Position numbers and translations under genes: made by a program
NCBI RefSeq assembly: GCF_033473495.1
Contig: NC_088936.1
Span: 310,001-374,000, forward strand
Source: Cercospora beticola
Lineage: Eukaryota; Ascomycota; Dothideomycetes; Mycosphaerellales; Mycosphaerellaceae
DNA length: 64,000 nucleotides
Direction of reading: 5' to 3'
The notes under the pieces: model-generated
The model's input: the letters and a program-made list of their open reading frames with translations, nothing else
What the model was told of the DNA's origin: nothing
Database searches by the model: none
Shown: piece after piece, positions 1 to 64,000 of the stretch
Numbering within the stretch: the first letter of the stretch is position 1
Layout of the letters: every line of letters starts with the position of its first letter

Positions 1-2664
1 GCCCAATGAGCCCTTCCCAACTCTCACATCGAGATCGAATATCCCACCCCAGTCACCTACACTAAAACTCGCTCTTACTTTGACACCTCCTTTTCTCATT
101 TTCACCTCCTCACTCAGGAACTTTCCGAGCATGTTCGTAACTCGCCAGGCTAAGGCATTCGGCGCATACTTTGTGCGAAGTTCCTTTTCCCATCCCGCCT
201 CAAGCTCCTCAGCCGCGACCAGCGTGAGAGCGGTTGATTCCGGTGATCTGGTATCGGTCCAGTAGGATATAATTTCGCTGTCACGAGGAGCGCCTTCGAA
301 GTGGGTGGGAAGCCAGATGCTAATGTGGATGTTTTCAAGTTTGTGGAAGTGTCTGAGAGAAGAGAGGAGCGGAGTCGTGATGGGTGGCGGATTCAGGAGG
401 AGCGGAGCGCCCTTCCAGCCGCAAAACTTGAGCTCGCGAACTGTGCGCGCGTGGTAGGATGCGATCGTGTGGAGCATGGGAGGCTGGCCATCCCATCTGT
501 ATATTGGCTGGAAAGTGAAGGTGTCGGGATCGGGAGAGTGGAGTCTGCTACCACCGAGTGCGTTGACAGTTGACTTGTCTTCCGCTTCCATATTCGCACG
601 GTCGTGTTGGTCTACCAAACCAATCACGTCGGCGCCATCGCGACCCCAAGTGTTGCCAAGGGGACTGCAGATTCCTATGGTCACGATCTTCTGTAAAGGA
701 CATGCATGCAGAGCGCGAAGGATTTCTCTCCTCTCGTCGCGAGGCATGCCGCCTTCAATCTTGATACTCTCCAGCCTCCTCAATTTTGGAACTAATTCCG
801 AAATGAAGCGCCTCCGTCGCTCGCGATAGATACTGTACTCCAAGTCGTCGTCGTCGGTGTAAGGTTCTCCATGTTCGCTGTATTTTGTGTCGACCCTTAA
901 GTCCACCAAGTTTCGTGCCAGATTGTCCATAACAACGTCAACTCGGCGTCTGATGCTTGTCGAGGGCTTGTCTGAGAAAAAATTGCTCATCGGCCATGCC
1001 AGGCATCTGATCTCCGGGTGTGCTTCCATGAAAGCTAGAGGAGCAAACGTGGGTGAGCTCCCATCCTGAACAGCAGCCTGCCCATTCGTAGGTCGCTGCT
1101 CCGAGAATTCCGGGCTCGAGTCAAGTAGAAGGATATCCCACGGGATTGTTGTTCCCGCGACCACGCAATTGCGAAGCTGAAGTGATCTCAGATTTGGAAA
1201 CCGAAGTTCGAAGAATATGCGAAACATCCCGACCCACTGTTGATATGCCCGACCAGAACCTCCCATATAAGCTGTCCGATGATCAGAACCCATTATCCAG
1301 TCGAGATTGATTGAGGTCAGGGTATCGCTCGCGTTCTTGAGCATCAACATGGCGGTATCTGCAGATGTCACCGTTTCCCGTTGCATGTTCAGCAGAGGCT
1401 GCGGCATCGACAATGCCATTTCCGCGTCCAAGGATACGTCCAACGCAACTCCTCGATATGCCATGACGGCTCGTTCTCGTCGGGTCAGTTTGCCGAGATT
1501 GCGAATCTGCTCAGGCAGCTCGATTGATGCCTCAAGCGCTTCATACTCCTGTTCATCGTATTTATGCGCCGATTCAAACATCTGGGCCAGCGGACACTTG
1601 TCGTCAACCTGCAACTCATCCTCAAGGATGCTCCCAGGTACTGCCTCTTCGAGGACCGCAAGCTCTTCCATGCGCCTGTGGTATTCCTGTCCCGCTCTGA
1701 GCTCGGAAACCACAGTACTCGTACTCGCCTCGAATCTCCCACCTACACCATCTTGGAGCGGCCGTGTTGACGAGTGCCTTGCATATACCAGATGTTTCGC
1801 CACCGACAGCTCTGCAGAACTAACGGGTCGAAATGGCAACCTCCTCAACCGCACACTCTCCAAACCTTCGAAAGTCAACCTTGTCGGCAACTCGAAAGGA
1901 TTGCCCACTCTCGGATCCATCTGCAAGTTCAAGCCGGCGGAAATCCTGCAGTTCTCCAACCATAACCTCCTCACGCTGACCACCCCTTCCTTCTTCGCCC
2001 TATCCTCGTCGAAGAAACATCTCAACAGCGCATCTACCAGATTTGCATGTCCCAGAATAATCCTCAGAGTATGTACCTTCGTCATATTCGCTACCGCCAT
2101 CTTGCACAATGCAATCGTCCTCGGATCCGACGACAATGTCATGCCCGAAAAGGACATCTTCGGCAACTCATGAAAGATCGCTGGAGGTGGCATATGACAT
2201 CGATGCGTCAGGACTTGCACATGTTCCGCAAGCTTCGGCTTCGTGGCAAGCAGGAAAAGTTTCTTGATGAGGGGTGTATCGTCGTGATCGTCGTGGCGCG
2301 GTTGTTCCACAACGTCACGGTAGCCCGAAAAACGATCAGGACCTTTGCAATCTACGAGATCGACTTCGCGCCAGAGATACGGAACGGCCTTGTCGTAGCA
2401 CCATTTTGACGTAAGGCTGAGATGCTTTAGTGCGGCGCGGTCGAGGTATTCGAGCATGTCTTGAAGGAGTTCTTCTGGGAGCTCGTGGAGCTTGAGAGTC
2501 GCGGATGAATTCTTTGAAGAGTCCAGTGTTTGGCTGTGGCTCCCATTTCGCTTGCAAGCGGTATTTGTGGAATCCATCTTTTCGAAGCCGTGCTGCTTAG
2601 GAAGGGGAGGTGAGTTTCGGAGATCAGGAATGGTGCGTCTGCGTTCAAGAATTTGACGAGTCAT
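1..2664 (-). CDS. F-box domain protein, C-terminus beyond window edge
   Basis: An open frame of 888 codons starts at the ATG at 2664-2662 and runs off the left edge without a stop. About 50 residues in there is an F-box-like segment (LHELPEELL, then a leucine-rich helix, then LTSKWCYDKAVPYLWREV at roughly 60-100). Proteins with this layout usually recruit substrates to SCF ubiquitin ligases through Skp1. The rest is a long, irregular leucine-rich region with no sharp LRR consensus, as is common in fungal F-box proteins with degenerate LRRs. No intron is needed. The C-terminus, and so the substrate-binding end, is not visible. I recognise the architecture but not a specific orthologue. The long frames on the opposite strand (for example 1307-2173) are shadows of it. 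Confidence 0.72.
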   Translation of the reverse strand, partial: MTRQILERRRTIPDLRNSPPLPKQHGFEKMDSTNTACKRNGSHSQTLDSSKNSSATLKLHELPEELLQDMLEYLDRAALKHLSLTSKWCYDKAVPYLWREVDLVDCKGPDRFSGYRDVVEQPRHDDHDDTPLIKKLFLLATKPKLAEHVQVLTHRCHMPPPAIFHELPKMSFSGMTLSSDPRTIALCKMAVANMTKVHTLRIILGHANLVDALLRCFFDEDRAKKEGVVSVRRLWLENCRISAGLNLQMDPRVGNPFELPTRLTFEGLESVRLRRLPFRPVSSAELSVAKHLVYARHSSTRPLQDGVGGRFEASTSTVVSELRAGQEYHRRMEELAVLEEAVPGSILEDELQVDDKCPLAQMFESAHKYDEQEYEALEASIELPEQIRNLGKLTRRERAVMAYRGVALDVSLDAEMALSMPQPLLNMQRETVTSADTAMLMLKNASDTLTSINLDWIMGSDHRTAYMGGSGRAYQQWVGMFRIFFELRFPNLRSLQLRNCVVAGTTIPWDILLLDSSPEFSEQRPTNGQAAVQDGSSPTFAPLAFMEAHPEIRCLAWPMSNFFSDKPSTSIRRRVDVVMDNLARNLVDLRVDTKYSEHGEPYTDDDDLEYSIYRERRRRFISELVPKLRRLESIKIEGGMPRDERREILRALHACPLQKIVTIGICSPLGNTWGRDGADVIGLVDQHDRANMEAEDKSTVNALGGSRLHSPDPDTFTFQPIYRWDGQPPMLHTIASYHARTVRELKFCGWKGAPLLLNPPPITTPLLSSLRHFHKLENIHISIWLPTHFEGAPRDSEIISYWTDTRSPESTALTLVAAEELEAGWEKELRTKYAPNALAWRVTNMLGKFLSEEVKMRKGGVKVRASFSVGDWGGIFDLDVRVGKGSLG

Positions 2665-3502
2665 AGCCGGCGTTTTATTGCCGTGCACATCTCGGTGAGA
2701 AGCGAACAGTTGTGTAGTGAATGTATCGAGCAGCGTTGAGAAAGCTGTGGTCCTTCTGTTGTGGTACTTCTGTTGTGGCTTCACAAGCGCAAGAGCGAGT
2801 TGAATGACGTTTGGCTGCGGAAGCTTCATTAGCGCGTGGCGCACGGACGATGTCAACGTGGTAGCAGCGACCAAAATACCACAAGTGAACGAGTAAAGAG
2901 CTCCACTCCAGCAGTGCAGTGAACTGTTATTGCAGAGTCACATGAATGTTCGCACGTGCCGGACACCATTTGTATAATATCAGAAGGTGGCAATCATTGG
3001 CAAGGACGCTCCTATCCATGATCACAATCAAGCAGCAAATAGCACTAAATTCCGAAAGGTCTCGATTGCAACACTACTATACACTACCCATTCAGTACTC
3101 TCCCACCCTCTCTGACACACGCAGCAATAGCAGCAGCGAATGAAAAGTACAACAATGCATACGAGCACAACAATCAGAGGGTATATGTCTACAGAAAAGC
3201 AAGTACCGCCCACGGGTACAGAGTTTCGTGTCTTTCGAACTCATGGCAGATAGAAAAATCCAAGCCAAACATGCCGCCCGCCATTCCGACCCAGATACCA
3301 ATTTCTTGCCTCCTTCGCTCGACCCACACAGAAGAACATACAATGATCGTCGAGACCAGGCCTCATTCTCGTTTTTTGTTTCCATTCATTCTCGTATTCG
3401 TCACAATATACTCGAAGGATCCAGTCCAGCAGTATAGAGTCATCGAACAACGCCTTTTATTACGCCACAGTAATATGTTGTTTTCGTACAGATGGCTCGT
3501 CT
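2665..3502. other. Intergenic region between F-box gene and Tea1 3' end
   Basis: About 840 bp. It should hold the promoter of the minus-strand F-box gene (next to 2664) and the 3' untranslated region of the Tea1 homologue (next to 3502). Short frames on both strands overlap one another and show no domain, signal peptide or splice pattern. I see no RNA gene or repeat. Confidence 0.5.
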
Positions 3503-6500
3503 TTACAGCATTCCGCCTGCCACACCGAGCCGCGGTGTAGCAGTGGGTGTGGGTTCGTCCACACTAGGCTTTCGTTGTGCGTCCGGGCTCTTGCTCTTCT
3601 TGGAGCCGTCCGAGGTGCCGGGTCGTGTAGCATTATCGTCGTCATCATCGAGTTCCAGCCCTCTTCTCCAGTCCATAAGACTGCTGTTGCCACCCGCCGT
3701 GTTAGGTCCGGCTGTGGTTGGCGTCTTGTCATAATCAAAGCGATCAGATAGACGATAGTTCTTGTTCGTCGTCTCCCAGTGTGTCCGCAGAGCGTCAAGC
3801 TCGGAGGCAAGGGAATCGAGAGCCATGGAGTTGCGACCCTCGTTGCCGGTTGCAGAGTCGGAAGCGGAGTAGGTCGAATCGCCGCCTGTGGAGATCTGTC
3901 GTGAATGACTCTTCAGATGCTCAGGCAGTTCACCAGCATCGACGCTCGACTCGCTCACGCTAGGAGCACGTTGGTGCACCACGCCATTGAGTGTGGGTGT
4001 GCCACCTGGGCTGCGCATCCTCGATTGCCTGCGATAATTGTCGACACTCGACTCAACCTGATCCAGCAATAGTTGCACTTTGTTCTCAGCGTCGCGAGCT
4101 CGTTCTTCGAGCAAGGCATTCTCCTTCTGCAATCGCTCCATGTCGGCCTTGGAACTCTCAATCGTCGATCGCAAGTTCTCGAGCTCAGTCTGCGCAGTGC
4201 TTTGCGATGTCTTGCTTTGCGAAAGCTCTTGTTCGGTCGTGCGAAGCTGTTCCTGCATCTTCGTGATACGGCTCTCGAGATCGTCAATTGACCCTTGTAG
4301 TTTAGTCTGCACAGCCGAGACTTCTTGCTTGAGTTTCTGACGCTCGCCCTCCCAATCTTCGTTCTTACGCTCAGTCGCTGGAGTGCTTCTGGCGCTCGAC
4401 TCCATGTCTTCCTTGGCCTTGGTTAGCTTCTTGCTCAGATCAGCGTTCTCATTCTTGACACGTTGCATTTCCTGCTTCATCTTAGAAAGCATTTTCTCCG
4501 TGCCACGAAGATACTTGACTGCAGCTTGATGGTCGTTGTCAAGAGCCGCAAGCTTCTCCTCGTATTCGCGTTTCATCTTGTCGCTTCGGCCGCTGACTTC
4601 CTCAAATTGCTGCTTCAAGTCTTCGTGGTTCTTAGCTTGAGCTTCGAGTTGCTGCTCCATTTCTCGAACTCGAGAGGTGTCAGGAGTGCTGAATCTGTTG
4701 CTGCCTGGCGAGTCCAGTCCTCGTGATCGCCTCTTATCTGCAGCGCTGATGCCACGCTCGTTGAGTATATCCTTGAGAGAGGCGTGTTGCACAGACAAAG
4801 CGTTCGTCTCCAGCATATGTCTCTCCAGCTTCTGCTCCAGCTCTGCCTTTTCACTGCCAAGAGCCTGGTTCTCCTTCATCGCAACCTGCAATTGCTTCCG
4901 GATGGAGAGACCCTCGCGGCTGGCTTGTTCTTGATACGACTCAAGACCCGCAATGCGCTCCTCTGCTCGTCGCAGTTTCTCAGAAGCAGCATCGGCAGCT
5001 GCTTGATTCTGTCGGACCTGGGCTTGCGCAGTCTCGACTTGCTTTTGCAGGATCTCAACACGCTCGTCCTGCACACCGTTGGCTCCCACGTCGCGGCTTG
5101 TGACTTGCTGCAGACCACTCATGACAGCTTCGCGGTGCGTGCGAGCCTCCTCGGCATGCTTCTCGGCTAGCTCTTCAGCTTCCCGCAGGCGTCTCGAGGT
5201 GCTCTCCAACTCTCCGACGCGCTGATCGTGCTGAGATTTCAGTTCGCGCAGGCTGGACTCGAGCTCGTCCCGACTGCCGCGTGCGTCGTCAAGCTGTTGT
5301 TGCAATAAGTCTGCTTTCTCCTTGGAGGCCTGCACAGCCTTCTCCAACGATGCAAGCATTTCGGTCTGAGTGCTGCCTTGGTTTGTCATGGATTCCAGCT
5401 TTTGCCGGAGCTCGTTCTTGTCCACCTCGAGAATCTTATGTTGTGTCAGGATTTCCGTGTGGCTTGCTGCAGCTTCACGATGTGCCTTTTGCGCTTCGTG
5501 CAGCTCAGAGCGCAGGCTCTCAACCTCGGAAGCGTGCTGTTGCCTATACTGATCAAGCTCCAAGACTCGTTTCTGCGCAGCGTTGGCAGTATCCTCGGCG
5601 AGTTCCCGTGCCTTTCTCTCAGCCTCAGCTCCTTGGATTAAGGTGTCAATTTGACGCTTCAGCTCGCTTTGCGCTTCGAGGGACGCTGCAAGTCGACGGC
5701 TAATATCGTTATCACGATCCATCTGCTTCGTTTCGCCGTCTGGTTGGGAGCCCCCTGACCCCGCCAGTCTCGCCTTTGCAAACACAGCCTCATTGATTGC
5801 GGTGTCCCGTTGCCGCTCAATCTCAGCGACTCGTGTGGCTGCGTTGTTGCTCTGCTCTTCGATCGTCTCCTGCATTTTCGCCAATTCGCCGCGCATCTTC
5901 AGCAAGGCCTCGATTAAAGGCTTGTCATCATCATTGAAAGTTTGCTTGCTGCTCTCGTCAAAGACAGGTGACTCCGTGGATCGCGCCTGGTAACCGGATT
6001 TCCTCGCCAGAGCCAGCTCGGAGGCATACCAGGCATTCTTTTGCTTGATCAGTTCGAGCTCTCTAGCCAACTCTTCATACTGCGAGGTCAATGCCGGCGA
6101 TGAACCAAGTCCAGAATCTTGTGGCCTCTCATGTTCTTCTGAGATCTTGCGCACGCGAGAGAGTGGCTCATTATCAACAGAAGGCCGTGATGGCTCCTCG
6201 TAACGGTTTTGCGCTTGTCGAGACGTACTTCTTGACCCAGTTCGTGACTCGTTGCGTGACTCCAGACCAGGAGTCTGTGGGAACGATCCAGGCAGCTCTT
6301 GCGAAGGAGTATAGGTTTCGGGTTTCGATCGTATCTGCTCCTCTGCTTGTGGTGGCGCGGTAGTCTGATCTCTCTCGAAAGTGGGCGAAGTAGGCATAGA
6401 TCGATCTTTCGGAACAGGAGAATTGCGAGCCGCTGCAGATCCTGCGATTGCAGCCACGCTATCAAAGCGTTGCTGAGGTCGGATGCTCTCATTCGTAGGG

Positions 6501-8308
6501 CTGAGTGCCCTCTCCGCAGGTCGTGTGGGCTGCCGTGTGGTCGCGGGTGGGCCGATCTGACGAACTTGTCCCGGCGCTTGGGGTGGCGGGCCAGAAGGTG
6601 GTGGTTGTCCCGGTCGTGGAAGTCTTGACCCGCTATCTGGTGACCGAATGCGGTTCTCTCCAGCACTCCCACTCCTCTCGCGATCCATCAGCTCTGCTCT
6701 CTGACCTGGGCCCGGGCCTCGAATGTTGCTTAGCGACCCTGCTCTCTCGCCGCTCGGTCGCCTACCCGATGGTGGAGTGCCAGACGTCGCGTCAGGAGGA
6801 TATCTAATCTTCGCAGTGTCGAGAAAGTAGGCCAGACCGAGCTCGACTGGGTCACGAGGCGCACTGCTGGGCTCACCGGCCAGAACGACAATGGACTTTC
6901 CGACAGTGGTCATGCTGTGGCCTGATCTGGGACTGGGGCTCGGACCCATGTTTTGGAAGGTGTACCATCTGCGCGAGCTGATGCGGAATGCTGCCAGATC
7001 TCCCAGATCATTGCCTTCCTCATTTCGTCCGCCGAAGATGTACATGACATCGCCAACAAGTGCCGCGGCGTGTCCTTCACGTGCTGCTGGAATATAGCCG
7101 ATGCAGTCTAGTTGCGACCACGTGTTGGTGTGCGGGGAGTATGACCAGACATCGTTGTACCAGTGAATGCCATCTGTTCCTCCGAAGAGATATAGCCGAT
7201 CTTGCCAGGTGATCATTGTGTGGTTTGTACGGGCTGGCGGGATTTGGCCATGTGGTGGACCACCATCGATCGTGTTTTGGATGAGGATTTCCCATTTGTT
7301 CGTTGCTTGCTGTAGAGCATTCAGGTCGAAGGCTACCAGATCATTAAAAAAGTAGCCTTCCACCTGACCTCCAAAGATGTAAATCTTGCTGCCAAGAATG
7401 TTCAATGTATGCCCGTATCGTCCGGGCGGACGCGGTCCAGCAGGTAACGCTCTTGACCATTGCTTCGTGGCTGCAAGGATGTTAGTATTGCATCACCTAC
7501 ACTGAGGTTGGCCTACTCACATGTATTGAGGAGATACAGCGTGTCGTCCAGCTGGTCGCCCTCGTCCATTTTGGTGTCTCCACCAAATACAATGAAGGCA
7601 TTGCCGACTAACAAGCTCGCATGTCCCACACGTGGCCCTGGCCCTTCGCTCGTGGTCGCAACAGGAAAACAGGTCATGCTTCCCATCCCAGCGGCGCCGC
7701 ACTCAACCATCCATAGATCGCCCTTAACGGTACTACCATTGATGAGTCCGCCCATGAGATATATTGAACCATCTTTGCTCGAGCTGGAATTGACTGCAGC
7801 GCCATAGCGTGGGAAGGGGTTCGCGTGTGTAACTGTGAAGTTCAGACGGCGCTGCGACCACGGATAGGGCGATGCGTCCTGTGAAGGGCGCGTTTGTTGC
7901 AGAGGCGTCCTCTGGCCCACCTGTGTTCTATGTCAGCTTATCACTATCAGTAGCGCCTGCTCTTCCACATACTGCATCCTGGCTCGTTTCTCTTCTCTCA
8001 CGCAGTGACTTTTGCTCTGGCCGCGGGCCATCGTCTCGAGGCGCTTGGATCCGCTCATCGGCCGGCCGTGCTTGCGGCGAGGGCTTTTCGAAGCCCGATA
8101 TTGAGTTCAAACTGTTGTTCACGCTCTGCGGAGGTGTAGGTGAGCCTGGCTTCGCGCCATTGGACTGGTGGCCGTTCAGCGTAGGTATTTGGCTGGGTGC
8201 GCCGGCATCTCTGGGGGTATGCTCTCGGACGGCGTGTAATGACGGCGCATTGGAGCTGGCGACAGGACCGGACCCGCCCTTCTTGGACGATTTGAACAAG
8301 AAGGACAT
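3503..8308 (-). CDS. tea1/kelA: Kelch-repeat cell-end marker, Tea1/KelA homologue
   Basis: Three exons (8308-7973, 7920-7521, 7470-3503) give about 1567 aa. Intron 1 is 52 nt (GTATGT, GCTGAC, CACAG) and intron 2 is 50 nt (GTGAGT, TACTAAC, TGCAG). The N-terminus (MSFLFKSSKK) and the block NPFPRYGAAVN match fungal KelA/Tea1 proteins. Kelch repeats fill roughly residues 130-465, with repeated R-x-GH and Y-x-FGG signatures such as PARTNHTMITW, YLFGGT and GPSPSPRSGHSM. A proline-rich disordered linker follows, then a very long coiled coil from about 715 to 1450 and a short conserved tail. In fission yeast and Aspergillus this protein rides microtubule plus ends to the hyphal tip and marks the site of polar growth through formins and membrane anchors. 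The length fits the family and no lesion is visible. Confidence 0.93.
7921..7972 (-). other. Intron 1 of Tea1/KelA gene
   Basis: A 52-nt GT-AG intron with donor GTATGT, branch GCTGAC and acceptor CACAG. Removing it joins the N-terminal exon in phase 0 to the exon that starts VGQRTPLQQ. It is a useful local reference for the intron consensus found inside the two tRNA genes. Confidence 0.9.
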
Positions 8309-10639
8309 GTTCTAGGCAGGTGTGATGTTCGGGGATTCGACGCGGCCGCCAGGAGATGTAGCGCAGACCGGGTCAGGCGACGGTGGGCTAGTCGCGGTGC
8401 GCACACATCCAGCCCGGCTCGTCGATGCGCGCGCTCGCCGTTGTCCAGCGGTGGAAGGGGGACGGTGGGTGGTGGTGCGAGCGAAGCGCCGCGGGTTGGG
8501 TGATGGCGAGGAGTCGGGGTCGTGGCTGGCGTTTCGGCGCGGGCTGGCGAGGGAATGCTGTTTGCCCGCTTGCTCGCTGCCAGACGATGAGAGCACGCAC
8601 ACACCTCGTGGCACAACGGGCGCCGTACAATGCAACTGGGCGGCGGAAGGGGATCAGGGTGGTGAGTATGGACAGCAGACTGTCGACGACAGGACTGCGC
8701 TGCACGAAGACACTGCGCACGCACGCACGCTTCCCGTCTCGTCCTGAGGCTGGGACACAAAGTCTCCTCCAGACAACTTCTCCTCCTGGTTCGCTGCGAG
8801 GTCGACTAGCCTTCGCGGTGCGTCGGCAGACATTCCGTGGCTTGAGCCTTTCCCACCTCACAGGGAACGGTCCGCCTGGGCAAAACCTACCACGCAATGC
8901 CCTTCGGCACCCCAACTGTCGACCAGAGCACTGCTACAACTGCCCGGCCTCTCGTGCGACCCTCGCCATGCTTCTCGTGCTGCCGTTGCTGCTGCTTCAC
9001 AAGATAAATCCCCGTGACCAGGTCCCAAACTCTGAAACGCTTTCGTTCAAGGGCTCATGCAGAGTTGCATTAGCTTGCAGGGTTAAAGGGGAAGATCGAC
9101 GGCCTGTTTTGTAGCCTTACGCTCGTTCCAGCACTCATCAGATCGATCACGGTTGCCATTTGGATAAAACAGCCAGCGCATCTCATACATTGTGCAAATG
9201 CCCTTCGGCTGTTCGCAGTGCATTTGCTGCTGCTGGAAGAGGCTATCGCACGGCCAGGCACGCCGCGAGTCGTGCGTCCTTAGCTGCATAATGCAGCTGT
9301 AAGATCGAAAATACCAAAAGGAGCCGAGCCGGTAGCCTTCCGAGGCACGCATCCTGGTCCGCAGGAGTTCACACAATTCGCGAAATGACCTGGCGGCCGC
9401 AATCAGGGCCGCTCATCGAGACGGCCTGTTTCTCTCTGTGGCAGAAACATTGTGGCGGAAACCAGGCAGGGTCTGCAACGACACGTTGAAGTGGCTGTGT
9501 GCCAGAAAGCATAGAATTGTGCCCAGTGCGTGAACCCGATGCGGTCAGTCGGAAAGGTTCCGTAAGGATTCAGTTCAAAGTCATGAACAACGGCAGACAC
9601 CTGTCTCATTCATCGTCCTTTCCTCGCTTCGACGACTAGCTGACGCGGCTGCATGCGTACATTCTTGACTACCAGTGTCGAGCATGCGTGTCTGGACTGA
9701 TAATATATAATGGCGACACTGCAGGGCACAAACAGCACGCCGGCGAAGTAAGAGGATCAATACAAGGACCATAGCGAAGGCGAAGTATAGCACGACATGC
9801 GTTCATGAAATTCCAATAGACCACAATCATGCATACACTGCAGGAAATATTGACATAGCGACAGCTCACATATGCTTCGGTCCCATATCTCGATGCCCAG
9901 CCGGACAACCAGGTCTTGGACTCGGAGCTGGTGGACGCCGTCCATCGTATCCAGATCTGCCCTGACTCGGAGGCAGTACCGGCCAGCTCGATAAGGCTGC
10001 AATCGTCGGAAGTTTTCCCGTGGTTTTGCATACTTCTCGGAAGGTCTGTCTCGGACCTCGAGAACAGTCGTTGGATGAAGAGGAAGACATGGCACGTTCT
10101 CGTCGCCATCGAGACGAGTTCGACAGGTCCTCACACCGGCATGCAGAAACAAGAGCATTTGTGGAAGACATTTCTATTCCGAAAGGCGTAGCCACGGCAA
10201 CGTCCTCATCGCAACATTCATTATTAAGCACAAGTCCACACGCGCAGATGAGGCTAAGACTACTCGCCCGGAACAGACGTTGACCTGGACATGAAGCAAG
10301 TGATTTTTTCCACTTCCCGAGACGATCCAGACAAGACCCAGTCTTTCTTGCACAATATTTGCAGAGGGCTTGCGCACAAGCTCGCCGATACTATGACTCC
10401 AAAGCATTGCTCGCTGCATATCGTCAGCGTCGTGCACTCGGACGCCTCAGACTTCACCACCCACGTGAGATGCCGCGCGACGTTTTGTCTCGCTGCTTCC
10501 ACATGCAGCTCACTTCGCAACTCACGCGCTGCCGTTTGCTCTTCACTTCAGCTTCGCATGAAGTTTCTTGGCGTTTGCCACTTGTATTCCAGCAGCTGAC
10601 CCCCTCTTTCCAATTCTCTTCCTTTCCTTCTTCGCCGCC
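8309..10639. other. Gene-poor region upstream of Tea1
   Basis: About 2.3 kb. The part next to 8308 must hold the Tea1 promoter and leader; it is GC-rich and has overlapping frames on both strands (for example 8425-9114 and 8388-8915) that show no domain and look like composition artefacts. Overlapping minus-strand frames of 120-146 codons between 9669 and 10231 are also unsupported. No tRNA, transposon or simple repeat was seen. Confidence 0.4.
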
Positions 10640-11110
10640 CATCAACGTAAGACAAGCTCTGCGCCCTCACGAACCTCCACCTCGATCGCCATCATCATGC
10701 TGCCTTCGGATGAGCTTCGCACGTCCGTTGGCCGCAAGCGCCGCCGCAAGAAATATGACGACGAAGAGACTTCGCGGCCTGATCGCTCCCTCACTTGACG
10801 ACCACCATCAACGTAAGACAAGCTCTGCGTAATTCAAAAATTCATTCACCTTCACTACCGGGAACATTGCTGCCTTCGGGTAGCTTCCGACATTCACCTG
10901 CGGCAGCCGCCGCCGCGAGAAGTTGAAAACGAAGCAGATCGAAGTCTGTTACTTTCTTCTTCTTCTTCCTTCCAACTCTCAACGCAAGATCAGCTCTGCG
11001 TATCTCCGAACCCGACCATCACAACTTATGATGGCTGAGACTCCATCGCCATTGTCCGAGAGCCGCAAGCGTCGCCGCTCCATAAGCGAAGATGCCAGAG
11101 ACGAGGAAGA
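10640..11110 (+). repeat. Three degenerate tandem copies of a gene leader and start region
   Basis: A segment of about 166-171 bp occurs three times in direct orientation. The anchor CAACGTAAGACAAGCTCTGC begins at 10643 and 10809, and a diverged form, CAACGCAAGATCAGCTCTGC, begins at 10980. Each anchor is followed by a matching stretch that ends in an arginine/lysine-rich codon block then acidic codons: GGCCGCAAGCGCCGCCGC near 10729, a broken form near 10905 and AGCCGCAAGCGTCGCCGC near 11062. Only the third copy continues into the long frame of the next gene. The first also has an ATG (10697) but ends at a stop by 10798. The copies probably arose by tandem duplication of the 5' end of the 11028 gene. 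Confidence 0.7.
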
Positions 11111-12336
11111 AGCTAAACAAAAGTTTCGAATCGCCGAGCACATTGCAGGAAACACGCTCACGCACAGATACTCAGATCGCGCACTGGATATGCCGCTCGC
11201 GTTTATCGACTTCGAAGATGAACAAGACCGCAACCACTTGAAGCTCGATGCCCTGAACCGATGAGACCATCCTCTACAGCGAGGAGCCGCCGGTGGCAGG
11301 CGAGAGATGATAGTGGCTAGTCAAATTGAGATGTGGGAGTTGGGAAAACCTAGACCACCCTTGTTCTTTGCTGCTTGGGACGTCGACGATTGGAACAGCC
11401 CTAGCTACGAGTCTCGAGTAGGCGCCGATGTCCAGGAGATGTGGGACTTCAAGTACGAGGGCCCGGCAACTATTTGGGGCACCCTCAACCAACTGGGCGA
11501 GCTTGTCGTTCGTGCCTGGCCAGACGCGTGGGAAAGTGAGTTGTGCAGCTCATGCCCAGACCCCGATTATTGCCGCTAACGAGTTGGCAGATCCGGTTCC
11601 TATCAGCGATGAGACACGTGCCAGACTGGCATGGACCACAGACTTGGGCGCCCTCGCAGCTTCTGTCAAGCGCGCCAATGCCATAGCTCGAGCTTTCGAA
11701 AATGCCGAACGTTCCAGCGATTCAGATCGCTGCATTACAAGAGACGAAGCACGCCTAATCAAGACCTACGTCTCTTCATACAGAACTGGCCTAGACTTTG
11801 TCAAGCATGCCGGATGGCTAGACTTCTATCCAGGAGAGCTCAACCGATGGCAAAAGGAGCGTCAGGCACAGGGCAAACTAGTTTGGAAACGATTGCAAGA
11901 CGCCTATGGACCCCTAAATTTGCCATCTAAAGAGACGTTGGCGATCGCGGCAGTCCTCACAGTTCAGGCAACTTCGAAAGACCTCGGCGCTCCAACCCCC
12001 AAGTGGCTGGATGAGTCATATTACGATGCGATGCTGGTCCTCATACACACTCGCATCTGGTGCTCGACTTACAATTCACCCGGAAAGAACTCCATTCAAG
12101 GCTTTCCATTCGACCGCAGCGACACACCTCTCGCTCTCGTGGACAATGCAGGCAAAGAAAAGCAAGGCGTCAAGGAACTGTTGGATGAGTGGAAGAAGCT
12201 GTGCAACAAGTGCATCGTGACTACGACCAAGGACCTGGAGCATCTACAGTCTGCCAGCCCTATCGCGGCAAATGCCCTGAAGTCCCGCCTACGTCACCAC
12301 AAGGACGAGACTGGCATTCCTGTGTCGTGGGCTTGA
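11028..12336 (+). pseudogene. Unknown basic-N-terminus protein, one in-frame TGA
   Basis: The frame opens at ATG ATG (11028/11031) with a basic, acidic-tailed start (SRKRRRSISEDARDEEE). It has one TGA at 11262-11264 and then continues in the same frame to 11535. A 55-nt intron (11536-11590; GTGAGT, GCTAAC, GGCAG) joins it to a second exon ending at 12336, about 417 codons in all. Exon 2 is rich in charged helices and aromatics (YRTGLDFVKHAGWLDFYPG, KWLDESYYDAMLVLIHTRIW). I do not recognise the family. Either the TGA inactivates the gene, or translation starts at ATG 11307, or a small intron that I could not place removes the stop. The triplicated leader just upstream suggests local rearrangement. 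Confidence 0.55.
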
Positions 12337-12796
12337 AAGGCGTCAAGCCATGCCTAGAGAGTTAAATCGAGGTTGTTGTCGGACGGTTTGCAGTCATGCA
12401 GTCATCGCCGACCGCTGCCGATGAGCTTTGCGCATCACAGCAGAAGCGATCAAGTGCTAATGCACTACACATACAGCTTCGGAAATCAAGTCCATAGCGC
12501 TCAGGCAAATCATATGGGACGTGCAGATGGTATCTTTGGGTATGGCCAAAGTTCTTCCGCATGCACGGAGGCCAGGACAGACCCCCACCGGACCCTCCGG
12601 TGGAACGCTTTTCGTTACGCATTTCGCAACTCACTCCTCCGCCACTCGCGAACGAGCAGGACCATCAGCGCGCGACCTCCCTCACGATCAACATTTCTCC
12701 GCAGACCAAATGCTTAGTACAGCTAGCCTGTGGAGGTGGAGGGGCTTAGCAAAGCTTGATTGTTGTGAGAAGCGGGCGGCGACACGATGCAAGAGA
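12337..12796. other. Intergenic region before GH39-like gene
   Basis: About 460 bp with no supported gene. It contains a short perfect hairpin, CCACCGGA-CCC-TCCGGTGG, near 12586-12604. The right end is promoter sequence for the secreted hydrolase. Confidence 0.45.
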
Positions 12797-12804
12797 TATA
12801 AAAG
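12797..12804 (+). promoter_or_regulatory. TATA box of the GH39-like gene
   Basis: TATAAAAG lies 61 nt before the ATG at 12858, the usual spacing for a strongly expressed, regulated fungal gene. No experimental start site is known, so this rests on sequence alone. Confidence 0.6.
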
Positions 12805-12857
12805 ACAGGCAGGATAGTAAATATGATTCTCAAAACATTCACCAAGCACAGTCCTCT

Positions 12858-14284
12858 ATGTCTTCGATCATATTGGCATTCCTGGCCACTCAGGTCTTGG
12901 GTGTGACCCTCCACCCACGACAAAGCTCCAGCAATACTGCAGTAGTAGACCTCTCAATCAAACGCGGCACTCCTCAACATCTTGCCTCTGGCTTTATCTA
13001 TGGTATCCCAGACACAAGTGTCAACCAGATTCCGGCCCACTTCTACCAAGACATAGGCTTCAACTATGCTCGAGTCGGTGGAGCGCAGCTCGATCAAGGA
13101 GGTTGGATCATGGGAAAGACTGCCTATGAAGCTCGCTTGAACAGTACTTACAACAACTATCTCACATCCCGAGAATATGGTGCCAAAGTCATCATCCTCC
13201 CTCACGACATCTGGGGAACAGATCATGCCAATAGCTCAACTCATTGGCCAGGCGATAACGGCGACTGGACCGACTACGACAATTTCCTCAACACGTTGAT
13301 CAGCGACTTGAAGAGATTAAACATGCTGGACAGCTTGGTCTACGACATCTGGAACGAGCCAGATGGCAGCGGCTTCTGGGCTCGAAGCGAAGCGCAGTAT
13401 CTAGACATGTACGTTCGAACACACAAGCGTCTTCGACAAGACGCCTCTCTCAACGGCGTCTTGATCTCCGGTCCATCTTCCGCGGGTCAGCCTTCTCTCA
13501 ACAACAACTGGTGGACAACCTGGCTACAGCGTGTCGTACAGGACAATGTCATCCCAGATCAATACGCCTGGCACGACGAACCAGGTGACCCAGCAAACGA
13601 TGCAAACAATTTCACACCTCTCCTACAAAAATACAGCGCTCCATCTCGACCCGTCAACATCAACGAATACGCCACCTTCGACCAACAAACCTCCGTCGGA
13701 GCAGCCTGGTGGATCTCCCGTCTCGAACGCCTGAATTACATCGGTCTTCGCGGAAACTGGTTGAGTAAATGCCAACTGCGGGATTTCATGGCCAGTCTCC
13801 TCGGCAAGTCTGATACGAATTCTTGCACGGGAACGGGATACTACGGCAATGGCGAGTTCCAAGTCTACAAGTATTATAATCGTAATATGACTGGTATTCG
13901 TGCTGGTACGACGGGAAGTGGCGATGGGGTGATGGATGTGTATGCTACGATTGGATCGGATAAGGTGAGGACTTTGACGGGATGTACCAATACGGGAACG
14001 TATTATGTTACGATCAATAAGTTGAGCTCGGTGGGGTTGCCGACTTCTGGGACTTTGAATATTCAGACGTATGGTCTGATCGATCAGGGACATTTTGGGA
14101 GGGTGGATGCGCCGACTGATCGTGGAGTGTACGGTGTGAGTTGTCCGGTTCTGCGTTCGTATAAAGATCGTACTGATTTGCTTCGCAGCATACTTACTCA
14201 GGCGATTCGGTCACTTTTCCGGTGTATCAGACTACCCAAGGTCAAAAGACTGCGTGGGCTTTTGAGTTTAGTGTTGCGAAGTGA
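12858..14284 (+). CDS. Secreted glycoside hydrolase, GH39-like (clan GH-A)
   Basis: Two exons (12858-14135, 14189-14284) split by a 53-nt intron (GTGAGT, ACTGAT, CGCAG) give 457 aa. The protein begins with a signal peptide (MSSIILAFLATQVLGV) followed by a possible Kex-type site (HPR). The body resembles fungal GH39/beta-xylosidase-like proteins: FYQDIGFNYARVGG near the N-terminus, a clan GH-A acid/base motif in YDIWNEPD and a likely nucleophile in NINEYA. Several N-x-S/T sites suggest glycosylation. The likely role is extracellular breakdown of plant or fungal polysaccharide, but the substrate cannot be read from sequence. Without the intron the C-terminus would be a non-conserved basic tail; splicing gives the plausible ending AWAFEFSVAK. 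A TATA box lies 61 nt upstream. Confidence 0.78.
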
Positions 14285-14579
14285 CTGACAATATTGTGCT
14301 TTGAGCCAGGAGAGAAAGAAGAGTCAATCGATTTACACCTTTGTGACAAGCACAGCGTCGAGTGCGAAGACTATTAGAACTTGTTGAAAGGCGATACTGA
14401 TGAATATCAGCGCGTCAAGATTGATGGGTCATTTGAAGAGAGGTCGTCAAATAAGATTCACTTCATCTCGCCAAGCCTTTCACCGCAAATTTGACATGAA
14501 GTGCAAAATTATCCATCGTTCCTCTATCCCTCTGCTCTGACACTAAGCATTGAGCAGTGCAAAAGTGAATTGAACGGGC

Positions 14580-14584
14580 AAAAA
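14580..14584 (-). terminator. Pol III terminator of tRNA-Glu
   Basis: A TTTTT run on the minus strand lies about 20 nt after the discriminator base of the tRNA-Glu gene, preceded by TTTC. This is the expected Pol III stop signal. Confidence 0.65.
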
Positions 14585-14604
14585 GAAACATCTGATGGAA
14601 CGTA

Positions 14605-14747
14605 TTCCGAATCCGGGCTGAGATGAATTGTTAGTCGAAATTCTGGTAATATGACTTGAAGATGATCTTACAGTCGAACCCGGCTCTTTCCGGTGCTCAT
14701 AGGGCGAGTATGAAAGCGGAAGATGCTAGCCGATACACCAATTCGGA
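14605..14747 (-). tRNA. trnE(UUC): tRNA-Glu (anticodon UUC) with two introns, one spliceosomal-type
   Basis: On the minus strand the gene starts with the acceptor strand TCCGAAT (14747-14741) and ends with its perfect partner ATTCGGA plus discriminator A (14605). The anticodon stem TTCCG/CGGAA encloses loop CTTTCAC, interrupted after base 37 by a canonical 17-nt intron (14710-14694) whose TATGA pairs with TCATA. The T arm is CCGGG-TTCGACT-CCCGG, but its 3' strand is cut off from the loop by a 54-nt insert (14671-14618). That insert starts GTAAGA, has ACTAAC 18 nt before its end and finishes TCAG. Removing both inserts leaves exactly 72 nt with every stem paired. All identity features of eukaryotic tRNA-Glu are present. 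The B box reads GGTTCGACT followed by the insert instead of CC, so it is partly broken in the DNA. Confidence 0.9.
14618..14671 (-). other. Spliceosomal-type intron inside tRNA-Glu T arm
   Basis: A 54-nt insert between the T loop and the 3' strand of the T stem. Donor GTAAGA, branch ACTAAC and acceptor CTCAG match the introns of neighbouring protein genes. It holds no TTTT. The heptamer TTCGACT of the T loop recurs inside it just before the branch site, which may be chance or a trace of the insertion event. Confidence 0.85.
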
Positions 14748-15168
14748 TGGTAATGGCTTTGGACCATTGGTTGAAAGCTGTGGTTGCAAAAAGAATATGA
14801 GTCCTCAACAAATTTCTCCGACGGTGGTCAAGCTTGGCACCCAACCTCAAATCCTGCCACGCCGTCCGCTGCGATGCCCCTTCCTACTGTCTCGCGAGTA
14901 CATTGTCAAACTTCTCAAGCGTGCAGTAGACAATGGTACCAAGCCATATAGGAGAGCATCTTGACCAGGCTCAAGGTGCTGCGAAAGACGAATCCTGCGC
15001 GATTCAGCGATGCCCTGTATTTCTCTCAGCAGACTGACGACGTCTAGACAGTGTAAGGAGCCACGACGCTGTCGGGTCACCAATTGTGTACAAAGACCAC
15101 GGCCACGGAGTATATGACATAGTATCAATCAACGCGATGTGCAAAACGATCCTGTACTCCGCACGAAG
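14748..15168. other. Intergenic region upstream of tRNA-Glu
   Basis: About 420 bp with short overlapping frames on both strands and no recognisable gene. It lies on the 5' side of the minus-strand tRNA-Glu, so any upstream Pol III element would be here, but I see no obvious TATA. Confidence 0.4.
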
Positions 15169-15260
15169 TACTTTCGCAAGCTCGGCCGGATCAGATTACA
15201 TCGGCTGCCGCTCGAAGACCAATCTTGCGTGGCTCCGAATGCCTCCACCTATCGCCTGAA
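15169..15260 (+). repeat. Inverted repeat, left arm (gene remnant)
   Basis: This 92-bp arm matches the reverse complement of 15629-15722 at high identity. Read from TACTTTCGC it encodes YFRKLGRI then LEDQSC and PNASTYRL, the same peptide motifs as the right arm. The similarity is therefore at protein level too, and both arms are likely fragments of one duplicated gene. Confidence 0.75.
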
Positions 15261-15628
15261 CATCCGCCTCTGTCATCATTACTCGCATCACCTCGATATA
15301 TCGACGATAGAATGAACAGTAATGATCAAGAGATGGACCAGTGATGCGGAAGTGAAGAATGTCAGCGCACGGAATACAATGCTGAAAGCGACTGCATACT
15401 CAGAGAGCATGCTATCACTTCTACACGGTATAATGCAGGTTTTGCTCTGCAGTGCATAGCCCTAGTCGCGGTGCCAGCACAGCATCAGGAAGAGCTGAGA
15501 AACCTTCACAGTGCACCAGGTCCAAGATGGTGCAGCAGACCAGCTCAGGTCCTACAAAGCATGTTCATTCAGGTCATATATTTCCAACGACTGAGCATAT
15601 TACACGCCATCGAGCGTTGCGATTCCTT

Positions 15629-15722
15629 TTCAGGCGATAGGTGGAGGCATTCGGAGTCACGCAAGATTGGTCTTCGATCGGTAGGTAGCCGATGTAATCG
15701 ATCCGGCCGAGCTTGCGAAAGT
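15629..15722 (-). repeat. Inverted repeat, right arm (gene remnant)
   Basis: This arm lies within a minus-strand frame at 15574-15912 that carries YFRKLGRIDYIGYLPIED. It pairs with the left arm at 15169-15260; the arms are about 370 bp apart. The flanks diverge on both sides. I do not recognise the parent family. Confidence 0.75.
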
Positions 15723-16268
15723 AGAGCATCATGCAAGGTTGCAGACTGATGTTGTTCAGAGGGTTGCTGACATGAATGCAGTATCCAGTCGACAACGGGT
15801 CTTTACGCCAGGAAGAAGTACTGATGCCACATACCTTGGAGCGAGAGAAATCGTACTGCTGCAATCTGCGCACACGATTAGAGCGCGGCATAAGATCATT
15901 CTCAGAAAGCAATTGACTTAGTTCTTGACGTTGGCCGTGCTCCCTGTGGTTCTCCTACCCGACCTCTCTGGTTGTGAACACTGCCTGGACGGCCTTTGTG
16001 GCGCCCTAGCTGGCAGCAGAACAGGCTGGACCATGCTCGAATGCTCGAGTGTTTGAGTGGCAACACACAGCAGCAGTGAGTCCACTGCGCGGGAGTCCAA
16101 AATCTCGAGCTCCAAGGCAGAAAGGCACAAATGCTTGCACACAAGCTTTAGAAGTGGGGCGGCACAGATGTGAAGCACAAATAAATCCAGCTTCGAGTCA
16201 GGACTTGGATTTGAGCTCTTCGATGCTCTGCCCAGGGCGTCTGCTACCATTCCCTCTCGCGCGAAATC
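15723..16268. other. Intergenic region before the 16269 gene
   Basis: About 545 bp. The left part extends the minus-strand remnant frame to 15912. The right part would be the promoter of the 16269 gene. Frames at 15918-16361 (-) and 16049-16609 (+) are unsupported. Confidence 0.35.
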
Positions 16269-17540
16269 ATGGTCGTGACTGGACGCCAGCTGCAATGGCT
16301 GCTCGACAGCGATGCTGTCGATCAGCGCACGCGCGATCGAATCGCAAAATCGTACGGCCACGAACTCACTGCACCAGACAAACTCGACAAGCCTCTTCTC
16401 ATGTTATGGGAGGATCGCTACGCGATACCACAGTTACTCGCAGACAAGCAGTGTCCTCACAAACCTCCGCCACCTCACGCCATGGCCTTTCCACTCCCGC
16501 ACCCGGAAATCCTCGACGAGATGCCGGTGCCAGCGCAAGACAACAATCTTACGGTCGGCAAACAAGGAGTGCCAGACTTTACCAGGACCACCTTCTCTCC
16601 CCGCCCTAGCGGCGCCGAACCAGCAGCGACTGGACAAGCGTGGGAAGTCGCTGTCATGAGCAACTTTTTGTCCAGCCCAGAGGGGTCAGGAATGACCGAA
16701 CAGCAGTATGCTTGGACAGTCGCCCGCTACCGCCATAACACTCAGGAGCGGGCGCAAGCCGAAGCACTCGAGCGCACACGACAACTGCAGGCGTGGTTGA
16801 ACTCGCCGCATCTAGTCGATACCGCCGACACGACTGAACTCACAGACTGGCCGAGTCAGGACACATCCATCCCGCCGCGTGAGTCGAACTGCTTCATACC
16901 ACTGAGAAACGACGAACTGGCACCACTTATAAGAGTTCCACGCTGTAACTCGCCTGAGCAAGAGCGTTTCGATCCCAAGGACCAACTGATGTGTCACATC
17001 TTCGCCCTGCTCAACACGACTCTTCTCAGTCAGACCGGTTTGCCACGTGTGAAGGTTTTGCCAGCATCTCTGTACCTCAACCCCGGCGCACACGAGCTTC
17101 TGGTCGCTTCAAGATTCGCCACTGGTGTGACTGCGACCACGATCGACCTCTTCCGACTTCTTGTGATTCCCGTGCGCACTATCGATGTCTGGGACGTCTT
17201 GGTCATCGAGCCGGCAGAATCCAGAATCACGGGTTATGGGCACTTGATCAAACCACTTGTGCTGTTGTACGAAGCAGCAAAGGCATGGCTGCGCTCGCTA
17301 GGGTACGACTGTGCGGGCTGGACTGTGCGGGAAGGGAAAGGCCTGCGGGATGGAGATGATTCCGGTTTGGTCAGTTGCTTCAACGCAGCATTGTGCTGTC
17401 AGAAGCGAGAGGCAGTGCAGTTTGTGAAGAGTAGCAGAGCGATGGACGAGCAGGTGGAAGATATTCGGGAATGGTTGGCGCTGACTGTGAAGAGTGGTTC
17501 ATTCGATAAGTGGTTGCCTCGTGTGGAGCGGATCTCGTAG
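16269..17540 (+). CDS. Hypothetical protein, possible inactive Ulp1-like fold
   Basis: A single open frame of 423 aa with no intron. The N-terminal half is polar, with a proline-rich stretch and a helical charged region (ARYRHNTQERAQAEALERTR). The C-terminal half (about 240-400) resembles the Ulp1/C48 cysteine protease layout: a hydrophobic strand, IPVRTIDVWDVLVIEP where active enzymes have a His before the Trp, ITGYGHL where they have a conserved Tyr-Asp, then GDDSGLVSC where they have Asp-Cys-Gly. If that alignment is right, the catalytic His and Cys are replaced (Cys by Ser), so the protein would be non-catalytic. This is my inference from pattern alone; an unrelated lineage-specific protein is equally possible. 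Confidence 0.6.
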   Translation: MVVTGRQLQWLLDSDAVDQRTRDRIAKSYGHELTAPDKLDKPLLMLWEDRYAIPQLLADKQCPHKPPPPHAMAFPLPHPEILDEMPVPAQDNNLTVGKQGVPDFTRTTFSPRPSGAEPAATGQAWEVAVMSNFLSSPEGSGMTEQQYAWTVARYRHNTQERAQAEALERTRQLQAWLNSPHLVDTADTTELTDWPSQDTSIPPRESNCFIPLRNDELAPLIRVPRCNSPEQERFDPKDQLMCHIFALLNTTLLSQTGLPRVKVLPASLYLNPGAHELLVASRFATGVTATTIDLFRLLVIPVRTIDVWDVLVIEPAESRITGYGHLIKPLVLLYEAAKAWLRSLGYDCAGWTVREGKGLRDGDDSGLVSCFNAALCCQKREAVQFVKSSRAMDEQVEDIREWLALTVKSGSFDKWLPRVERIS

Positions 17541-19926
17541 GCCAGGGGCGGTGGACTTATTTACTGCCATCGGAGCGGCGACTGCTGTTTCCACCTACAT
17601 GGAGAGCACTACAAAGATGCGCAGTTGTCACCCATAATGTTTCGCCTGGGACGTGTCGAGAACAATCTCGCAGACAGAGGACTGACCACTGTATGCAACG
17701 ACATCGCGCTTCTTTCGTAGAAACAATAGCCGGTACAAGAAGGCTTCATTTTTGCTGGCAGCAAGGCTCACTTTCTGGTATTGTGCTCCCAGAAAACCTC
17801 GGCTGCGTTCCGCAGCCAATCTCTTTTGGGGTTACGTTCAACGTCGTGCATTTACAGCCCATGTTCCGCTAGGAGGTGCGTTGGATCTTATGGAGAACTT
17901 GTGAGCGTTGAAGATAGATACAAACCCGTGGCAGGCTTTGCTGTCTTGCATCACGTTCCCAGAGAATCATGGCTGCTGAGCGCAGCCAATGTTCCCCGGG
18001 AGGACCTTGAATGCAGGATGTATGCAAGCCATAATATGCTACACTGTGGCGATAGCATAGATGCAACCCAGTCAGTCGGAGCTGGGGCTGCCGATTAGTC
18101 AGCAACACTAGCGTCTTGGCAATGTCCGCCGTACAACACTTCCAAATCGGCGACAACATTGATTTCGCTCCTTGTCCGCCTGCCCTGGTGGACTAAACAC
18201 CACACCCCCATCCGAGACACCATGTCTTCAATACGAACCTCTCCTGTTCCGCGATGACGCCGGCCGTCGAACGCGAACATTGTTTTTCCCGCGCAACCAC
18301 GCGTCTGGCACGCGTCTGAACACCGCCTGGTCGCGATGCTCAATCAAAGACGATGCGAATATGGACCTGCGACTCGACCGCCCGCAGCGACGCGTCCTCC
18401 CTGGTTCTCTTCATCTAATACAACAAGCACCTGAATTTCACGCTGTGGCCGGCCACGTGTGAACTGTCCAGAAAACTGGCCCAGCCAGACCACCCGCACT
18501 GCACCCAGACATGGCGCTTCAGCTCCTGCAAGATCAGCAGCTTCTGGCGCATCACCTTGACTGCTTGCAGCTCAATTGGCGTCGCCCCACACGTGTCGAG
18601 CTCTGTCAACCCAGCTGCCGAGCGCAGCGCATCCTGAAAAGCCGACAGTGACTGAAACTCGAGCCTTCCCACCAAAACAGCTTCGAAACATCGTTGCACC
18701 CCGCGCCCAAGCACTCCGCAACAGATTGGGGTTCCAGACTGCGTCGATGAGATGCAACATAAGTCTCCCTTTTCAACCGATTTCAACCCGTCCAAGTCGA
18801 ACTCCGGTCTACAACAAGGTATCAAAGCTGGCAAGATCGTCCTGACACAAAAACCTGAGCACGAGACAGAGCTTGAAACTACGCGTCCTCTACACGGAGA
18901 TGCCTCGAAGTCACCTCCATGTCGACAAAACCCTCCTGCCGAAGAGCTCTCACTCATCTTCATCGAGCGCACGTCAATGATGCTGGTCTGACCACATCTG
19001 AAGCAGCGTGCCGACAGCTGCATCAATCACGACAAGACCCAGTCACAACGGCATCACACGATCCTCGCTGGCGCACTTCTCACGCTCACTCAGTAGCTTG
19101 CGACGCTGTGCCCATTGCAGTGGAGATGCAATGTGAAGAGTAGTTGCCGCGCACCAGAAGGAACAGCGTGCAAACGGGCTGCAATTTTTGCGTCCTCAAT
19201 ATGCTCGCCAGTCACCATAATTGGAGCCGGACAAGCCAGGCCATAATGTAGGTCAACGGGACTTGAGACCACGCGGTTCACCGCCCCTGCGTATCCAACA
19301 TATGCAGAGCTCGCGGGCGCGGAGAACTCGAACATGAGTTCACAGTCTCGTCGCTCGAAACAGGTAGGCATGGCCCGCTCTTCGACTGTTCATTTCCTTC
19401 AAAGTCATCGTGCCGAGCGACCAGCACATCAGAGCAGAGCCTGGCTGAGAAAACAATCATATGCACTGCTCTTCTCTTTGTGATTGGCGATCGATCTCAA
19501 ATGTGCCTTCGCGGCTGAGCTTGCATTGGCGCAGCGCACATTCTGAAAGCCACTCTGATCCACTACGCTGTCAAGATTGAACAATGCAGCAGAGGCCCGC
19601 ATTCGTGAAGTGGAGACAAGCTCGTTCAAGCTCGCAGGGGTCCTGAAGGCTAATGGTGGGGTGCATGGTCGGGAGCTAGAGACTGTAGCTACTCGAGGAA
19701 GGTAAAGACTGCTGGAGCCCAAACAGTAGCATTGTGACGGCATTGCGCTCCGAGTGCCCAATTTTAACCGGATTATAGCCATCAGAAGTACCCCTCCCGT
19801 CGTCTCGTACATATCGATGCGAGAGAGTGCTTCGGCTGCGTACTCGGTAACTATGAATCGCAAGTTTGGTCCCAGGAGCAAGAAAGTTAAACTTCAAAGT
19901 TTCCTCAACTTTCGCAAAACACTGAG
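17541..19926. other. Gene-poor region between 16269 gene and carboxylesterase
   Basis: About 2.4 kb with no confident gene. It contains a diverged direct repeat (17787-17820 and 17957-17990, 170 bp apart) ending in CGCAGCCAAT. A 203-codon minus-strand frame at 18415-19026 and shorter ones at 19090-19371 and 19429-19881 are open, but have no domain, signal peptide or splice support. The right end should hold the carboxylesterase promoter. Confidence 0.4.
18415..19026 (-). CDS. Possible small hypothetical protein
   Basis: A 203-codon open frame (MMQLSARCFRCGQTS...) that is cysteine-rich for its size and has a helical segment near residues 160-180. No known domain, signal peptide or neighbouring exon supports it. 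A frame of this length can arise by chance in GC-rich fungal DNA. I list it only because nothing else explains this stretch. Confidence 0.2.
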   Translation of the reverse strand: MMQLSARCFRCGQTSIIDVRSMKMSESSSAGGFCRHGGDFEASPCRGRVVSSSVSCSGFCVRTILPALIPCCRPEFDLDGLKSVEKGDLCCISSTQSGTPICCGVLGRGVQRCFEAVLVGRLEFQSLSAFQDALRSAAGLTELDTCGATPIELQAVKVMRQKLLILQELKRHVWVQCGWSGWASFLDSSHVAGHSVKFRCLLY

Positions 19927-21558
19927 ATGAAGTTCTTCAAAAGCCTAATCCTCCTTGCGAGGCTCAGACTGGTGGCATCAACTCCTTATGGCAATGACGA
20001 AGCTCTCACTGTCCGTGCCTCGACAGGCTTCATCACTGGTCGGATCAATGCGAACTACACCAACGTGAGGGAGTTCCTGTCTGTACCCTTCGGACAGGAC
20101 ACAGCAGGTCAGAATCGATTCAAGCCACCCCTCGCGGTTCCACTGTCCTCGGAGAGAATCAACGCAACCGAATATCCTCCAGCTTGCCCGCAGTATGTGA
20201 CGTCCCAAAAGACTATTTGGAACCAGAAGATACCTCAGTATCTCCAGGAATGGGGAGCACCAAATCTCACAGCGGGAATCTCTGCTCCTTTCGCCACTGA
20301 AGATTGTCTCAAGCTCGCGATATGGACCCCAGCCAATGCGACCTACGCCTCTCGCTTACCTGTCGCTATGTTCTGGACTGGAGGAGGCTTCCAGACAAAT
20401 GGTATCTTGGTGCCAGGTCAAGTTCCCGGCCGATGGGTATCGCGATCTCAATCTCACATCGTCGTCACGATCAACTACAGGATGAACATCATGGGATTTC
20501 CTAACGCAGGAGGCATTTCAACGCAGAACCTGGGCTTGCTTGACCAACGCCTCGCACTCGAATGGGTACGAGACAACATCGCAGCTTTCGGCGGAGACCC
20601 TTCAAAGATCACGATTTGGGGCCAGTCTGCCGGCGCAGCTTCAGTTGACATTCACAACTATGCCTTCTACAACGACCCAATCGCACATGGGTTCTTCGCC
20701 CAGTCCGGGAGTATCATCGCTTTCCCTCCATCCGTGCCAGATGCTACGTATTCCAACTTCACATTCGTCGCGAAGAATGTTGGATGTGATTTTCCTACCA
20801 ACTTCACTGCAGAACTGGAGTGCATGCAAAAGGTCGATCACAACGACATCATCGATTTCATGGGACGATACCAGGACAATGGCACTCAGCCGGACATATC
20901 CTTTTCGACTGTCGCGGATGAGAAACTTGTGTTCTCCAATTATACTGAGCGATACTTGCAACAACGAGTGACGAGAGCTCCGATGATATACTCATCCACT
21001 GCCAACGAGGGTGGAAGTCTGAGCACGTATCCTGCAGATGATCCGCAGAGAGGTGTGAACCAGACGGAAGCCGACCAGACTACATTGCAAATCCTATGCG
21101 GCGCTGCGAGAAGTGGTGCATTGAGGAATGGCCTGGGACTCCCGACGTACAGGTACCAATATGCCGGGAACTGGACGAACCAAGACCCTTTGCCTTGTAA
21201 GTCTTACCTGAACCGTGTCCACAGAAGAACGCCACGCTGACTTTCATGCTCAACAGGGATGGGTGCCTATCACTCGAGTGACCTTGTCATGTTCTTTGGC
21301 ACGTACGAGGATGGAGTGGGACCCGCAACTCCGCTGGAGATCGAGACGAGCGAGACGATGGAGGATCTTCTGCTGGAATTTGTCCGTGATCCTTGGAATG
21401 GACTGTCGAACGCGACCTGGCCAGCTTACGATACGACGGCGAGCAATGGTGGGGCCTTGCTGAGATTTGGTGCTGATGGCAAGGCTGTGCAACAGGTCGA
21501 TGCCGGCGATGTGGAGGCTGCTTGTTCTGGAAAGGGAGAGTACGATCCATTTCCGTGA
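19927..21558 (+). CDS. Secreted type-B carboxylesterase/lipase
   Basis: Two exons (19927-21196, 21257-21558) separated by a 60-nt intron (GTAAGT, GCTGAC, AACAG) give 523 aa. A short signal-like N-terminus (MKFFKSLILLARLRLV) comes first. The alpha/beta-hydrolase carboxylesterase hallmarks are clear: an oxyanion-hole TGGGF motif, the nucleophile elbow ITIWGQSAGA with the catalytic Ser, a likely acid Glu in TANEGG and a catalytic His in GAYHSSDLVMFFG just after the splice junction. Several N-x-S/T sites fit a secreted glycoprotein. The family hydrolyses esters and lipids; here it probably acts outside the cell, but the substrate is unknown. The intron sits immediately before the catalytic His block, so an unspliced reading would lose catalysis. 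Confidence 0.9.
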
Positions 21559-21795
21559 GTGTGTGATGCGAGACTCGTTGCGACATTGGAGGAAATTCAC
21601 TTTAGCGTTGACTCGTACCATGCTAAAGCAGCTGCTCGAATTCAAGGTCAACTTCGACTCAAGCACAATTCTCCTGCTCATCAGATTGGTCGTGGCCGTA
21701 GCTGAGCCGCTGCGGCTTTTCTAAAGTCCTGGCGCCTTCGAGTAGCAGAATCAATGTAGGTGTGCTAGCCAACAGAAATACAGGAAACGTCTCCA

Positions 21796-22686
21796 TCACC
21801 CGTGCATTGCTGAACCGCCCGTGGCCCAATGACCTAGTTCTTGAAGTTTCTCCCGCCTCTCCGCTCTCGTAATCGGCCATCGCTGACGAATCGTTTTGGT
21901 AAAGACATGGGACCGATCCATGCCAGGATGCACCACTTCACCATCGACCTGGACACCAATCGTCAACCTCATCATCGCTTTGAGAGCTTCTTTGCCTATT
22001 CTCCTTTGACCATCAAAGAACGGAAGTACGCTCACTATTCCTCTCAACTTCACTGCCGTTTCCTCAAGATATTCCACATGGTTGCAGTTGCCGCAAGTCA
22101 TATCCGGGGTCTGCAACTCTCCCCAAACGAACAAGCGTGATGGCTCAATAATGACAGATCCTTGACGCACATCGATGCTGATCGTGTCAAAGTGTCGAAT
22201 CGTGTTGTGGTTGCCAGATCCGCACCATAACAAAGGATCTTCCTCGTCTTGTCCTTTGCGATGAACCGTCAAGCTCTCGAAGACGATGTTGTTCATGTAG
22301 GAGATGCAGAAGTCGGGCTGTGCTTCCACCCAGTCGAACGCGCCGAAAGCCCACCGGCCTGATCGCAGGAAACGGAAATGTGAGAGGCTGAAGTATGCAT
22401 CCAAAACGTCTTTTCGGAGGAACTTGCAAGTGGACGCGATTGGCGGGCTGAGAGGAACGGTATGAACACCAAGTATGGTTTCAGTCAACAAATTCTCATC
22501 GCCGAAGAAGTTGATTCCTGTTTGAGGCAAAAGCATGTATATCTGTGCTCTGATTTCTGGAGGGAGGTCGAAGAAATGTCGCCGACGCACCGGTGTACCG
22601 AACAAATTGGCCGATGACACGAAATCGTAACGGTCAATTCTGGCAGCTTCAATGCTTAGAGTGTGCTGAAAACCGTGAGTCCACAT
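21796..22686 (-). CDS. F-box-like (2EXR-type) hypothetical protein
   Basis: A 296-aa intronless frame. At residues 35-55, RRRHFFDLPPEIRAQIYMLL is the F-box-like start typical of a large family of Dothideomycete proteins, followed by SPPIASTCKFLRKDVLDAYF. The rest is a mixed alpha/beta domain ending in a basic tail. Such proteins are assumed to be substrate adaptors of SCF ligases, but few have been tested. The gene lies in the same orientation as the chromate transporter downstream of it on the map, with no sign of co-regulation. Confidence 0.68.
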   Translation of the reverse strand: MWTHGFQHTLSIEAARIDRYDFVSSANLFGTPVRRRHFFDLPPEIRAQIYMLLPQTGINFFGDENLLTETILGVHTVPLSPPIASTCKFLRKDVLDAYFSLSHFRFLRSGRWAFGAFDWVEAQPDFCISYMNNIVFESLTVHRKGQDEEDPLLWCGSGNHNTIRHFDTISIDVRQGSVIIEPSRLFVWGELQTPDMTCGNCNHVEYLEETAVKLRGIVSVLPFFDGQRRIGKEALKAMMRLTIGVQVDGEVVHPGMDRSHVFTKTIRQRWPITRAERREKLQELGHWATGGSAMHG

Positions 22687-23079
22687 CGCGGCTTTCGTGC
22701 ATTAAAGGATGGAGTCTGGCTTTGGCGACTGTGGTCGGCGACAAGCTTATTATATGTTGCCATGCTCATGCGGCGTTTGCTCTTCGCCTGACATGGCAGC
22801 CTTCGCAAGAGTGGAGTGAACACATTCCAACAGATCTTTCGACCCGAGTGCCTAATCCCGAGACTGTGGTAGAGCGGTATTCAAGTTCTCGAACCCTATC
22901 ACTTGCTTACTTTGAGATGAGTGGTTGGTCGACGTAGGCAGGCATCCAATGCAGACCGTGCCTCGAGCGTGCATCTCGTCACCGGTGAGTCCTTGCATGA
23001 TGAAAGAAACTTTGGCAAGGGGTCCGGACGTATGACTAAACAACTACCGCTCGTCTGTGTGATTTTGCCCATGCAATAC
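22687..23079. other. Intergenic region, F-box-like gene to chromate transporter
   Basis: About 390 bp holding the promoter of the minus-strand F-box-like gene and the 3' end of the chromate transporter. No RNA gene or repeat seen. Confidence 0.45.
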
Positions 23080-24573
23080 TCAAGCTCGTACGATGGCATA
23101 CCAAATGAGACCCATTACAGCACCGAGAAGGATGGCCAGCGGAGGCGACAGCTGAAAATGCATGCCACCGACAAAGGCCGTAGCCACAATCACGACCCAC
23201 CAGGGATCTCTGCTCAAGCTGCCACCATTTCGAACATCAGCATCCAGGTAGCCGATTTGGAACAAGCGATAGACGGCCGTGAATACAAGCCCGACAGCAG
23301 TGGCGTGAATGCCGCGTAGCGCGGATCGCACAGCTTGAATCTTGCGTATTGAGGACCAAACTGCCAGCTGACCAGTCACGAGCCAAATCCCAGGCGTGAA
23401 GATGCCGACAAAAGCGATGAAGGATCCGGCAAATGCAGGTAGGCCTTGGCCTTGGACGGCAAGAGCTCCAAGGTAGACCGCGAAGTTGAAGTTTGGACCT
23501 GGAAAAGCTTGAGTGATGGCAAGACCGAGCAGGAAATCTCGAGAGGAAACCCAACCTGGTGCAACAATGTAGTCGCGGAGAAGAGGAATGACCACGGGAC
23601 CGCCACCGAAGATGATCGTTCCAGCAAGGAAGAGATTCGAGAATAGATCGAAGCCTCTGTTGTCGCCGCTGTAAATACCACGGCAGACCATGACGGTGAT
23701 GAAGGAGGCGAAGAAAGCACCCACGATAGCCACTCCGATCTTCCAAGACCTGAGGAGTCGACTTTGTGGCTCGGATGGAGAATCAGTCTCGGCCAGAACA
23801 GGTTCATCCGGTCCTTTGGCGCCACTACGCTGGTGCACAGAAGAGGACGCTTGCGCAGCACTACCACTGGCAACACCAACATCCCTCATCTCCAAATCCT
23901 CACTTCCTCCGATCTCCTCCCTCTTCCTCCTCACGACCTTCCTCCAACCTCTCTGCAAGAACTTCAAATCCCACACCAACGTCGTCAACGCACCACCCAC
24001 CATCAAAACCGGAAAGAACCACAGCGCATTATACAACATCCCCGCTGTCGCCCCAAAAAAGACCAAAATCCTCGTCGTGGTATCGGTAATAGCCTTCTGA
24101 CTCAACTGCATCCCCGCCAACGCAACAATCCCCACAGTCGCACTATTCAATCCACTCAACAGAGCATACGCCGGCCCAGGAAGTTCATCTTCAATCTGTC
24201 CCACACCCAACCCCAACCCAAAAGCCGCAAACGCCATTGGCAAAGACCAAACCATGAGCGCAGCAACTCCAGTCCAGAATCCATAGTGCATAACATTAAT
24301 CGCATATAACATTTTCGTTGAAGCAGGTCCAGAAAGTGCTTGTGAAACGGCGAAAAGTTCGTTATATGCTGCATCATCGAGCCATTTGTATTTTGCCACG
24401 TACAAATCGCGAAATATTTGAAAATGTACTGTTGGGCCACCGAAAGCTGTGAGTCCGAGATGCCAATTGTGGGCGAGCATGTCGATGACGGGGATTTTCG
24501 AGATTCTGTCGCCGGATGGGAGTAAAGCCTTTCGGCCTTGCGCTACGAGAGTGCGCAGCTTTTGAAGCGTCAT
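23080..24573 (-). CDS. CHR-family chromate transporter, two-domain
   Basis: From the ATG at 24573 the frame encodes 497 aa; an in-frame upstream ATG at 24759 would add 62 poorly conserved residues, so I prefer the internal start. The two homologous halves of the long-chain CHR family are visible: FGGPTVHFQIFRDLYV with SQALSGPAS in the first, and FGGGPVVIPLLRDYIV with TQAFPGPNFN in the second. A cytoplasmic linker of about 75 residues, rich in charged and Ser/Ala residues, lies between them. Ten or more hydrophobic segments span the membrane. Bacterial and fungal members export chromate, probably coupled to ions, and confer chromate tolerance; sulfate is a possible physiological analogue. The protein sits in the plasma or an organelle membrane. 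No intron or lesion is visible. Confidence 0.9.
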   Translation of the reverse strand: MTLQKLRTLVAQGRKALLPSGDRISKIPVIDMLAHNWHLGLTAFGGPTVHFQIFRDLYVAKYKWLDDAAYNELFAVSQALSGPASTKMLYAINVMHYGFWTGVAALMVWSLPMAFAAFGLGLGVGQIEDELPGPAYALLSGLNSATVGIVALAGMQLSQKAITDTTTRILVFFGATAGMLYNALWFFPVLMVGGALTTLVWDLKFLQRGWRKVVRRKREEIGGSEDLEMRDVGVASGSAAQASSSVHQRSGAKGPDEPVLAETDSPSEPQSRLLRSWKIGVAIVGAFFASFITVMVCRGIYSGDNRGFDLFSNLFLAGTIIFGGGPVVIPLLRDYIVAPGWVSSRDFLLGLAITQAFPGPNFNFAVYLGALAVQGQGLPAFAGSFIAFVGIFTPGIWLVTGQLAVWSSIRKIQAVRSALRGIHATAVGLVFTAVYRLFQIGYLDADVRNGGSLSRDPWWVVIVATAFVGGMHFQLSPPLAILLGAVMGLIWYAIVRA

Positions 24574-25219
24574 GGCGAATTGTCGTTGTTTGGGATGGGT
24601 GTTGTATCCCGGAAGGAAAAGAATTGAAGTTGGTTTCCATCTTTCCAAGTACGAGGAATGTTCGCATTGTTGCCCAGACGCCAGGCGAGCTCGTGGACGC
24701 CACATTCGCTTGGCTCCAATCACGCCTTCGCAGTGACCCTTTGTTGCCTTTTCACCCACGTGGGTTTGAGTTGCAGGACAGCAAAATTGGTGGTCTGCGA
24801 GTCTGAGCAGAGAAGGTATCGTTGAACTTCAAAGTCACATTTGCATATGAGGTCTTCGGCGATTGGACTTTCCAGCACATTGGAGTTTCTCTGCTGTGTG
24901 TAGATCGAGCCGAATCCTTCTTAGGAAGGGCCCTGAACGCAAGAACAGTATCCATTCCATCCTCATGCTCGTCGCCCTGTGATGCTATTCTATCTGTACA
25001 TTATGTTTTCCCCTGTCGTAGTATTGTCCCGAACCAGTTCCAAACCCCACTCGCTTTCCCAAAATCACGCCTGTCGCTCGCATGCCGAGAATCAAAGAGA
25101 TCCTCAAAGATCCAAAACATCCAACTCCTTCACCATGCTTGCAAGACAGTATTTCCATTCTCATCTGACCCAATCCCATGCGTCATTCCGTTCCAATCTC
25201 TCATGACATTCATCCCACC
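24574..25219. other. Intergenic region upstream of chromate transporter
   Basis: About 645 bp with the promoter of the chromate transporter and the 3' flank of the long disordered-protein gene. No supported gene or RNA. Confidence 0.45.
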
Positions 25220-28200
25220 CTACCTCCTCCCCGAATAAGGATCCCATTCCATACCCGGATAACTTGCTCCCCTCATAATCATATCCACCTCATCTTCACT
25301 AACAGCAGGATCATCTCTTCGTCCACTATACCCACTTCCAGCCCTTCTCCTTCCTCCACGACCACCACCGCCACCGCCACCGCCATAATAATCCACGCCT
25401 CCTTCCTGCCCTCGCATGTACTGTCTCTGCTGCTGCTGTTGCATCGCAGCCGAGAGAGGCGGATGCGAGAAATTAGGTTTAGGCTGTTGTTGCGGAGGAG
25501 CATAATGCGGAGGGTCACCTCCTCCAGTGTTCTGAGAGTAGTATCGTCGCTGCTGCTGTTCCATAGAATTCGCTCTTCTTCTCCGCTGCTCATTTTCATG
25601 GTACTGCAGTTGCTGCTGTTGATGTCGCGGGAACCAACCTGATTGATTAGCAGATTCCGTTCGTTGTGCCTGGTACATGGGTGCCTGTGCGGGGTGCGAG
25701 TACTGTTGACCTTGCTGGAACACTTGCTGAGACATCCAGTTGCGCTGTTGTGGTGGAAGTTGTCGAGCATAGTGGCTGTTGTCGTACATTGGGGAAGTGG
25801 GCTGAGAGGGCATTCTTCGGTCGTAGTCATATCCTTGTTGCTGTCCATAAGTATCGCGGCCTTCGTAGTTGAAGCCGTTATGTGGTCGCTGTCCGACAGG
25901 GTATCTGCCTTCGCCACCTGCTGAGTAAAGCGGGCTCTGCGGCTGCTGATACTGGACTCTTTCATAGTCAGGTTCAGCATACTGATACTGCTGTTGCCCG
26001 TCATATGCCGCCCGAGCTTGAGCATCATTCCACGCAGCTTCGTTATATTGCACCGCACTTGCGCCTTCCGCTCCAGGCAAAGTAATCGCAAAGGGTGTCT
26101 GCTGGTCTCGATATTCCTTAGCCGGACTCCTTGCAACTTCTGTACCCATTGAAATGACCCTGCCGCGGGGGGAAACTCGCTGTTGCTGATCAGGACCGAA
26201 CTGTCCTTGTGTCTGAATCTGCAATGGTGGTGCGTTCCCATGCACCGGCGAGATTGTTGCAGAAGACATGCTTCCGAACGGCCTCTGCTGCACAGGCGAA
26301 ACGCTGGAGTCAACGCTGCCAAAAGGTCTCTGTCCTGTGGCAAAGAATTCAGATCTTCCGGAGACAGGCACACTGGGAACCGAACCAAACCTCCCATCTC
26401 TCGTTCCAGGAGCTGAACTTTGTTGATCATCAATCGCAGGTGGCGGCGAAGCAGCGTAGTCTCTCAAGGGAAGAGGATTCCCAGCCTGAGCAGCTGCACG
26501 CCTCTGCTCAGCAGCAACCTGCTGTCGATCTGTTCTTTGGAACTCCGGCATCGTGTAGCCTTGCTCTTCCGTCTCGTCGACATGCGTCTTCCTCGCACTT
26601 GGTCCGTACCAGCCATCCGCAGGTGGTGATAGAGAAGGAGCACCATCCACAATGTTGGTCGGCGACATCGTCTCCTCTCGTCCTTGATGCCCGCCGCCCC
26701 CGGTCATCGTTGTGTCCTGCCTGCCCGCCTTCCTCCTCGCCAAGATTCTCTGACTTCTCTCGCTCTGCTCAGCAAAAGCCGCCATCTCTCTCTTCCTGGT
26801 ATGCTCATACTCCGCATAACTCCCAACACCGCCCTTCACCGTGGCCGAATTACCTGGATGCCACTGAGACTGCAGCGGAGCTGGTCCGGCAGGAGCGAGC
26901 GGCGGTGCAGCCTTCGTCAACTTTCTTCCCTTCTCATCTCTTGTACGCGAACGCTCTCTTTCCGACTGATGCCGAGCATGACCAGGACGAGTCTCAACTG
27001 CGGCAGCTGTGCCAGCAGACGTGCTTGCTCTGCCAAGAAGAGACTTCAATCCAGAAAACCGCTTCTTCTTCTCTTTCTCCTTTGGTTCACCCTCGGCACC
27101 GAAAGAAGACAACTTGACCGCACTAGAGCTTGCACGCTGCGGCTTCTGCAAGGTCCTCTTTGCTCCACCGGAGATCTTCCTCACAGTATCCATGCGATCC
27201 ATCTCTTCACCTCCGGCTGTAACACCAGCATTAACATTATCCGAATTCTCCATGCTAGCCAAAGGCTTATTACCGCGGAACGCAGCCTTCCACGTTGCAG
27301 ACTTCTTCCTTCCATGCTGTTGCTGATTCGAAGCATGCCCGCTAGGAGGATACTCCCCTTTCGGCGTCGTGACCACATTGTCGCCCCAAGCGTGAACATC
27401 CTCCAACCCGTGATCATCAGATATCACATCCCTCCCAGGTATACGGGCTCCAGCACTCATCGGTTGCTGAGAACCGTCAGGAAAATACCCAGTATCAGGC
27501 TGTCGGAACAGCGGATGCGGCTGAAAGGGCGCCGTACCAGCCGGAGGACCACTCAGAGCGCTCAGATCCTCCGTAATGAAAGGCGGCGTGTCGTTCTCCT
27601 TTTCGGCGTTGTTCGCGTTCGCAATGGCAGCAGGAGCAGCAGGCGCAGCATCCAAACTCTTCGTTGAAGCCGAAGCAGCATTTCGTGTATCGATTTCCTC
27701 TTGCACAAAGCCGCCTTCGTCTCTGGGCAAAGTCATGTACGACATAGGTCGTTCACCCATGTCTGGTCGCTGCGCGTACAGTCGTTGAGAAAAGCGTTTC
27801 TGGAAGTCAGTCGTGCCGAGGCTGGGTTGTCGGACGCCAGGCATGAGGCCTGCGGAGGATGGGGAAGTGGGCGAAGTGGTGTTTGTTGTCGGACCAGCAG
27901 GGATAGCTTGAGAAGTCATGGGCTCTTCAATCACTAGGGGTGGGGGTTGTTGTGCTTGCTGTGGTCCTTCGGGCGCGGCGCGCACAGTTTCGAAGGAAGA
28001 CGGCATGTTCCTTTCGTCGTTCGGAGAGGACTGCCCGGTAGCTGCTCTTTTGTCCTGCTCAGCGGCCGCAGGCTGTAATCCAGTATTCGTCCGGGACGTG
28101 GTGGGCCGTACGTTCTCGCCCTCTCCGAAACTGCTTACGCTGGATCTCCTGTCATCGGCAGCACCTTCCTCAGCCGAGACTTCACTTCTCGCATCTTCCC

Positions 28201-30661
28201 ACTTATCTCCCGCGCCGTCCTGTCCCCCACTCATGGGCCTAGCAGACGCCGCTCCCGGGTTCTGTTCAGACGGCAGCACATAAGGGTTATGCTGCGCTTC
28301 CACAAGCTGCGGCTTCTGTAACTTCTCCTTCCTCGCAGTCGCAGAAGCGATGATCGAAGCAAAGGTTCCTCCAGTTGGCCTCTCGCGTGGACTCGTCTCG
28401 CCAGACTCGACGTTGCGACCACTGTCTCCGCTCCTGACCCGCTCCAACCTCCTGACTTCCCTCTCTTGCTCCGCGATCTCCCTCTCCCATCTGGACGATC
28501 CACTTCTCTTCGCAGTCAGCGTAGCCTCCTCTTCTGCGCTCTCGTCGCCACCCTGCACCACCACAGCCTCCACAGGTCTCATGGTCATTGGTTCCGCCGT
28601 CACGACCTCCACATCCGACAATCCTGAGGTTTGACTTTCGTTCCCGCTCAACATTGGACTCGCATTCGACCCTTCATTCGTTGGCACCGTAGTCAGAAAT
28701 GACTGTTTCACTGGCGAAACCCCCTCTGAAGCTGCTCGACGATGCATCTGCGAAGGTAAAGTCGAGATATCCGAGACTTTGCGTTGACCCTGCATCGGGC
28801 GCTTGGTGGGAGAACTTCTCGCAGAAGCAGAAGCAGAAGCATCGCCTTTGAGCGGGAGAGGCACGACCTCCGCCATTTTCTCTCCCACCTCCTCTTGACT
28901 TGGCACAGTCTCCAAAGGCTCTCCAGTCATGACACCAGTAGTAGCGAATGCGCCTCCATCCATACCCCCCCTCGTCGTCACCGAAGAAGAGTCACCGGCA
29001 TACCTCTCTTCCAGGCCTTTCTTCCAGTTCGCTTCTTCACTGACGCTACCGAAAGCACTGTTGTTCCCAACACTGCTTCTCTTTCTTCTCTGCCTCTCCA
29101 CGTCAATACTACTTCCACGTCGCATTTGTTCCGCGTCAGCGAAAGTCGCTGCAGTAGGCGCCGGACTTGGCAAAACACCCAACCGCTCCTGCTCTTGCGG
29201 CGAAATCTTTCCCTTCGCATCCGGCGTTTTGGGAGTCGGGAGTTTCGCGCCCGGTTCATTCCACGCTTCGATCCTTTGCGGCGAGCCGGGGAGACTCCCG
29301 TGAGGTGGAAGAGAGCCTGAGGGATCAGCAGTCCCAGCAGACTTCGTAGGGTCCACAGCAACATCGCTGAAATCCATAAGAGCGGATTGCGGACGTGCAG
29401 TGGAGCCAGTGGCCGCGTCTTCCACCTGTCCCTTTTCGGCTCCAACATCATCCGCAGAAGACGACGTTTCATCGGCACCTCCCTTCCAGAATACCAAACT
29501 CTGCGGACGACTCCTGCTACGACTCCAGCTCCTTGCCGTCCGCTCCTTCAAACGCTCGAAGACTCCACTCAAAGGCCTCGGCTTCGCAGCAGCACCTTGG
29601 GTCCATCCACGACTAGGTTCCCGGCTTGACGAAGATCCGTTGGTCGGAGTGGCACTGCCCTCCCGTCTTGCACTACTCCTCAGCGCCAGAAGTCCAGATG
29701 TCGAAGTCCTGCGCGCAGCGTCTGGTCGGTTAGCAGTTGCGGATGGAGATCGTTTAGCCGTGGAAGGCAAATCCGGTGTACTGAGGGGAATCGTGTTGGG
29801 GTCTGCTGTGTAGCTTCTCTTGTGTTCAGGGTTCACGCTGGCAGGGCCCATAGTGGAGGACCGTTTTGGGACGTTGGGAGCCATAGTGAGAGCGGATGCA
29901 AGATCGATAGAGTCCGATGAAGAAGTATGCTGATGCCCTGGGACTGGAGAGTCACTGGACGTCGGAAGAGCTGCAGATGGTATATGCGTGCTTGCAGTCA
30001 AAGTGGAAGGACCAGAAATTGACACTGGAGATGCAGTTGTGACATCCTCGAGAACAGGCCCAGCTTCTTGTAATTCCTTGACAGCTTCGCTCCTGGTCTC
30101 TGCTTCACTGATTTGTTCTGCTAGAGCTGCAATCGTGGTCGTTGGTGCTTCTGGTTCAGCTCTCTCGCGCTCGTCTTCGCGCTCGTCCTCAACCTGCAAG
30201 TGCGCCGCACCTGGAGGAGCCTGGCCCTTCGAGATCGCACTCCCGTGTAGAGCAGAATCAGGATCAGCCGCAAGCACGTCTCCCGAGTTCGTCAAACGAG
30301 CCCACGACCCAGAAACCCCCCCTTCATCGTGCACATCGCCTTCTAAAGCTGTCTTCTCATCCTTGTCAAGTGCCGCAGGAGCTGGAGCTACAGTACTATT
30401 CGGCAATTCATCGGCAGCGCCCGGGACTTTCGGGCGATTGTCTGGTACAGGAAAGGGCGAATCGTTGGGCTGTTCAACAGTATTCGCAGCAGCCGGAGCA
30501 GCAGTGGACAAGCGGCGGTTCTCTTGGCTGCCAGACCCAATACGATTCCGCGACTTGGAAGGTGACGCGGGAGACGAAACAGATCTCAACTTTGCAAGAA
30601 CCGAAGATGAGGCTCGATTGTACTGGGGTCGAGAGGCACCAGCCAGGGGCGGAGTAGAGTC
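25220..30661 (-). CDS. Very long disordered Ser/Pro/Gln-rich protein, 5' exon unresolved
   Basis: The main exon is open from 30661 to the stop at 25220, about 1813 codons. It has no early ATG in frame and is preceded directly by GTTTAG at 30667-30662, so translation must start in an upstream exon that I could not fix. The protein is almost wholly low-complexity: Ser/Pro/Thr-rich for the first 1100 residues, a basic patch (KKKRFSGLKSLLGRAS) near 1190, a charged helix (EYEHTRKREMAAFAEQSERS) near 1270 and a Gln/Tyr-rich C-terminus with a short glycine run. It ends in a short ordered-looking motif, SYPGMEWDPYSGRR. No enzymatic domain is recognised. Such proteins are often scaffolds or RNA-binding condensate formers, but that is inference. 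Confidence 0.75.
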   Translation of the reverse strand, partial: DSTPPLAGASRPQYNRASSSVLAKLRSVSSPASPSKSRNRIGSGSQENRRLSTAAPAAANTVEQPNDSPFPVPDNRPKVPGAADELPNSTVAPAPAALDKDEKTALEGDVHDEGGVSGSWARLTNSGDVLAADPDSALHGSAISKGQAPPGAAHLQVEDEREDERERAEPEAPTTTIAALAEQISEAETRSEAVKELQEAGPVLEDVTTASPVSISGPSTLTASTHIPSAALPTSSDSPVPGHQHTSSSDSIDLASALTMAPNVPKRSSTMGPASVNPEHKRSYTADPNTIPLSTPDLPSTAKRSPSATANRPDAARRTSTSGLLALRSSARREGSATPTNGSSSSREPSRGWTQGAAAKPRPLSGVFERLKERTARSWSRSRSRPQSLVFWKGGADETSSSADDVGAEKGQVEDAATGSTARPQSALMDFSDVAVDPTKSAGTADPSGSLPPHGSLPGSPQRIEAWNEPGAKLPTPKTPDAKGKISPQEQERLGVLPSPAPTAATFADAEQMRRGSSIDVERQRRKRSSVGNNSAFGSVSEEANWKKGLEERYAGDSSSVTTRGGMDGGAFATTGVMTGEPLETVPSQEEVGEKMAEVVPLPLKGDASASASARSSPTKRPMQGQRKVSDISTLPSQMHRRAASEGVSPVKQSFLTTVPTNEGSNASPMLSGNESQTSGLSDVEVVTAEPMTMRPVEAVVVQGGDESAEEEATLTAKRSGSSRWEREIAEQEREVRRLERVRSGDSGRNVESGETSPRERPTGGTFASIIASATARKEKLQKPQLVEAQHNPYVLPSEQNPGAASARPMSGGQDGAGDKWEDARSEVSAEEGAADDRRSSVSSFGEGENVRPTTSRTNTGLQPAAAEQDKRAATGQSSPNDERNMPSSFETVRAAPEGPQQAQQPPPLVIEEPMTSQAIPAGPTTNTTSPTSPSSAGLMPGVRQPSLGTTDFQKRFSQRLYAQRPDMGERPMSYMTLPRDEGGFVQEEIDTRNAASASTKSLDAAPAAPAAIANANNAEKENDTPPFITEDLSALSGPPAGTAPFQPHPLFRQPDTGYFPDGSQQPMSAGARIPGRDVISDDHGLEDVHAWGDNVVTTPKGEYPPSGHASNQQQHGRKKSATWKAAFRGNKPLASMENSDNVNAGVTAGGEEMDRMDTVRKISGGAKRTLQKPQRASSSAVKLSSFGAEGEPKEKEKKKRFSGLKSLLGRASTSAGTAAAVETRPGHARHQSERERSRTRDEKGRKLTKAAPPLAPAGPAPLQSQWHPGNSATVKGGVGSYAEYEHTRKREMAAFAEQSERSQRILARRKAGRQDTTMTGGGGHQGREETMSPTNIVDGAPSLSPPADGWYGPSARKTHVDETEEQGYTMPEFQRTDRQQVAAEQRRAAAQAGNPLPLRDYAASPPPAIDDQQSSAPGTRDGRFGSVPSVPVSGRSEFFATGQRPFGSVDSSVSPVQQRPFGSMSSATISPVHGNAPPLQIQTQGQFGPDQQQRVSPRGRVISMGTEVARSPAKEYRDQQTPFAITLPGAEGASAVQYNEAAWNDAQARAAYDGQQQYQYAEPDYERVQYQQPQSPLYSAGGEGRYPVGQRPHNGFNYEGRDTYGQQQGYDYDRRMPSQPTSPMYDNSHYARQLPPQQRNWMSQQVFQQGQQYSHPAQAPMYQAQRTESANQSGWFPRHQQQQLQYHENEQRRRRANSMEQQQRRYYSQNTGGGDPPHYAPPQQQPKPNFSHPPLSAAMQQQQQRQYMRGQEGGVDYYGGGGGGGGRGGRRRAGSGYSGRRDDPAVSEDEVDMIMRGASYPGMEWDPYSGRR

Positions 30662-31089
30662 CTAAACGCGCACTTACCGTAAGCTGACATGCGCGCACAT
30701 TTGCGGGGATGGTGATGATATGCTGGGGAAAGAGGAGAGGAGGTGATTGGAATGTGGGGATGAAGTGGGTCCACCGAACGACATTAGAGATGCTTCTTGA
30801 TAACGATAATACAAAACAGAGAAGAAATCGTGCAGTAACATATCATAGCAACTGTCATGGTCTTGCAAGCCCTTCTCTCTCTCTTCTGCTTCGGGGTATC
30901 TCGTAGCCAAAAACGTATAATGGTGGCAACCGTCGTGTGCTTGAAGAAGCTCCACGCCCAGTTACTTCATGCCTGGAGCGCGCGAGGTCTCAGCGACAGA
31001 TTGACCAGAGTGAAAACGGCGCTGTGTTGTGCTTGTTGTGCTTGCAGTGCTTGTGGTGATGATGTGTGGAAAGGGTATACAGAAATGAA
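30662..31089. other. Region with unresolved first exon and 3' flank
   Basis: About 430 bp. On the minus strand it should hold the first exon, leader and promoter of the gene ending at 25220. Candidate ATGs exist, for example the one opening MSFGG near 30782 and MSAYG near 30690, but no donor gives a convincing in-frame join. It also holds the 3' flank of the neighbouring gene. Confidence 0.45.
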
Positions 31090-34000
31090 TCATACCTCCT
31101 TGCCACGTACGCTTCCACCAAACCTCGATTTGCCTTTCGCCAATAGACCTTTGGCACCAGCGCCGGCTTTGCTGCCGAAGACTCCGGCGTTCTTCATGAA
31201 TTCTTTGCCCTTCTGCTGCACACGGTCAAGGTCGACGCCGCCACTTCCACCAGCATTGTCACTGTTGGATAGCCCACTAGGTCCACCTCCCGTCGATGCG
31301 GTGCGGCCTGAACCCTCGGCTTGGCCTCCGGATGCGAAACGATTCTTCAGGTTAGACAAATTCATGCTAGGCGCGGCGGCGCGGTGGCCTCGCTTCCACG
31401 AATTGGTGTTGCTAGCAGAAACGCTTGGCTCCAACGGTGGGGGTTTGCCTTGCTCGGCTGTCTGCTGTACATCAGGATGGCGCGCTGTCATGCTCTGTAG
31501 CCAGTCTCCCAGTCCAGTATTCATATCAGCAAACACTTGACGGGTGCTATTGTAAGTCTTGATACGCTCATCAGCGTCTTTGATCTGCAGTATGTTCCGG
31601 AAGGCCGGAATTTGACCCTGGAATTGTGCGGAGCTCTGTTGTTGAGGCGACGCCGTGGATGGCGCTGCGTTAGTCGTGTCCTGAGTCGACTCGGCATAGT
31701 ATGAAGGGATCCGCGGGCTTCTGTCCGATACAGGCGAGGGCTGCCCTTCATGGAGCGACTGGCCGCTCTCAGCAGTGGTTTGTGGAATGTTGAGAGTGTC
31801 CTGTGTCTTTGCGACAGGTGACACAGGGCCCTTCACGCGCTGTGAGAGAGATCGCACTATTTCTCCTTCTGCTGCTGCCGCCTCGGGTCTCCCCACATCA
31901 GGCACCGAGAGAGGTCCGCCGATCGTTCCTGTCAGCTCAGGCAGTCTCTGCTCGACGGCCGGAGTGTCTGGAGTGATTGGTGTTTCTCCTGGATTCATAA
32001 TATGCAACTGCTTGCTCCTGGGTCTTTCGTAGGCTGCTTCGGGCTTGATTTCGGGACTCTTGGGCTCTTCCTTGACCGGCTCGCTCATCTCCCAGCTGAA
32101 TCGGGTGTTGAGCAGGCCTGGTCTGGTCGAGTCTGTCTTTGGGGTGGAAGTCGAAGCTGCCGCAACAGCTGCTGCACCTACACCTACTGCAGCGGCAGTC
32201 GCAGCGGCGGCCGGCAATGCAGATTCGCCATGTTCGACTCGTCTCTCATTGTCAGGCGCATTCAATGCGTCTTGCGTGCGCACATTGTTGTCCGCGGAGC
32301 TGTCCAAACTTCGCACTATTTCGGCGCGAATGCGGTCATCGTCTGCGGAGTCACTGGAGGTGCGTCGGAGAGGTTGACTGGCGCTAGGTTGCTGAGGTGC
32401 GTTGTGCTCGGGACTAGGCTCCCGACTCCTGACACGAAGTGGAGCGACTGTATTGAAATACTCAGTACCTAGGTTGCCGTTCCCTGCGGCAGGCTGCGGT
32501 GTGTCCTTAGCAAGAGGTGTAGGGGCAGCCGAGGAAGAAACAGAAGTCGGCGCATCAGTGCTGTCGGTTTCCTGTCGCAGCAACGGTGGTGCGGGAAGGA
32601 CTTCTCCATGCATACGTTTGGGCATTGCTTCTGACTGGTCAACCGGCGCAGGTGCCTCCTTGGACGCAAAATCACGTGTCTGATGGCCCACCCCATATTG
32701 ACTCATGAAAGCCGCTCCAAGCTGGTCGCCAACTTCCTTGGTGGCATCGATCGGAGACTTCGTGGCCGGGCCTTGTAATTGGTGTTTCTGAGTTGTTGGA
32801 GTCAGATCGATCGGCTCATCAGGTGATGGAATATTGCGAGTTGCAACTGCTGGTGGGGTCTCAACCGCTGGCGTAGGTGCTTCACTGTTAATCCAGCCTC
32901 CAGGCAAGTCCGGCTTGAAGCTCTCTTCTCTCCCAATTTCAGGTCTCGGAGGAGCTGGGCCTTGTCCAAGTCCGCTTTGGCCAGTACCTGCGCGTCTCGG
33001 TTTCGGCTTTGCATCGTCGGTGAATGTGGACCAACCAGACTTGCTTGAGCCAATGCTGGCATTTGAGCCGCGACGAGTTTCGTGGATTTCTTGGTACTTA
33101 TCGGCAATCTCACGCACCCTTCCTTTAGCAGGGCTGTCAGACCGGGAAGGAGTGCCAGTTCTCACAGGACTTGTAGCGGGAGGCATATCATGGGTGCGAA
33201 GGAACAGATCGCGACTGTCTCTGCTTTCCTTCGCCGCCTCAGCTAGTTCAGGCGAGCTGGGATCCTTGTCGGGAGATGAGTTGATGGTGTTGGCGAGGTC
33301 GGCTTCACGAATGCTGTAGTCGGTGTTACTTCGCCCCCTTCCAGCAATTGGAATCGCAGAAGTGGGTTGATTGCTCGCCGGCGTTTCAACAGGGTGGAGA
33401 TCAGGTTTCACAACTTCGGCACCCTGATCCGCCACATCTGGATCATCGGCACCGATGACGCCTGACAGAGGTGTGCTGAGTCTGCGAGATTCAACGGTCT
33501 CCACTGCAGGTGTGCGAGCTGGAGATGTTCCAGATGATGGAGGATCCAAACTACGTCGATAGCCAGGCTCAAAAGTTGCCGGAACACGCTCACCACTTGC
33601 ACTTCTATCTGCAGGAGGTTGTCGCCCTACTCGTTCCACCAAATCGGAGCCAGGCCTTGAAGCAGTCGGCGTCGTCGTAGACTCTTCCGCAATAGTAGGC
33701 GTTACTCCATCCCGCTGTCTTTGACTGAACGCTGCAGTGGCGGCTGAAGGTACACGACTCATGATGGGGCTAATGCCTGCAGTGGAAGAAGTATCACTGC
33801 GCCCAACGCCGGTGCTTGGCGTAGACCCTGAGTTGTCGCGCGAAAGGGACGCGTCGTTCTGGTCGAAGGCTTGGTGCACCGCCGAGCGGAAGCCAACAGA
33901 TGGAGTGTGTTGGAGTCCATCGTCTCCGTGTTGCTCAGCTGCAGCGTTGGCTCGGGAGATGGCTGAAGGTGGATGAGTGGTGGTCGGTGTTGGCTGAATG

Positions 34001-34953
34001 GAGCTGGAGGCCGTTCCCGAACCGGCCGTATCCAGACCAGGTGGCGATGGCTTTGATGTCTGATCTGTCGATGTAGAACCTGTAAAGGTCAAGATGTCGT
34101 CCCCAAAGCCTGAAAAGCGTGATACCAGCGGTAATGTGGGGCTTTTGTTTCGTGTAGAAGAGGTGGTTTGGTCAGGCTCATCTGGGCCTGACGACTGGAT
34201 CTGAACCTTCTCTGCCTGCTCTTGAACCGGTGGTAAATCATTCCTCCGCTGCTCCGCCGAGGTCACCCTCTCCAATGTATCAACGCTGGGCCTGCCACTA
34301 TCTTCACTCTCGCGTCGTCTTTCTTCGTCCATACGCTTGTAGATGTCGCTCGGACGAATGAAGGGTAGCGGCTTGTCTGTCTGAGCTCCGTCGGCCGATG
34401 AAGCTGCACCATTGTTGGCCGCTGAGCTGGACACGCTCTCGGCGATAGCCCGTGCCTCTGCTGCCTGCTGTTGTGCTTCAAACGTGTTCGCTCCCATGCT
34501 GGTCTTTCGCGGCGGGAAGAAACCCGGTGGAGCAGGGACGGCCTCTCTCGACGCGTTGAGCGGTGCTGGTGCCTGGTCGGGGTTCGTGAAGTCGCGCGGT
34601 CGTGATCTGCTGCGAGGAAAGTCGCTGCTCCCTCCATCTATGGGACTCGCAGTGACTGGTGCGTGTTGCTGTGCAGGAAAAGGAGCGGAGACGGATCGCG
34701 CGCCATCGTCTCCCCGGTCGAAGCTGTGCTTGCGAAGTTTCTGTGTAGGCAATGCCGATGATTGTGTGGGAAGCGGAGGTTCTGGATCCTCATACCCGCC
34801 CCCATACTCATCGTACGGGTCGTAATCTCCCCAATCATCTCCATCGTATGTGTTCTTCGGCGCCGTGTTCCATTTCTGCGTCCTATGCCTTCCTGGGACG
34901 GTCTTGAAGGACAGTGGCCCCCCGGGCGTGGTGGGAGTCCCGTTGTTGGCCAT
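31090..34953 (-). CDS. Long disordered fungal protein with conserved N and C termini
   Basis: About 1287 aa from the ATG at 34953 (an in-frame ATG at 34980 would add nine residues). The N-terminus (GGPLSFKTV, then DGDDWGDYDPYDEYGG) and the C-terminus are conserved-looking, while the middle 1000 residues are Ser/Pro/Thr-rich and disordered. Near 1130 there is a helical block, PAFRNILQIKDADERIKTYN, followed by FADMNTGLGDWLQSM. The tail (KGKEFMKNAGVFGSKAGAG) is amphipathic and basic. I recall this arrangement from uncharacterised Pezizomycotina proteins but cannot name a function. The last codons, GGC AAG GAG then GTATGA, look like a splice donor, so a short extra exon beyond the apparent stop is possible. 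Confidence 0.72.
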   Translation of the reverse strand: MANNGTPTTPGGPLSFKTVPGRHRTQKWNTAPKNTYDGDDWGDYDPYDEYGGGYEDPEPPLPTQSSALPTQKLRKHSFDRGDDGARSVSAPFPAQQHAPVTASPIDGGSSDFPRSRSRPRDFTNPDQAPAPLNASREAVPAPPGFFPPRKTSMGANTFEAQQQAAEARAIAESVSSSAANNGAASSADGAQTDKPLPFIRPSDIYKRMDEERRRESEDSGRPSVDTLERVTSAEQRRNDLPPVQEQAEKVQIQSSGPDEPDQTTSSTRNKSPTLPLVSRFSGFGDDILTFTGSTSTDQTSKPSPPGLDTAGSGTASSSIQPTPTTTHPPSAISRANAAAEQHGDDGLQHTPSVGFRSAVHQAFDQNDASLSRDNSGSTPSTGVGRSDTSSTAGISPIMSRVPSAATAAFSQRQRDGVTPTIAEESTTTPTASRPGSDLVERVGRQPPADRSASGERVPATFEPGYRRSLDPPSSGTSPARTPAVETVESRRLSTPLSGVIGADDPDVADQGAEVVKPDLHPVETPASNQPTSAIPIAGRGRSNTDYSIREADLANTINSSPDKDPSSPELAEAAKESRDSRDLFLRTHDMPPATSPVRTGTPSRSDSPAKGRVREIADKYQEIHETRRGSNASIGSSKSGWSTFTDDAKPKPRRAGTGQSGLGQGPAPPRPEIGREESFKPDLPGGWINSEAPTPAVETPPAVATRNIPSPDEPIDLTPTTQKHQLQGPATKSPIDATKEVGDQLGAAFMSQYGVGHQTRDFASKEAPAPVDQSEAMPKRMHGEVLPAPPLLRQETDSTDAPTSVSSSAAPTPLAKDTPQPAAGNGNLGTEYFNTVAPLRVRSREPSPEHNAPQQPSASQPLRRTSSDSADDDRIRAEIVRSLDSSADNNVRTQDALNAPDNERRVEHGESALPAAAATAAAVGVGAAAVAAASTSTPKTDSTRPGLLNTRFSWEMSEPVKEEPKSPEIKPEAAYERPRSKQLHIMNPGETPITPDTPAVEQRLPELTGTIGGPLSVPDVGRPEAAAAEGEIVRSLSQRVKGPVSPVAKTQDTLNIPQTTAESGQSLHEGQPSPVSDRSPRIPSYYAESTQDTTNAAPSTASPQQQSSAQFQGQIPAFRNILQIKDADERIKTYNSTRQVFADMNTGLGDWLQSMTARHPDVQQTAEQGKPPPLEPSVSASNTNSWKRGHRAAAPSMNLSNLKNRFASGGQAEGSGRTASTGGGPSGLSNSDNAGGSGGVDLDRVQQKGKEFMKNAGVFGSKAGAGAKGLLAKGKSRFGGSVRGKEV

Positions 34954-35738
34954 GTTCAGCAGGAGTCGTGAAGCTGTCAAGAGATCATGGCCGAGGTGTC
35001 GAGTTGCCTATGCAGGGGGAGATGGGTGAAGCTCCGCGTCGATGTCGAGGCGCAGTGCTGCTGTTTCCAGCTCCGCGGACAACCAACGGCCAACGGCGGT
35101 GGCGGACGGGCAGAGGTACAATGCGCGTCACGATGGTCGCGCAGTCATATGAATGGACACACCAGATGCTGTATTAGATATTATGGCCACGAGAGGGCGG
35201 AAATGGGATGATGTGGTGTTGTTCACAAGTTGGCAGCGGCTGGCAGGGACATGCAAGCCGAGACATGCATCTGTACCGCTGCGCAGTGCCCGATGACGAC
35301 GCCCTCTTCACTTTCGCCTGCATTCGTCAACATGCTATTATCTCCTGGAGATAACTTCGCGTCAAATAGGCAAAGAGATACATGTGATACCTGACGACAC
35401 CCTCAGGCATCTTTGGTACATAGATATCGCTGTCGTCGTCGCAAAGTAGAACATCGCGTTCTCTTGGCGCACGTGTTCGCAGACCTTCGTCGCGCCTTCT
35501 ATTCTAGCCCTCCCTGCATCCTTCATGCACGTCTGCTGCACCACCAAAAAGAAATCTGTCCTCACCACCAATTCGCACCTCGACTGACGATATCGTCGCC
35601 TCCGACGCACCGCTGACCATCACCTCCCCACTTCCATACACCACCCGCGACAACAAAGACCGCGCTCGAACAGATCCAACCCGGCCGTCTGGCCACCTCC
35701 TGCCGACCACCTCCGACGACATCCAGATCATGCTCACC
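34954..35738. other. Divergent promoter region, 34953 gene and SED5
   Basis: About 785 bp between two divergently transcribed genes. The right part is pyrimidine-rich (CCTCC and CACC runs from 35500 on), as is common before fungal start codons. No gene or RNA is supported. Confidence 0.45.
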
Positions 35739-36800
35739 ATGGCCTCACACGCCTCCATTCAAGACCGCACCCCCGAGTTCCGCTCCATTCTCCAACAGGC
35801 ACAAAAATCGATTGCCCGCCAGCGAAAACAACCCCTCGGCGCACAGTCCCAACCATTAATCTCCCAACAAAATGGCACTGCGACACCCCCGACTCGAGCG
35901 CAGCGGAGCGAGTTTGCGCGGAATGCCGCCGCCATCGGCCGAGGCATCAGCGCCACCATGGGTAAACTGCAGAGGTTGGGCGAGCTGGCAAAGCGAAAGA
36001 CACTCTTCGATGACAGACCCGTGGAGATCGCGGAACTCACATATGTCATCAAGCAAGATCTGGCAGGCTTGAACCAGCAAATTGGAAACCTACAGCAATT
36101 GCAAAGAACACAGAATGGACAGGCTTCGGGTGCGCAGCAGGAGGGCGAACACAACAAGAATGTGGTCATGCTGCTACAAGGGCGAGTCGCGGATGTGGCT
36201 GTCAACTTCAAAGAGGTCCTCGAGGTGCGCACCAAGAACATCCAAGCCAGCCGAAGTCGACAGGAGAACTTCGTTGGCGAAGTGGGGAGATCAAGTGCCG
36301 CGCAAGAAAGATTGGAACCGGGAAGGACCGATTCTCCTTTATATCAGACACCCAGTCGAGGGCGAAGTCCCAAGCCTGGAAAAACAGGCCCTTCAAGTCA
36401 AGGCCAGGATGTCCTATCTCTGGAGCCTTCTGGAGGATCAGCATTATACTCTGGCACAGGAGCGCCAATGCAAGCCTCTCAACAACAATTACAACTAATG
36501 GAAGAAGGGTCGTCATCCAACAGCTACATTCAACAACGAGGTGAAGCCATCGAAGCCATCGAGCGCACCATCAATGAGCTCGGCGGTATCTTCGGCCAAC
36601 TGGCGCAAATGGTCTCGGAACAAGCCGAACAGATCCAGCGCATTGATGCAAATACCGACGATGTCGTGGATAATGTCGAAGGTGCCCAACGAGAACTGAT
36701 GAAGTACTGGAGTCGCGTGCAAGGCAACCGCTGGCTCATCGCGAAGATGTTTGGCGTTTTGATGATTTTCTTTTTGTTGTGGGTACTCATTGCGGGCTGA
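35739..36800 (+). CDS. SED5: Syntaxin-5 family Qa-SNARE, Sed5 homologue
   Basis: An intronless gene of 353 aa from the ATG at 35739 (MASHASIQDRTPEF); an in-frame ATG at 35730 adds three residues. The N-terminal IQDRTPEFRSIL is the Sed5 signature that contacts the SM protein Sly1. A three-helix Habc region follows at about 45-170, with ELTYVIKQDLAGLNQQIGNLQ at its core. After a Ser/Pro linker comes the Qa-SNARE helix at about 260-325 (RGEAIEAIERTINELGGIF, EQAEQIQRIDANTDDVVDN, with the central Gln). One C-terminal membrane anchor, MFGVLMIFFLLWVLIAG, ends the protein. Sed5 mediates ER-to-Golgi and intra-Golgi fusion and is essential in yeast. The gene looks intact. Confidence 0.95.
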   Translation: MASHASIQDRTPEFRSILQQAQKSIARQRKQPLGAQSQPLISQQNGTATPPTRAQRSEFARNAAAIGRGISATMGKLQRLGELAKRKTLFDDRPVEIAELTYVIKQDLAGLNQQIGNLQQLQRTQNGQASGAQQEGEHNKNVVMLLQGRVADVAVNFKEVLEVRTKNIQASRSRQENFVGEVGRSSAAQERLEPGRTDSPLYQTPSRGRSPKPGKTGPSSQGQDVLSLEPSGGSALYSGTGAPMQASQQQLQLMEEGSSSNSYIQQRGEAIEAIERTINELGGIFGQLAQMVSEQAEQIQRIDANTDDVVDNVEGAQRELMKYWSRVQGNRWLIAKMFGVLMIFFLLWVLIAG

Positions 36801-37894
36801 GCGAACATCACCACTTTATCGCATCGCGGGGCAGGAAAAGACAAAGATGAGACACGAGGAGTCAGCGACAACACCAGATGGCTGATATCTCTTTTTGGGA
36901 AAAAGGGGAAGGGACGATTGACGGAGGTGTGGCATACTAGACCTAGACGGCCTACTTCCTCTGAGCGGCGGAAAGCCTTTCTAGTGATTCTTTTGCCTTC
37001 TGGACAGGGGGTTTCCTTCCAGAAGGATGTTCTGTTCTGACTAGTGTACAGCTTGGGACTTCCTTTTCGTTTTCGATTCAAGGCAGATTTAATGTGTAAA
37101 GACGGGCGTGTCCGTATGTATGCGATACTGAAAGATAGACACGCTGGACGTGCGACGTTCTACATTAGTCCCCTCCCTCGATCCAAAGGCTGTGTGCCTT
37201 TTCGCAACAGTTCATACACTCGCCGGACACGACTTGACCGATCACGTCTGAGGACTTTACAAGCACAGGGCAGCGGCGCTTCTCCGTCGCGGTCTCAGAT
37301 CGACGCCTCCTCACGCCTTCGGTAGTGGTTGTTTCATGTCCAAGCTCAACTCCACATTCTTCCAGCCGAGAAAGAAGTTCCAGAACCGAACAGCACGTGG
37401 TGATCAATTCATCGTTTGCAGCAAATTGATCTACTGCTCCTGCCCGAAACGGTAACAGCGACACTTAGCGCTTCGATGCGTCCAACTGTGGATCCACCAC
37501 TTTCTACAGGCCAATACATACCATTTTGGCCCAGATTAAACTTCCGCATACAAGCAAAATTGTGGAACGACAAGCTGAAGAACAACCATATGAACACACC
37601 CATCAGAACAATTCTGCCTGAATGAAATGCGTATACAAGATACTGCGCAGCGCCAGCCGACCATTCTGGAACACAAAAAGGCGTACGCCAAGGCCATATC
37701 GCATTCAGCCTGAAACTCGGTGTCAATCTATCCTGATCAGCATACAGTACTCGCTTGCGGATTCTCCACCAAAGAGGCTATAGCCGAGCACAACTCGTAT
37801 GGTCACTCCGTTGTAGCAAGTTGATGGCCTCGTGGAATCTTATTTGCCAGCAAGCAAGCGACAAGACAGCATGGTACGGCTTGAGAAGAAAGGA
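36801..37894. other. Intergenic region, SED5 to xylanase
   Basis: About 1.1 kb holding the SED5 3' flank and the xylanase promoter. Frames at 37165-37464 and 37409-37726 (both -) overlap without support. No repeat or RNA gene seen. Confidence 0.45.
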
Positions 37895-37900
37895 TATAAG
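37895..37900 (+). promoter_or_regulatory. TATA box of the GH10 xylanase gene
   Basis: TATAAG (within GGATATAAGTTG) lies about 100 nt before the xylanase ATG, consistent with an inducible secreted-enzyme gene. Confidence 0.5.
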
Positions 37901-37995
37901 TTGAGCGGTGTTGCTGCTGTGAATATGTTCAACCTCGCAACACTCTCCTTTCCATTCCCCAGCACCAGGCCAGTCCTCGGGCTCATCACGCAGCC

Positions 37996-39199
37996 ATGCC
38001 TTCTGTTCAGTCGATCATCGTTTCTCTGCTCGCCGCTGGCTCGGCATTCGCTTCTCCTGTTCCCGCTGAGCTCGATGCGAGGCAATCGACCAACTTGAAT
38101 GCGAAGTTTGTTGCGAAGGGAAAGCAGTACTGGGGTACTTGCGCCGATTCGGGAACTCGTCAGTCGATTTTAATCCAGTTTCTGGATTGAGCCTCTCCGA
38201 CTAACATTTCTTGATTCGCAGTCAGCAACACCCAAAATGCCAACATCATCAAAGCTCAATTTGGCCAACTCACCGCCGAGAACTCCATGAAATGGGATGC
38301 CACAGAACGTACGCTTCTTTTCCATCATCCACCTCCGTATCATCCCAAATCGCGCTTGCTGACAATGGGTGCAAATAGCCTCCCGCAACCAGTTCACCTT
38401 CACCGGCGCCGACGCCCTCGTCAACTTCGCCAAAACCAACAACAAGAAAATCCGCGGCCACACTCTTGTCTGGCACTCTCAACTCCCACAATGGGTCAAA
38501 GATATCAAGGACCGTAACACTCTGACTCAAGTCATCCAAAACCACGTCACAACCATCATGACCCGCTACAAAGGCCAGATTTTTCAATACGATGTCGTGA
38601 ATGAGATTTTTGCCGAAGATGGAAAACTACGACAATCAGTATTCTCGGACGTGCTGGGAGAGGATTTCGTGAAGATTGCGTTTGAGGCGGCGAGGAAAGC
38701 TGTAAGCCGTCTTTCCCTTCACCTTTTGCCACTGCTTCGTGTGTGTGGGTCGTTGACTGATGCGTGATATTTCCAGGATCCCGCCGCAAAACTCTACATA
38801 AACGACTACAACCTCGACTCCTCCACCTACGCCAAAACCACCGGCCTCGTCTCCAAAGTCAAACAATGGCGTTCTCAAGGCATCCCCATCGACGGCATCG
38901 GCTCTCAATCCCATCTCTCCGCCTCTGGTTTCGGTTCTGCTTCCGGAGTCCAAGCCGCTTTGGAACTCCTCGCTTCTGCGGCTCCAGAAGTCGCTATTAC
39001 GGAGTTGGATATTAAGCAAGCGAAACCGGAAGATTATGTTACGGTTGCGAAGGCTTGTTTGAATGTGAGTAAGTGTGTGGGGATTACGAGTTGGGGGGTT
39101 AGTGATAAGGATTCTTGGAGGAGTGGAGATTCGCCGTTGTTGTTTGATGGGAGTTATCAGCCTAAGGCGGCGTATACGGCTGTTGTGAATGCTTTGTAG
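37996..39199 (+). CDS. Secreted endo-1,4-beta-xylanase, GH10
   Basis: Four exons (37996-38158, 38222-38308, 38379-38701, 38777-39199) with introns of 63, 70 and 75 nt give 331 aa. All introns keep GT-AG ends, and the first two have branch sites ACTAAC and GCTGAC. A signal peptide ([19 protein letters not shown]) is followed by a probable Kex site after LDAR. GH10 hallmarks are in order: [10 protein letters not shown], the [10 protein letters not shown] block, the acid/base Glu in DVVNEIF (about residue 158), GIGSQSHL, and the nucleophile in ITELDIKQ (about residue 267), ending with [11 protein letters not shown]. No cellulose-binding module is present. The enzyme cuts xylan outside the cell and is common in plant-associated fungi. 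Confidence 0.95.
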
Positions 39200-41069
39200 A
39201 TGTTGGGGATGTTGAAGAGTGATGCGGGATGAGAGGCGAAGACATGGCATGGGTTGAGAGGCTGCATGAGTCCATGAGCTTTTGTTTTCTGTTTGCCAGG
39301 GACTAGTTGTGTGATGGATCCGAGGTTCATGAAGAATTACAAGCTTTTTCTTCACCGCCGCACGGATGCGATTCATGGGAAGTGACCAAAGTCTGTTCGG
39401 CATCATGGACCGATTGTGAGGAAAACTCGGGCTCGGCATGTCGGGCACCCACCGCAGTGTCATTCGGAGCCTGGGAGGTGAGATCCCGGTTCGGGGCCGG
39501 TCTCCCGAATAGGAAAGTTGACATTCAGTAGGGAAGGGCTTTAGGGTTTGCCCTTGGTTGAGTAGGGTTGGGTCTCTGGTTGCGGCAATTAGTCTTTACA
39601 ATTGCTTTCCTCAGGTGCGCTCGAATGGCTTGAATGCTGACGGATCGTGCTCTATGATTTGTTTCAAAGCTTGAGCTTTGATCAGATTTGGTTGCAATTG
39701 CCAGTACTCAAAAGTGGATGGCAGTCTTCAACCTGTGCGTTTGATTGATTCTCTACATTGATCGCTGATCGAGGATGGTGAGTATCCAGTAACGGACGAG
39801 AGGGCACGCTGAGGTAATAGCACAGCCATCGGCAGGTGCAGCTGGGGTCTGTCCCGTTGGGATGTTGCAATATTTTCGGAATCACTTGTGCTTAGTGGTC
39901 ACATTGATTGCACCCAAATGCCTTATCAGCCCATCACTTCACTTGGATCGTCAGTCTCTCATCGCATTTGATGCCTCAGATGGTTGACAGGGAGCAGTCA
40001 TAGTCACACTTGGCAGGCAATCGTCGAGCTCTGCATTCCTGCAAGGTCGGTGGTCAAGTGCCCCTGCCTCGTTCGTCTTCAAAGCCTTTTTCCCTGGAAA
40101 GCCACTTCCGTGGGCAGTCGCGCATCACGGAGCACAAAACGACCGACACTACTTCCACAATCGCATCACCCCATTACGACCTCACATGAGATGCGAAATC
40201 CGCTGGAGACAGCCTTTGGCAATAACGAAATCGAGTGATCAAATGCACAATGCCCACTCGACGGACTGCAACGAAGGTGAGAAAGTCCCTACCCATCACT
40301 CAGGCAAGGCGCCAATGGCTCGGCAAGCTTGACTTTATTGTCGGACAATTCTCCCCTGAGTCCTTAGCAACAACCACATTCGGCTCGAGGTCTGCAAGCT
40401 CTTCGCATTGAGTCGATCGCAGCCGGCATTGCCTCGTTGATCAGTCCGATCATCATTACACGATGCGAAATACAGTCCATTCGTTGAATCATGCGTTCGT
40501 TTTCTGGTACATTCTTGCGGCATTCAGGGCCCTTCCAGGCACCTCTGTGTCTCGGACGCACCCATTGACTACAGTGTGTCTGTTCATGGCTTTGCTCGTG
40601 CGCGACTTTGGAGGCGTTTGAAACTTCTAACACACCGTGGCCAGAGCATCGATTGAAGTCATCTCCTTGCGCAAGGTCCTGGCTCCGGCGGTTCCTGAAG
40701 ACTTGTCTTGAGTGGCATGCGTTTGCAATGGCGACATCGCTGGCGCCCCTGATACCGTTTGGCCAACACATGACTCCCTTGAACCCAATCTTTGGGAGCG
40801 AGATGTCGTCCTATCACAGCTGGTGCCGGCAACAAGCCAGACTCTGCCAGGGCTTGCAGCTCATTTGCATGTCTTCTTTCTACATTCCCGGCCGTGGTTC
40901 ACATGGTTCTGGGGTTTCCTCGACCTGCTACTGCCACAACGTGCCGCGAGGGACTCTCCAGAGTAGCTCCAACGCAGGCTGAATCTGCTCCTGTTCCGAA
41001 GTGCAACTTCAGCGTGCTTTACGAGCATAGTCACAGTCTTTACCGTCTCTCGTTTCGTTCTTGTCGAGG
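39200..41069. other. Long intergenic region, xylanase to GMC oxidoreductase
   Basis: About 1.9 kb. Short frames on both strands overlap without support. Near 39535-39560 there is AAGGGC-TTTAGGGTTT-GCCCTT, a small hairpin around one telomere-like unit; a single unit is not a telomeric array. No tRNA or transposon seen. Confidence 0.45.
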
Positions 41070-43224
41070 ATGATTCTGCTCCGTTGGCTGGGGCTCACTT
41101 TCACGCTCCTACCATTCGCTTCCTCGTTGCCCTTCGCGCTATGGCGTCGCCAGCTCGGAAACGTTCTCGATTCTGCATTGGGACTACTCTCAACCTCGAC
41201 CACACCCGTTCTCGACAGTATCAACACTCAAAGCATCCCTGGTGGCTCCATCGTCTCTCCTTTACTTGACACCGTCGAAGAAGCAGCCTCAGGTCAAGGT
41301 CTCGTGCAAGGCTTGCTAGGTACCATCGAAGGTGCCATTGGAGAAGAGCAGACTTTCGACTATGTCGTCGCTGGGGGAGGAACAGCTGGGATACCAATAG
41401 CAGTGAGGCTTGCACAGGCTGGCTTCTCCGTCGCGCTCATTGAAGCTGGGATTTTCTATGAGATCGGCAAGCCGGTGCTGGGCACCACACCCGCGGGCGC
41501 ATTCTTTGGTGTCGGCTGGAGCCAGCTCGATCAAATACCTACTGTCGATTGGGGATTTACTACAGAGCCTCAATGGGGCAATGGCTTCCGACGGATGCAC
41601 TACGCTCGCGGCAGGTGCTGCTCCCAGTGTGTATGTTGCACTGGTCGCGTAGCTAACAAGTGAACAGATGTCTCGGCGGCTCTTCTGCCCTGAATTTTCT
41701 GATCTTCCATCGATCGTGCACGGGTGCTTACGACATGTGGGCAGATCTGGTACAGGACGAGAGCTAGTTCTATCGTCTTGCCAACCTGTGGCCTTATTTC
41801 CTACGAAGTACGACGTTCACGCCGCCTAATAATGACATTCGAAGAGCAAACGCCTCCACCCTCTATGACCCTACTGCCTTTGTCCCTATTTGCGGTCCCG
41901 TTCAGGTGGGTTACACGAATTGGGTGTCCGTCTGGGCAACATGGCTGGAACGTGGCCTGCAAGCCGTCGGGATTGGTAGGACGTTGGGGTTCAACCATGG
42001 TCAGCTTCTCGGCTACCACTACTCACAATCCACGATACGTTCTGATAAACAGTCGAGAAGTGCTTCCGATGAATACTTGGCACTCGTCCGGGGCAATCCA
42101 CTCTTGAAAGTGTACAGTGAGACGATGGTAAAGCAAATACTCTTCTCTGGTGCGACGGCAATCGGTGTAAGAGTTAGCGCCTTGCTTTTGGAAAGGAACA
42201 TTTATGCCCGTCGAGAAGTCATTCTGAGCGCGGGAGTCTTCCAATCGCCACAAATGCTGATGGTGTCTGGAGTGGGTCCGCCAGAGACACTGGCTTCGAT
42301 GGGAATTCCGATCGTGTCCCCGTTGTACGAAGTCGGTCAGAATATGTGGGATCACATCATTCTAGGTGAGCGTCGAAATTTTGTTGGGGAGAACGCGTTG
42401 GTAGACTGACCATGGATGTGAATGGTGCAGGACCTTCTCACGAAGTCAATTTCGACACCGTCGATCGTTTTCTTCACGACCCTGTTGTTCTTGCCGAGAC
42501 TCTAGCTGAATACCTGAGTGTTCCGCCAACGGGCCCTCTGACGTCCAATGTCGTCGAGCTTTTGGGATGGGAGAAGCTGCCCGAGAAATATCGTGCAACA
42601 TGGTCGCCAGAGACACAAACCATAATGGCCCATTTCCCAGCAGATTGGCCGGAGCTCGAGCACGTCACCGGAAATGGCCATCTCGCTGACTTTTGGTTTC
42701 CCGTACTGCAACAGCCCCTCAACTTCAGGCAGTATGCCAGCGTGTTCACTGCGATGGTCGCCACGACATCAAGAGGGAACGTCACAATCCGCTCGCCAGA
42801 CGCCAATATTCCACCAATCATTTCTCCCAACTACCTCGAAACAAGAGCAAATCAAGAGGTTGCGATCTCGTGGTTCCGTCGCATGCGAGAGATTTGGGCA
42901 ACGCCCGATCTGCAGTCTATCACGATACCTCAGCCAGATGGCAGTCCGGAGTTCTGGCCTGGCTGGCAGATCGATACGGACGAAGAGATCCTAGATCTTA
43001 TTCGAAGCTCGTTCATGACGGTCTGGCATGCAAGCAGTACATGCAAAATGGGACTTCCACAAGATCCGATGGCTGTCGTTGATACTCGGGGAAGAGTCTA
43101 CGTAACTCAGAACCTGAGAGTGTGCGATGCGTCCATCATGCCAATTCTGCCACCTGGCCATCCGCAGAGCACGATATATGCACTGGCGGAGAAAATTGCA
43201 GAAGACATCATACTCGGGTACTAG
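41070..43224 (+). pseudogene. Secreted GMC oxidoreductase with one in-frame TAG
   Basis: Three exons (41070-41614, 41668-42365, 42431-43224) with introns of 53 and 65 nt give about 678 codons. A signal peptide (MILLRWLGLTFTLLPFASSLP) precedes the FAD-binding Rossmann motif DYVVAGGGTAG at about 100 and the GMC signature RCLGGSSALNF, formed across the first splice. The C-terminal catalytic pair is there: VWHASSTCKMG and PPGHPQSTIYALAEKI. These features place it with glucose/choline/aryl-alcohol oxidase-type enzymes that oxidise alcohols and yield H2O2. One codon after DES at 41765-41767 reads TAG, and the frame then continues with normal family sequence (NLWPYFLRS) to the end. Everything else is intact, so the stop is recent, a sequencing error, or read through. 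Confidence 0.85.
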
Positions 43225-43886
43225 TCCGTATTCCCCCTCGACTACTGGATCGTTGAGAGACCAGGGTCGGCGGTATTAGACAATGCAGATCATCTCATCG
43301 ATGGCTGTCCTCGCACTCAGCCTCTCAGATCTGCCAGCGCGAGCAGAGAAGGTGACAAACTGCGTAGCAACCCTACCAGCAAATTAGGACCCGAATGACA
43401 CCGCGCACGTACTCACTGTAGCTGCTAAGCTGCCGCGTTACGAGGCTTCAATGTCTCGTATCCGACCTTGCACTCATGGTCAGACCTTGGACGACAGGCA
43501 TGGGCAAGGAGGCCCCTGTTGAGTCTAGGGTTACTTTAGGGCAACTGCTCGCCAATTCGAATGAACAGTCGAGCTATCGAATCGTGATGGAGTGATAACT
43601 CGGCGCAGCACATTTTCGGTCTGTGCATTCGTGCTGAGCTAGGATATGCTACACAATAGCGACGCAGGGTTTAAATTCAAGCATGAAGCTTACCAATTAC
43701 TTAATTAGGCAGGTCGACAGGCCGTAAAGAGATGGCGCGGGTCACCAACCACCTCAATAACTTTAGGTAGGTTGGAACAACTACTATCAGCAACTGGATT
43801 GTGTTCAGATAACATAGAAGGGTCCCAAAGAAGTAGTTCGTCTGATGTTTTGTCGGTGACAGAACATGCAAGGGGCCCGCACTTCT
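43225..43886. repeat. Upstream region of small secreted protein gene, diverged duplicate downstream
   Basis: No gene. The part from about 43540 to 43730 resembles 44630-44810 in order and content: both have CTAGGG followed by TTAGGGCAA, then AAGCATGA(A/G)GCTT, then GGCAGGTCGACAGG or GGCGGGTAGACAGG. This is the upstream half of a tandem duplication that includes the small secreted protein gene. Confidence 0.55.
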
Positions 43887-43894
43887 TATAAAAG
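43887..43894 (+). promoter_or_regulatory. TATA box of small secreted protein gene
   Basis: TATAAAAG lies 121 nt before the ATG at 44008. The spacing suits a fungal gene with a short leader. Confidence 0.5.
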
Positions 43895-44007
43895 GCTTTA
43901 CGAAAGTGAGCATATGGAGTGACGCTTGACAGCAATCCCACATCCTGCTTTCCGAAACAAAATCATCACAGCGAGTCGCCCTATTGCAACTTTCTAGCCC
44001 TACAAAC

Positions 44008-44181
44008 ATGAATCTCCTATCGATCGCTGCCTTCCTCTTCTTCAGTATTCTGGTCAGCGCAGATCCTCCACTCTATCAGGACAAGAGGAGCATCGAGCTA
44101 CGAGATCAGAACAGATGCTGCGTAATCAACGAGAACGTTGGCATATGCGGTTCTGAGTGCGACAAATACCCACCGCTATGA
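44008..44181 (+). CDS. Small cysteine-rich secreted protein, effector-like
   Basis: A 57-aa frame. MNLLSIAAFLFFSILVSA is a clear signal peptide. The mature peptide of about 39 residues begins DPPLYQDKR, which may be a propeptide with a Lys-Arg cleavage site, and then has four cysteines in a CC-x8-C-x3-C spacing before the end (CDKYPPL). Size, signal peptide and cysteines are typical of apoplastic effectors or antimicrobial peptides of plant-associated fungi, though that function is inference. A TATA box lies 121 nt upstream. A GTAAGTTC...CTGACAAG stretch just after the stop may be an intron in the 3' untranslated region. A frameshifted paralogue follows at 45097. Confidence 0.68.
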   Translation: MNLLSIAAFLFFSILVSADPPLYQDKRSIELRDQNRCCVINENVGICGSECDKYPPL

Positions 44182-45096
44182 GGCACGCTGCAATAGCTTC
44201 CGATCCATACCGTAAGTTCAAATTTGAGGCAGCGGGATTCTAGGATGTCGTGGGTTCAGTACTGACAAGTAAAGGTCACAATCACGATGATCCTGTTCAA
44301 GGCATTTGATATTGGAGTTCTCTGCTTGCAGAGCGCGACGGAATGAACGTGGGCAAGCTTTTTGGAGGATTTCACGGTAATACATTGTGTTCAGGGGAGT
44401 GAGGAGGCGACTCGCCATATGCGACCTCAAGTCTACATATTCAAGACCGCAGAGTAACAATGGTCGTAAGATCCAGCTGTGTCACTTTGATAGGGTCAAA
44501 TAGTATTGCCTTGCCATGGGTCTAAGCAGAATGATAACTGGTGTTCCGCGACAACAGCATGTGTCTTGTTCATTTAGCGACCCCACCTAACCAATGCAGG
44601 ATCAAGAAGTGTAAAGGGCCAATGTGAAGTATAGACACGACCTAGGGATAGTTAGGGCAATGTCTCACCGATCCGGACTGGCCGGCGAGATCAATTTGCA
44701 ATGCGTAGAATCTTCCTGATGCGATATGCGTTCTTGTCCATCTTGGGATAGCTACGCACTACAAGCATGAGGCTTGCCGAGTGCTCCATCAGGCGGGTAG
44801 ACAGGGCCGAATACTGTGTTCAGTCAAGCAACCATTTGACTAATTTTAGATTTGTTTGTGACAACCAGCATCGGCATTTGGACCTTGTTACAACAACCTC
44901 GCTACAGGGAGTTCCGGCATGGTGCGTGTACTTGCAGAGAAGTATGTAAGGAGGTAGGATCTCCATGATTCTCACCTTCTTCAGAAGACTTTGTGCATCC
45001 ACAGATCAGCTCCACGACCTCCAACTTCTCACTCAACCACCGAAGCCTTTGCAGAGACACACCACCTTGCATTGTCCGCTGTGAACATCTTCCGAG
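44182..45096. other. Spacer between the two small secreted protein copies
   Basis: About 915 bp. The stretch from about 44630 on is the duplicated promoter region described for 43540-43730. No other gene is supported. Confidence 0.45.
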
Positions 45097-45259
45097 ATGA
45101 GGCTCATACTGGCCATCACTGCTCTCCTCATGAGTGCTTCCGTCAACGCGGCGTTTCTCCACCAATAACGACGAAATGATCATCAGCCAGAGCGATTGCT
45201 GCACTATAGACGGCGAATATATATGCAGCCCTCTATATTGCCAACCACCACCGATTTGA
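45097..45259 (+). pseudogene. Frameshifted paralogue of the small secreted protein
   Basis: The ATG at 45097 opens a signal peptide (MRLILAITALLMSASVNA), but the frame ends at TAA 45166-45168. In the next frame the sequence continues with a cysteine-bearing tail (DCCTIDGEYICSPLYCQPPPI) to TGA 45257-45259. Its CC, C, C and PP-hydrophobic ending match the 44008 protein. A single-base indel near 45150-45170 explains the break, and no good splice pair bridges it in frame. The upstream region is also a diverged copy, so the whole unit was duplicated and this copy then decayed, unless the break is a sequencing error. Confidence 0.6.
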
Positions 45260-45806
45260 TCCTCTCGGCTTGCCATTCAAGACACAGGTCAGTATGTGAA
45301 AGCCATGTGTCTTGTCGTTATCGATTCTAATCCATATCGAAGCAGGCCGCAGGCGAAGTTATCGGGGCCAAGACGATCAGCCTGGCGGGTCGTTCTGGAG
45401 GAGGACCAATATGGCTTAGGCCGATCACGAACGCTCCGTGCAATGCTCCGCGATTCTGCCTTTGCCAACGGATCAACAGTTTAAAGGCTCAAAGAGTGAT
45501 ATGCGGCCTTGTCACCAGGAGCTTTCAAAGCACACATTGCTGGAAACGTTGCCCTCCAGGGGAATAAACCGTGTGGTCGTTTCTCATTAGTACAAAACGG
45601 GCGTTTAAGTCTCCAAATCAATTTTTCTGATACTGCGTGGCGTCTATCTTCTATTGGTATTGACCACTCGGTGAATCAGACTGCGTCTGATTTCAGCTGA
45701 CAGGGTGCGCGGTTGGGTCGTGCCTCTACCGCGTTGAGGCAGCTTCATGTGCTACAAGAGCACGGTTTTGTGGCTCACGGCATCGCATTTCCGCAACTTT
45801 TCGGTA
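45260..45806. other. Intergenic region downstream of the paralogue
   Basis: About 550 bp with no supported gene; it includes the 3' flank of the minus-strand oxidoreductase. Confidence 0.45.
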
Positions 45807-46901
45807 TTAGTGCATGCGCTGACCATTTTCATCCCACTCAATCTTCTTCCCAGTCCTGAGACTTTCTTGCAGTGCTTCAGCAAGCTCCATGCCTTTTATT
45901 GCCACATCCAGCTCATATGGTAGTGGCTTATCGTCAAGCACAGCATCCGCAAACACACTCAGTTCTGTGACAAAAGCTTTCTCGTATCTCTCGTAGAAGT
46001 CTGGCATTACTCCGTTCCCAATGCCGTTCTTGTCAGCTACCTCGATCAAGTCTCTTCTCGGATGCAGATTGATCTTCAACGTCCCTTTAGTCCCGATGAT
46101 CTCAGTTGGGTTGTCGAAGCCAGGCTGAGATATTCGAGATATCGTATAGTACGATATCGGAGCAATGTCTCCGGGCTGCGAAGGGTACCATTCCACAGTT
46201 CCGACAGCATTGTCTACATCCTGGATTTGCGCGAGCTCTTTGTGAAGTGCTATCGTACCAACTGCATGGCAAGACTTTGGTCGTGCTCCGGGGCCAAGAA
46301 AGTTGAATGTGAGGTCGATATCATGAACACCAGTATCGATGAAAATGCCAGGATTTGACATGATGTATCGCATGTAGAATTCGGATCGGTCGTATTTATC
46401 TCTGTTGTCGCAACGTATCATTGCTGGTGTACCAATGCGACCTTGTTGTATTGCCGTCACAGCATTCCGGTATGAAGCGTCAAATCGACGAGAGAAGGCA
46501 GTCATAACTTTCAGATGTTCGTTTTGTGGTTGCTTGGCCTTTTCCAAGATCTTTCGACTTTGCTCAGAGTTCATTGCCAATGGCTTTTCAACAAGAATGT
46601 GAAGTCCTTTTTCGATTCCAGCAATGACATGCTCATAATGTACCACGGTAGTGCTCGCAATCAACAATGCTTCCAAGCCTTGGTGCTGAATCATGTCATC
46701 AAAGCTGCGGTAAATCTTGACACCATATGGTACCAAGTGTTCATTTGCCCATTCGTGGTCGGCATCCATGGGCGAGCATGCACATAGCAAGTGAGTGCGA
46801 GGTACGTAGTGCAAAGCATTCAATGCATGCTGTCGTCCTATCCGGCCAAGGCCAACAACTCCAATGGCCAGTCTTTTTGGTAGAATTTGGCTGCCCGTCA
46901 T
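45807..46901 (-). CDS. Gfo/Idh/MocA oxidoreductase, inositol dehydrogenase-like
   Basis: An intronless frame of 364 aa. The N-terminal Rossmann motif GVVGLGRIGRQHA binds NAD(P). LVEKPLA at about 105-112 is the family EKP signature, and DTGVHDIDL at about 190 carries the Asp and His expected at the active site. The C-terminal alpha/beta domain has the usual glycine turn IIGTKGTLKI. Relatives oxidise myo-inositol or other polyols and sugars; the exact substrate is not visible. It is divergently transcribed from the OPT transporter across about 1.5 kb of shared upstream DNA, so co-regulation during nutrient uptake is possible but unproven. No signal peptide; probably cytosolic. Confidence 0.88.
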   Translation of the reverse strand: MTGSQILPKRLAIGVVGLGRIGRQHALNALHYVPRTHLLCACSPMDADHEWANEHLVPYGVKIYRSFDDMIQHQGLEALLIASTTVVHYEHVIAGIEKGLHILVEKPLAMNSEQSRKILEKAKQPQNEHLKVMTAFSRRFDASYRNAVTAIQQGRIGTPAMIRCDNRDKYDRSEFYMRYIMSNPGIFIDTGVHDIDLTFNFLGPGARPKSCHAVGTIALHKELAQIQDVDNAVGTVEWYPSQPGDIAPISYYTISRISQPGFDNPTEIIGTKGTLKINLHPRRDLIEVADKNGIGNGVMPDFYERYEKAFVTELSVFADAVLDDKPLPYELDVAIKGMELAEALQESLRTGKKIEWDENGQRMH

Positions 46902-48377
46902 TGTAGCGAATGATGTTGTTACCTCCTGGAATCGTGGTACTCCGATTGTCTGTACCTAAGATAAGTTCTTCCGAGCTTGAATAGTTCACAAAGATGTCAG
47001 ATCATGGTCGGGCGAGCTGCTTCTGCTGTCTTCCATCGGACTTTGTGGAAGGGCGGATGACCCCATTAGGCAAGTCCGCCCTGGGCCAAACCGTTCTTGC
47101 AGCTGGTGATTTGCGATCCAGACTTTAACGGATTTCTGCATGTTTCATCAGATCGCCATCGAAGAGTCCATTCGCAAGCACTCCCAGGGCGCATAGCCTA
47201 TGCCGCTGTGTCGTTGACCGCTGCGTTCGCTGGCATGGCCTTGGACCTGGCGAAGCGGACAGCAGAGTGAAGCTGATTCCGGCTGATTTCAACAGGACAA
47301 CTCACGAGGCCGTAGCTTGGCCAAAACAGCATCTATTCCGTCTGGACGATATGGGCCTCAGGGCTTGACCGCCAGCATGCCGCGTTCGAAACACGTCCAA
47401 GACGGTGACCGGACCGGAGCAGGAGACTCCGCCAAAGGCCACACCAAGCTGGCGTCAAGTTCCCACCGCCAGCTTCTCGTATCCCTGAGGCTGAGCAAAG
47501 TCAAGAAGCATGCAGCAATGTGACGTGAAGAAGACTTGCGCAGACGTACAGTGCGAAAACTCGAACCTCGAGGCATGCTTTAGGATTAGTATGATCCTAC
47601 TGAAAGCTTGTACGTGCTGAGTGGTGTTGGAAGTGATGGGTGGCGATATGACTTGCAAGATGGGACACTTTGTCGAGTGTAGATCCTGACAATTTGGCGT
47701 TCCTCGAGGTTTCAACCAAAAGCAAGAATCCCGGCAAAGGGGTTCTGATCTCCTTCCTTTTATGTATAAGTAATTCTTGAATTGTTGTATAGAGATAGAT
47801 TCTGGTTGTAAATATAGTGTCGTCTTGGCGCGACCGTGCTGAGCTTCTCGCTTTCCTCTCCAAACTTCGGACCTTCTTCATCTTTCTCAGCTATCAGACT
47901 CCGACCTGTCCATCAATTCGACATCGATCTTCATCGCAGATGGCATCCATGAATGTTCTCGTTTGCTGCTGCCGTAAGCCGCAAGTCTGCTGCCATTGTG
48001 CGACCAGCTCACTCATGGGGCTATCTCCTTCATCGAGAACTATTCCATGCGCATCGCAGCCTCTGAGCTAGATCTGCTGGACACCTCCTCTAATGGGATA
48101 TACCACATGTATTCGCCCTCGAAGTCTATCATGATCAGGCATCGAGCAGGAAAAGGGCCTGCCCCGGGCTCACCCATGCGGCTTGGCATCGGCCAACAGA
48201 GATAGGTGGGCGGCCACCCTCGCCTACAGAAGATAAGATCCCACACAAGCATCGAGAAGACATGATAAGCTGCATGCCAATGCCGTAGCTCCCATGTCAT
48301 CGTACCGGCTGTCCAGTTCTTGTTCATGTTGCTGGCGGGCGCTTCTCTAACTGTTTCCCAAATTCCAGCCTTCGAAC
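46902..48377. other. Divergent intergenic region, oxidoreductase and OPT gene
   Basis: About 1.5 kb between divergent genes, so it holds both promoters. A possible TATA (TATGTATAAG) lies near 47761, far from the OPT start codon. Frames such as 48040-48498 (-) are unsupported. Confidence 0.4.
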
Positions 48378-50930
48378 ATGAATCGCTTTCGGAGACCTTG
48401 GACCATTCAACGTCAGAATACTGATGGCGTGCAGCTGAATAAGCTTGAAGATCACTCAGCGAAGCCAACGATCTCAGATGAGGAACTCGGTGCCCCAACG
48501 AAGACTCAAGCTCAAGCTGATGTAGAGCCCATCGACATATCGCAAGGCCACCTCACGGAAATCGAAGTTGATCTCAATGATGTGCTTCACGATAAGGAGA
48601 TCAAAGACATTGATGGAGATACATCACCGTATCCGGAAGTTGTCAGTCAAGCTTGTGTCGATATTCTTGCAGTCCAGTGGCTAACTTGGCCAGCGAGCTG
48701 TCGTGCCCGAAACAGATGATCCCACAATTCCGGTCAACACACTTCGCATGTGGATTCTGGGCACTTTCTGGGTGCTCATAGGAGCTGGAGTCAACCAATT
48801 CTTCTCGTTGCGATATCCCGCTGTCCATATCGTCTCGATCGTGGCAGAGTTGCTCGCTTATCCAATGGGTGTGGCATTGGCCAAAGTCCTGCCAATCATG
48901 TCTGTCCGGTTACCATTCTTTGGTGAATGGAGAATCAATCCAGATCATCATTTCAACATCAAAGAACACGTTGTGTAAGTCTTGACCATCCCTGTCAGAG
49001 GCGAAGTTGGCTAATCGAGCAGCATCGTCATAATGTCCAATGTCACGATCGGCTTCGCAGGCGGAGCTGACGCAAGCAACATGATTCAAGCAGCGATGAA
49101 GTTCTACAACTTCGACATCTCACCCGGTTTCAGCATTCTGAGTGTCTTATGCTGTCAAGTGCTGGGATTTGGAGTTGCTGGACTGTGTCGACAATGGCTT
49201 GTCGAACCGGCGAATATCATCTGGCCTGGAGTACTCGGCAATTGCGCTTTGCTGAACTCACTACACAGCAGAGCAAACGTAGTGGCCAATGGGTGGAAGA
49301 TCTCGCGGATCAGATTCTTCATGGTCGTCATGGCATGTGCCTTCGTCTGGTACTGGTTCCCGGGACTAATGTTCGTGGCCTTGTCTTACTTCACTTGGGT
49401 TTGCTGGATTGCGCCGAATAACATCGTGGTGAACCAGCTCTTTGGCTTCCAAACGGGGTTGGGTCTGAGTCCAATTACGTTTGATTGGTCACAGATCGCA
49501 TACAACACAAACCCTCTCCTGTCGCCGAGTTGGGCAGCGCTGAACGTCTTTGCCGGATTCGCATTCTTCTACTGGATCGTGGTACCAGGAATCTACTACA
49601 CAAACACCTGGTTTACAGCATACCTTCCAATGATGACTGCCGATGTTTACGATCGTACTGGCGCAGGTTACGATGTTTCCAAGGTGCTGACAGCAGCAGG
49701 AACTCTGGACCCTGTTGCATACGCTCAATACTCGCCTCCATATCTGAGTGCTACATTCGCCTTCGTCTATGGCCTTTCTTTTGCAAGTATTACGGCCGTT
49801 CTAGTCCATGTCTATCTTTGGCATGGCAGCGACATCTACGCCACACTCCGAGGCAGGCAGAAGCTTGACATTCATGGCCGTCTCATGCGTGCCTATAGGA
49901 AGGTGCCTTGGTGGTGGAATGTCGTCCTGCTGGTCATCTTCACCGCGCTCTCGATCGTGCTCGTCGAGATATACGACACAAAGCTGCCTGTTTATGGCGT
50001 GTTCTTGGCTCTCCTCATCCCGGCCATCTACATGATTCCATGTGGTATTATTCAAGGCATTACAAACGTCGATGCCAATCAACTCAATGTTCTCTCCGAG
50101 TTCATCGGCGGCTACATGTTCCAAGGCAAGCCACTGGCGAACATGATGTTCAAGATTCTGTCCACAGATGTTGTCAGCCAGGGCATTTTCTTCGCTCAAG
50201 ATCAAAAACTTGGCCACTACTTCAAGATTGCTCCGAGGACAGTCTTCTGGGCACAAGGTTACGCAACAATACTCGGCAGTCTAACGCAGACAGGTGTAAC
50301 ACTTTGGATGCTCGGCAACATCAAGGACATTTGTTCCTCGGACCAACCCGACTCATTCACTTGTCCTAATGGCCGAACAGTTTTCAGCTCCTCGGTGATC
50401 TGGGGCCTAGTTGGACCCGGACGACTTTACAGTGTTGGCAAGATTTACAGCTCTCTGCTTCATTTCTTCTGGATTGGTGCTCTGGTGCCCATTATCACCT
50501 GGGCGGTCTGGAAGTATACCAAGAACGACTGGATTCGAAAAGTGAATTGGCCCCTTATCTTCGTCGGAACATACAACGTCCCACCGGCGACCGGAATAAA
50601 CTTTTCTTCCTTTGCGTTGGTGAATTTCATATTCAACTACTACATCAAGAGGAAGGCCTTCGCTTGGTGGGCCAAGTACAACTACATACTGGCCGCAGCC
50701 TTGGACTTCGGAACGGCTTTTGCTGGCATCATCATTTTCTTTACTGTCAGCTATCGAGGTATGGACCTTCGTTTCTCGAATTGATCTCCGCTGATCTGAA
50801 AACAGGATACTCGTTTCCCGATTGGTGGGGTAACACTGTGTTCCTCAACACAGCCGATGGTAGAGGAGAAGCATGGAAGCCGATGCCTACAGCAGGATTC
50901 TTCGGGCCTGCAAATGGAACTTGGAGCTAA
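48378..50930 (+). CDS. Oligopeptide transporter, OPT family
   Basis: Four exons (48378-48641, 48694-48974, 49023-50758, 50806-50930) with introns of 52, 48 and 47 nt give 801 aa. The OPT signature SPYPEV joins across intron 1 to RAVVPETDDP and VNTLRMW, the family's conserved entry to the membrane region. About 14 hydrophobic segments follow, with the typical block NIKEHV joined across intron 2 to VIVIMSNV. The last intron joins SYRG to YSFPDWWGN and the end PANGTWS, as in fungal OPTs. The family imports tetra- and pentapeptides or glutathione, and some members carry siderophore or metal complexes, with protons, at the plasma membrane. All four exon joins preserve frame and conserved motifs. 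The gene appears functional. Confidence 0.93.
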
Positions 50931-52049
50931 GGGGATTATGCTCGTATCGTCCAAGAGCTCGTTGTGGAACTTCTCACTTTTAACGAATGCAAAATTTGAT
51001 GTCGAAGCATGCTGATGATCTGAAGATGATGATGTTCGGATGCGACGCCCAAAAGTTTGGCTCACGACCGTACCGATGAAAGTTACTACAACATCTGCCG
51101 AGGATAATCGGCGAAATTGAATTTGCATTGATCCGGCATCATCATATGAGAGGCGCCAAGGCGCATTATTCTTCTGCGAATAGCAAGAGCTTGATAAACA
51201 CGAGCTGAGGAAATAGTCGCGGCCAATCTATTGCACGGCATCATTGAAAGGGTCACGTCACGTCAGAATCATTTCCCATTTCCCCTGCTCGAAGGATCAA
51301 CAACACTCAAACTCTATTTGCGCTAAGCTGTGCAAACGCGTCTTATTTTGCCGACACTCAGGTTTAAGCGTCTCACGCGCTTGTACGGTACCACCGCGTC
51401 CATTGAGCTTTTTATCCAGACTGGCAAAACCTCACGTCGAGACTCTGGTTCTTATCATCGCGGAGCTATTCTTCTCCTAGTCTCAAATTTTCGGTGGCTG
51501 AACTTATGTCCAGTTTTAGCAACACATGTGAGGCTTGAGTATAGTAGCTCGTATTGTAGGTCGTGGCGTGCCCAAGATTTGAGTACGATTCGCAGCTGTG
51601 GCGCATGAGGTTCATTGGCATGTCAATGATTCCGCGTGAGCAGAAACAGGATGTTGCACTGAAGAGGTTCTCGTCAAAGTCATACGGTTTCATCGTGGCC
51701 TGAGGACCGAAGCAATGAACATTCAGTGTCGAGAGAGAAACTCACAAGATGAGATTGATATAAGCATCGCATGTTGCGCAGCCCTACATTGTGAACGACG
51801 CTTACTTGAAACTGACTCCGCGCGAGAAAGCCGCGTTTCCCACGGGCTAGAACTAGTGAGCTAGCTGACCACGACTAAGGTTCAGCTCGCCTGCGGAGCA
51901 GTCGTGCTTTCGAGGCATTTGTTCGTCACTACCTCCATAGAAGTACTTTGCACTCTGCACAGGGACTCCTGAATCAGATACCTCTCCAGATCAACCAAGC
52001 GCATTCGTGGAGAGCATTCACCGAATCACAACCACGATTTTCGACGACA
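50931..52049. other. Intergenic region downstream of OPT gene
   Basis: About 1.1 kb with no supported gene. A small nested hairpin (ACGACT ... AGTCGT around GCTC/GAGC, 51871-51905) is the only structure that I noticed. Confidence 0.45.
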
Positions 52050-52655
52050 ATGCGAACCACTACGATCCTTTTCTTATGTGCATCCGCACTCTGCAGTACA
52101 ACATACGCGGCACCAGGCACCGTGGCCATCGGTCTCGATACCGTGACAGAAGATCACCCACAGCCACCTCACGATTCCAACGATGAAGACACACTATCAC
52201 TATCAATATCACTCAAAGTCCACCGCAAACAAAGAATCTCGTCCACCTCCTCCTCAGACGACTCCGAATCAGTAGACCTCTGGATCGACGACTTCGGCAA
52301 CATCGAAACACTTCCCAAACCAGATTCAAAAGAAACGGATCAAAGAGTCGCAAGCCTGAAATCCTCTCCTTCTCCGCAAAAAGGCAAACCTCTCCAGTCT
52401 CTCTCACAACATCAACAACAAGATGCGCATCCCCAACAATCAGTCACCGAGTTCCTGACAGATCTTTACCGCGTCGGCACCCCCTCTTCAGAAACGGTTC
52501 TCAAATTCTTCTCCGGAGCTACAGGGACGCTCTTATACCTCTCGCTTGGCGTGGTCCTGCTGTTCTTCGCCGCGATAGCATTTGTCAAATCGTTGCCGAG
52601 GCCGTACAGAATGCGAGTGGGGCATCGAAGGAGTCATTCGAAATATTCGTTGTGA
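52050..52655 (+). CDS. Single-pass type I membrane protein, unknown function
   Basis: From the ATG at 52050 the frame gives 201 aa; an upstream in-frame ATG at 51948 would bury the signal peptide, so the internal start is preferred. MRTTTILFLCASALCSTTYA is a signal peptide. The lumenal or extracellular part is acidic and Ser/Pro/Gln-rich (SSTSSSDDSESVDLWIDD). Near 155-180 a hydrophobic segment (LLYLSLGVVLLFFAAIAF) spans the membrane, and a short basic tail (RPYRMRVGHRRSHSKYSL) faces the cytoplasm. I do not recognise a family. It could be an ER or cell-surface protein; no domain indicates activity. Confidence 0.6.
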   Translation: MRTTTILFLCASALCSTTYAAPGTVAIGLDTVTEDHPQPPHDSNDEDTLSLSISLKVHRKQRISSTSSSDDSESVDLWIDDFGNIETLPKPDSKETDQRVASLKSSPSPQKGKPLQSLSQHQQQDAHPQQSVTEFLTDLYRVGTPSSETVLKFFSGATGTLLYLSLGVVLLFFAAIAFVKSLPRPYRMRVGHRRSHSKYSL

Positions 52656-53069
52656 GATGATGGCGATGAGTCATATTTGCCAGGAGGAACATCAGGCTAC
52701 ACCAATGAGTCTTATGGAGAAATTATTGTGTGAGCGATTGTGTTCGGATGTTACGATATTGATACCCATTTCCTGCAGAAGCACGAGCCCTCGTCACACA
52801 GGGTAGATCTCAGCCGTGGCACCGGTGAAAGAGTCGAAGAGCAGGCACGGCGTCACAATAGCTGAGATTCAGCAGCGTCCATTGCAAAAAATGTCAATTG
52901 CGATGGCGGACATGCAACGAGGCGGGAGAATGCGATCCCGCCTAGAACCGACATTTGGTCAGTTGCGCTGTCTGGCGCCATCAAAGGGGCCTCAGCCCGC
53001 CGGTCGCATTCTGAGATTTCTGCGAGAAGTCCTTGATACCGAACCAATGGCCAAGAGGCCACACTGTTG
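52656..53069. other. Intergenic region, membrane protein to HET gene
   Basis: About 410 bp between convergent genes; nothing recognisable beyond 3' flanks. Confidence 0.45.
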
Positions 53070-54851
53070 CTACACGAGATCAATCACAGTTTTCTCCTTG
53101 TCACTAAACAATTGAATCCAGTTCAGAACAGTTTTTCTCCAGTGTCTCTGGATGAATTGCACATTACGATGCTGCGACTTGGCGTAGTCCCACTCGCAAT
53201 GTGCTCCTAGATCCGTGTCCAAATTCCACAGTATCTCCAAAAATGGGTTTGAGGGCAGGCTTTGGACGTCAATAGCTGATCCAGGCACATTGTGCTCAGA
53301 GTACCATATCCGCACGACGTGAGAACTAGGCGGAAGTGGACACATGTCTGAAAGACCATTGTACTGACTAGTCCAAAGAACACCACGGAGCACTTCTCGT
53401 TCCCCTCCAGTCGGCACGATGCTCCAACTCTTGTTGTTGCAACTATCGATCGACCATCGTGTGGTCACGTTCTCTGTGACCGCACGTGGCTTCAACTCGA
53501 GATAATGACGAGAATGTGTCTTGAGGTCCTTGACATAGAGTGCTTGCAGCGGGCTTCGACACCGGATTTCCTCGAATTGCCTGAATGTGCCTTTGTGATC
53601 CATAAGTTTGATTTCGAGACGATCGTCCACGTCCAGGTAGTATATGAAGTCTTGAGACTCGCGTAGAAGAACCACCTCTTGTAGAGTCCAGCTCTGCCCA
53701 GCCTCGCTCAATTCCTCTTGTCTGACGCGGAACTCGGGTGCGCGGACGACCTCGAATGCCGGAATACTTGGAACACTTGTAGGATGCTCTGCTTCTGGTT
53801 GACTGATACGCCGCAGCATCATCGTGGTGCGCGGAGATCCCTCGTTGGGATGCGAGGTGCCCGGACTCGCCCTTATGTAGTTGCTCCAAGCAAGTTGCAT
53901 GCAGCTCATAGTCGTCCGCAAGCCCCGGTTCGTAAGAATATTGTCAGTGTGTGTCACTCCGCGCAAGTTTTGCCAGTCAAATACGTCGCACGCGAAACAA
54001 GAAACATCGGGGGCAAAGAGCGTGTGGATATGTTTAAGCGCGTGGGGTTTCCAGAGCAAAATGGAGCGATCCATCGTAGATCGCAGGAGTTCCTCTTGTA
54101 GCCGCAGAAACGCTCTGTTGCCTTCCCCGTATAGTAGCGGCATATTGACTCCGAGTAGACCCAGAAGAGAATAGGCGACATCTTCGACACGTGTTGTTGC
54201 TCGCCTCGAAGCCCATGAAATACGCTGTGCAACAGAATACTCATCGAGCGAGACCTTCTTTTCCAGCAGACATGAATCAACGCCAGTGATTTGACTGAGC
54301 ACACGAGCGGTCATCGCATCCCCTTCGCTCGGACATAACGTTCCAATTAGATGCCAGTTGCAGTCGAAAAGGTGCAGGGTCTGCGGGGCAATCATTTCTT
54401 GCAGTGTCCATCCCCTCGTCGACCAACGACAGCTGCGAAGTGTCTCTGACAGGCGTTGCACTTTCGTGTGACACGATGTCATCTCTGGCCTGGGCGTAGC
54501 TGCATCAACTTCTGACTCCAGGGCCACATCCGACAGATACACATAACACACAGCCGAGTTCTGGTATCAGCGAAACATGGAATTGATGGATTCTGAGAGT
54601 TCGGCGCTGCTATCTTTATTGATGCAGCAAGTGTCTATCCACGCGTATAAGAGTCCATCCTTCTCGGCTTGACGACAGGTATACTCGATCTTAGCGTAGC
54701 CTCTCATAAGCCGTGCCTTTGGATAGTGTACGTCCGAGAAAGTGACTTCGTCATCTTCCCATGTGTGTGACAGTATGGCATATTTCCCGGCCGCTTGCCG
54801 ATCGTCGAGAAAAGAGACGGGCTTTCTGGTCTTCACGTCGAGTAGCCACAT
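53070..54851 (-). pseudogene. HET-domain protein with one in-frame TGA
   Basis: The frame runs from MWLLDVKTRKPVSF (ATG at 54851; an upstream in-frame ATG lies at 54884) to 53070, about 593 codons, with one TGA at 54569-54567. HET-domain motifs of the HET-E/het-incompatibility class flank it: YAILSHTWEDDEVTF, GYAKIEYTC, AWIDTCCINKDSSAELSE and, right after the stop, SAVCYVYLSDV. The next block, WSTRGWTLQEMIAP, and a later RRATTRVEDVAYSLLGL are also canonical. Family members have Trp at the stop position, so TGG to TGA is the simplest change. HET proteins trigger cell death after fusion of unlike strains. The C-terminal 350 residues show no recognised repeat domain. The gene is probably inactive unless the codon is read through. 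Confidence 0.85.
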
Positions 54852-54884
54852 CTCGCTGATAACGAATTTGAGCTTCGAGTGCAA

Positions 54885-55287
54885 TGAAAGAAGTGGCAGA
54901 GTGCCCTCGAATCCAGCTATCCGGTAGATGCCATGTTGCGAAGCAAGCTGAAGGCAGGTCTCGAGAGGTGCCCGTCAGCCGTGGGGCAGTGGGGGGTCCC
55001 GATATGGTGGGCGGCCCCAATCGCTCAATAATGCTGCTCAGAAGCGACATGGAATCGACGCCACAAGCAGTGGGCGTCAAAATTCTACGAAATCCACGTT
55101 TGAATCCAAAATTCGCTTGAGCGTTGCTGGTCAGACTGCTGTGGTTCGATAGGGATGACGGATTCGACTCGCGGTACCCAACGACCTGTAAGTGGCCTCA
55201 AAGATCCCGAGCTGTCTCGAGCATTAGAGCGATGTGTTCACTCAGCCGGTACAGAAAGCACACCTTTTGCTAATCCATCGAGCACTG
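54885..55287. other. Intergenic region upstream of HET gene
   Basis: About 400 bp with the HET gene promoter and the 3' flank of the Rrp47 gene. No gene supported. Confidence 0.45.
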
Positions 55288-55902
55288 TCAGCCCTTGTTC
55301 GACTTCTTCTTCTTTCCCTTCTTTGACCTCACAGGCACCGGCGTTCCCTCTTTCGACTCCTGCCCCGTCGCATCACTCTCCTCCACCTCATTCGCCTTCA
55401 CCACACCCACCGTTTCTCCCTCTTGACTTCTTATTCTCTTCGCAGCCCCATCAAATCTTGTATGCGTCCCCACAGCAATATTCTCCAACTTCCTCTTCGC
55501 GCCAGCCCTCTCCCTGTCTTGCCTCTCCTTCCTCTCCCTGTCATACCTATCATTCCCGCTTAAGCCCGCCTTGATGAACCGCCCAGCAGCGTCCTTATCG
55601 AGTTTGTTCTTGCTTCCCACTCCTGCCGCTTCAGCGGTCTTGATCTTGTTGAAGTATTCTTTCACGCGCGTGAGTTCTTGGAAGATCGGATGTGATTTCG
55701 CGTCGACACCATTGAGGCGGAGGTAGGAGAAGAGTATTGATTCGATCGCGTATGTGGCGAGGACGTAGAGCTTCGCTTTGTCGAGAAGAGGAAGTTTCGA
55801 GGTGGTTGCACTGAGAGCGGTTTTGATGATGGGTTGAAGCGCGGTCTCGAGGTCGTCGATGTTTGTGATTAGGTCCTCGATTTGCGGTTGTATTGATTCC
55901 AT
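55288..55902 (-). CDS. LRP1/RRP47: Exosome cofactor Rrp47/Lrp1 (C1D family)
   Basis: From the ATG at 55902 the protein is 204 aa and starts MESIQPQIEDLITNIDDLE, the usual Sas10/C1D N-terminus. An in-frame ATG at 56052 would add 50 unconserved residues, so the internal start is preferred. The C1D helical core covers about residues 1-110 (LLDKAKLYVLATYAIESILFSY; ELTRVKEYFNKIK). The C-terminus is Lys/Arg-rich with a final KKGKKKKSNKG, which binds structured RNA. Rrp47 stabilises the exonuclease Rrp6 and helps the nuclear exosome trim 5.8S rRNA and snoRNAs. It shares a short divergent promoter (about 240 bp) with the SET gene. The gene looks intact. Confidence 0.88.
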   Translation of the reverse strand: MESIQPQIEDLITNIDDLETALQPIIKTALSATTSKLPLLDKAKLYVLATYAIESILFSYLRLNGVDAKSHPIFQELTRVKEYFNKIKTAEAAGVGSKNKLDKDAAGRFIKAGLSGNDRYDRERKERQDRERAGAKRKLENIAVGTHTRFDGAAKRIRSQEGETVGVVKANEVEESDATGQESKEGTPVPVRSKKGKKKKSNKG

Positions 55903-56145
55903 TTCGGCGGCAGGTTTGGGGATTTTTGTGAGTGGAATGGCGAAGTCGCGAATGTTGTCGCGTGGATTGGGTTTTGGTGATGGAAATTCTGGTACCTCGA
56001 GACGAGGCAGCAAGGATGAGCTCACTGGCTCCTTCTCCAGTTGTGCATGCACAAATTGAACACAATCACGAGAACAATCTTGTGTACAAATTGCTGCTAT
56101 TCACTTGCATTCGCTCGTTCCAAATCCACAATTGACTACTCCGTC

Positions 56146-57533
56146 ATGGCGCCTGCCAAAAAGCGCCGCCGGACCTCATCCGCTCAGCAAGCACAAGCTC
56201 AATTTTCACCCTCCTCTCCAGAAGACAACAAGCACAGTCTCTTCACATCATGGGCCGAGTCTCGCGGCGTCCAGATCACCTCCGTCGCCCCAGCAGTCAT
56301 CCCTGGCCGCGGCGTCGGCCTCCTCACTACAGCCCCAATCAAAAAGGACACACAGATAATTTTCGTTCCCGAAAAGGCCATGTTCAAACCTCTTGTAACA
56401 AGTATCAAATCCAAAGCCTTCCCCGAAAGCGTCTCACCGCAAGCTCAGCTCGCAATCAGCATAATGTCCGCGTGTCAAGACCCCTCTTCTTCGTATCACC
56501 TCTGGCAATCAACTTGGCCCATACGAGAAGATTTCGAAAGCAGCATGCCGCTATTTTGGCCCAAGAATTTAGCTTCTCACCTGCCACCGTCAGTACAGCA
56601 GCCGCTGGAAAGGATGCGAGAGGACTATGATCGGGACTTCAAGTCTATGCTGCGGTTACATCCGGATTGGACAGAACGGGACTTCAAGTATTACTGGGCG
56701 ATCGTGAACAGCCGGAGCTTTCATTTCAAGCCCCCAGGCGCAAAGCCTGGGTTTATGGTGTTGTGCCCATTTATCGATTATATGAATCATGGACCGAGTG
56801 GGACAGGAGTCAACGTGAGGCAGACGCCCAAGGGCTATGAGGTTACTGCTGATAGGGACTATGGTGAGTACGAGTCTTTCCATTCATTCACATCTGTTCC
56901 ATTGCGTGCGCGAAGCGAACTCTGTCTAGGGGAGTTAGGTATAGGTGAGCGATACGCTTCACGTTAGAGTCGTCTGTGAATTCATGCTCATACTGATGGG
57001 CTCCATCTTCAGAACCCAACACCGAGATCCTCGCCACGTACGGTGCCCATCCCAATGATAAGCTCCTCGTGCATTACGGCTTCGTGAATTCGTCTCCACC
57101 AGATGCGCCCTCCGACGATGATGTTCGTCTCGATCACATTATTGACTCCCGACTATCTCCAAGCACCAAGTCCCAGCTTCAGGATGTCGGATATTCGGGT
57201 TCATATACCTTGTTCCCGGCCTCGTCACATCGTGTACAGCCCGAGATCTGCTTCAGAACACAAGTCGCTGTGCGAGCGGAACTACTCACAGCCAACGAGT
57301 GGGAGTATTTTATGCTTAATGGCGAGGATATGACGAGCGATCAAAGCGGTAATGTCGAGAAGTGGCTGAGGCCGTTGTTGACAGGGTGTCGTGACCAGGC
57401 GAGGGAGAAACTTGCAGAGTTGGCAAAGCTAGAGCCGGCAAAGGGAAGTGCAGATGCGGGTGCGGTATTCTGGCTGAATGTTCGGTGGGAGCAGATTGAG
57501 CAGGCGCTGGATGCCTTTCTCAAACTCAAATAG
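56146..57533 (+). CDS. SET-domain lysine methyltransferase, RuBisCO LSMT/SETD6-like
   Basis: The simplest model has two exons (56146-56863, 57013-57533) and gives 412 aa. A basic start (MAPAKKRRRTSS) suggests nuclear entry. The split SET domain is recognisable: PAVIPGRGVGLLTTAPIKK at the start, CPFIDYMNHGP (the NH motif) near residue 215, and a TYGAHPNDKLLVHYGFV block just after the intron. The C-terminal part is the LSMT substrate-binding domain. Relatives methylate lysines on ribosomal proteins or elongation factors. The intron is 149 nt, unusually long here. It could instead be two introns (66 and 68 nt) around a 15-nt in-frame microexon (56930-56944). The single-intron join matches family spacing better. 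Confidence 0.83.
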
Positions 57534-57816
57534 AGAACATCAACCCGGCTGGTATCGGTTCGGTCATCATTCTGTGCGTTTTTCGGCATTCCCTTCATCG
57601 TGACCCTTGCTAGTAACGCTGTGACATCTGGTGACGGGCATTCGACAGGAAGCATCGTGTGGCGGGCGCGCTCAGCTCCCATCTCCTCGTGCGTACGAAG
57701 TCTTGCTGCATGCCCCCACTCCAACACGGTTCCTCGCCTCTGGCTGGAGAGTCGTAAAAGCCATTCTCTTACTTATGCAGCTTCAGAGCATCGTATCGCC
57801 TTGCACGTCCTAGTGA

Positions 57817-58308
57817 TCAATCCTCGTTCAACAGATCGTCCAAATCATCATCATCCCATCCACCCTTCCGTCTCTGCACCACAACCTTTCCCACTCCACC
57901 AGAACCACCTCCCTGCTCTTCCTGTTGTTTCGCCACAGCTCCTAGGATATCCTTCAATTGCTCCTCCGTAACCCTTTGTCTCAATTGTCCACTCCTCGCA
58001 AGCATAATAAGTCGATTCTCCACATCTTCGGCGCGCTGTGCGTTGACCATTCGAATCCGGTTGAGGCGATCGGCAGCGAAAGGTTCGAGGATTTGTGAGA
58101 GGATTGATTGTTTCTGTTCGGCTGCGGCACGTCTAGAAGAAATAAGTCAGTGGGTGAAGTCAAGAGGAAGAGTGGGTAGAAGAGTGTACTTTTGGGAGTC
58201 CTCTTCTGAGTTGCCGCCTGCGGAGGAACCACCGCCACCACCGCCTTGGGATTGTTGAAGTTGTTGGAGACGTGCTTGTCGGATTGCGTCGAGATCGGCG
58301 TCGGACAT
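57817..58308 (-). CDS. PDCD5/TFAR19-family DNA-binding protein
   Basis: Two exons (58308-58190, 58132-57817) with a 57-nt intron (GTACAC, ACTGAC, TCTAG) give 144 aa. The start MSDADLDAIRQARLQQLQQ, a Gly/Ser/Asn-rich insert, and the core AAAEQKQSILSQILEPFAA with LNRIRMVNAQRAEDVENRL are the PDCD5 signature. The C-terminus is QGGGSGG followed by an acidic tail (WDDDDLDDLLNED). Eukaryotic members are small helical-bundle proteins linked to nucleic acid binding, to TCP1/prefoldin chaperones and, in animals, to apoptosis; the yeast role is poorly defined. The gene is intact. Confidence 0.9.
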
Positions 58309-58676
58309 GTTGGGCGAATTGTTTGGGTTGTGTGGTGTTCGAGGCTGTTGCGCATGAGCAAGTGCGGGACATGTTGAAGTGGGATGAGGGAGTCGTGCCT
58401 GAGGCAATTGCAGCTCATCGCAATCGCAAGCGCGAATGGTTTGCTACGGTACGCTGCACACATATTTTGCTCATCATTTGCATACTTCCTTCGTTGGACA
58501 TCGATAGACGCTTATTGCAACACACTATCACGAAGTCCCGTTTGAAAGCACGATCCCTTTCGTTCCCAGGGGACTAGTCAGCCAAAAGCATCTTTTCAAT
58601 CTAGCTCTTTCAGCTGGCTAAACCCAAGTTAAGACGTACATTAACAATTACAAATTGTGCTTACTCATCGAAGCAA
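58309..58676. other. Intergenic region, PDCD5 to tRNA-Thr
   Basis: About 370 bp between divergent genes. The final 100 bp before the tRNA are AT-rich (ACATTAACAATTACAAATTG), which could help Pol III initiate where the internal B box is broken; this is speculation. Confidence 0.4.
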
Positions 58677-58695
58677 GCCTCTATAGCTCAGTGGT

Positions 58696-58749
58696 GTAAG
58701 TTCTTGAACCATCAGTTCAACCATCAAACATCCACTAACGTCCAATCAG
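58696..58749 (+). other. Spliceosomal-type intron in tRNA-Thr D loop
   Basis: A 54-nt insert: donor GTAAGT, branch ACTAAC, acceptor ATCAG, no TTTT. It begins GTAAGTTCTT, like the second insert in the same gene, and shares the internal block TTCAACC with it. Confidence 0.88.
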
Positions 58750-58766
58750 AGAGCGTTGCACTTGTA

Positions 58767-58783
58767 TACCTTGTATCCAGTCA
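58767..58783 (+). other. Canonical tRNA intron of tRNA-Thr
   Basis: A 17-nt insert directly after base 37, the usual place for introns removed by the tRNA splicing endonuclease. Its length equals that of the canonical intron in tRNA-Glu. The 3' boundary has a one-base ambiguity (AA). Confidence 0.8.
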
Positions 58784-58800
58784 ATGCAAAGGTCGGTTGT

Positions 58801-58857
58801 GTAAGTTCTTCCACTGAATCATGCATTCAACCGAGCATCGCCTAATATCAATCGCAG
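58801..58857 (+). other. Spliceosomal-type intron in tRNA-Thr T loop
   Basis: A 57-nt insert: donor GTAAGT, branch CCTAAT, acceptor CGCAG, no TTTT. It splits the B box between GGTTGT and TCAATCC. It resembles the D-loop insert over its donor end, TTCAACC and the branch-to-acceptor part. Confidence 0.88.
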
Positions 58858-58879
58858 TCAATCCAGCCTGGAGGCATTC

Positions 58880-58884
58880 TTTTT
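58880..58884 (+). terminator. Pol III terminator of tRNA-Thr
   Basis: TTTTT starts four bases after the discriminator base (within ATTCTTTTTG), the standard Pol III stop distance. Confidence 0.8.
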
Positions 58885-59201
58885 GCGTTTGTGCGGTAGC
58901 TTTTCAGCTTTTCAGACATGCCAAGCGGTTCGGGGGAGTAGAGACCGAGCTGTGGTGCTGCGATGACAGCAATGGAGAGTGGGCAAGAGCTGCGGGAATG
59001 CATTCTTTTGTATCTTGAATTGTATACGAATGTGAGAACTGGAGAGTGCTGTTATGCTATGGTGATGATGACTTGCAAGAACAAGACTGCCGTCATCAGC
59101 AGGTGTATTGATATTTGGATCACCCACGTATGTACATCGGTAACCTTTTGTTGCATGCCAGATCAAGGCCTTCGGCCGTCAACATCATCAAGCTCTCATT
59201 C
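58885..59201. other. Intergenic region, tRNA-Thr to MetE-like gene
   Basis: About 320 bp with no supported gene; it holds the 3' flank of the minus-strand MetE/UROD-like gene. Confidence 0.45.
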
Positions 59202-60366
59202 TCACAATACCGGACTCGAAACATCCGCAGATATCTTCAGCGCATCCTCAAATGGCCCCCAAGTCATTCGACCACCTCCGCACTCCGTTCCAACTCCGAA
59301 CTTCAACCCAGGCGATACCTTCTCAACAGCATCAATCATCTGCTTGGTCAACTCTGGTTTATGTTCATGCACAACGCCCAAATATAATTCCGTTCCATCT
59401 CTCTCGAGCAGGGGACGCAACTCGTTCAGTGGAGCCAGGTATTTGTCAAGTCCGACTTCAGGTCTCTCGACAGCGGATTTGGGTACGGGCATGTGCGTCC
59501 AATTTATCTTGCGTGGCGCAGCTTTCCTCACCATGATCTCTCTCTCCACAACGACGGCAAGAGAAGCTGGTTCGTGCCAATGCCTGTGATCGATGTCACC
59601 TATAATACTCATCAGTAACGTTCCTGGGCGTGGGCGGGTATCATTTACCATAACAATTGTGTAGTCCCACCTCGACATCCTCGTCTACCGCACTGATCAG
59701 GCGAACGATGTAATTAATCTGGTAGGTCTTCACATCGCCCTCCCACCAATGCTTGAACCATTCCAGTCCATTATCCTTGGCGACAGTATTAGGATTCGTG
59801 GCTTCCCAGAAGGCGGTATCTCCTGCAATATCTATTTGAATAGCCAGATCCTCATGCGGGATGGCGTCCTGCAGGTTCCGCATTGCGCGGAGCAGAGCTG
59901 CTTCATAGATCGGCTCGATCCGAGCCTGAAACGCTTTCTGCACAAATGGAAAAATGGTATTGGCCGGGGTAGGTATGCAGACCTGCAGCCGAACTCCCTT
60001 AGGAATCACTCCTTCGTCACGAAGCTTCTTGAAGACGGCATAGCTTTCGATAGCCGCCTTGTCATAACCAGTCTCCAAAGTTGTGCTCTCGATCGCTTTG
60101 ATACCTTCGTCGATCTGCTCGGGTGTGAATTCGTCACTTTGGATGGGTCCGTTGACTACTCCGTCGTTCACCCAGCGGGTCTTCATGGGAGGATATGCAT
60201 TGAACACCTCGGCTTGCCAGGTAGTGAACATGTGCCGAACGCCAGTTTCGCCATCGGGAATGCGTTTCAGACGTCCTGGGAGGGCCGCAAGACATTGTCG
60301 GAACACTGCTTCAGTGTCTGGGAGGGGAACGCTACCCACCAAGTGGCAACCCAGAATCTGCGCCAT
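59202..60366 (-). CDS. MetE/UROD-superfamily protein
   Basis: Two exons (60366-59649, 59599-59202) with a 49-nt intron (GTAAAT, ACTGATG, TATAG) give 371 aa from MAQILGCHLVGSVPLP. The start is typical of proteins related to the C-terminal half of cobalamin-independent methionine synthase: HLVGSVPLPD, RIPDGETG and QVCIPTP near 135. DLAIQIDIAGD near 185 and GLHNCYGD (formed across the splice) hold residues that in MetE bind zinc or homocysteine; both a His and a Cys are present there. GTECGGGRM near the C-terminus adds another Cys. At about half the length of true MetE, it lacks the folate-binding N-terminal half, so the reaction is uncertain. In-frame codons upstream of 60366 are unlikely to be coding. 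Confidence 0.8.
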
Positions 60367-61493
60367 GGTGGTGGTTACGGTTGCCTTCGGCAAGAGGGTT
60401 GCGAGTGCGCCGGTTCGGCACTGGGTAGCGTAGTATGGATCGGAAGTCTTTTGCAGACTCCCCTGTTGTGCAGTTCCGATGCACAAGGTATATGAAAGTC
60501 ACGTATGAGAGGAAGTGGCATGAGGTAGCCGTGGCAGAGACCCTCTACCAACTGCGTGCCTCAGTCGAAGGAGTATCTGTGCCGCAGGGGCACACATTCG
60601 CCTATGCAGCTAGCAAGACCGTTCGCTAGCTTTGCAGGTGGTCTCAGGCTCATGTTGAAGGTCGACGTTGAGGCAGCCAACTGTCGTTCGCGGGAACATG
60701 ACCGCAGTAAAGCGTCCTCCTGGCAGACGAATCGGGCTCGCTGGCACATCCGATAGAGGTGTTGAGACCTTGAGCGCTAATGCAATGCCCTGGAAGAGAC
60801 CGTGGGGAAGACTCATCACGCCGTGCTGTGTGAACGCTCTGCAGCTGGCGAAGCATCTGGCTAGCGAGTGGGGTGCACTCGGCAGACATTCCTCACAAGT
60901 CTTGGCGATTTGTGCATCTTGTTGGTGAAGAGTCTCGGCCGTGAAAGGTGTCGAACATTGACAAATGCTCTAAAGCATCGCGGACTGGCGGATGGAGCGC
61001 AGCTGTCTCCGTCCTATTTCTGGCAGTCGTGGAGTGGTTCCGATATGTCAAATCGACTGTGTCTTGCCCACGGTAACGACTGCCTCCGACCGAGTGCGCC
61101 GCCCTCGGCACACTAACTCCGGCACACTTCCTAGCTTCGAGACACGATGTGGGTGGCTTCTGTAGCAAGCTTTCACGCGGGCGAACGAACGACCACGACA
61201 CCGCCGAGCGCAGCATGGGCCTCGTGCGCAAGCCATTTCGACCATTGACAGCCTGCATCGGCGCGGCAAGGCTGCGTCTGTCATTGGAAGTGTGAAGACA
61301 TCCGCCAACATGTGCCGACGGGGGTGGAGGACATCGAGCATTTATTCTACATCACCGGCGTCCCCGCGACCCACTACGACGCAGCATATGTAACGAGGCC
61401 TGTCACGAGTTGGACGAAGTCTTCATTTACGCGGGATCCCCTCGAAAGAGACACAGCGCAACCGTCACAGAACACCTTCACGCCGGCAGAAAC
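60367..61493. other. Divergent intergenic region before LaeA-like gene
   Basis: About 1.1 kb between divergent genes. Small frames on both strands (for example 60893-61258 and 61048-61341, -) are unsupported. The last part (61312-61493) is open in two forward frames but lacks an ATG joined to the methyltransferase. Confidence 0.4.
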
Positions 61494-62614
61494 ATGGAAG
61501 CCGATGATGCGGTCGAGCACGACAGTACCTTTGGAGGTGATCGAGAGTCCGTGGCAAGCAGCAGCACGTCTATGAGCAGCGCAGTCACCAGATACCAATA
61601 CGAGAATGGTCGCCGATATCATGCCTATCAAGCTGGAAAGTACTTCTTTCCCAACGATGAGCAAGAGCTGGACCGGCAAGATTTGGAGCACCATAATCAG
61701 AAGTTACAGCTGGATGGGAAGCTACACAAGTGCCCTCTAGTGGATGAACCTAAAGAGATTCTAGATATCGGGACAGGCACTGGAATATGGTGTACGTGAA
61801 GCAGTTGCTAGACATCGCCCCTGCCCAAGCACTCTCTGCGAGCGGATGAAACTCTGCAGGTCTGGGATGACCAAAGGCAGAAGTCGGGTCGCATTGAATA
61901 TTCAGAACATACGCTCACATTCTATTGACTACTATAGGCATGGAGATGGCGGACCAGTACCCCGATTGTCAGATCATAGGAACCGATCTAAGTCCCGTGC
62001 AACCGACATGGGTACCACCCAACTGCCGCTTCGAGATCGACGACTTCGAAAACGAATGGACGTTTGGCAACAATCGATTTGATATGATCCACCATCGCTT
62101 CCTAGTCGGCCACATATCGGATCCACCCGAATTCTACAAACGGGTATTCAACGCGCTGAAACCCGGAGGCAGCCTCGAGCTGGCGGAGATGGAGCTTGGG
62201 ACATTTTGCGATGATGGCTCGGTGCCAGAAGACTGCTCCATCATGCAATGGGGTGATTATCTGAATGAAGCATTTCGAAAGATGGGCAGGGTACCGCTCA
62301 CCGCAGACCAATACAAAGAATTGCTGGAGCAGCAGGGCTTCGAGAACGTGCACGCGGAGGTTATCAAGAGGCCCTCGAACGACTGGCCGAAGGATCCGAA
62401 GTGGAAAGAGATAGGACGGTACAGCTGCTTGAACTACCTGGAGGGCCTGGAAGGATTTACAGTGGCTCCATTCACCAGAATCCTGGGCTGGAAATTGGAA
62501 GAAGTGCAAGTCTTCGTGGCTGCTGTGCGCAAGGATTGGGTGAAGAGGAAATACCATGCATACCATAAGGGCATACTTGTATATGCGACAAAGCCCAAGC
62601 TACCGGCGCAATGA
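61494..62614 (+). CDS. LaeA/UMTA-like SAM-dependent methyltransferase
   Basis: Two exons (61494-61791, 61938-62614) give 324 aa from the first ATG (MEADDAVEHDSTFGGD). The N-terminal half has the typical family block RYQYENGRRYHAYQAGKYFF and PNDEQELDRQDLEHHN. SAM motif I (EILDIGTGTGIWC) is completed across the intron and followed by EMADQYPDCQIIGTDLSPVQ. Then come the family-typical motifs FDMIHHRFLVGHI and LKPGGSLELAEM. LaeA is a global regulator of secondary metabolism and development; many paralogues exist, so this one may act on a metabolite or protein instead. The intron is 146 nt, about twice the local norm, and could be two abutting intron units (61792-61859 and 61860-61937). Confidence 0.87.
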
Positions 62615-63350
62615 AAGAGGGGTGCTCATCTCGCAACGCCGCAATTTGTCCAATGGCACCCACCTGCGAACCAACCACGCAGAAAGCGATTCGCTTATGA
62701 GCACAAATCACCATCGCAATCCCAGACCTGCGGCCACGCCTCCAGTGATACGCTTGTTGCTCTGTTGGTGGAGGCGATCAGGTACATCTGGTCGCATGCA
62801 GCGCTGACGGCCGTCGCTTCCGCAGCTCACAAGAATGGTGTTCGATGTTGTGCTGAATTGCTTCCACAGCCTAGATTGCTGACTCGCACATTTCATAGGT
62901 CATCGTTGCCGAGGGGCCCATACAAATCCTTTGATCATTTGAAGCTTCTCGTTGCCTGTGACACCCCTACGGGAGTGTCCAATTCAACCACTTCGTTCTA
63001 CCCGGAGGTACGGACCCGAATTGGGCAGGTCGGAGTTGGACGCCGATCCAATATTCGATCTCCAGCTTGGCAATTCATGCGACAGTGTGCCCAGAGAGAC
63101 AGGAGTGTATTTGGAGTGAATTCAGATTTCGATCAAATGTGCAGTCAGCCAACTCGCCCAGATATCTTCGTCGCCCCGAGACTGTGACTGCGCCTTGAAA
63201 GAGAACAAGGTTTCGAGTGGGCGGAAGAGGCAGGCGTTGTGAAGCAATGGAACACATGGACCACACGGGAGGTGCAACAATTCGCTCACCTTCTTGCCCC
63301 CAGGCTCAACCCACGGGACATCGCCTGCGTTTAGCATCGGCATAAGTCTC
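62615..63350. other. Intergenic region downstream of LaeA-like gene
   Basis: About 735 bp with overlapping short frames and no supported gene or RNA. Confidence 0.4.
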
Positions 63351-63674
63351 ATGTCTGGCGATCAGCAGGTCAGACAATTGCCCTTCGATCTCATGTATTG
63401 GCTTGGCATATTCCTATGGTTACTGGAATCGGACCGAGCGCCCTTCAAACATCTCTATGCCACCAGCCGCAAAGTCTGCCAGACAGTGTCTCTCCATCAC
63501 TAGTAAGTGCTCCGTTTCTATCCCCGTCTGGACATGCGAACATGTCGCCGGCGTAGCCGCATCACCACAATAAACCACGTGGCAGACGCGAGATCCCCGA
63601 CGGCCCGTTGGATGCCAAGAAAAAGTTCTGTATGGCGTGCTCGACCCAACAATCCAATGGAACGCCGAGACTAG
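63351..63674 (+). CDS. F-box-like fragment near the right edge
   Basis: MSGDQQVRQLPFDLMYWLGI opens an F-box-like segment (LP-x2-L start, FLWLLES, then HLYATSRKVCQTV). The stop TAG at 63501 overlaps a GTAAGT donor, so the frame probably splices. A GT-AG pair at 63503-63556 (54 nt) would add about 38 codons to a stop at 63674. That tail shows no family feature, and the branch site is weak. The true gene may extend differently or be a fragment. Confidence 0.35.
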
Positions 63675-64000
63675 ACACCAATCCCTTGTCTTCCACGCAC
63701 CTGGTAGCAAAACCGAGTCGACGCCACCGAAATAGTTGAGCGCTCCTGCCTGCCGAGACATATAATTGTGTCAATTCTCCGTAGGATTGCAATGATGCCA
63801 CCGATGTCTGGTATGGCGACTACTTAATTGTTCTTAGACAAAAGGTAGTGGTATACCCACTAAGTCTGCAGTACTCCTTGCTTGACTTTCACTGGGATTG
63901 GTAGTGTTACAGCATACCAGTGGCCTGGGCTAGCAGCAGCAATAAGGTCAAGATGGGCATTCTCAATTGGCACCGAACGGACGATGACTCCGCTACTGTT
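63675..64000. other. Right-edge region
   Basis: About 325 bp with no feature that I can support; the window ends here. Confidence 0.4.

Follow-up and report, generated by a model that had tools for sequence, protein, structure and literature searches.

The window, the whole 64-kb stretch of Cercospora beticola DNA that was analyzed, encodes a Sed5 protein with 100% identity to one from this species and contains a tRNA-Thr(UGU) gene at 58677-58876 that is interrupted by three inserts (Table 1). A first-pass annotation had proposed that a 72-nt cloverleaf forms once all three are removed, and we found its coordinates to be exact, with 21 of 21 stem pairs, a TTCAATC T loop, the anticodon TGT, and the discriminator A in the spliced sequence. 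Two of the inserts (54 and 57 nt) lie where that annotation had placed them, in the D loop (between bases 20 and 21) and the T loop (between bases 54 and 55), and both carry the GTAAGT donors, CTAAC/CTAAT branch sites, and CAG acceptors it had described. The A box is intact in the DNA (TAGCTCAGTGG, immediately 5′ of intron 1), and the anticodon is read as UGU with the canonical intron at its usual position after base 37.

In the raw 64-kb window, no tRNA was reported by ARAGORN and none by Rfam at the gathering score. ARAGORN returned a cloverleaf from the spliced Thr(UGU) sequence and none from the raw one, and it prints the spliced gene as Glu(ttc) because it shifts the canonical intron to 33/34. 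When the spliced 72-mer is folded by itself, its minimum free energy (MFE) structure is the cloverleaf, with 20 of 200 shuffles folding at least as well; a DNA search with the same 72 nt gave no match and also missed its own exons, so it is a weak probe. We then scanned the window in a splice-aware manner, excising all GT..branch..AG candidates of 40–110 nt singly or in pairs before running ARAGORN, and obtained one match on the (+) strand, Thr(UGU), and none on the (−) strand, while the same scan of 20 one-strand dinucleotide shuffles (2125 candidate introns) gave none. With intron 1 removed, a search guided by structure only found a single block of 40–74 nt whose removal restores the cloverleaf, and this block is the GTAAGT...CAG intron 2.

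The first-pass annotation had also likened the two inserts to introns of nearby protein genes, a likeness that holds for the one gene compared, encoding an OPT transporter, whose three introns were placed by alignment to the Pseudocercospora homologue P0121. A second split gene, tRNA-Glu(UUC), lies within the window at 14605-14747 on the (−) strand and hosts one canonical and one spliceosomal-type intron. The splice-aware scan missed this gene because its donor is GTAAGA, and the structural annotator described below recovered it; the MFE fold of the spliced Glu(UUC) sequence is not a cloverleaf.

Table 1. Split tRNA genes and reference protein-gene introns in the window (intron sites are given as the two flanking bases of the mature tRNA)
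Feature	Position	Strand	Details
tRNA-Thr(UGU) exon 1	58677..58695	+	GCCTCTATAGCTCAGTGGT; acceptor 5′ strand, D stem 5′ strand, D loop to base 20
Thr(UGU) spliceosomal-type intron 1	58696..58749	+	54 nt, GTAAGT...TCAG, D loop, 20/21
Thr(UGU) intron 1, predicted branch site CTAAC	58735..58739	+	branch A 11 nt from 3′ splice site
tRNA-Thr(UGU) exon 2	58750..58766	+	AGAGCGTTGCACTTGTA; bases 21-37, anticodon TGT
Thr(UGU) canonical tRNA intron	58767..58783	+	17 nt, after base 37
tRNA-Thr(UGU) exon 3	58784..58800	+	ATGCAAAGGTCGGTTGT; base 38 to T54
Thr(UGU) spliceosomal-type intron 2	58801..58857	+	57 nt, GTAAGT...GCAG, T loop, 54/55, splits B box
Thr(UGU) intron 2, predicted branch site CTAAT	58842..58846	+	branch A 12 nt from 3′ splice site
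tRNA-Thr(UGU) exon 4	58858..58876	+	TCAATCCAGCCTGGAGGCA; base 55 to discriminator A73
Thr(UGU) Pol III-type terminator TTTTT	58880..58884	+	3 bases past gene end
tRNA-Glu(UUC) exon 1	14711..14747	-	bases 1-37
Glu(UUC) canonical intron	14694..14710	-	17 nt
tRNA-Glu(UUC) exon 2	14672..14693	-	base 38 to T-loop base 60
Glu(UUC) spliceosomal-type intron	14618..14671	-	54 nt, GTAAGA...CTAAC...TCAG, 60/61
tRNA-Glu(UUC) exon 3	14605..14617	-	bases 61-73
TTTTT 3′ of Glu(UUC)	14580..14584	-	
OPT-transporter gene intron	48642-48693		52 nt, CTAAC 9 nt from 3′ splice site
OPT-transporter gene intron	48975-49022		48 nt, CTAAT 8 nt from 3′ splice site
OPT-transporter gene intron	50759-50805		47 nt, CTGAT 11 nt from 3′ splice site

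Census of split tRNA genes

A structural annotator, which permits one canonical intron and at most two GT..AG introns, each with a branch site, and requires the splice signals (intron length, 40–95 nt; branch distance, 5–40 nt), identified 61 distinct tRNA genes with 33 anticodons in the 36-Mb genome. Specifically, 33 of these 61 genes are split by 39 spliceosomal-type introns (up to two per gene), a proportion that describes a non-random sample of gathered loci rather than an unbiased estimate for the 10-contig genome. Many of the split genes also carry canonical-type introns after base 37. The annotator found no match when the same DNA was shuffled (3.5 Mb), and this result, along with the 20 empty window shuffles, led us to reject a chance origin of the split tRNAs. 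After splicing, 16 split genes form 21 stem pairs, 16 form 20, and 1 forms 19; the corresponding numbers for unsplit genes are 7, 18, and 3.

The census grew from 58 genes (30 split) to 61 (33 split) after the CTTAC branch site was admitted and genes with equal mature sequences were kept apart. Duplicates in overlapping loci and below-threshold scores were excluded, the latter including the mitochondrial-type tRNAs of L014, L022, and L025. The 61 include some doubtful genes, namely, L031 and L044 (anticodon CAT, a canonical intron of 47–48 nt, and a 31:39 mismatch), L028 (19 pairs), and L137 (G1-U72). Left uncounted was L069, an Ala(UGC) gene that by eye is split twice (in the D arm and at 68/69) and whose donor, GTAGGA, lies outside the annotator list; L138, L112, and L092 gave no tRNA parse with three introns allowed.

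Among the searches, the Rfam tRNA family gave at least 44 matches with 62 of 905 candidates scored, and unsplit genes recovered later were missed by it. The variable loop plus B box pattern matched 94 places, compared with 50 for the reversed control. A good share of these matches belongs to a dispersed AT-rich repeat family with the B-box-like AGGTCTTYRGTTCGATYC (L056, L057, L060, L065, L070, L094, L109, and others), which is not tRNA. The T-loop intron pattern (9 matches vs 11 for its reversed control) and the A-box patterns (33 vs 65, 4 vs 13, and 49 vs 53) were unenriched; of the 9 matches to the intron pattern, 2 were tRNA genes.

Several other tRNA-like loci were encountered. Eight stretches (L019:1501-1645, L136, L144, L147, L033, L038, L039, and L153) combine an A box, a B box, and a T-run with long inserts in the anticodon arm, and the annotator found no GT-AG solution for any of them with three introns allowed. 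Four of them (L019, L136, L144, and L147) yield a cloverleaf after removal of a non-GT-AG block near bases 30–32, and several of the eight, by eye, are without T33 or a clear anticodon. They could possibly represent another intron type, a non-decoding family of Pol III RNAs, or degenerate tRNAs. Elsewhere, the gene at L005:938-1033, which encodes an initiator-type tRNA-Met and has a canonical intron of 24 nt, lies ~470 bp from the tRNA at L005:1501-1572, which reads as Ile(GAU); nuclear genes of eukaryotes do not usually carry this anticodon. At L014, L022, and L025 (G000:C2, ~3.50 Mb), AT-rich tRNAs of mitochondrial type (Ile, Lys, and Leu) cluster within a 5.2-Mb contig, and this cluster may be either nuclear mitochondrial DNA or an assembly join.

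According to the first-pass annotation, the Thr(UGU) locus could alternatively have been a decaying copy. As an isolated case, this reading fails because the same architecture recurs in 33 of the 61 annotated tRNA genes, where exons and stem pairing are kept and introns have diverged. As judged from the sequence, splitting is thus a property of many tRNA genes of this genome, extending beyond the single Thr(UGU) case.

Intron anatomy and conservation of the spliced RNA

The 39 tRNA introns range from 51 to 61 nt in length. Their donors are GTAAGT (11), GTGAGT (7), and other variants (21), and their acceptors are CAG (28), TAG (6), and AAG (5). The predicted branch sites comprise CTAAC (25), CTAAT (7), CTGAC (3), CTTAC (2), TTAAC (1), and TTGAC (1), and they are confined to 10–16 nt from the 3′ splice site, with 5–40 nt permitted. 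The presence of GT..AG in 39/39 introns follows from the construction of the annotator. In the structure-only search, which is blind to splice signals, the best blocks included GT..AG in 29 of 39 cases (1.1 expected), and the best block was not GT..AG for the other 10. Extended over the fetched loci, which the annotator had not selected, the same search returned 47 places, of which 22 are intact genes; in the other 25, GT..AG was among the best in 16 and not in 9. Shuffled loci returned none.

The introns are scattered over the T arm (12), the D loop (7), the 3′ acceptor strand (7), the D-arm stem (6), the 5′ acceptor strand (5), and the variable loop (2). None of the 39 spliceosomal-type introns falls in the anticodon arm (bases 27–43), though the annotator permits them there, a gap for which selection or competition from the canonical intron may be responsible. 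Five introns cut the acceptor after base 4, and the terminal mature exon therefore consists of just four bases.

Comparison of split genes with one another revealed conserved exons around divergent introns. Across ten paralogue pairs sharing an intron position, 703 of 723 exon positions are identical, compared with 310 of 554 intron positions (random pairs of the tRNA introns give 0.44), and the three Thr(AGU) genes agree in 72/72 exon bases, with clearly different introns at 11/12 in each. Where exons do differ, in six split pairs, the changes comprise 12 compensatory double changes, 3 on one side of a stem with pairing retained, and 3 in loops, with no broken pairs. The initiator-type genes L041 and L043, for example, differ at 8 bases that make up exactly 4 compensatory pairs; between L043 and the unsplit initiator copy, one pair scores as broken. 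Empty sites also occur naturally: the split Pro(UGG) gene L125 matches the unsplit L082 and L116 at 72/72 bases, and the split Ser(AGA) gene L023 matches L008 at 81/81. These patterns indicate that selection acts on the spliced RNA of multi-copy split genes, a group that does not include the single-copy Thr(UGU).

Next, we considered which tRNAs the genome encodes in split form only. The Thr(UGU) anticodon arm occurs in three places in the genome, namely, the window gene and two sites around which no tRNA was found, so that no intact Thr(UGU) of the kind the first-pass annotation regarded as decisive turned up; the search is bound to this anticodon stem, and a Thr(UGU) with another stem would escape it. 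ACA codons might in addition be read by inosine-34 Thr(AGU), and the three Thr(AGU) copies found are all split. The Trp anticodon arm has two loci in the genome, both split at 61/62, and the Cys arm has three sites, of which two are split genes and the third (L156) has no tRNA. Among the 61, all genes for Trp and Cys are split, as are those for Phe (2/2), His (1/1), and Leu (3/3), a count from which isoacceptors with other anticodon stems may have escaped. The uninterrupted anticodon arm of initiator tRNA-Met occurs in exactly two places, both split. The broader statement that all initiator tRNA-Met copies are split was rejected, since a third copy lacks spliceosomal introns and has just a canonical one of 24 nt.

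Probable transcription and proposed processing of split genes

A T-run of at least four bases occurs within 60 nt downstream of 30/33 split and 28/28 unsplit genes, compared with 11.7% of random 60-mers. Similarly, a TATA-like upstream motif is present in 18 of 28 unsplit genes and, among the 28 split genes whose upstream sequence was long enough, in 21 (7.5% of random windows). Given these downstream T-runs and upstream TATA-like motifs, the split genes are likely transcribed by Pol III. A contiguous B box is usual in nuclear tRNA genes. Thr(UGU) has none in its DNA (no GWTCRANNC in the gene plus 60 nt), which weakens its description as an ordinary tRNA gene, and we classed it as a split variant. 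Eleven genes have introns between bases 52 and 62, and five of these (two Phe, two Trp, and Arg(UCU)) keep a correctly placed B-box match because the AG of the intron supplies base 53 or because the cut leaves the whole box on a single side. For 3 of the 11, Thr(UGU), Arg(CCU), and Leu(AAG), no B-box match was found in the gene plus 60 nt.

Taken together, Thr(UGU) is one of the 33 split tRNA genes found, and we predict, as a very probable reading, that the inserts in its D and T loops are ordinary U2-type introns, which the spliceosome would remove from a likely Pol III transcript. Because the genes carry introns of the protein-gene type, the spliceosome would be needed for these tRNAs beside the usual tRNA-cutting enzyme. 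The first-pass annotation had suggested that a functional Thr(UGU) would depend on the spliceosome or on an unknown nuclease, and the sequence evidence supports such a dependence. We propose that the A box and upstream elements direct transcription of the gene by Pol III, the B box sometimes being broken in the DNA, and that U1 and U2 would recognize GTAAGT and CTAAC in the nuclear precursor, as in the fission yeast U6 gene. Splicing would precede end trimming, since introns within the acceptor and T arms would keep the RNA from adopting the fold recognized by RNase P and tRNase Z, and the canonical intron after base 37 would be removed last, by the SEN endonuclease and a ligase.

Processing from Pol II transcripts, for which splicing is routine, would account for the broken B boxes tolerated in 3 of 11 genes, including Thr(UGU), but the downstream T-runs of 30/33 split genes and the upstream TATA-like motifs (21/28 split genes, compared with 18/28 unsplit genes and 7.5% of random windows) make such an origin very unlikely. 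In a second reading, the GT..AG signals are incidental, and either the tRNA splicing endonuclease or some unknown nuclease takes out the inserts, similar to the situation in nucleomorphs and archaea. The endonuclease pathway presumably acts on many of the same genes, as their canonical-type introns suggest, and non-canonical tRNA introns are described as spliced in Guillardia theta nucleomorphs (PMC4090602). Yet donor, branch, and acceptor signals at a fixed spacing are common to all 39 introns, these signals resemble those of the three protein-gene introns in the window, and the G. theta inserts are given as 3–24 nt (PMC4090602) versus 51–61 nt here, so that excision by a nuclease appears most improbable.

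The split genes might instead be decaying pseudogenes that took up introns without cost while intact copies supply the tRNAs. Intact paralogues are indeed known for Val(AAC) (L007), Pro(UGG) (L082 and L116), Arg(ACG) (L026), and Ser(AGA) (L008), and a review regards short D- and T-arm inserts in eukaryotic tRNA genes mostly as pseudogenes (PMC4090602). Against decay stand the 12 compensatory double changes with no broken pair among split paralogues, the identical mature sequences over diverged introns (72/72 in the three Thr(AGU) copies found), and the absence of unsplit genes for Trp, Cys, Phe, His, and Leu among the 61, and we consider a pseudogene origin hardly credible. The reading we favor is that the split genes are functional and probably transcribed by Pol III, with their extra introns predicted to be taken out by the U2 spliceosome.

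Relation to known introns and implications

One close parallel is the U6 snRNA gene of fission yeast and other fungi, where an mRNA-type intron likewise interrupts a small structured RNA made by Pol III and splicing takes part in its maturation (PMC10484740). U6, however, is a single RNA that is itself spliceosomal, with reverse splicing as the proposed origin of its intron (PMC10484740), whereas here many different tRNAs are affected, with up to two such introns per gene and boundaries inside stems. Fungal U3 snoRNA genes similarly combine GT-AG introns and a CTRAC-type branch site with a small structured RNA, and a study of them names U3 and U6 as the sole RNAs of this small structured kind in which frequent introns are known (PMC5832005). 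The U3 introns average 92 nt and lie mostly at three positions in one stem-loop (PMC5832005), in contrast to the tRNA introns of 51–61 nt, which are scattered everywhere save the anticodon arm.

Among tRNA genes, those of nucleomorphs, red algae, and archaea share inserts in the D and T arms and up to three introns per gene, some of them shown to be excised (PMC4090602). Those introns are ascribed to splicing endonucleases and measure 3–24 nt in Guillardia theta (PMC4090602), while the tRNA introns described here have spliceosomal signals and a branch site. In eukaryotic tRNA genes, canonical introns sit after base 37, as they also do in many of the split genes, and their removal is attributed to an endonuclease and a ligase, not the spliceosome (PMC13149111). 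Introner-like elements, a source of new spliceosomal introns described in Dothideomycete fungi, the same fungal class, are near-identical copies (PMC4457414). In comparison, the 39 tRNA introns average 44% identity (0.44) over 60 random pairs, and we therefore rejected an active introner family among them.

Among the open-access literature matches listed, we found no earlier report of spliceosomal introns in nuclear tRNA genes. tRNAscan-SE 2.0 seeks non-canonical introns with archaeal models, and the string "spliceosom" is absent from the available text of its paper (PMC8450103). Standard gene finders may return tRNA counts that are too low in such fungi. For Peltaster fructicola, 44 tRNA genes were reported and taken as a real reduction (PMC7181583); our guess is that overlooked split tRNA genes could be linked to this low number.

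If the proposed reading is true, spliceosomal introns occur in many tRNA genes, some of which appear to be essential, and the spliceosome acts on tRNA precursors in which the last exon of the mature RNA can be as short as four bases. This would raise questions about the order of splicing and end trimming, the action of TFIIIC on genes with broken B boxes, and the invasion of structurally constrained genes by introns. We consider it reasonably probable that translation in this fungus depends on the spliceosome via its tRNAs, with every gene for at least Trp and Cys cut by spliceosomal introns. On that proposed reading, gene finders, which look for no such introns, would have miscounted the tRNA genes of this fungal group, and the cutting of every Trp and Cys gene would couple tRNA supply to mRNA splicing.
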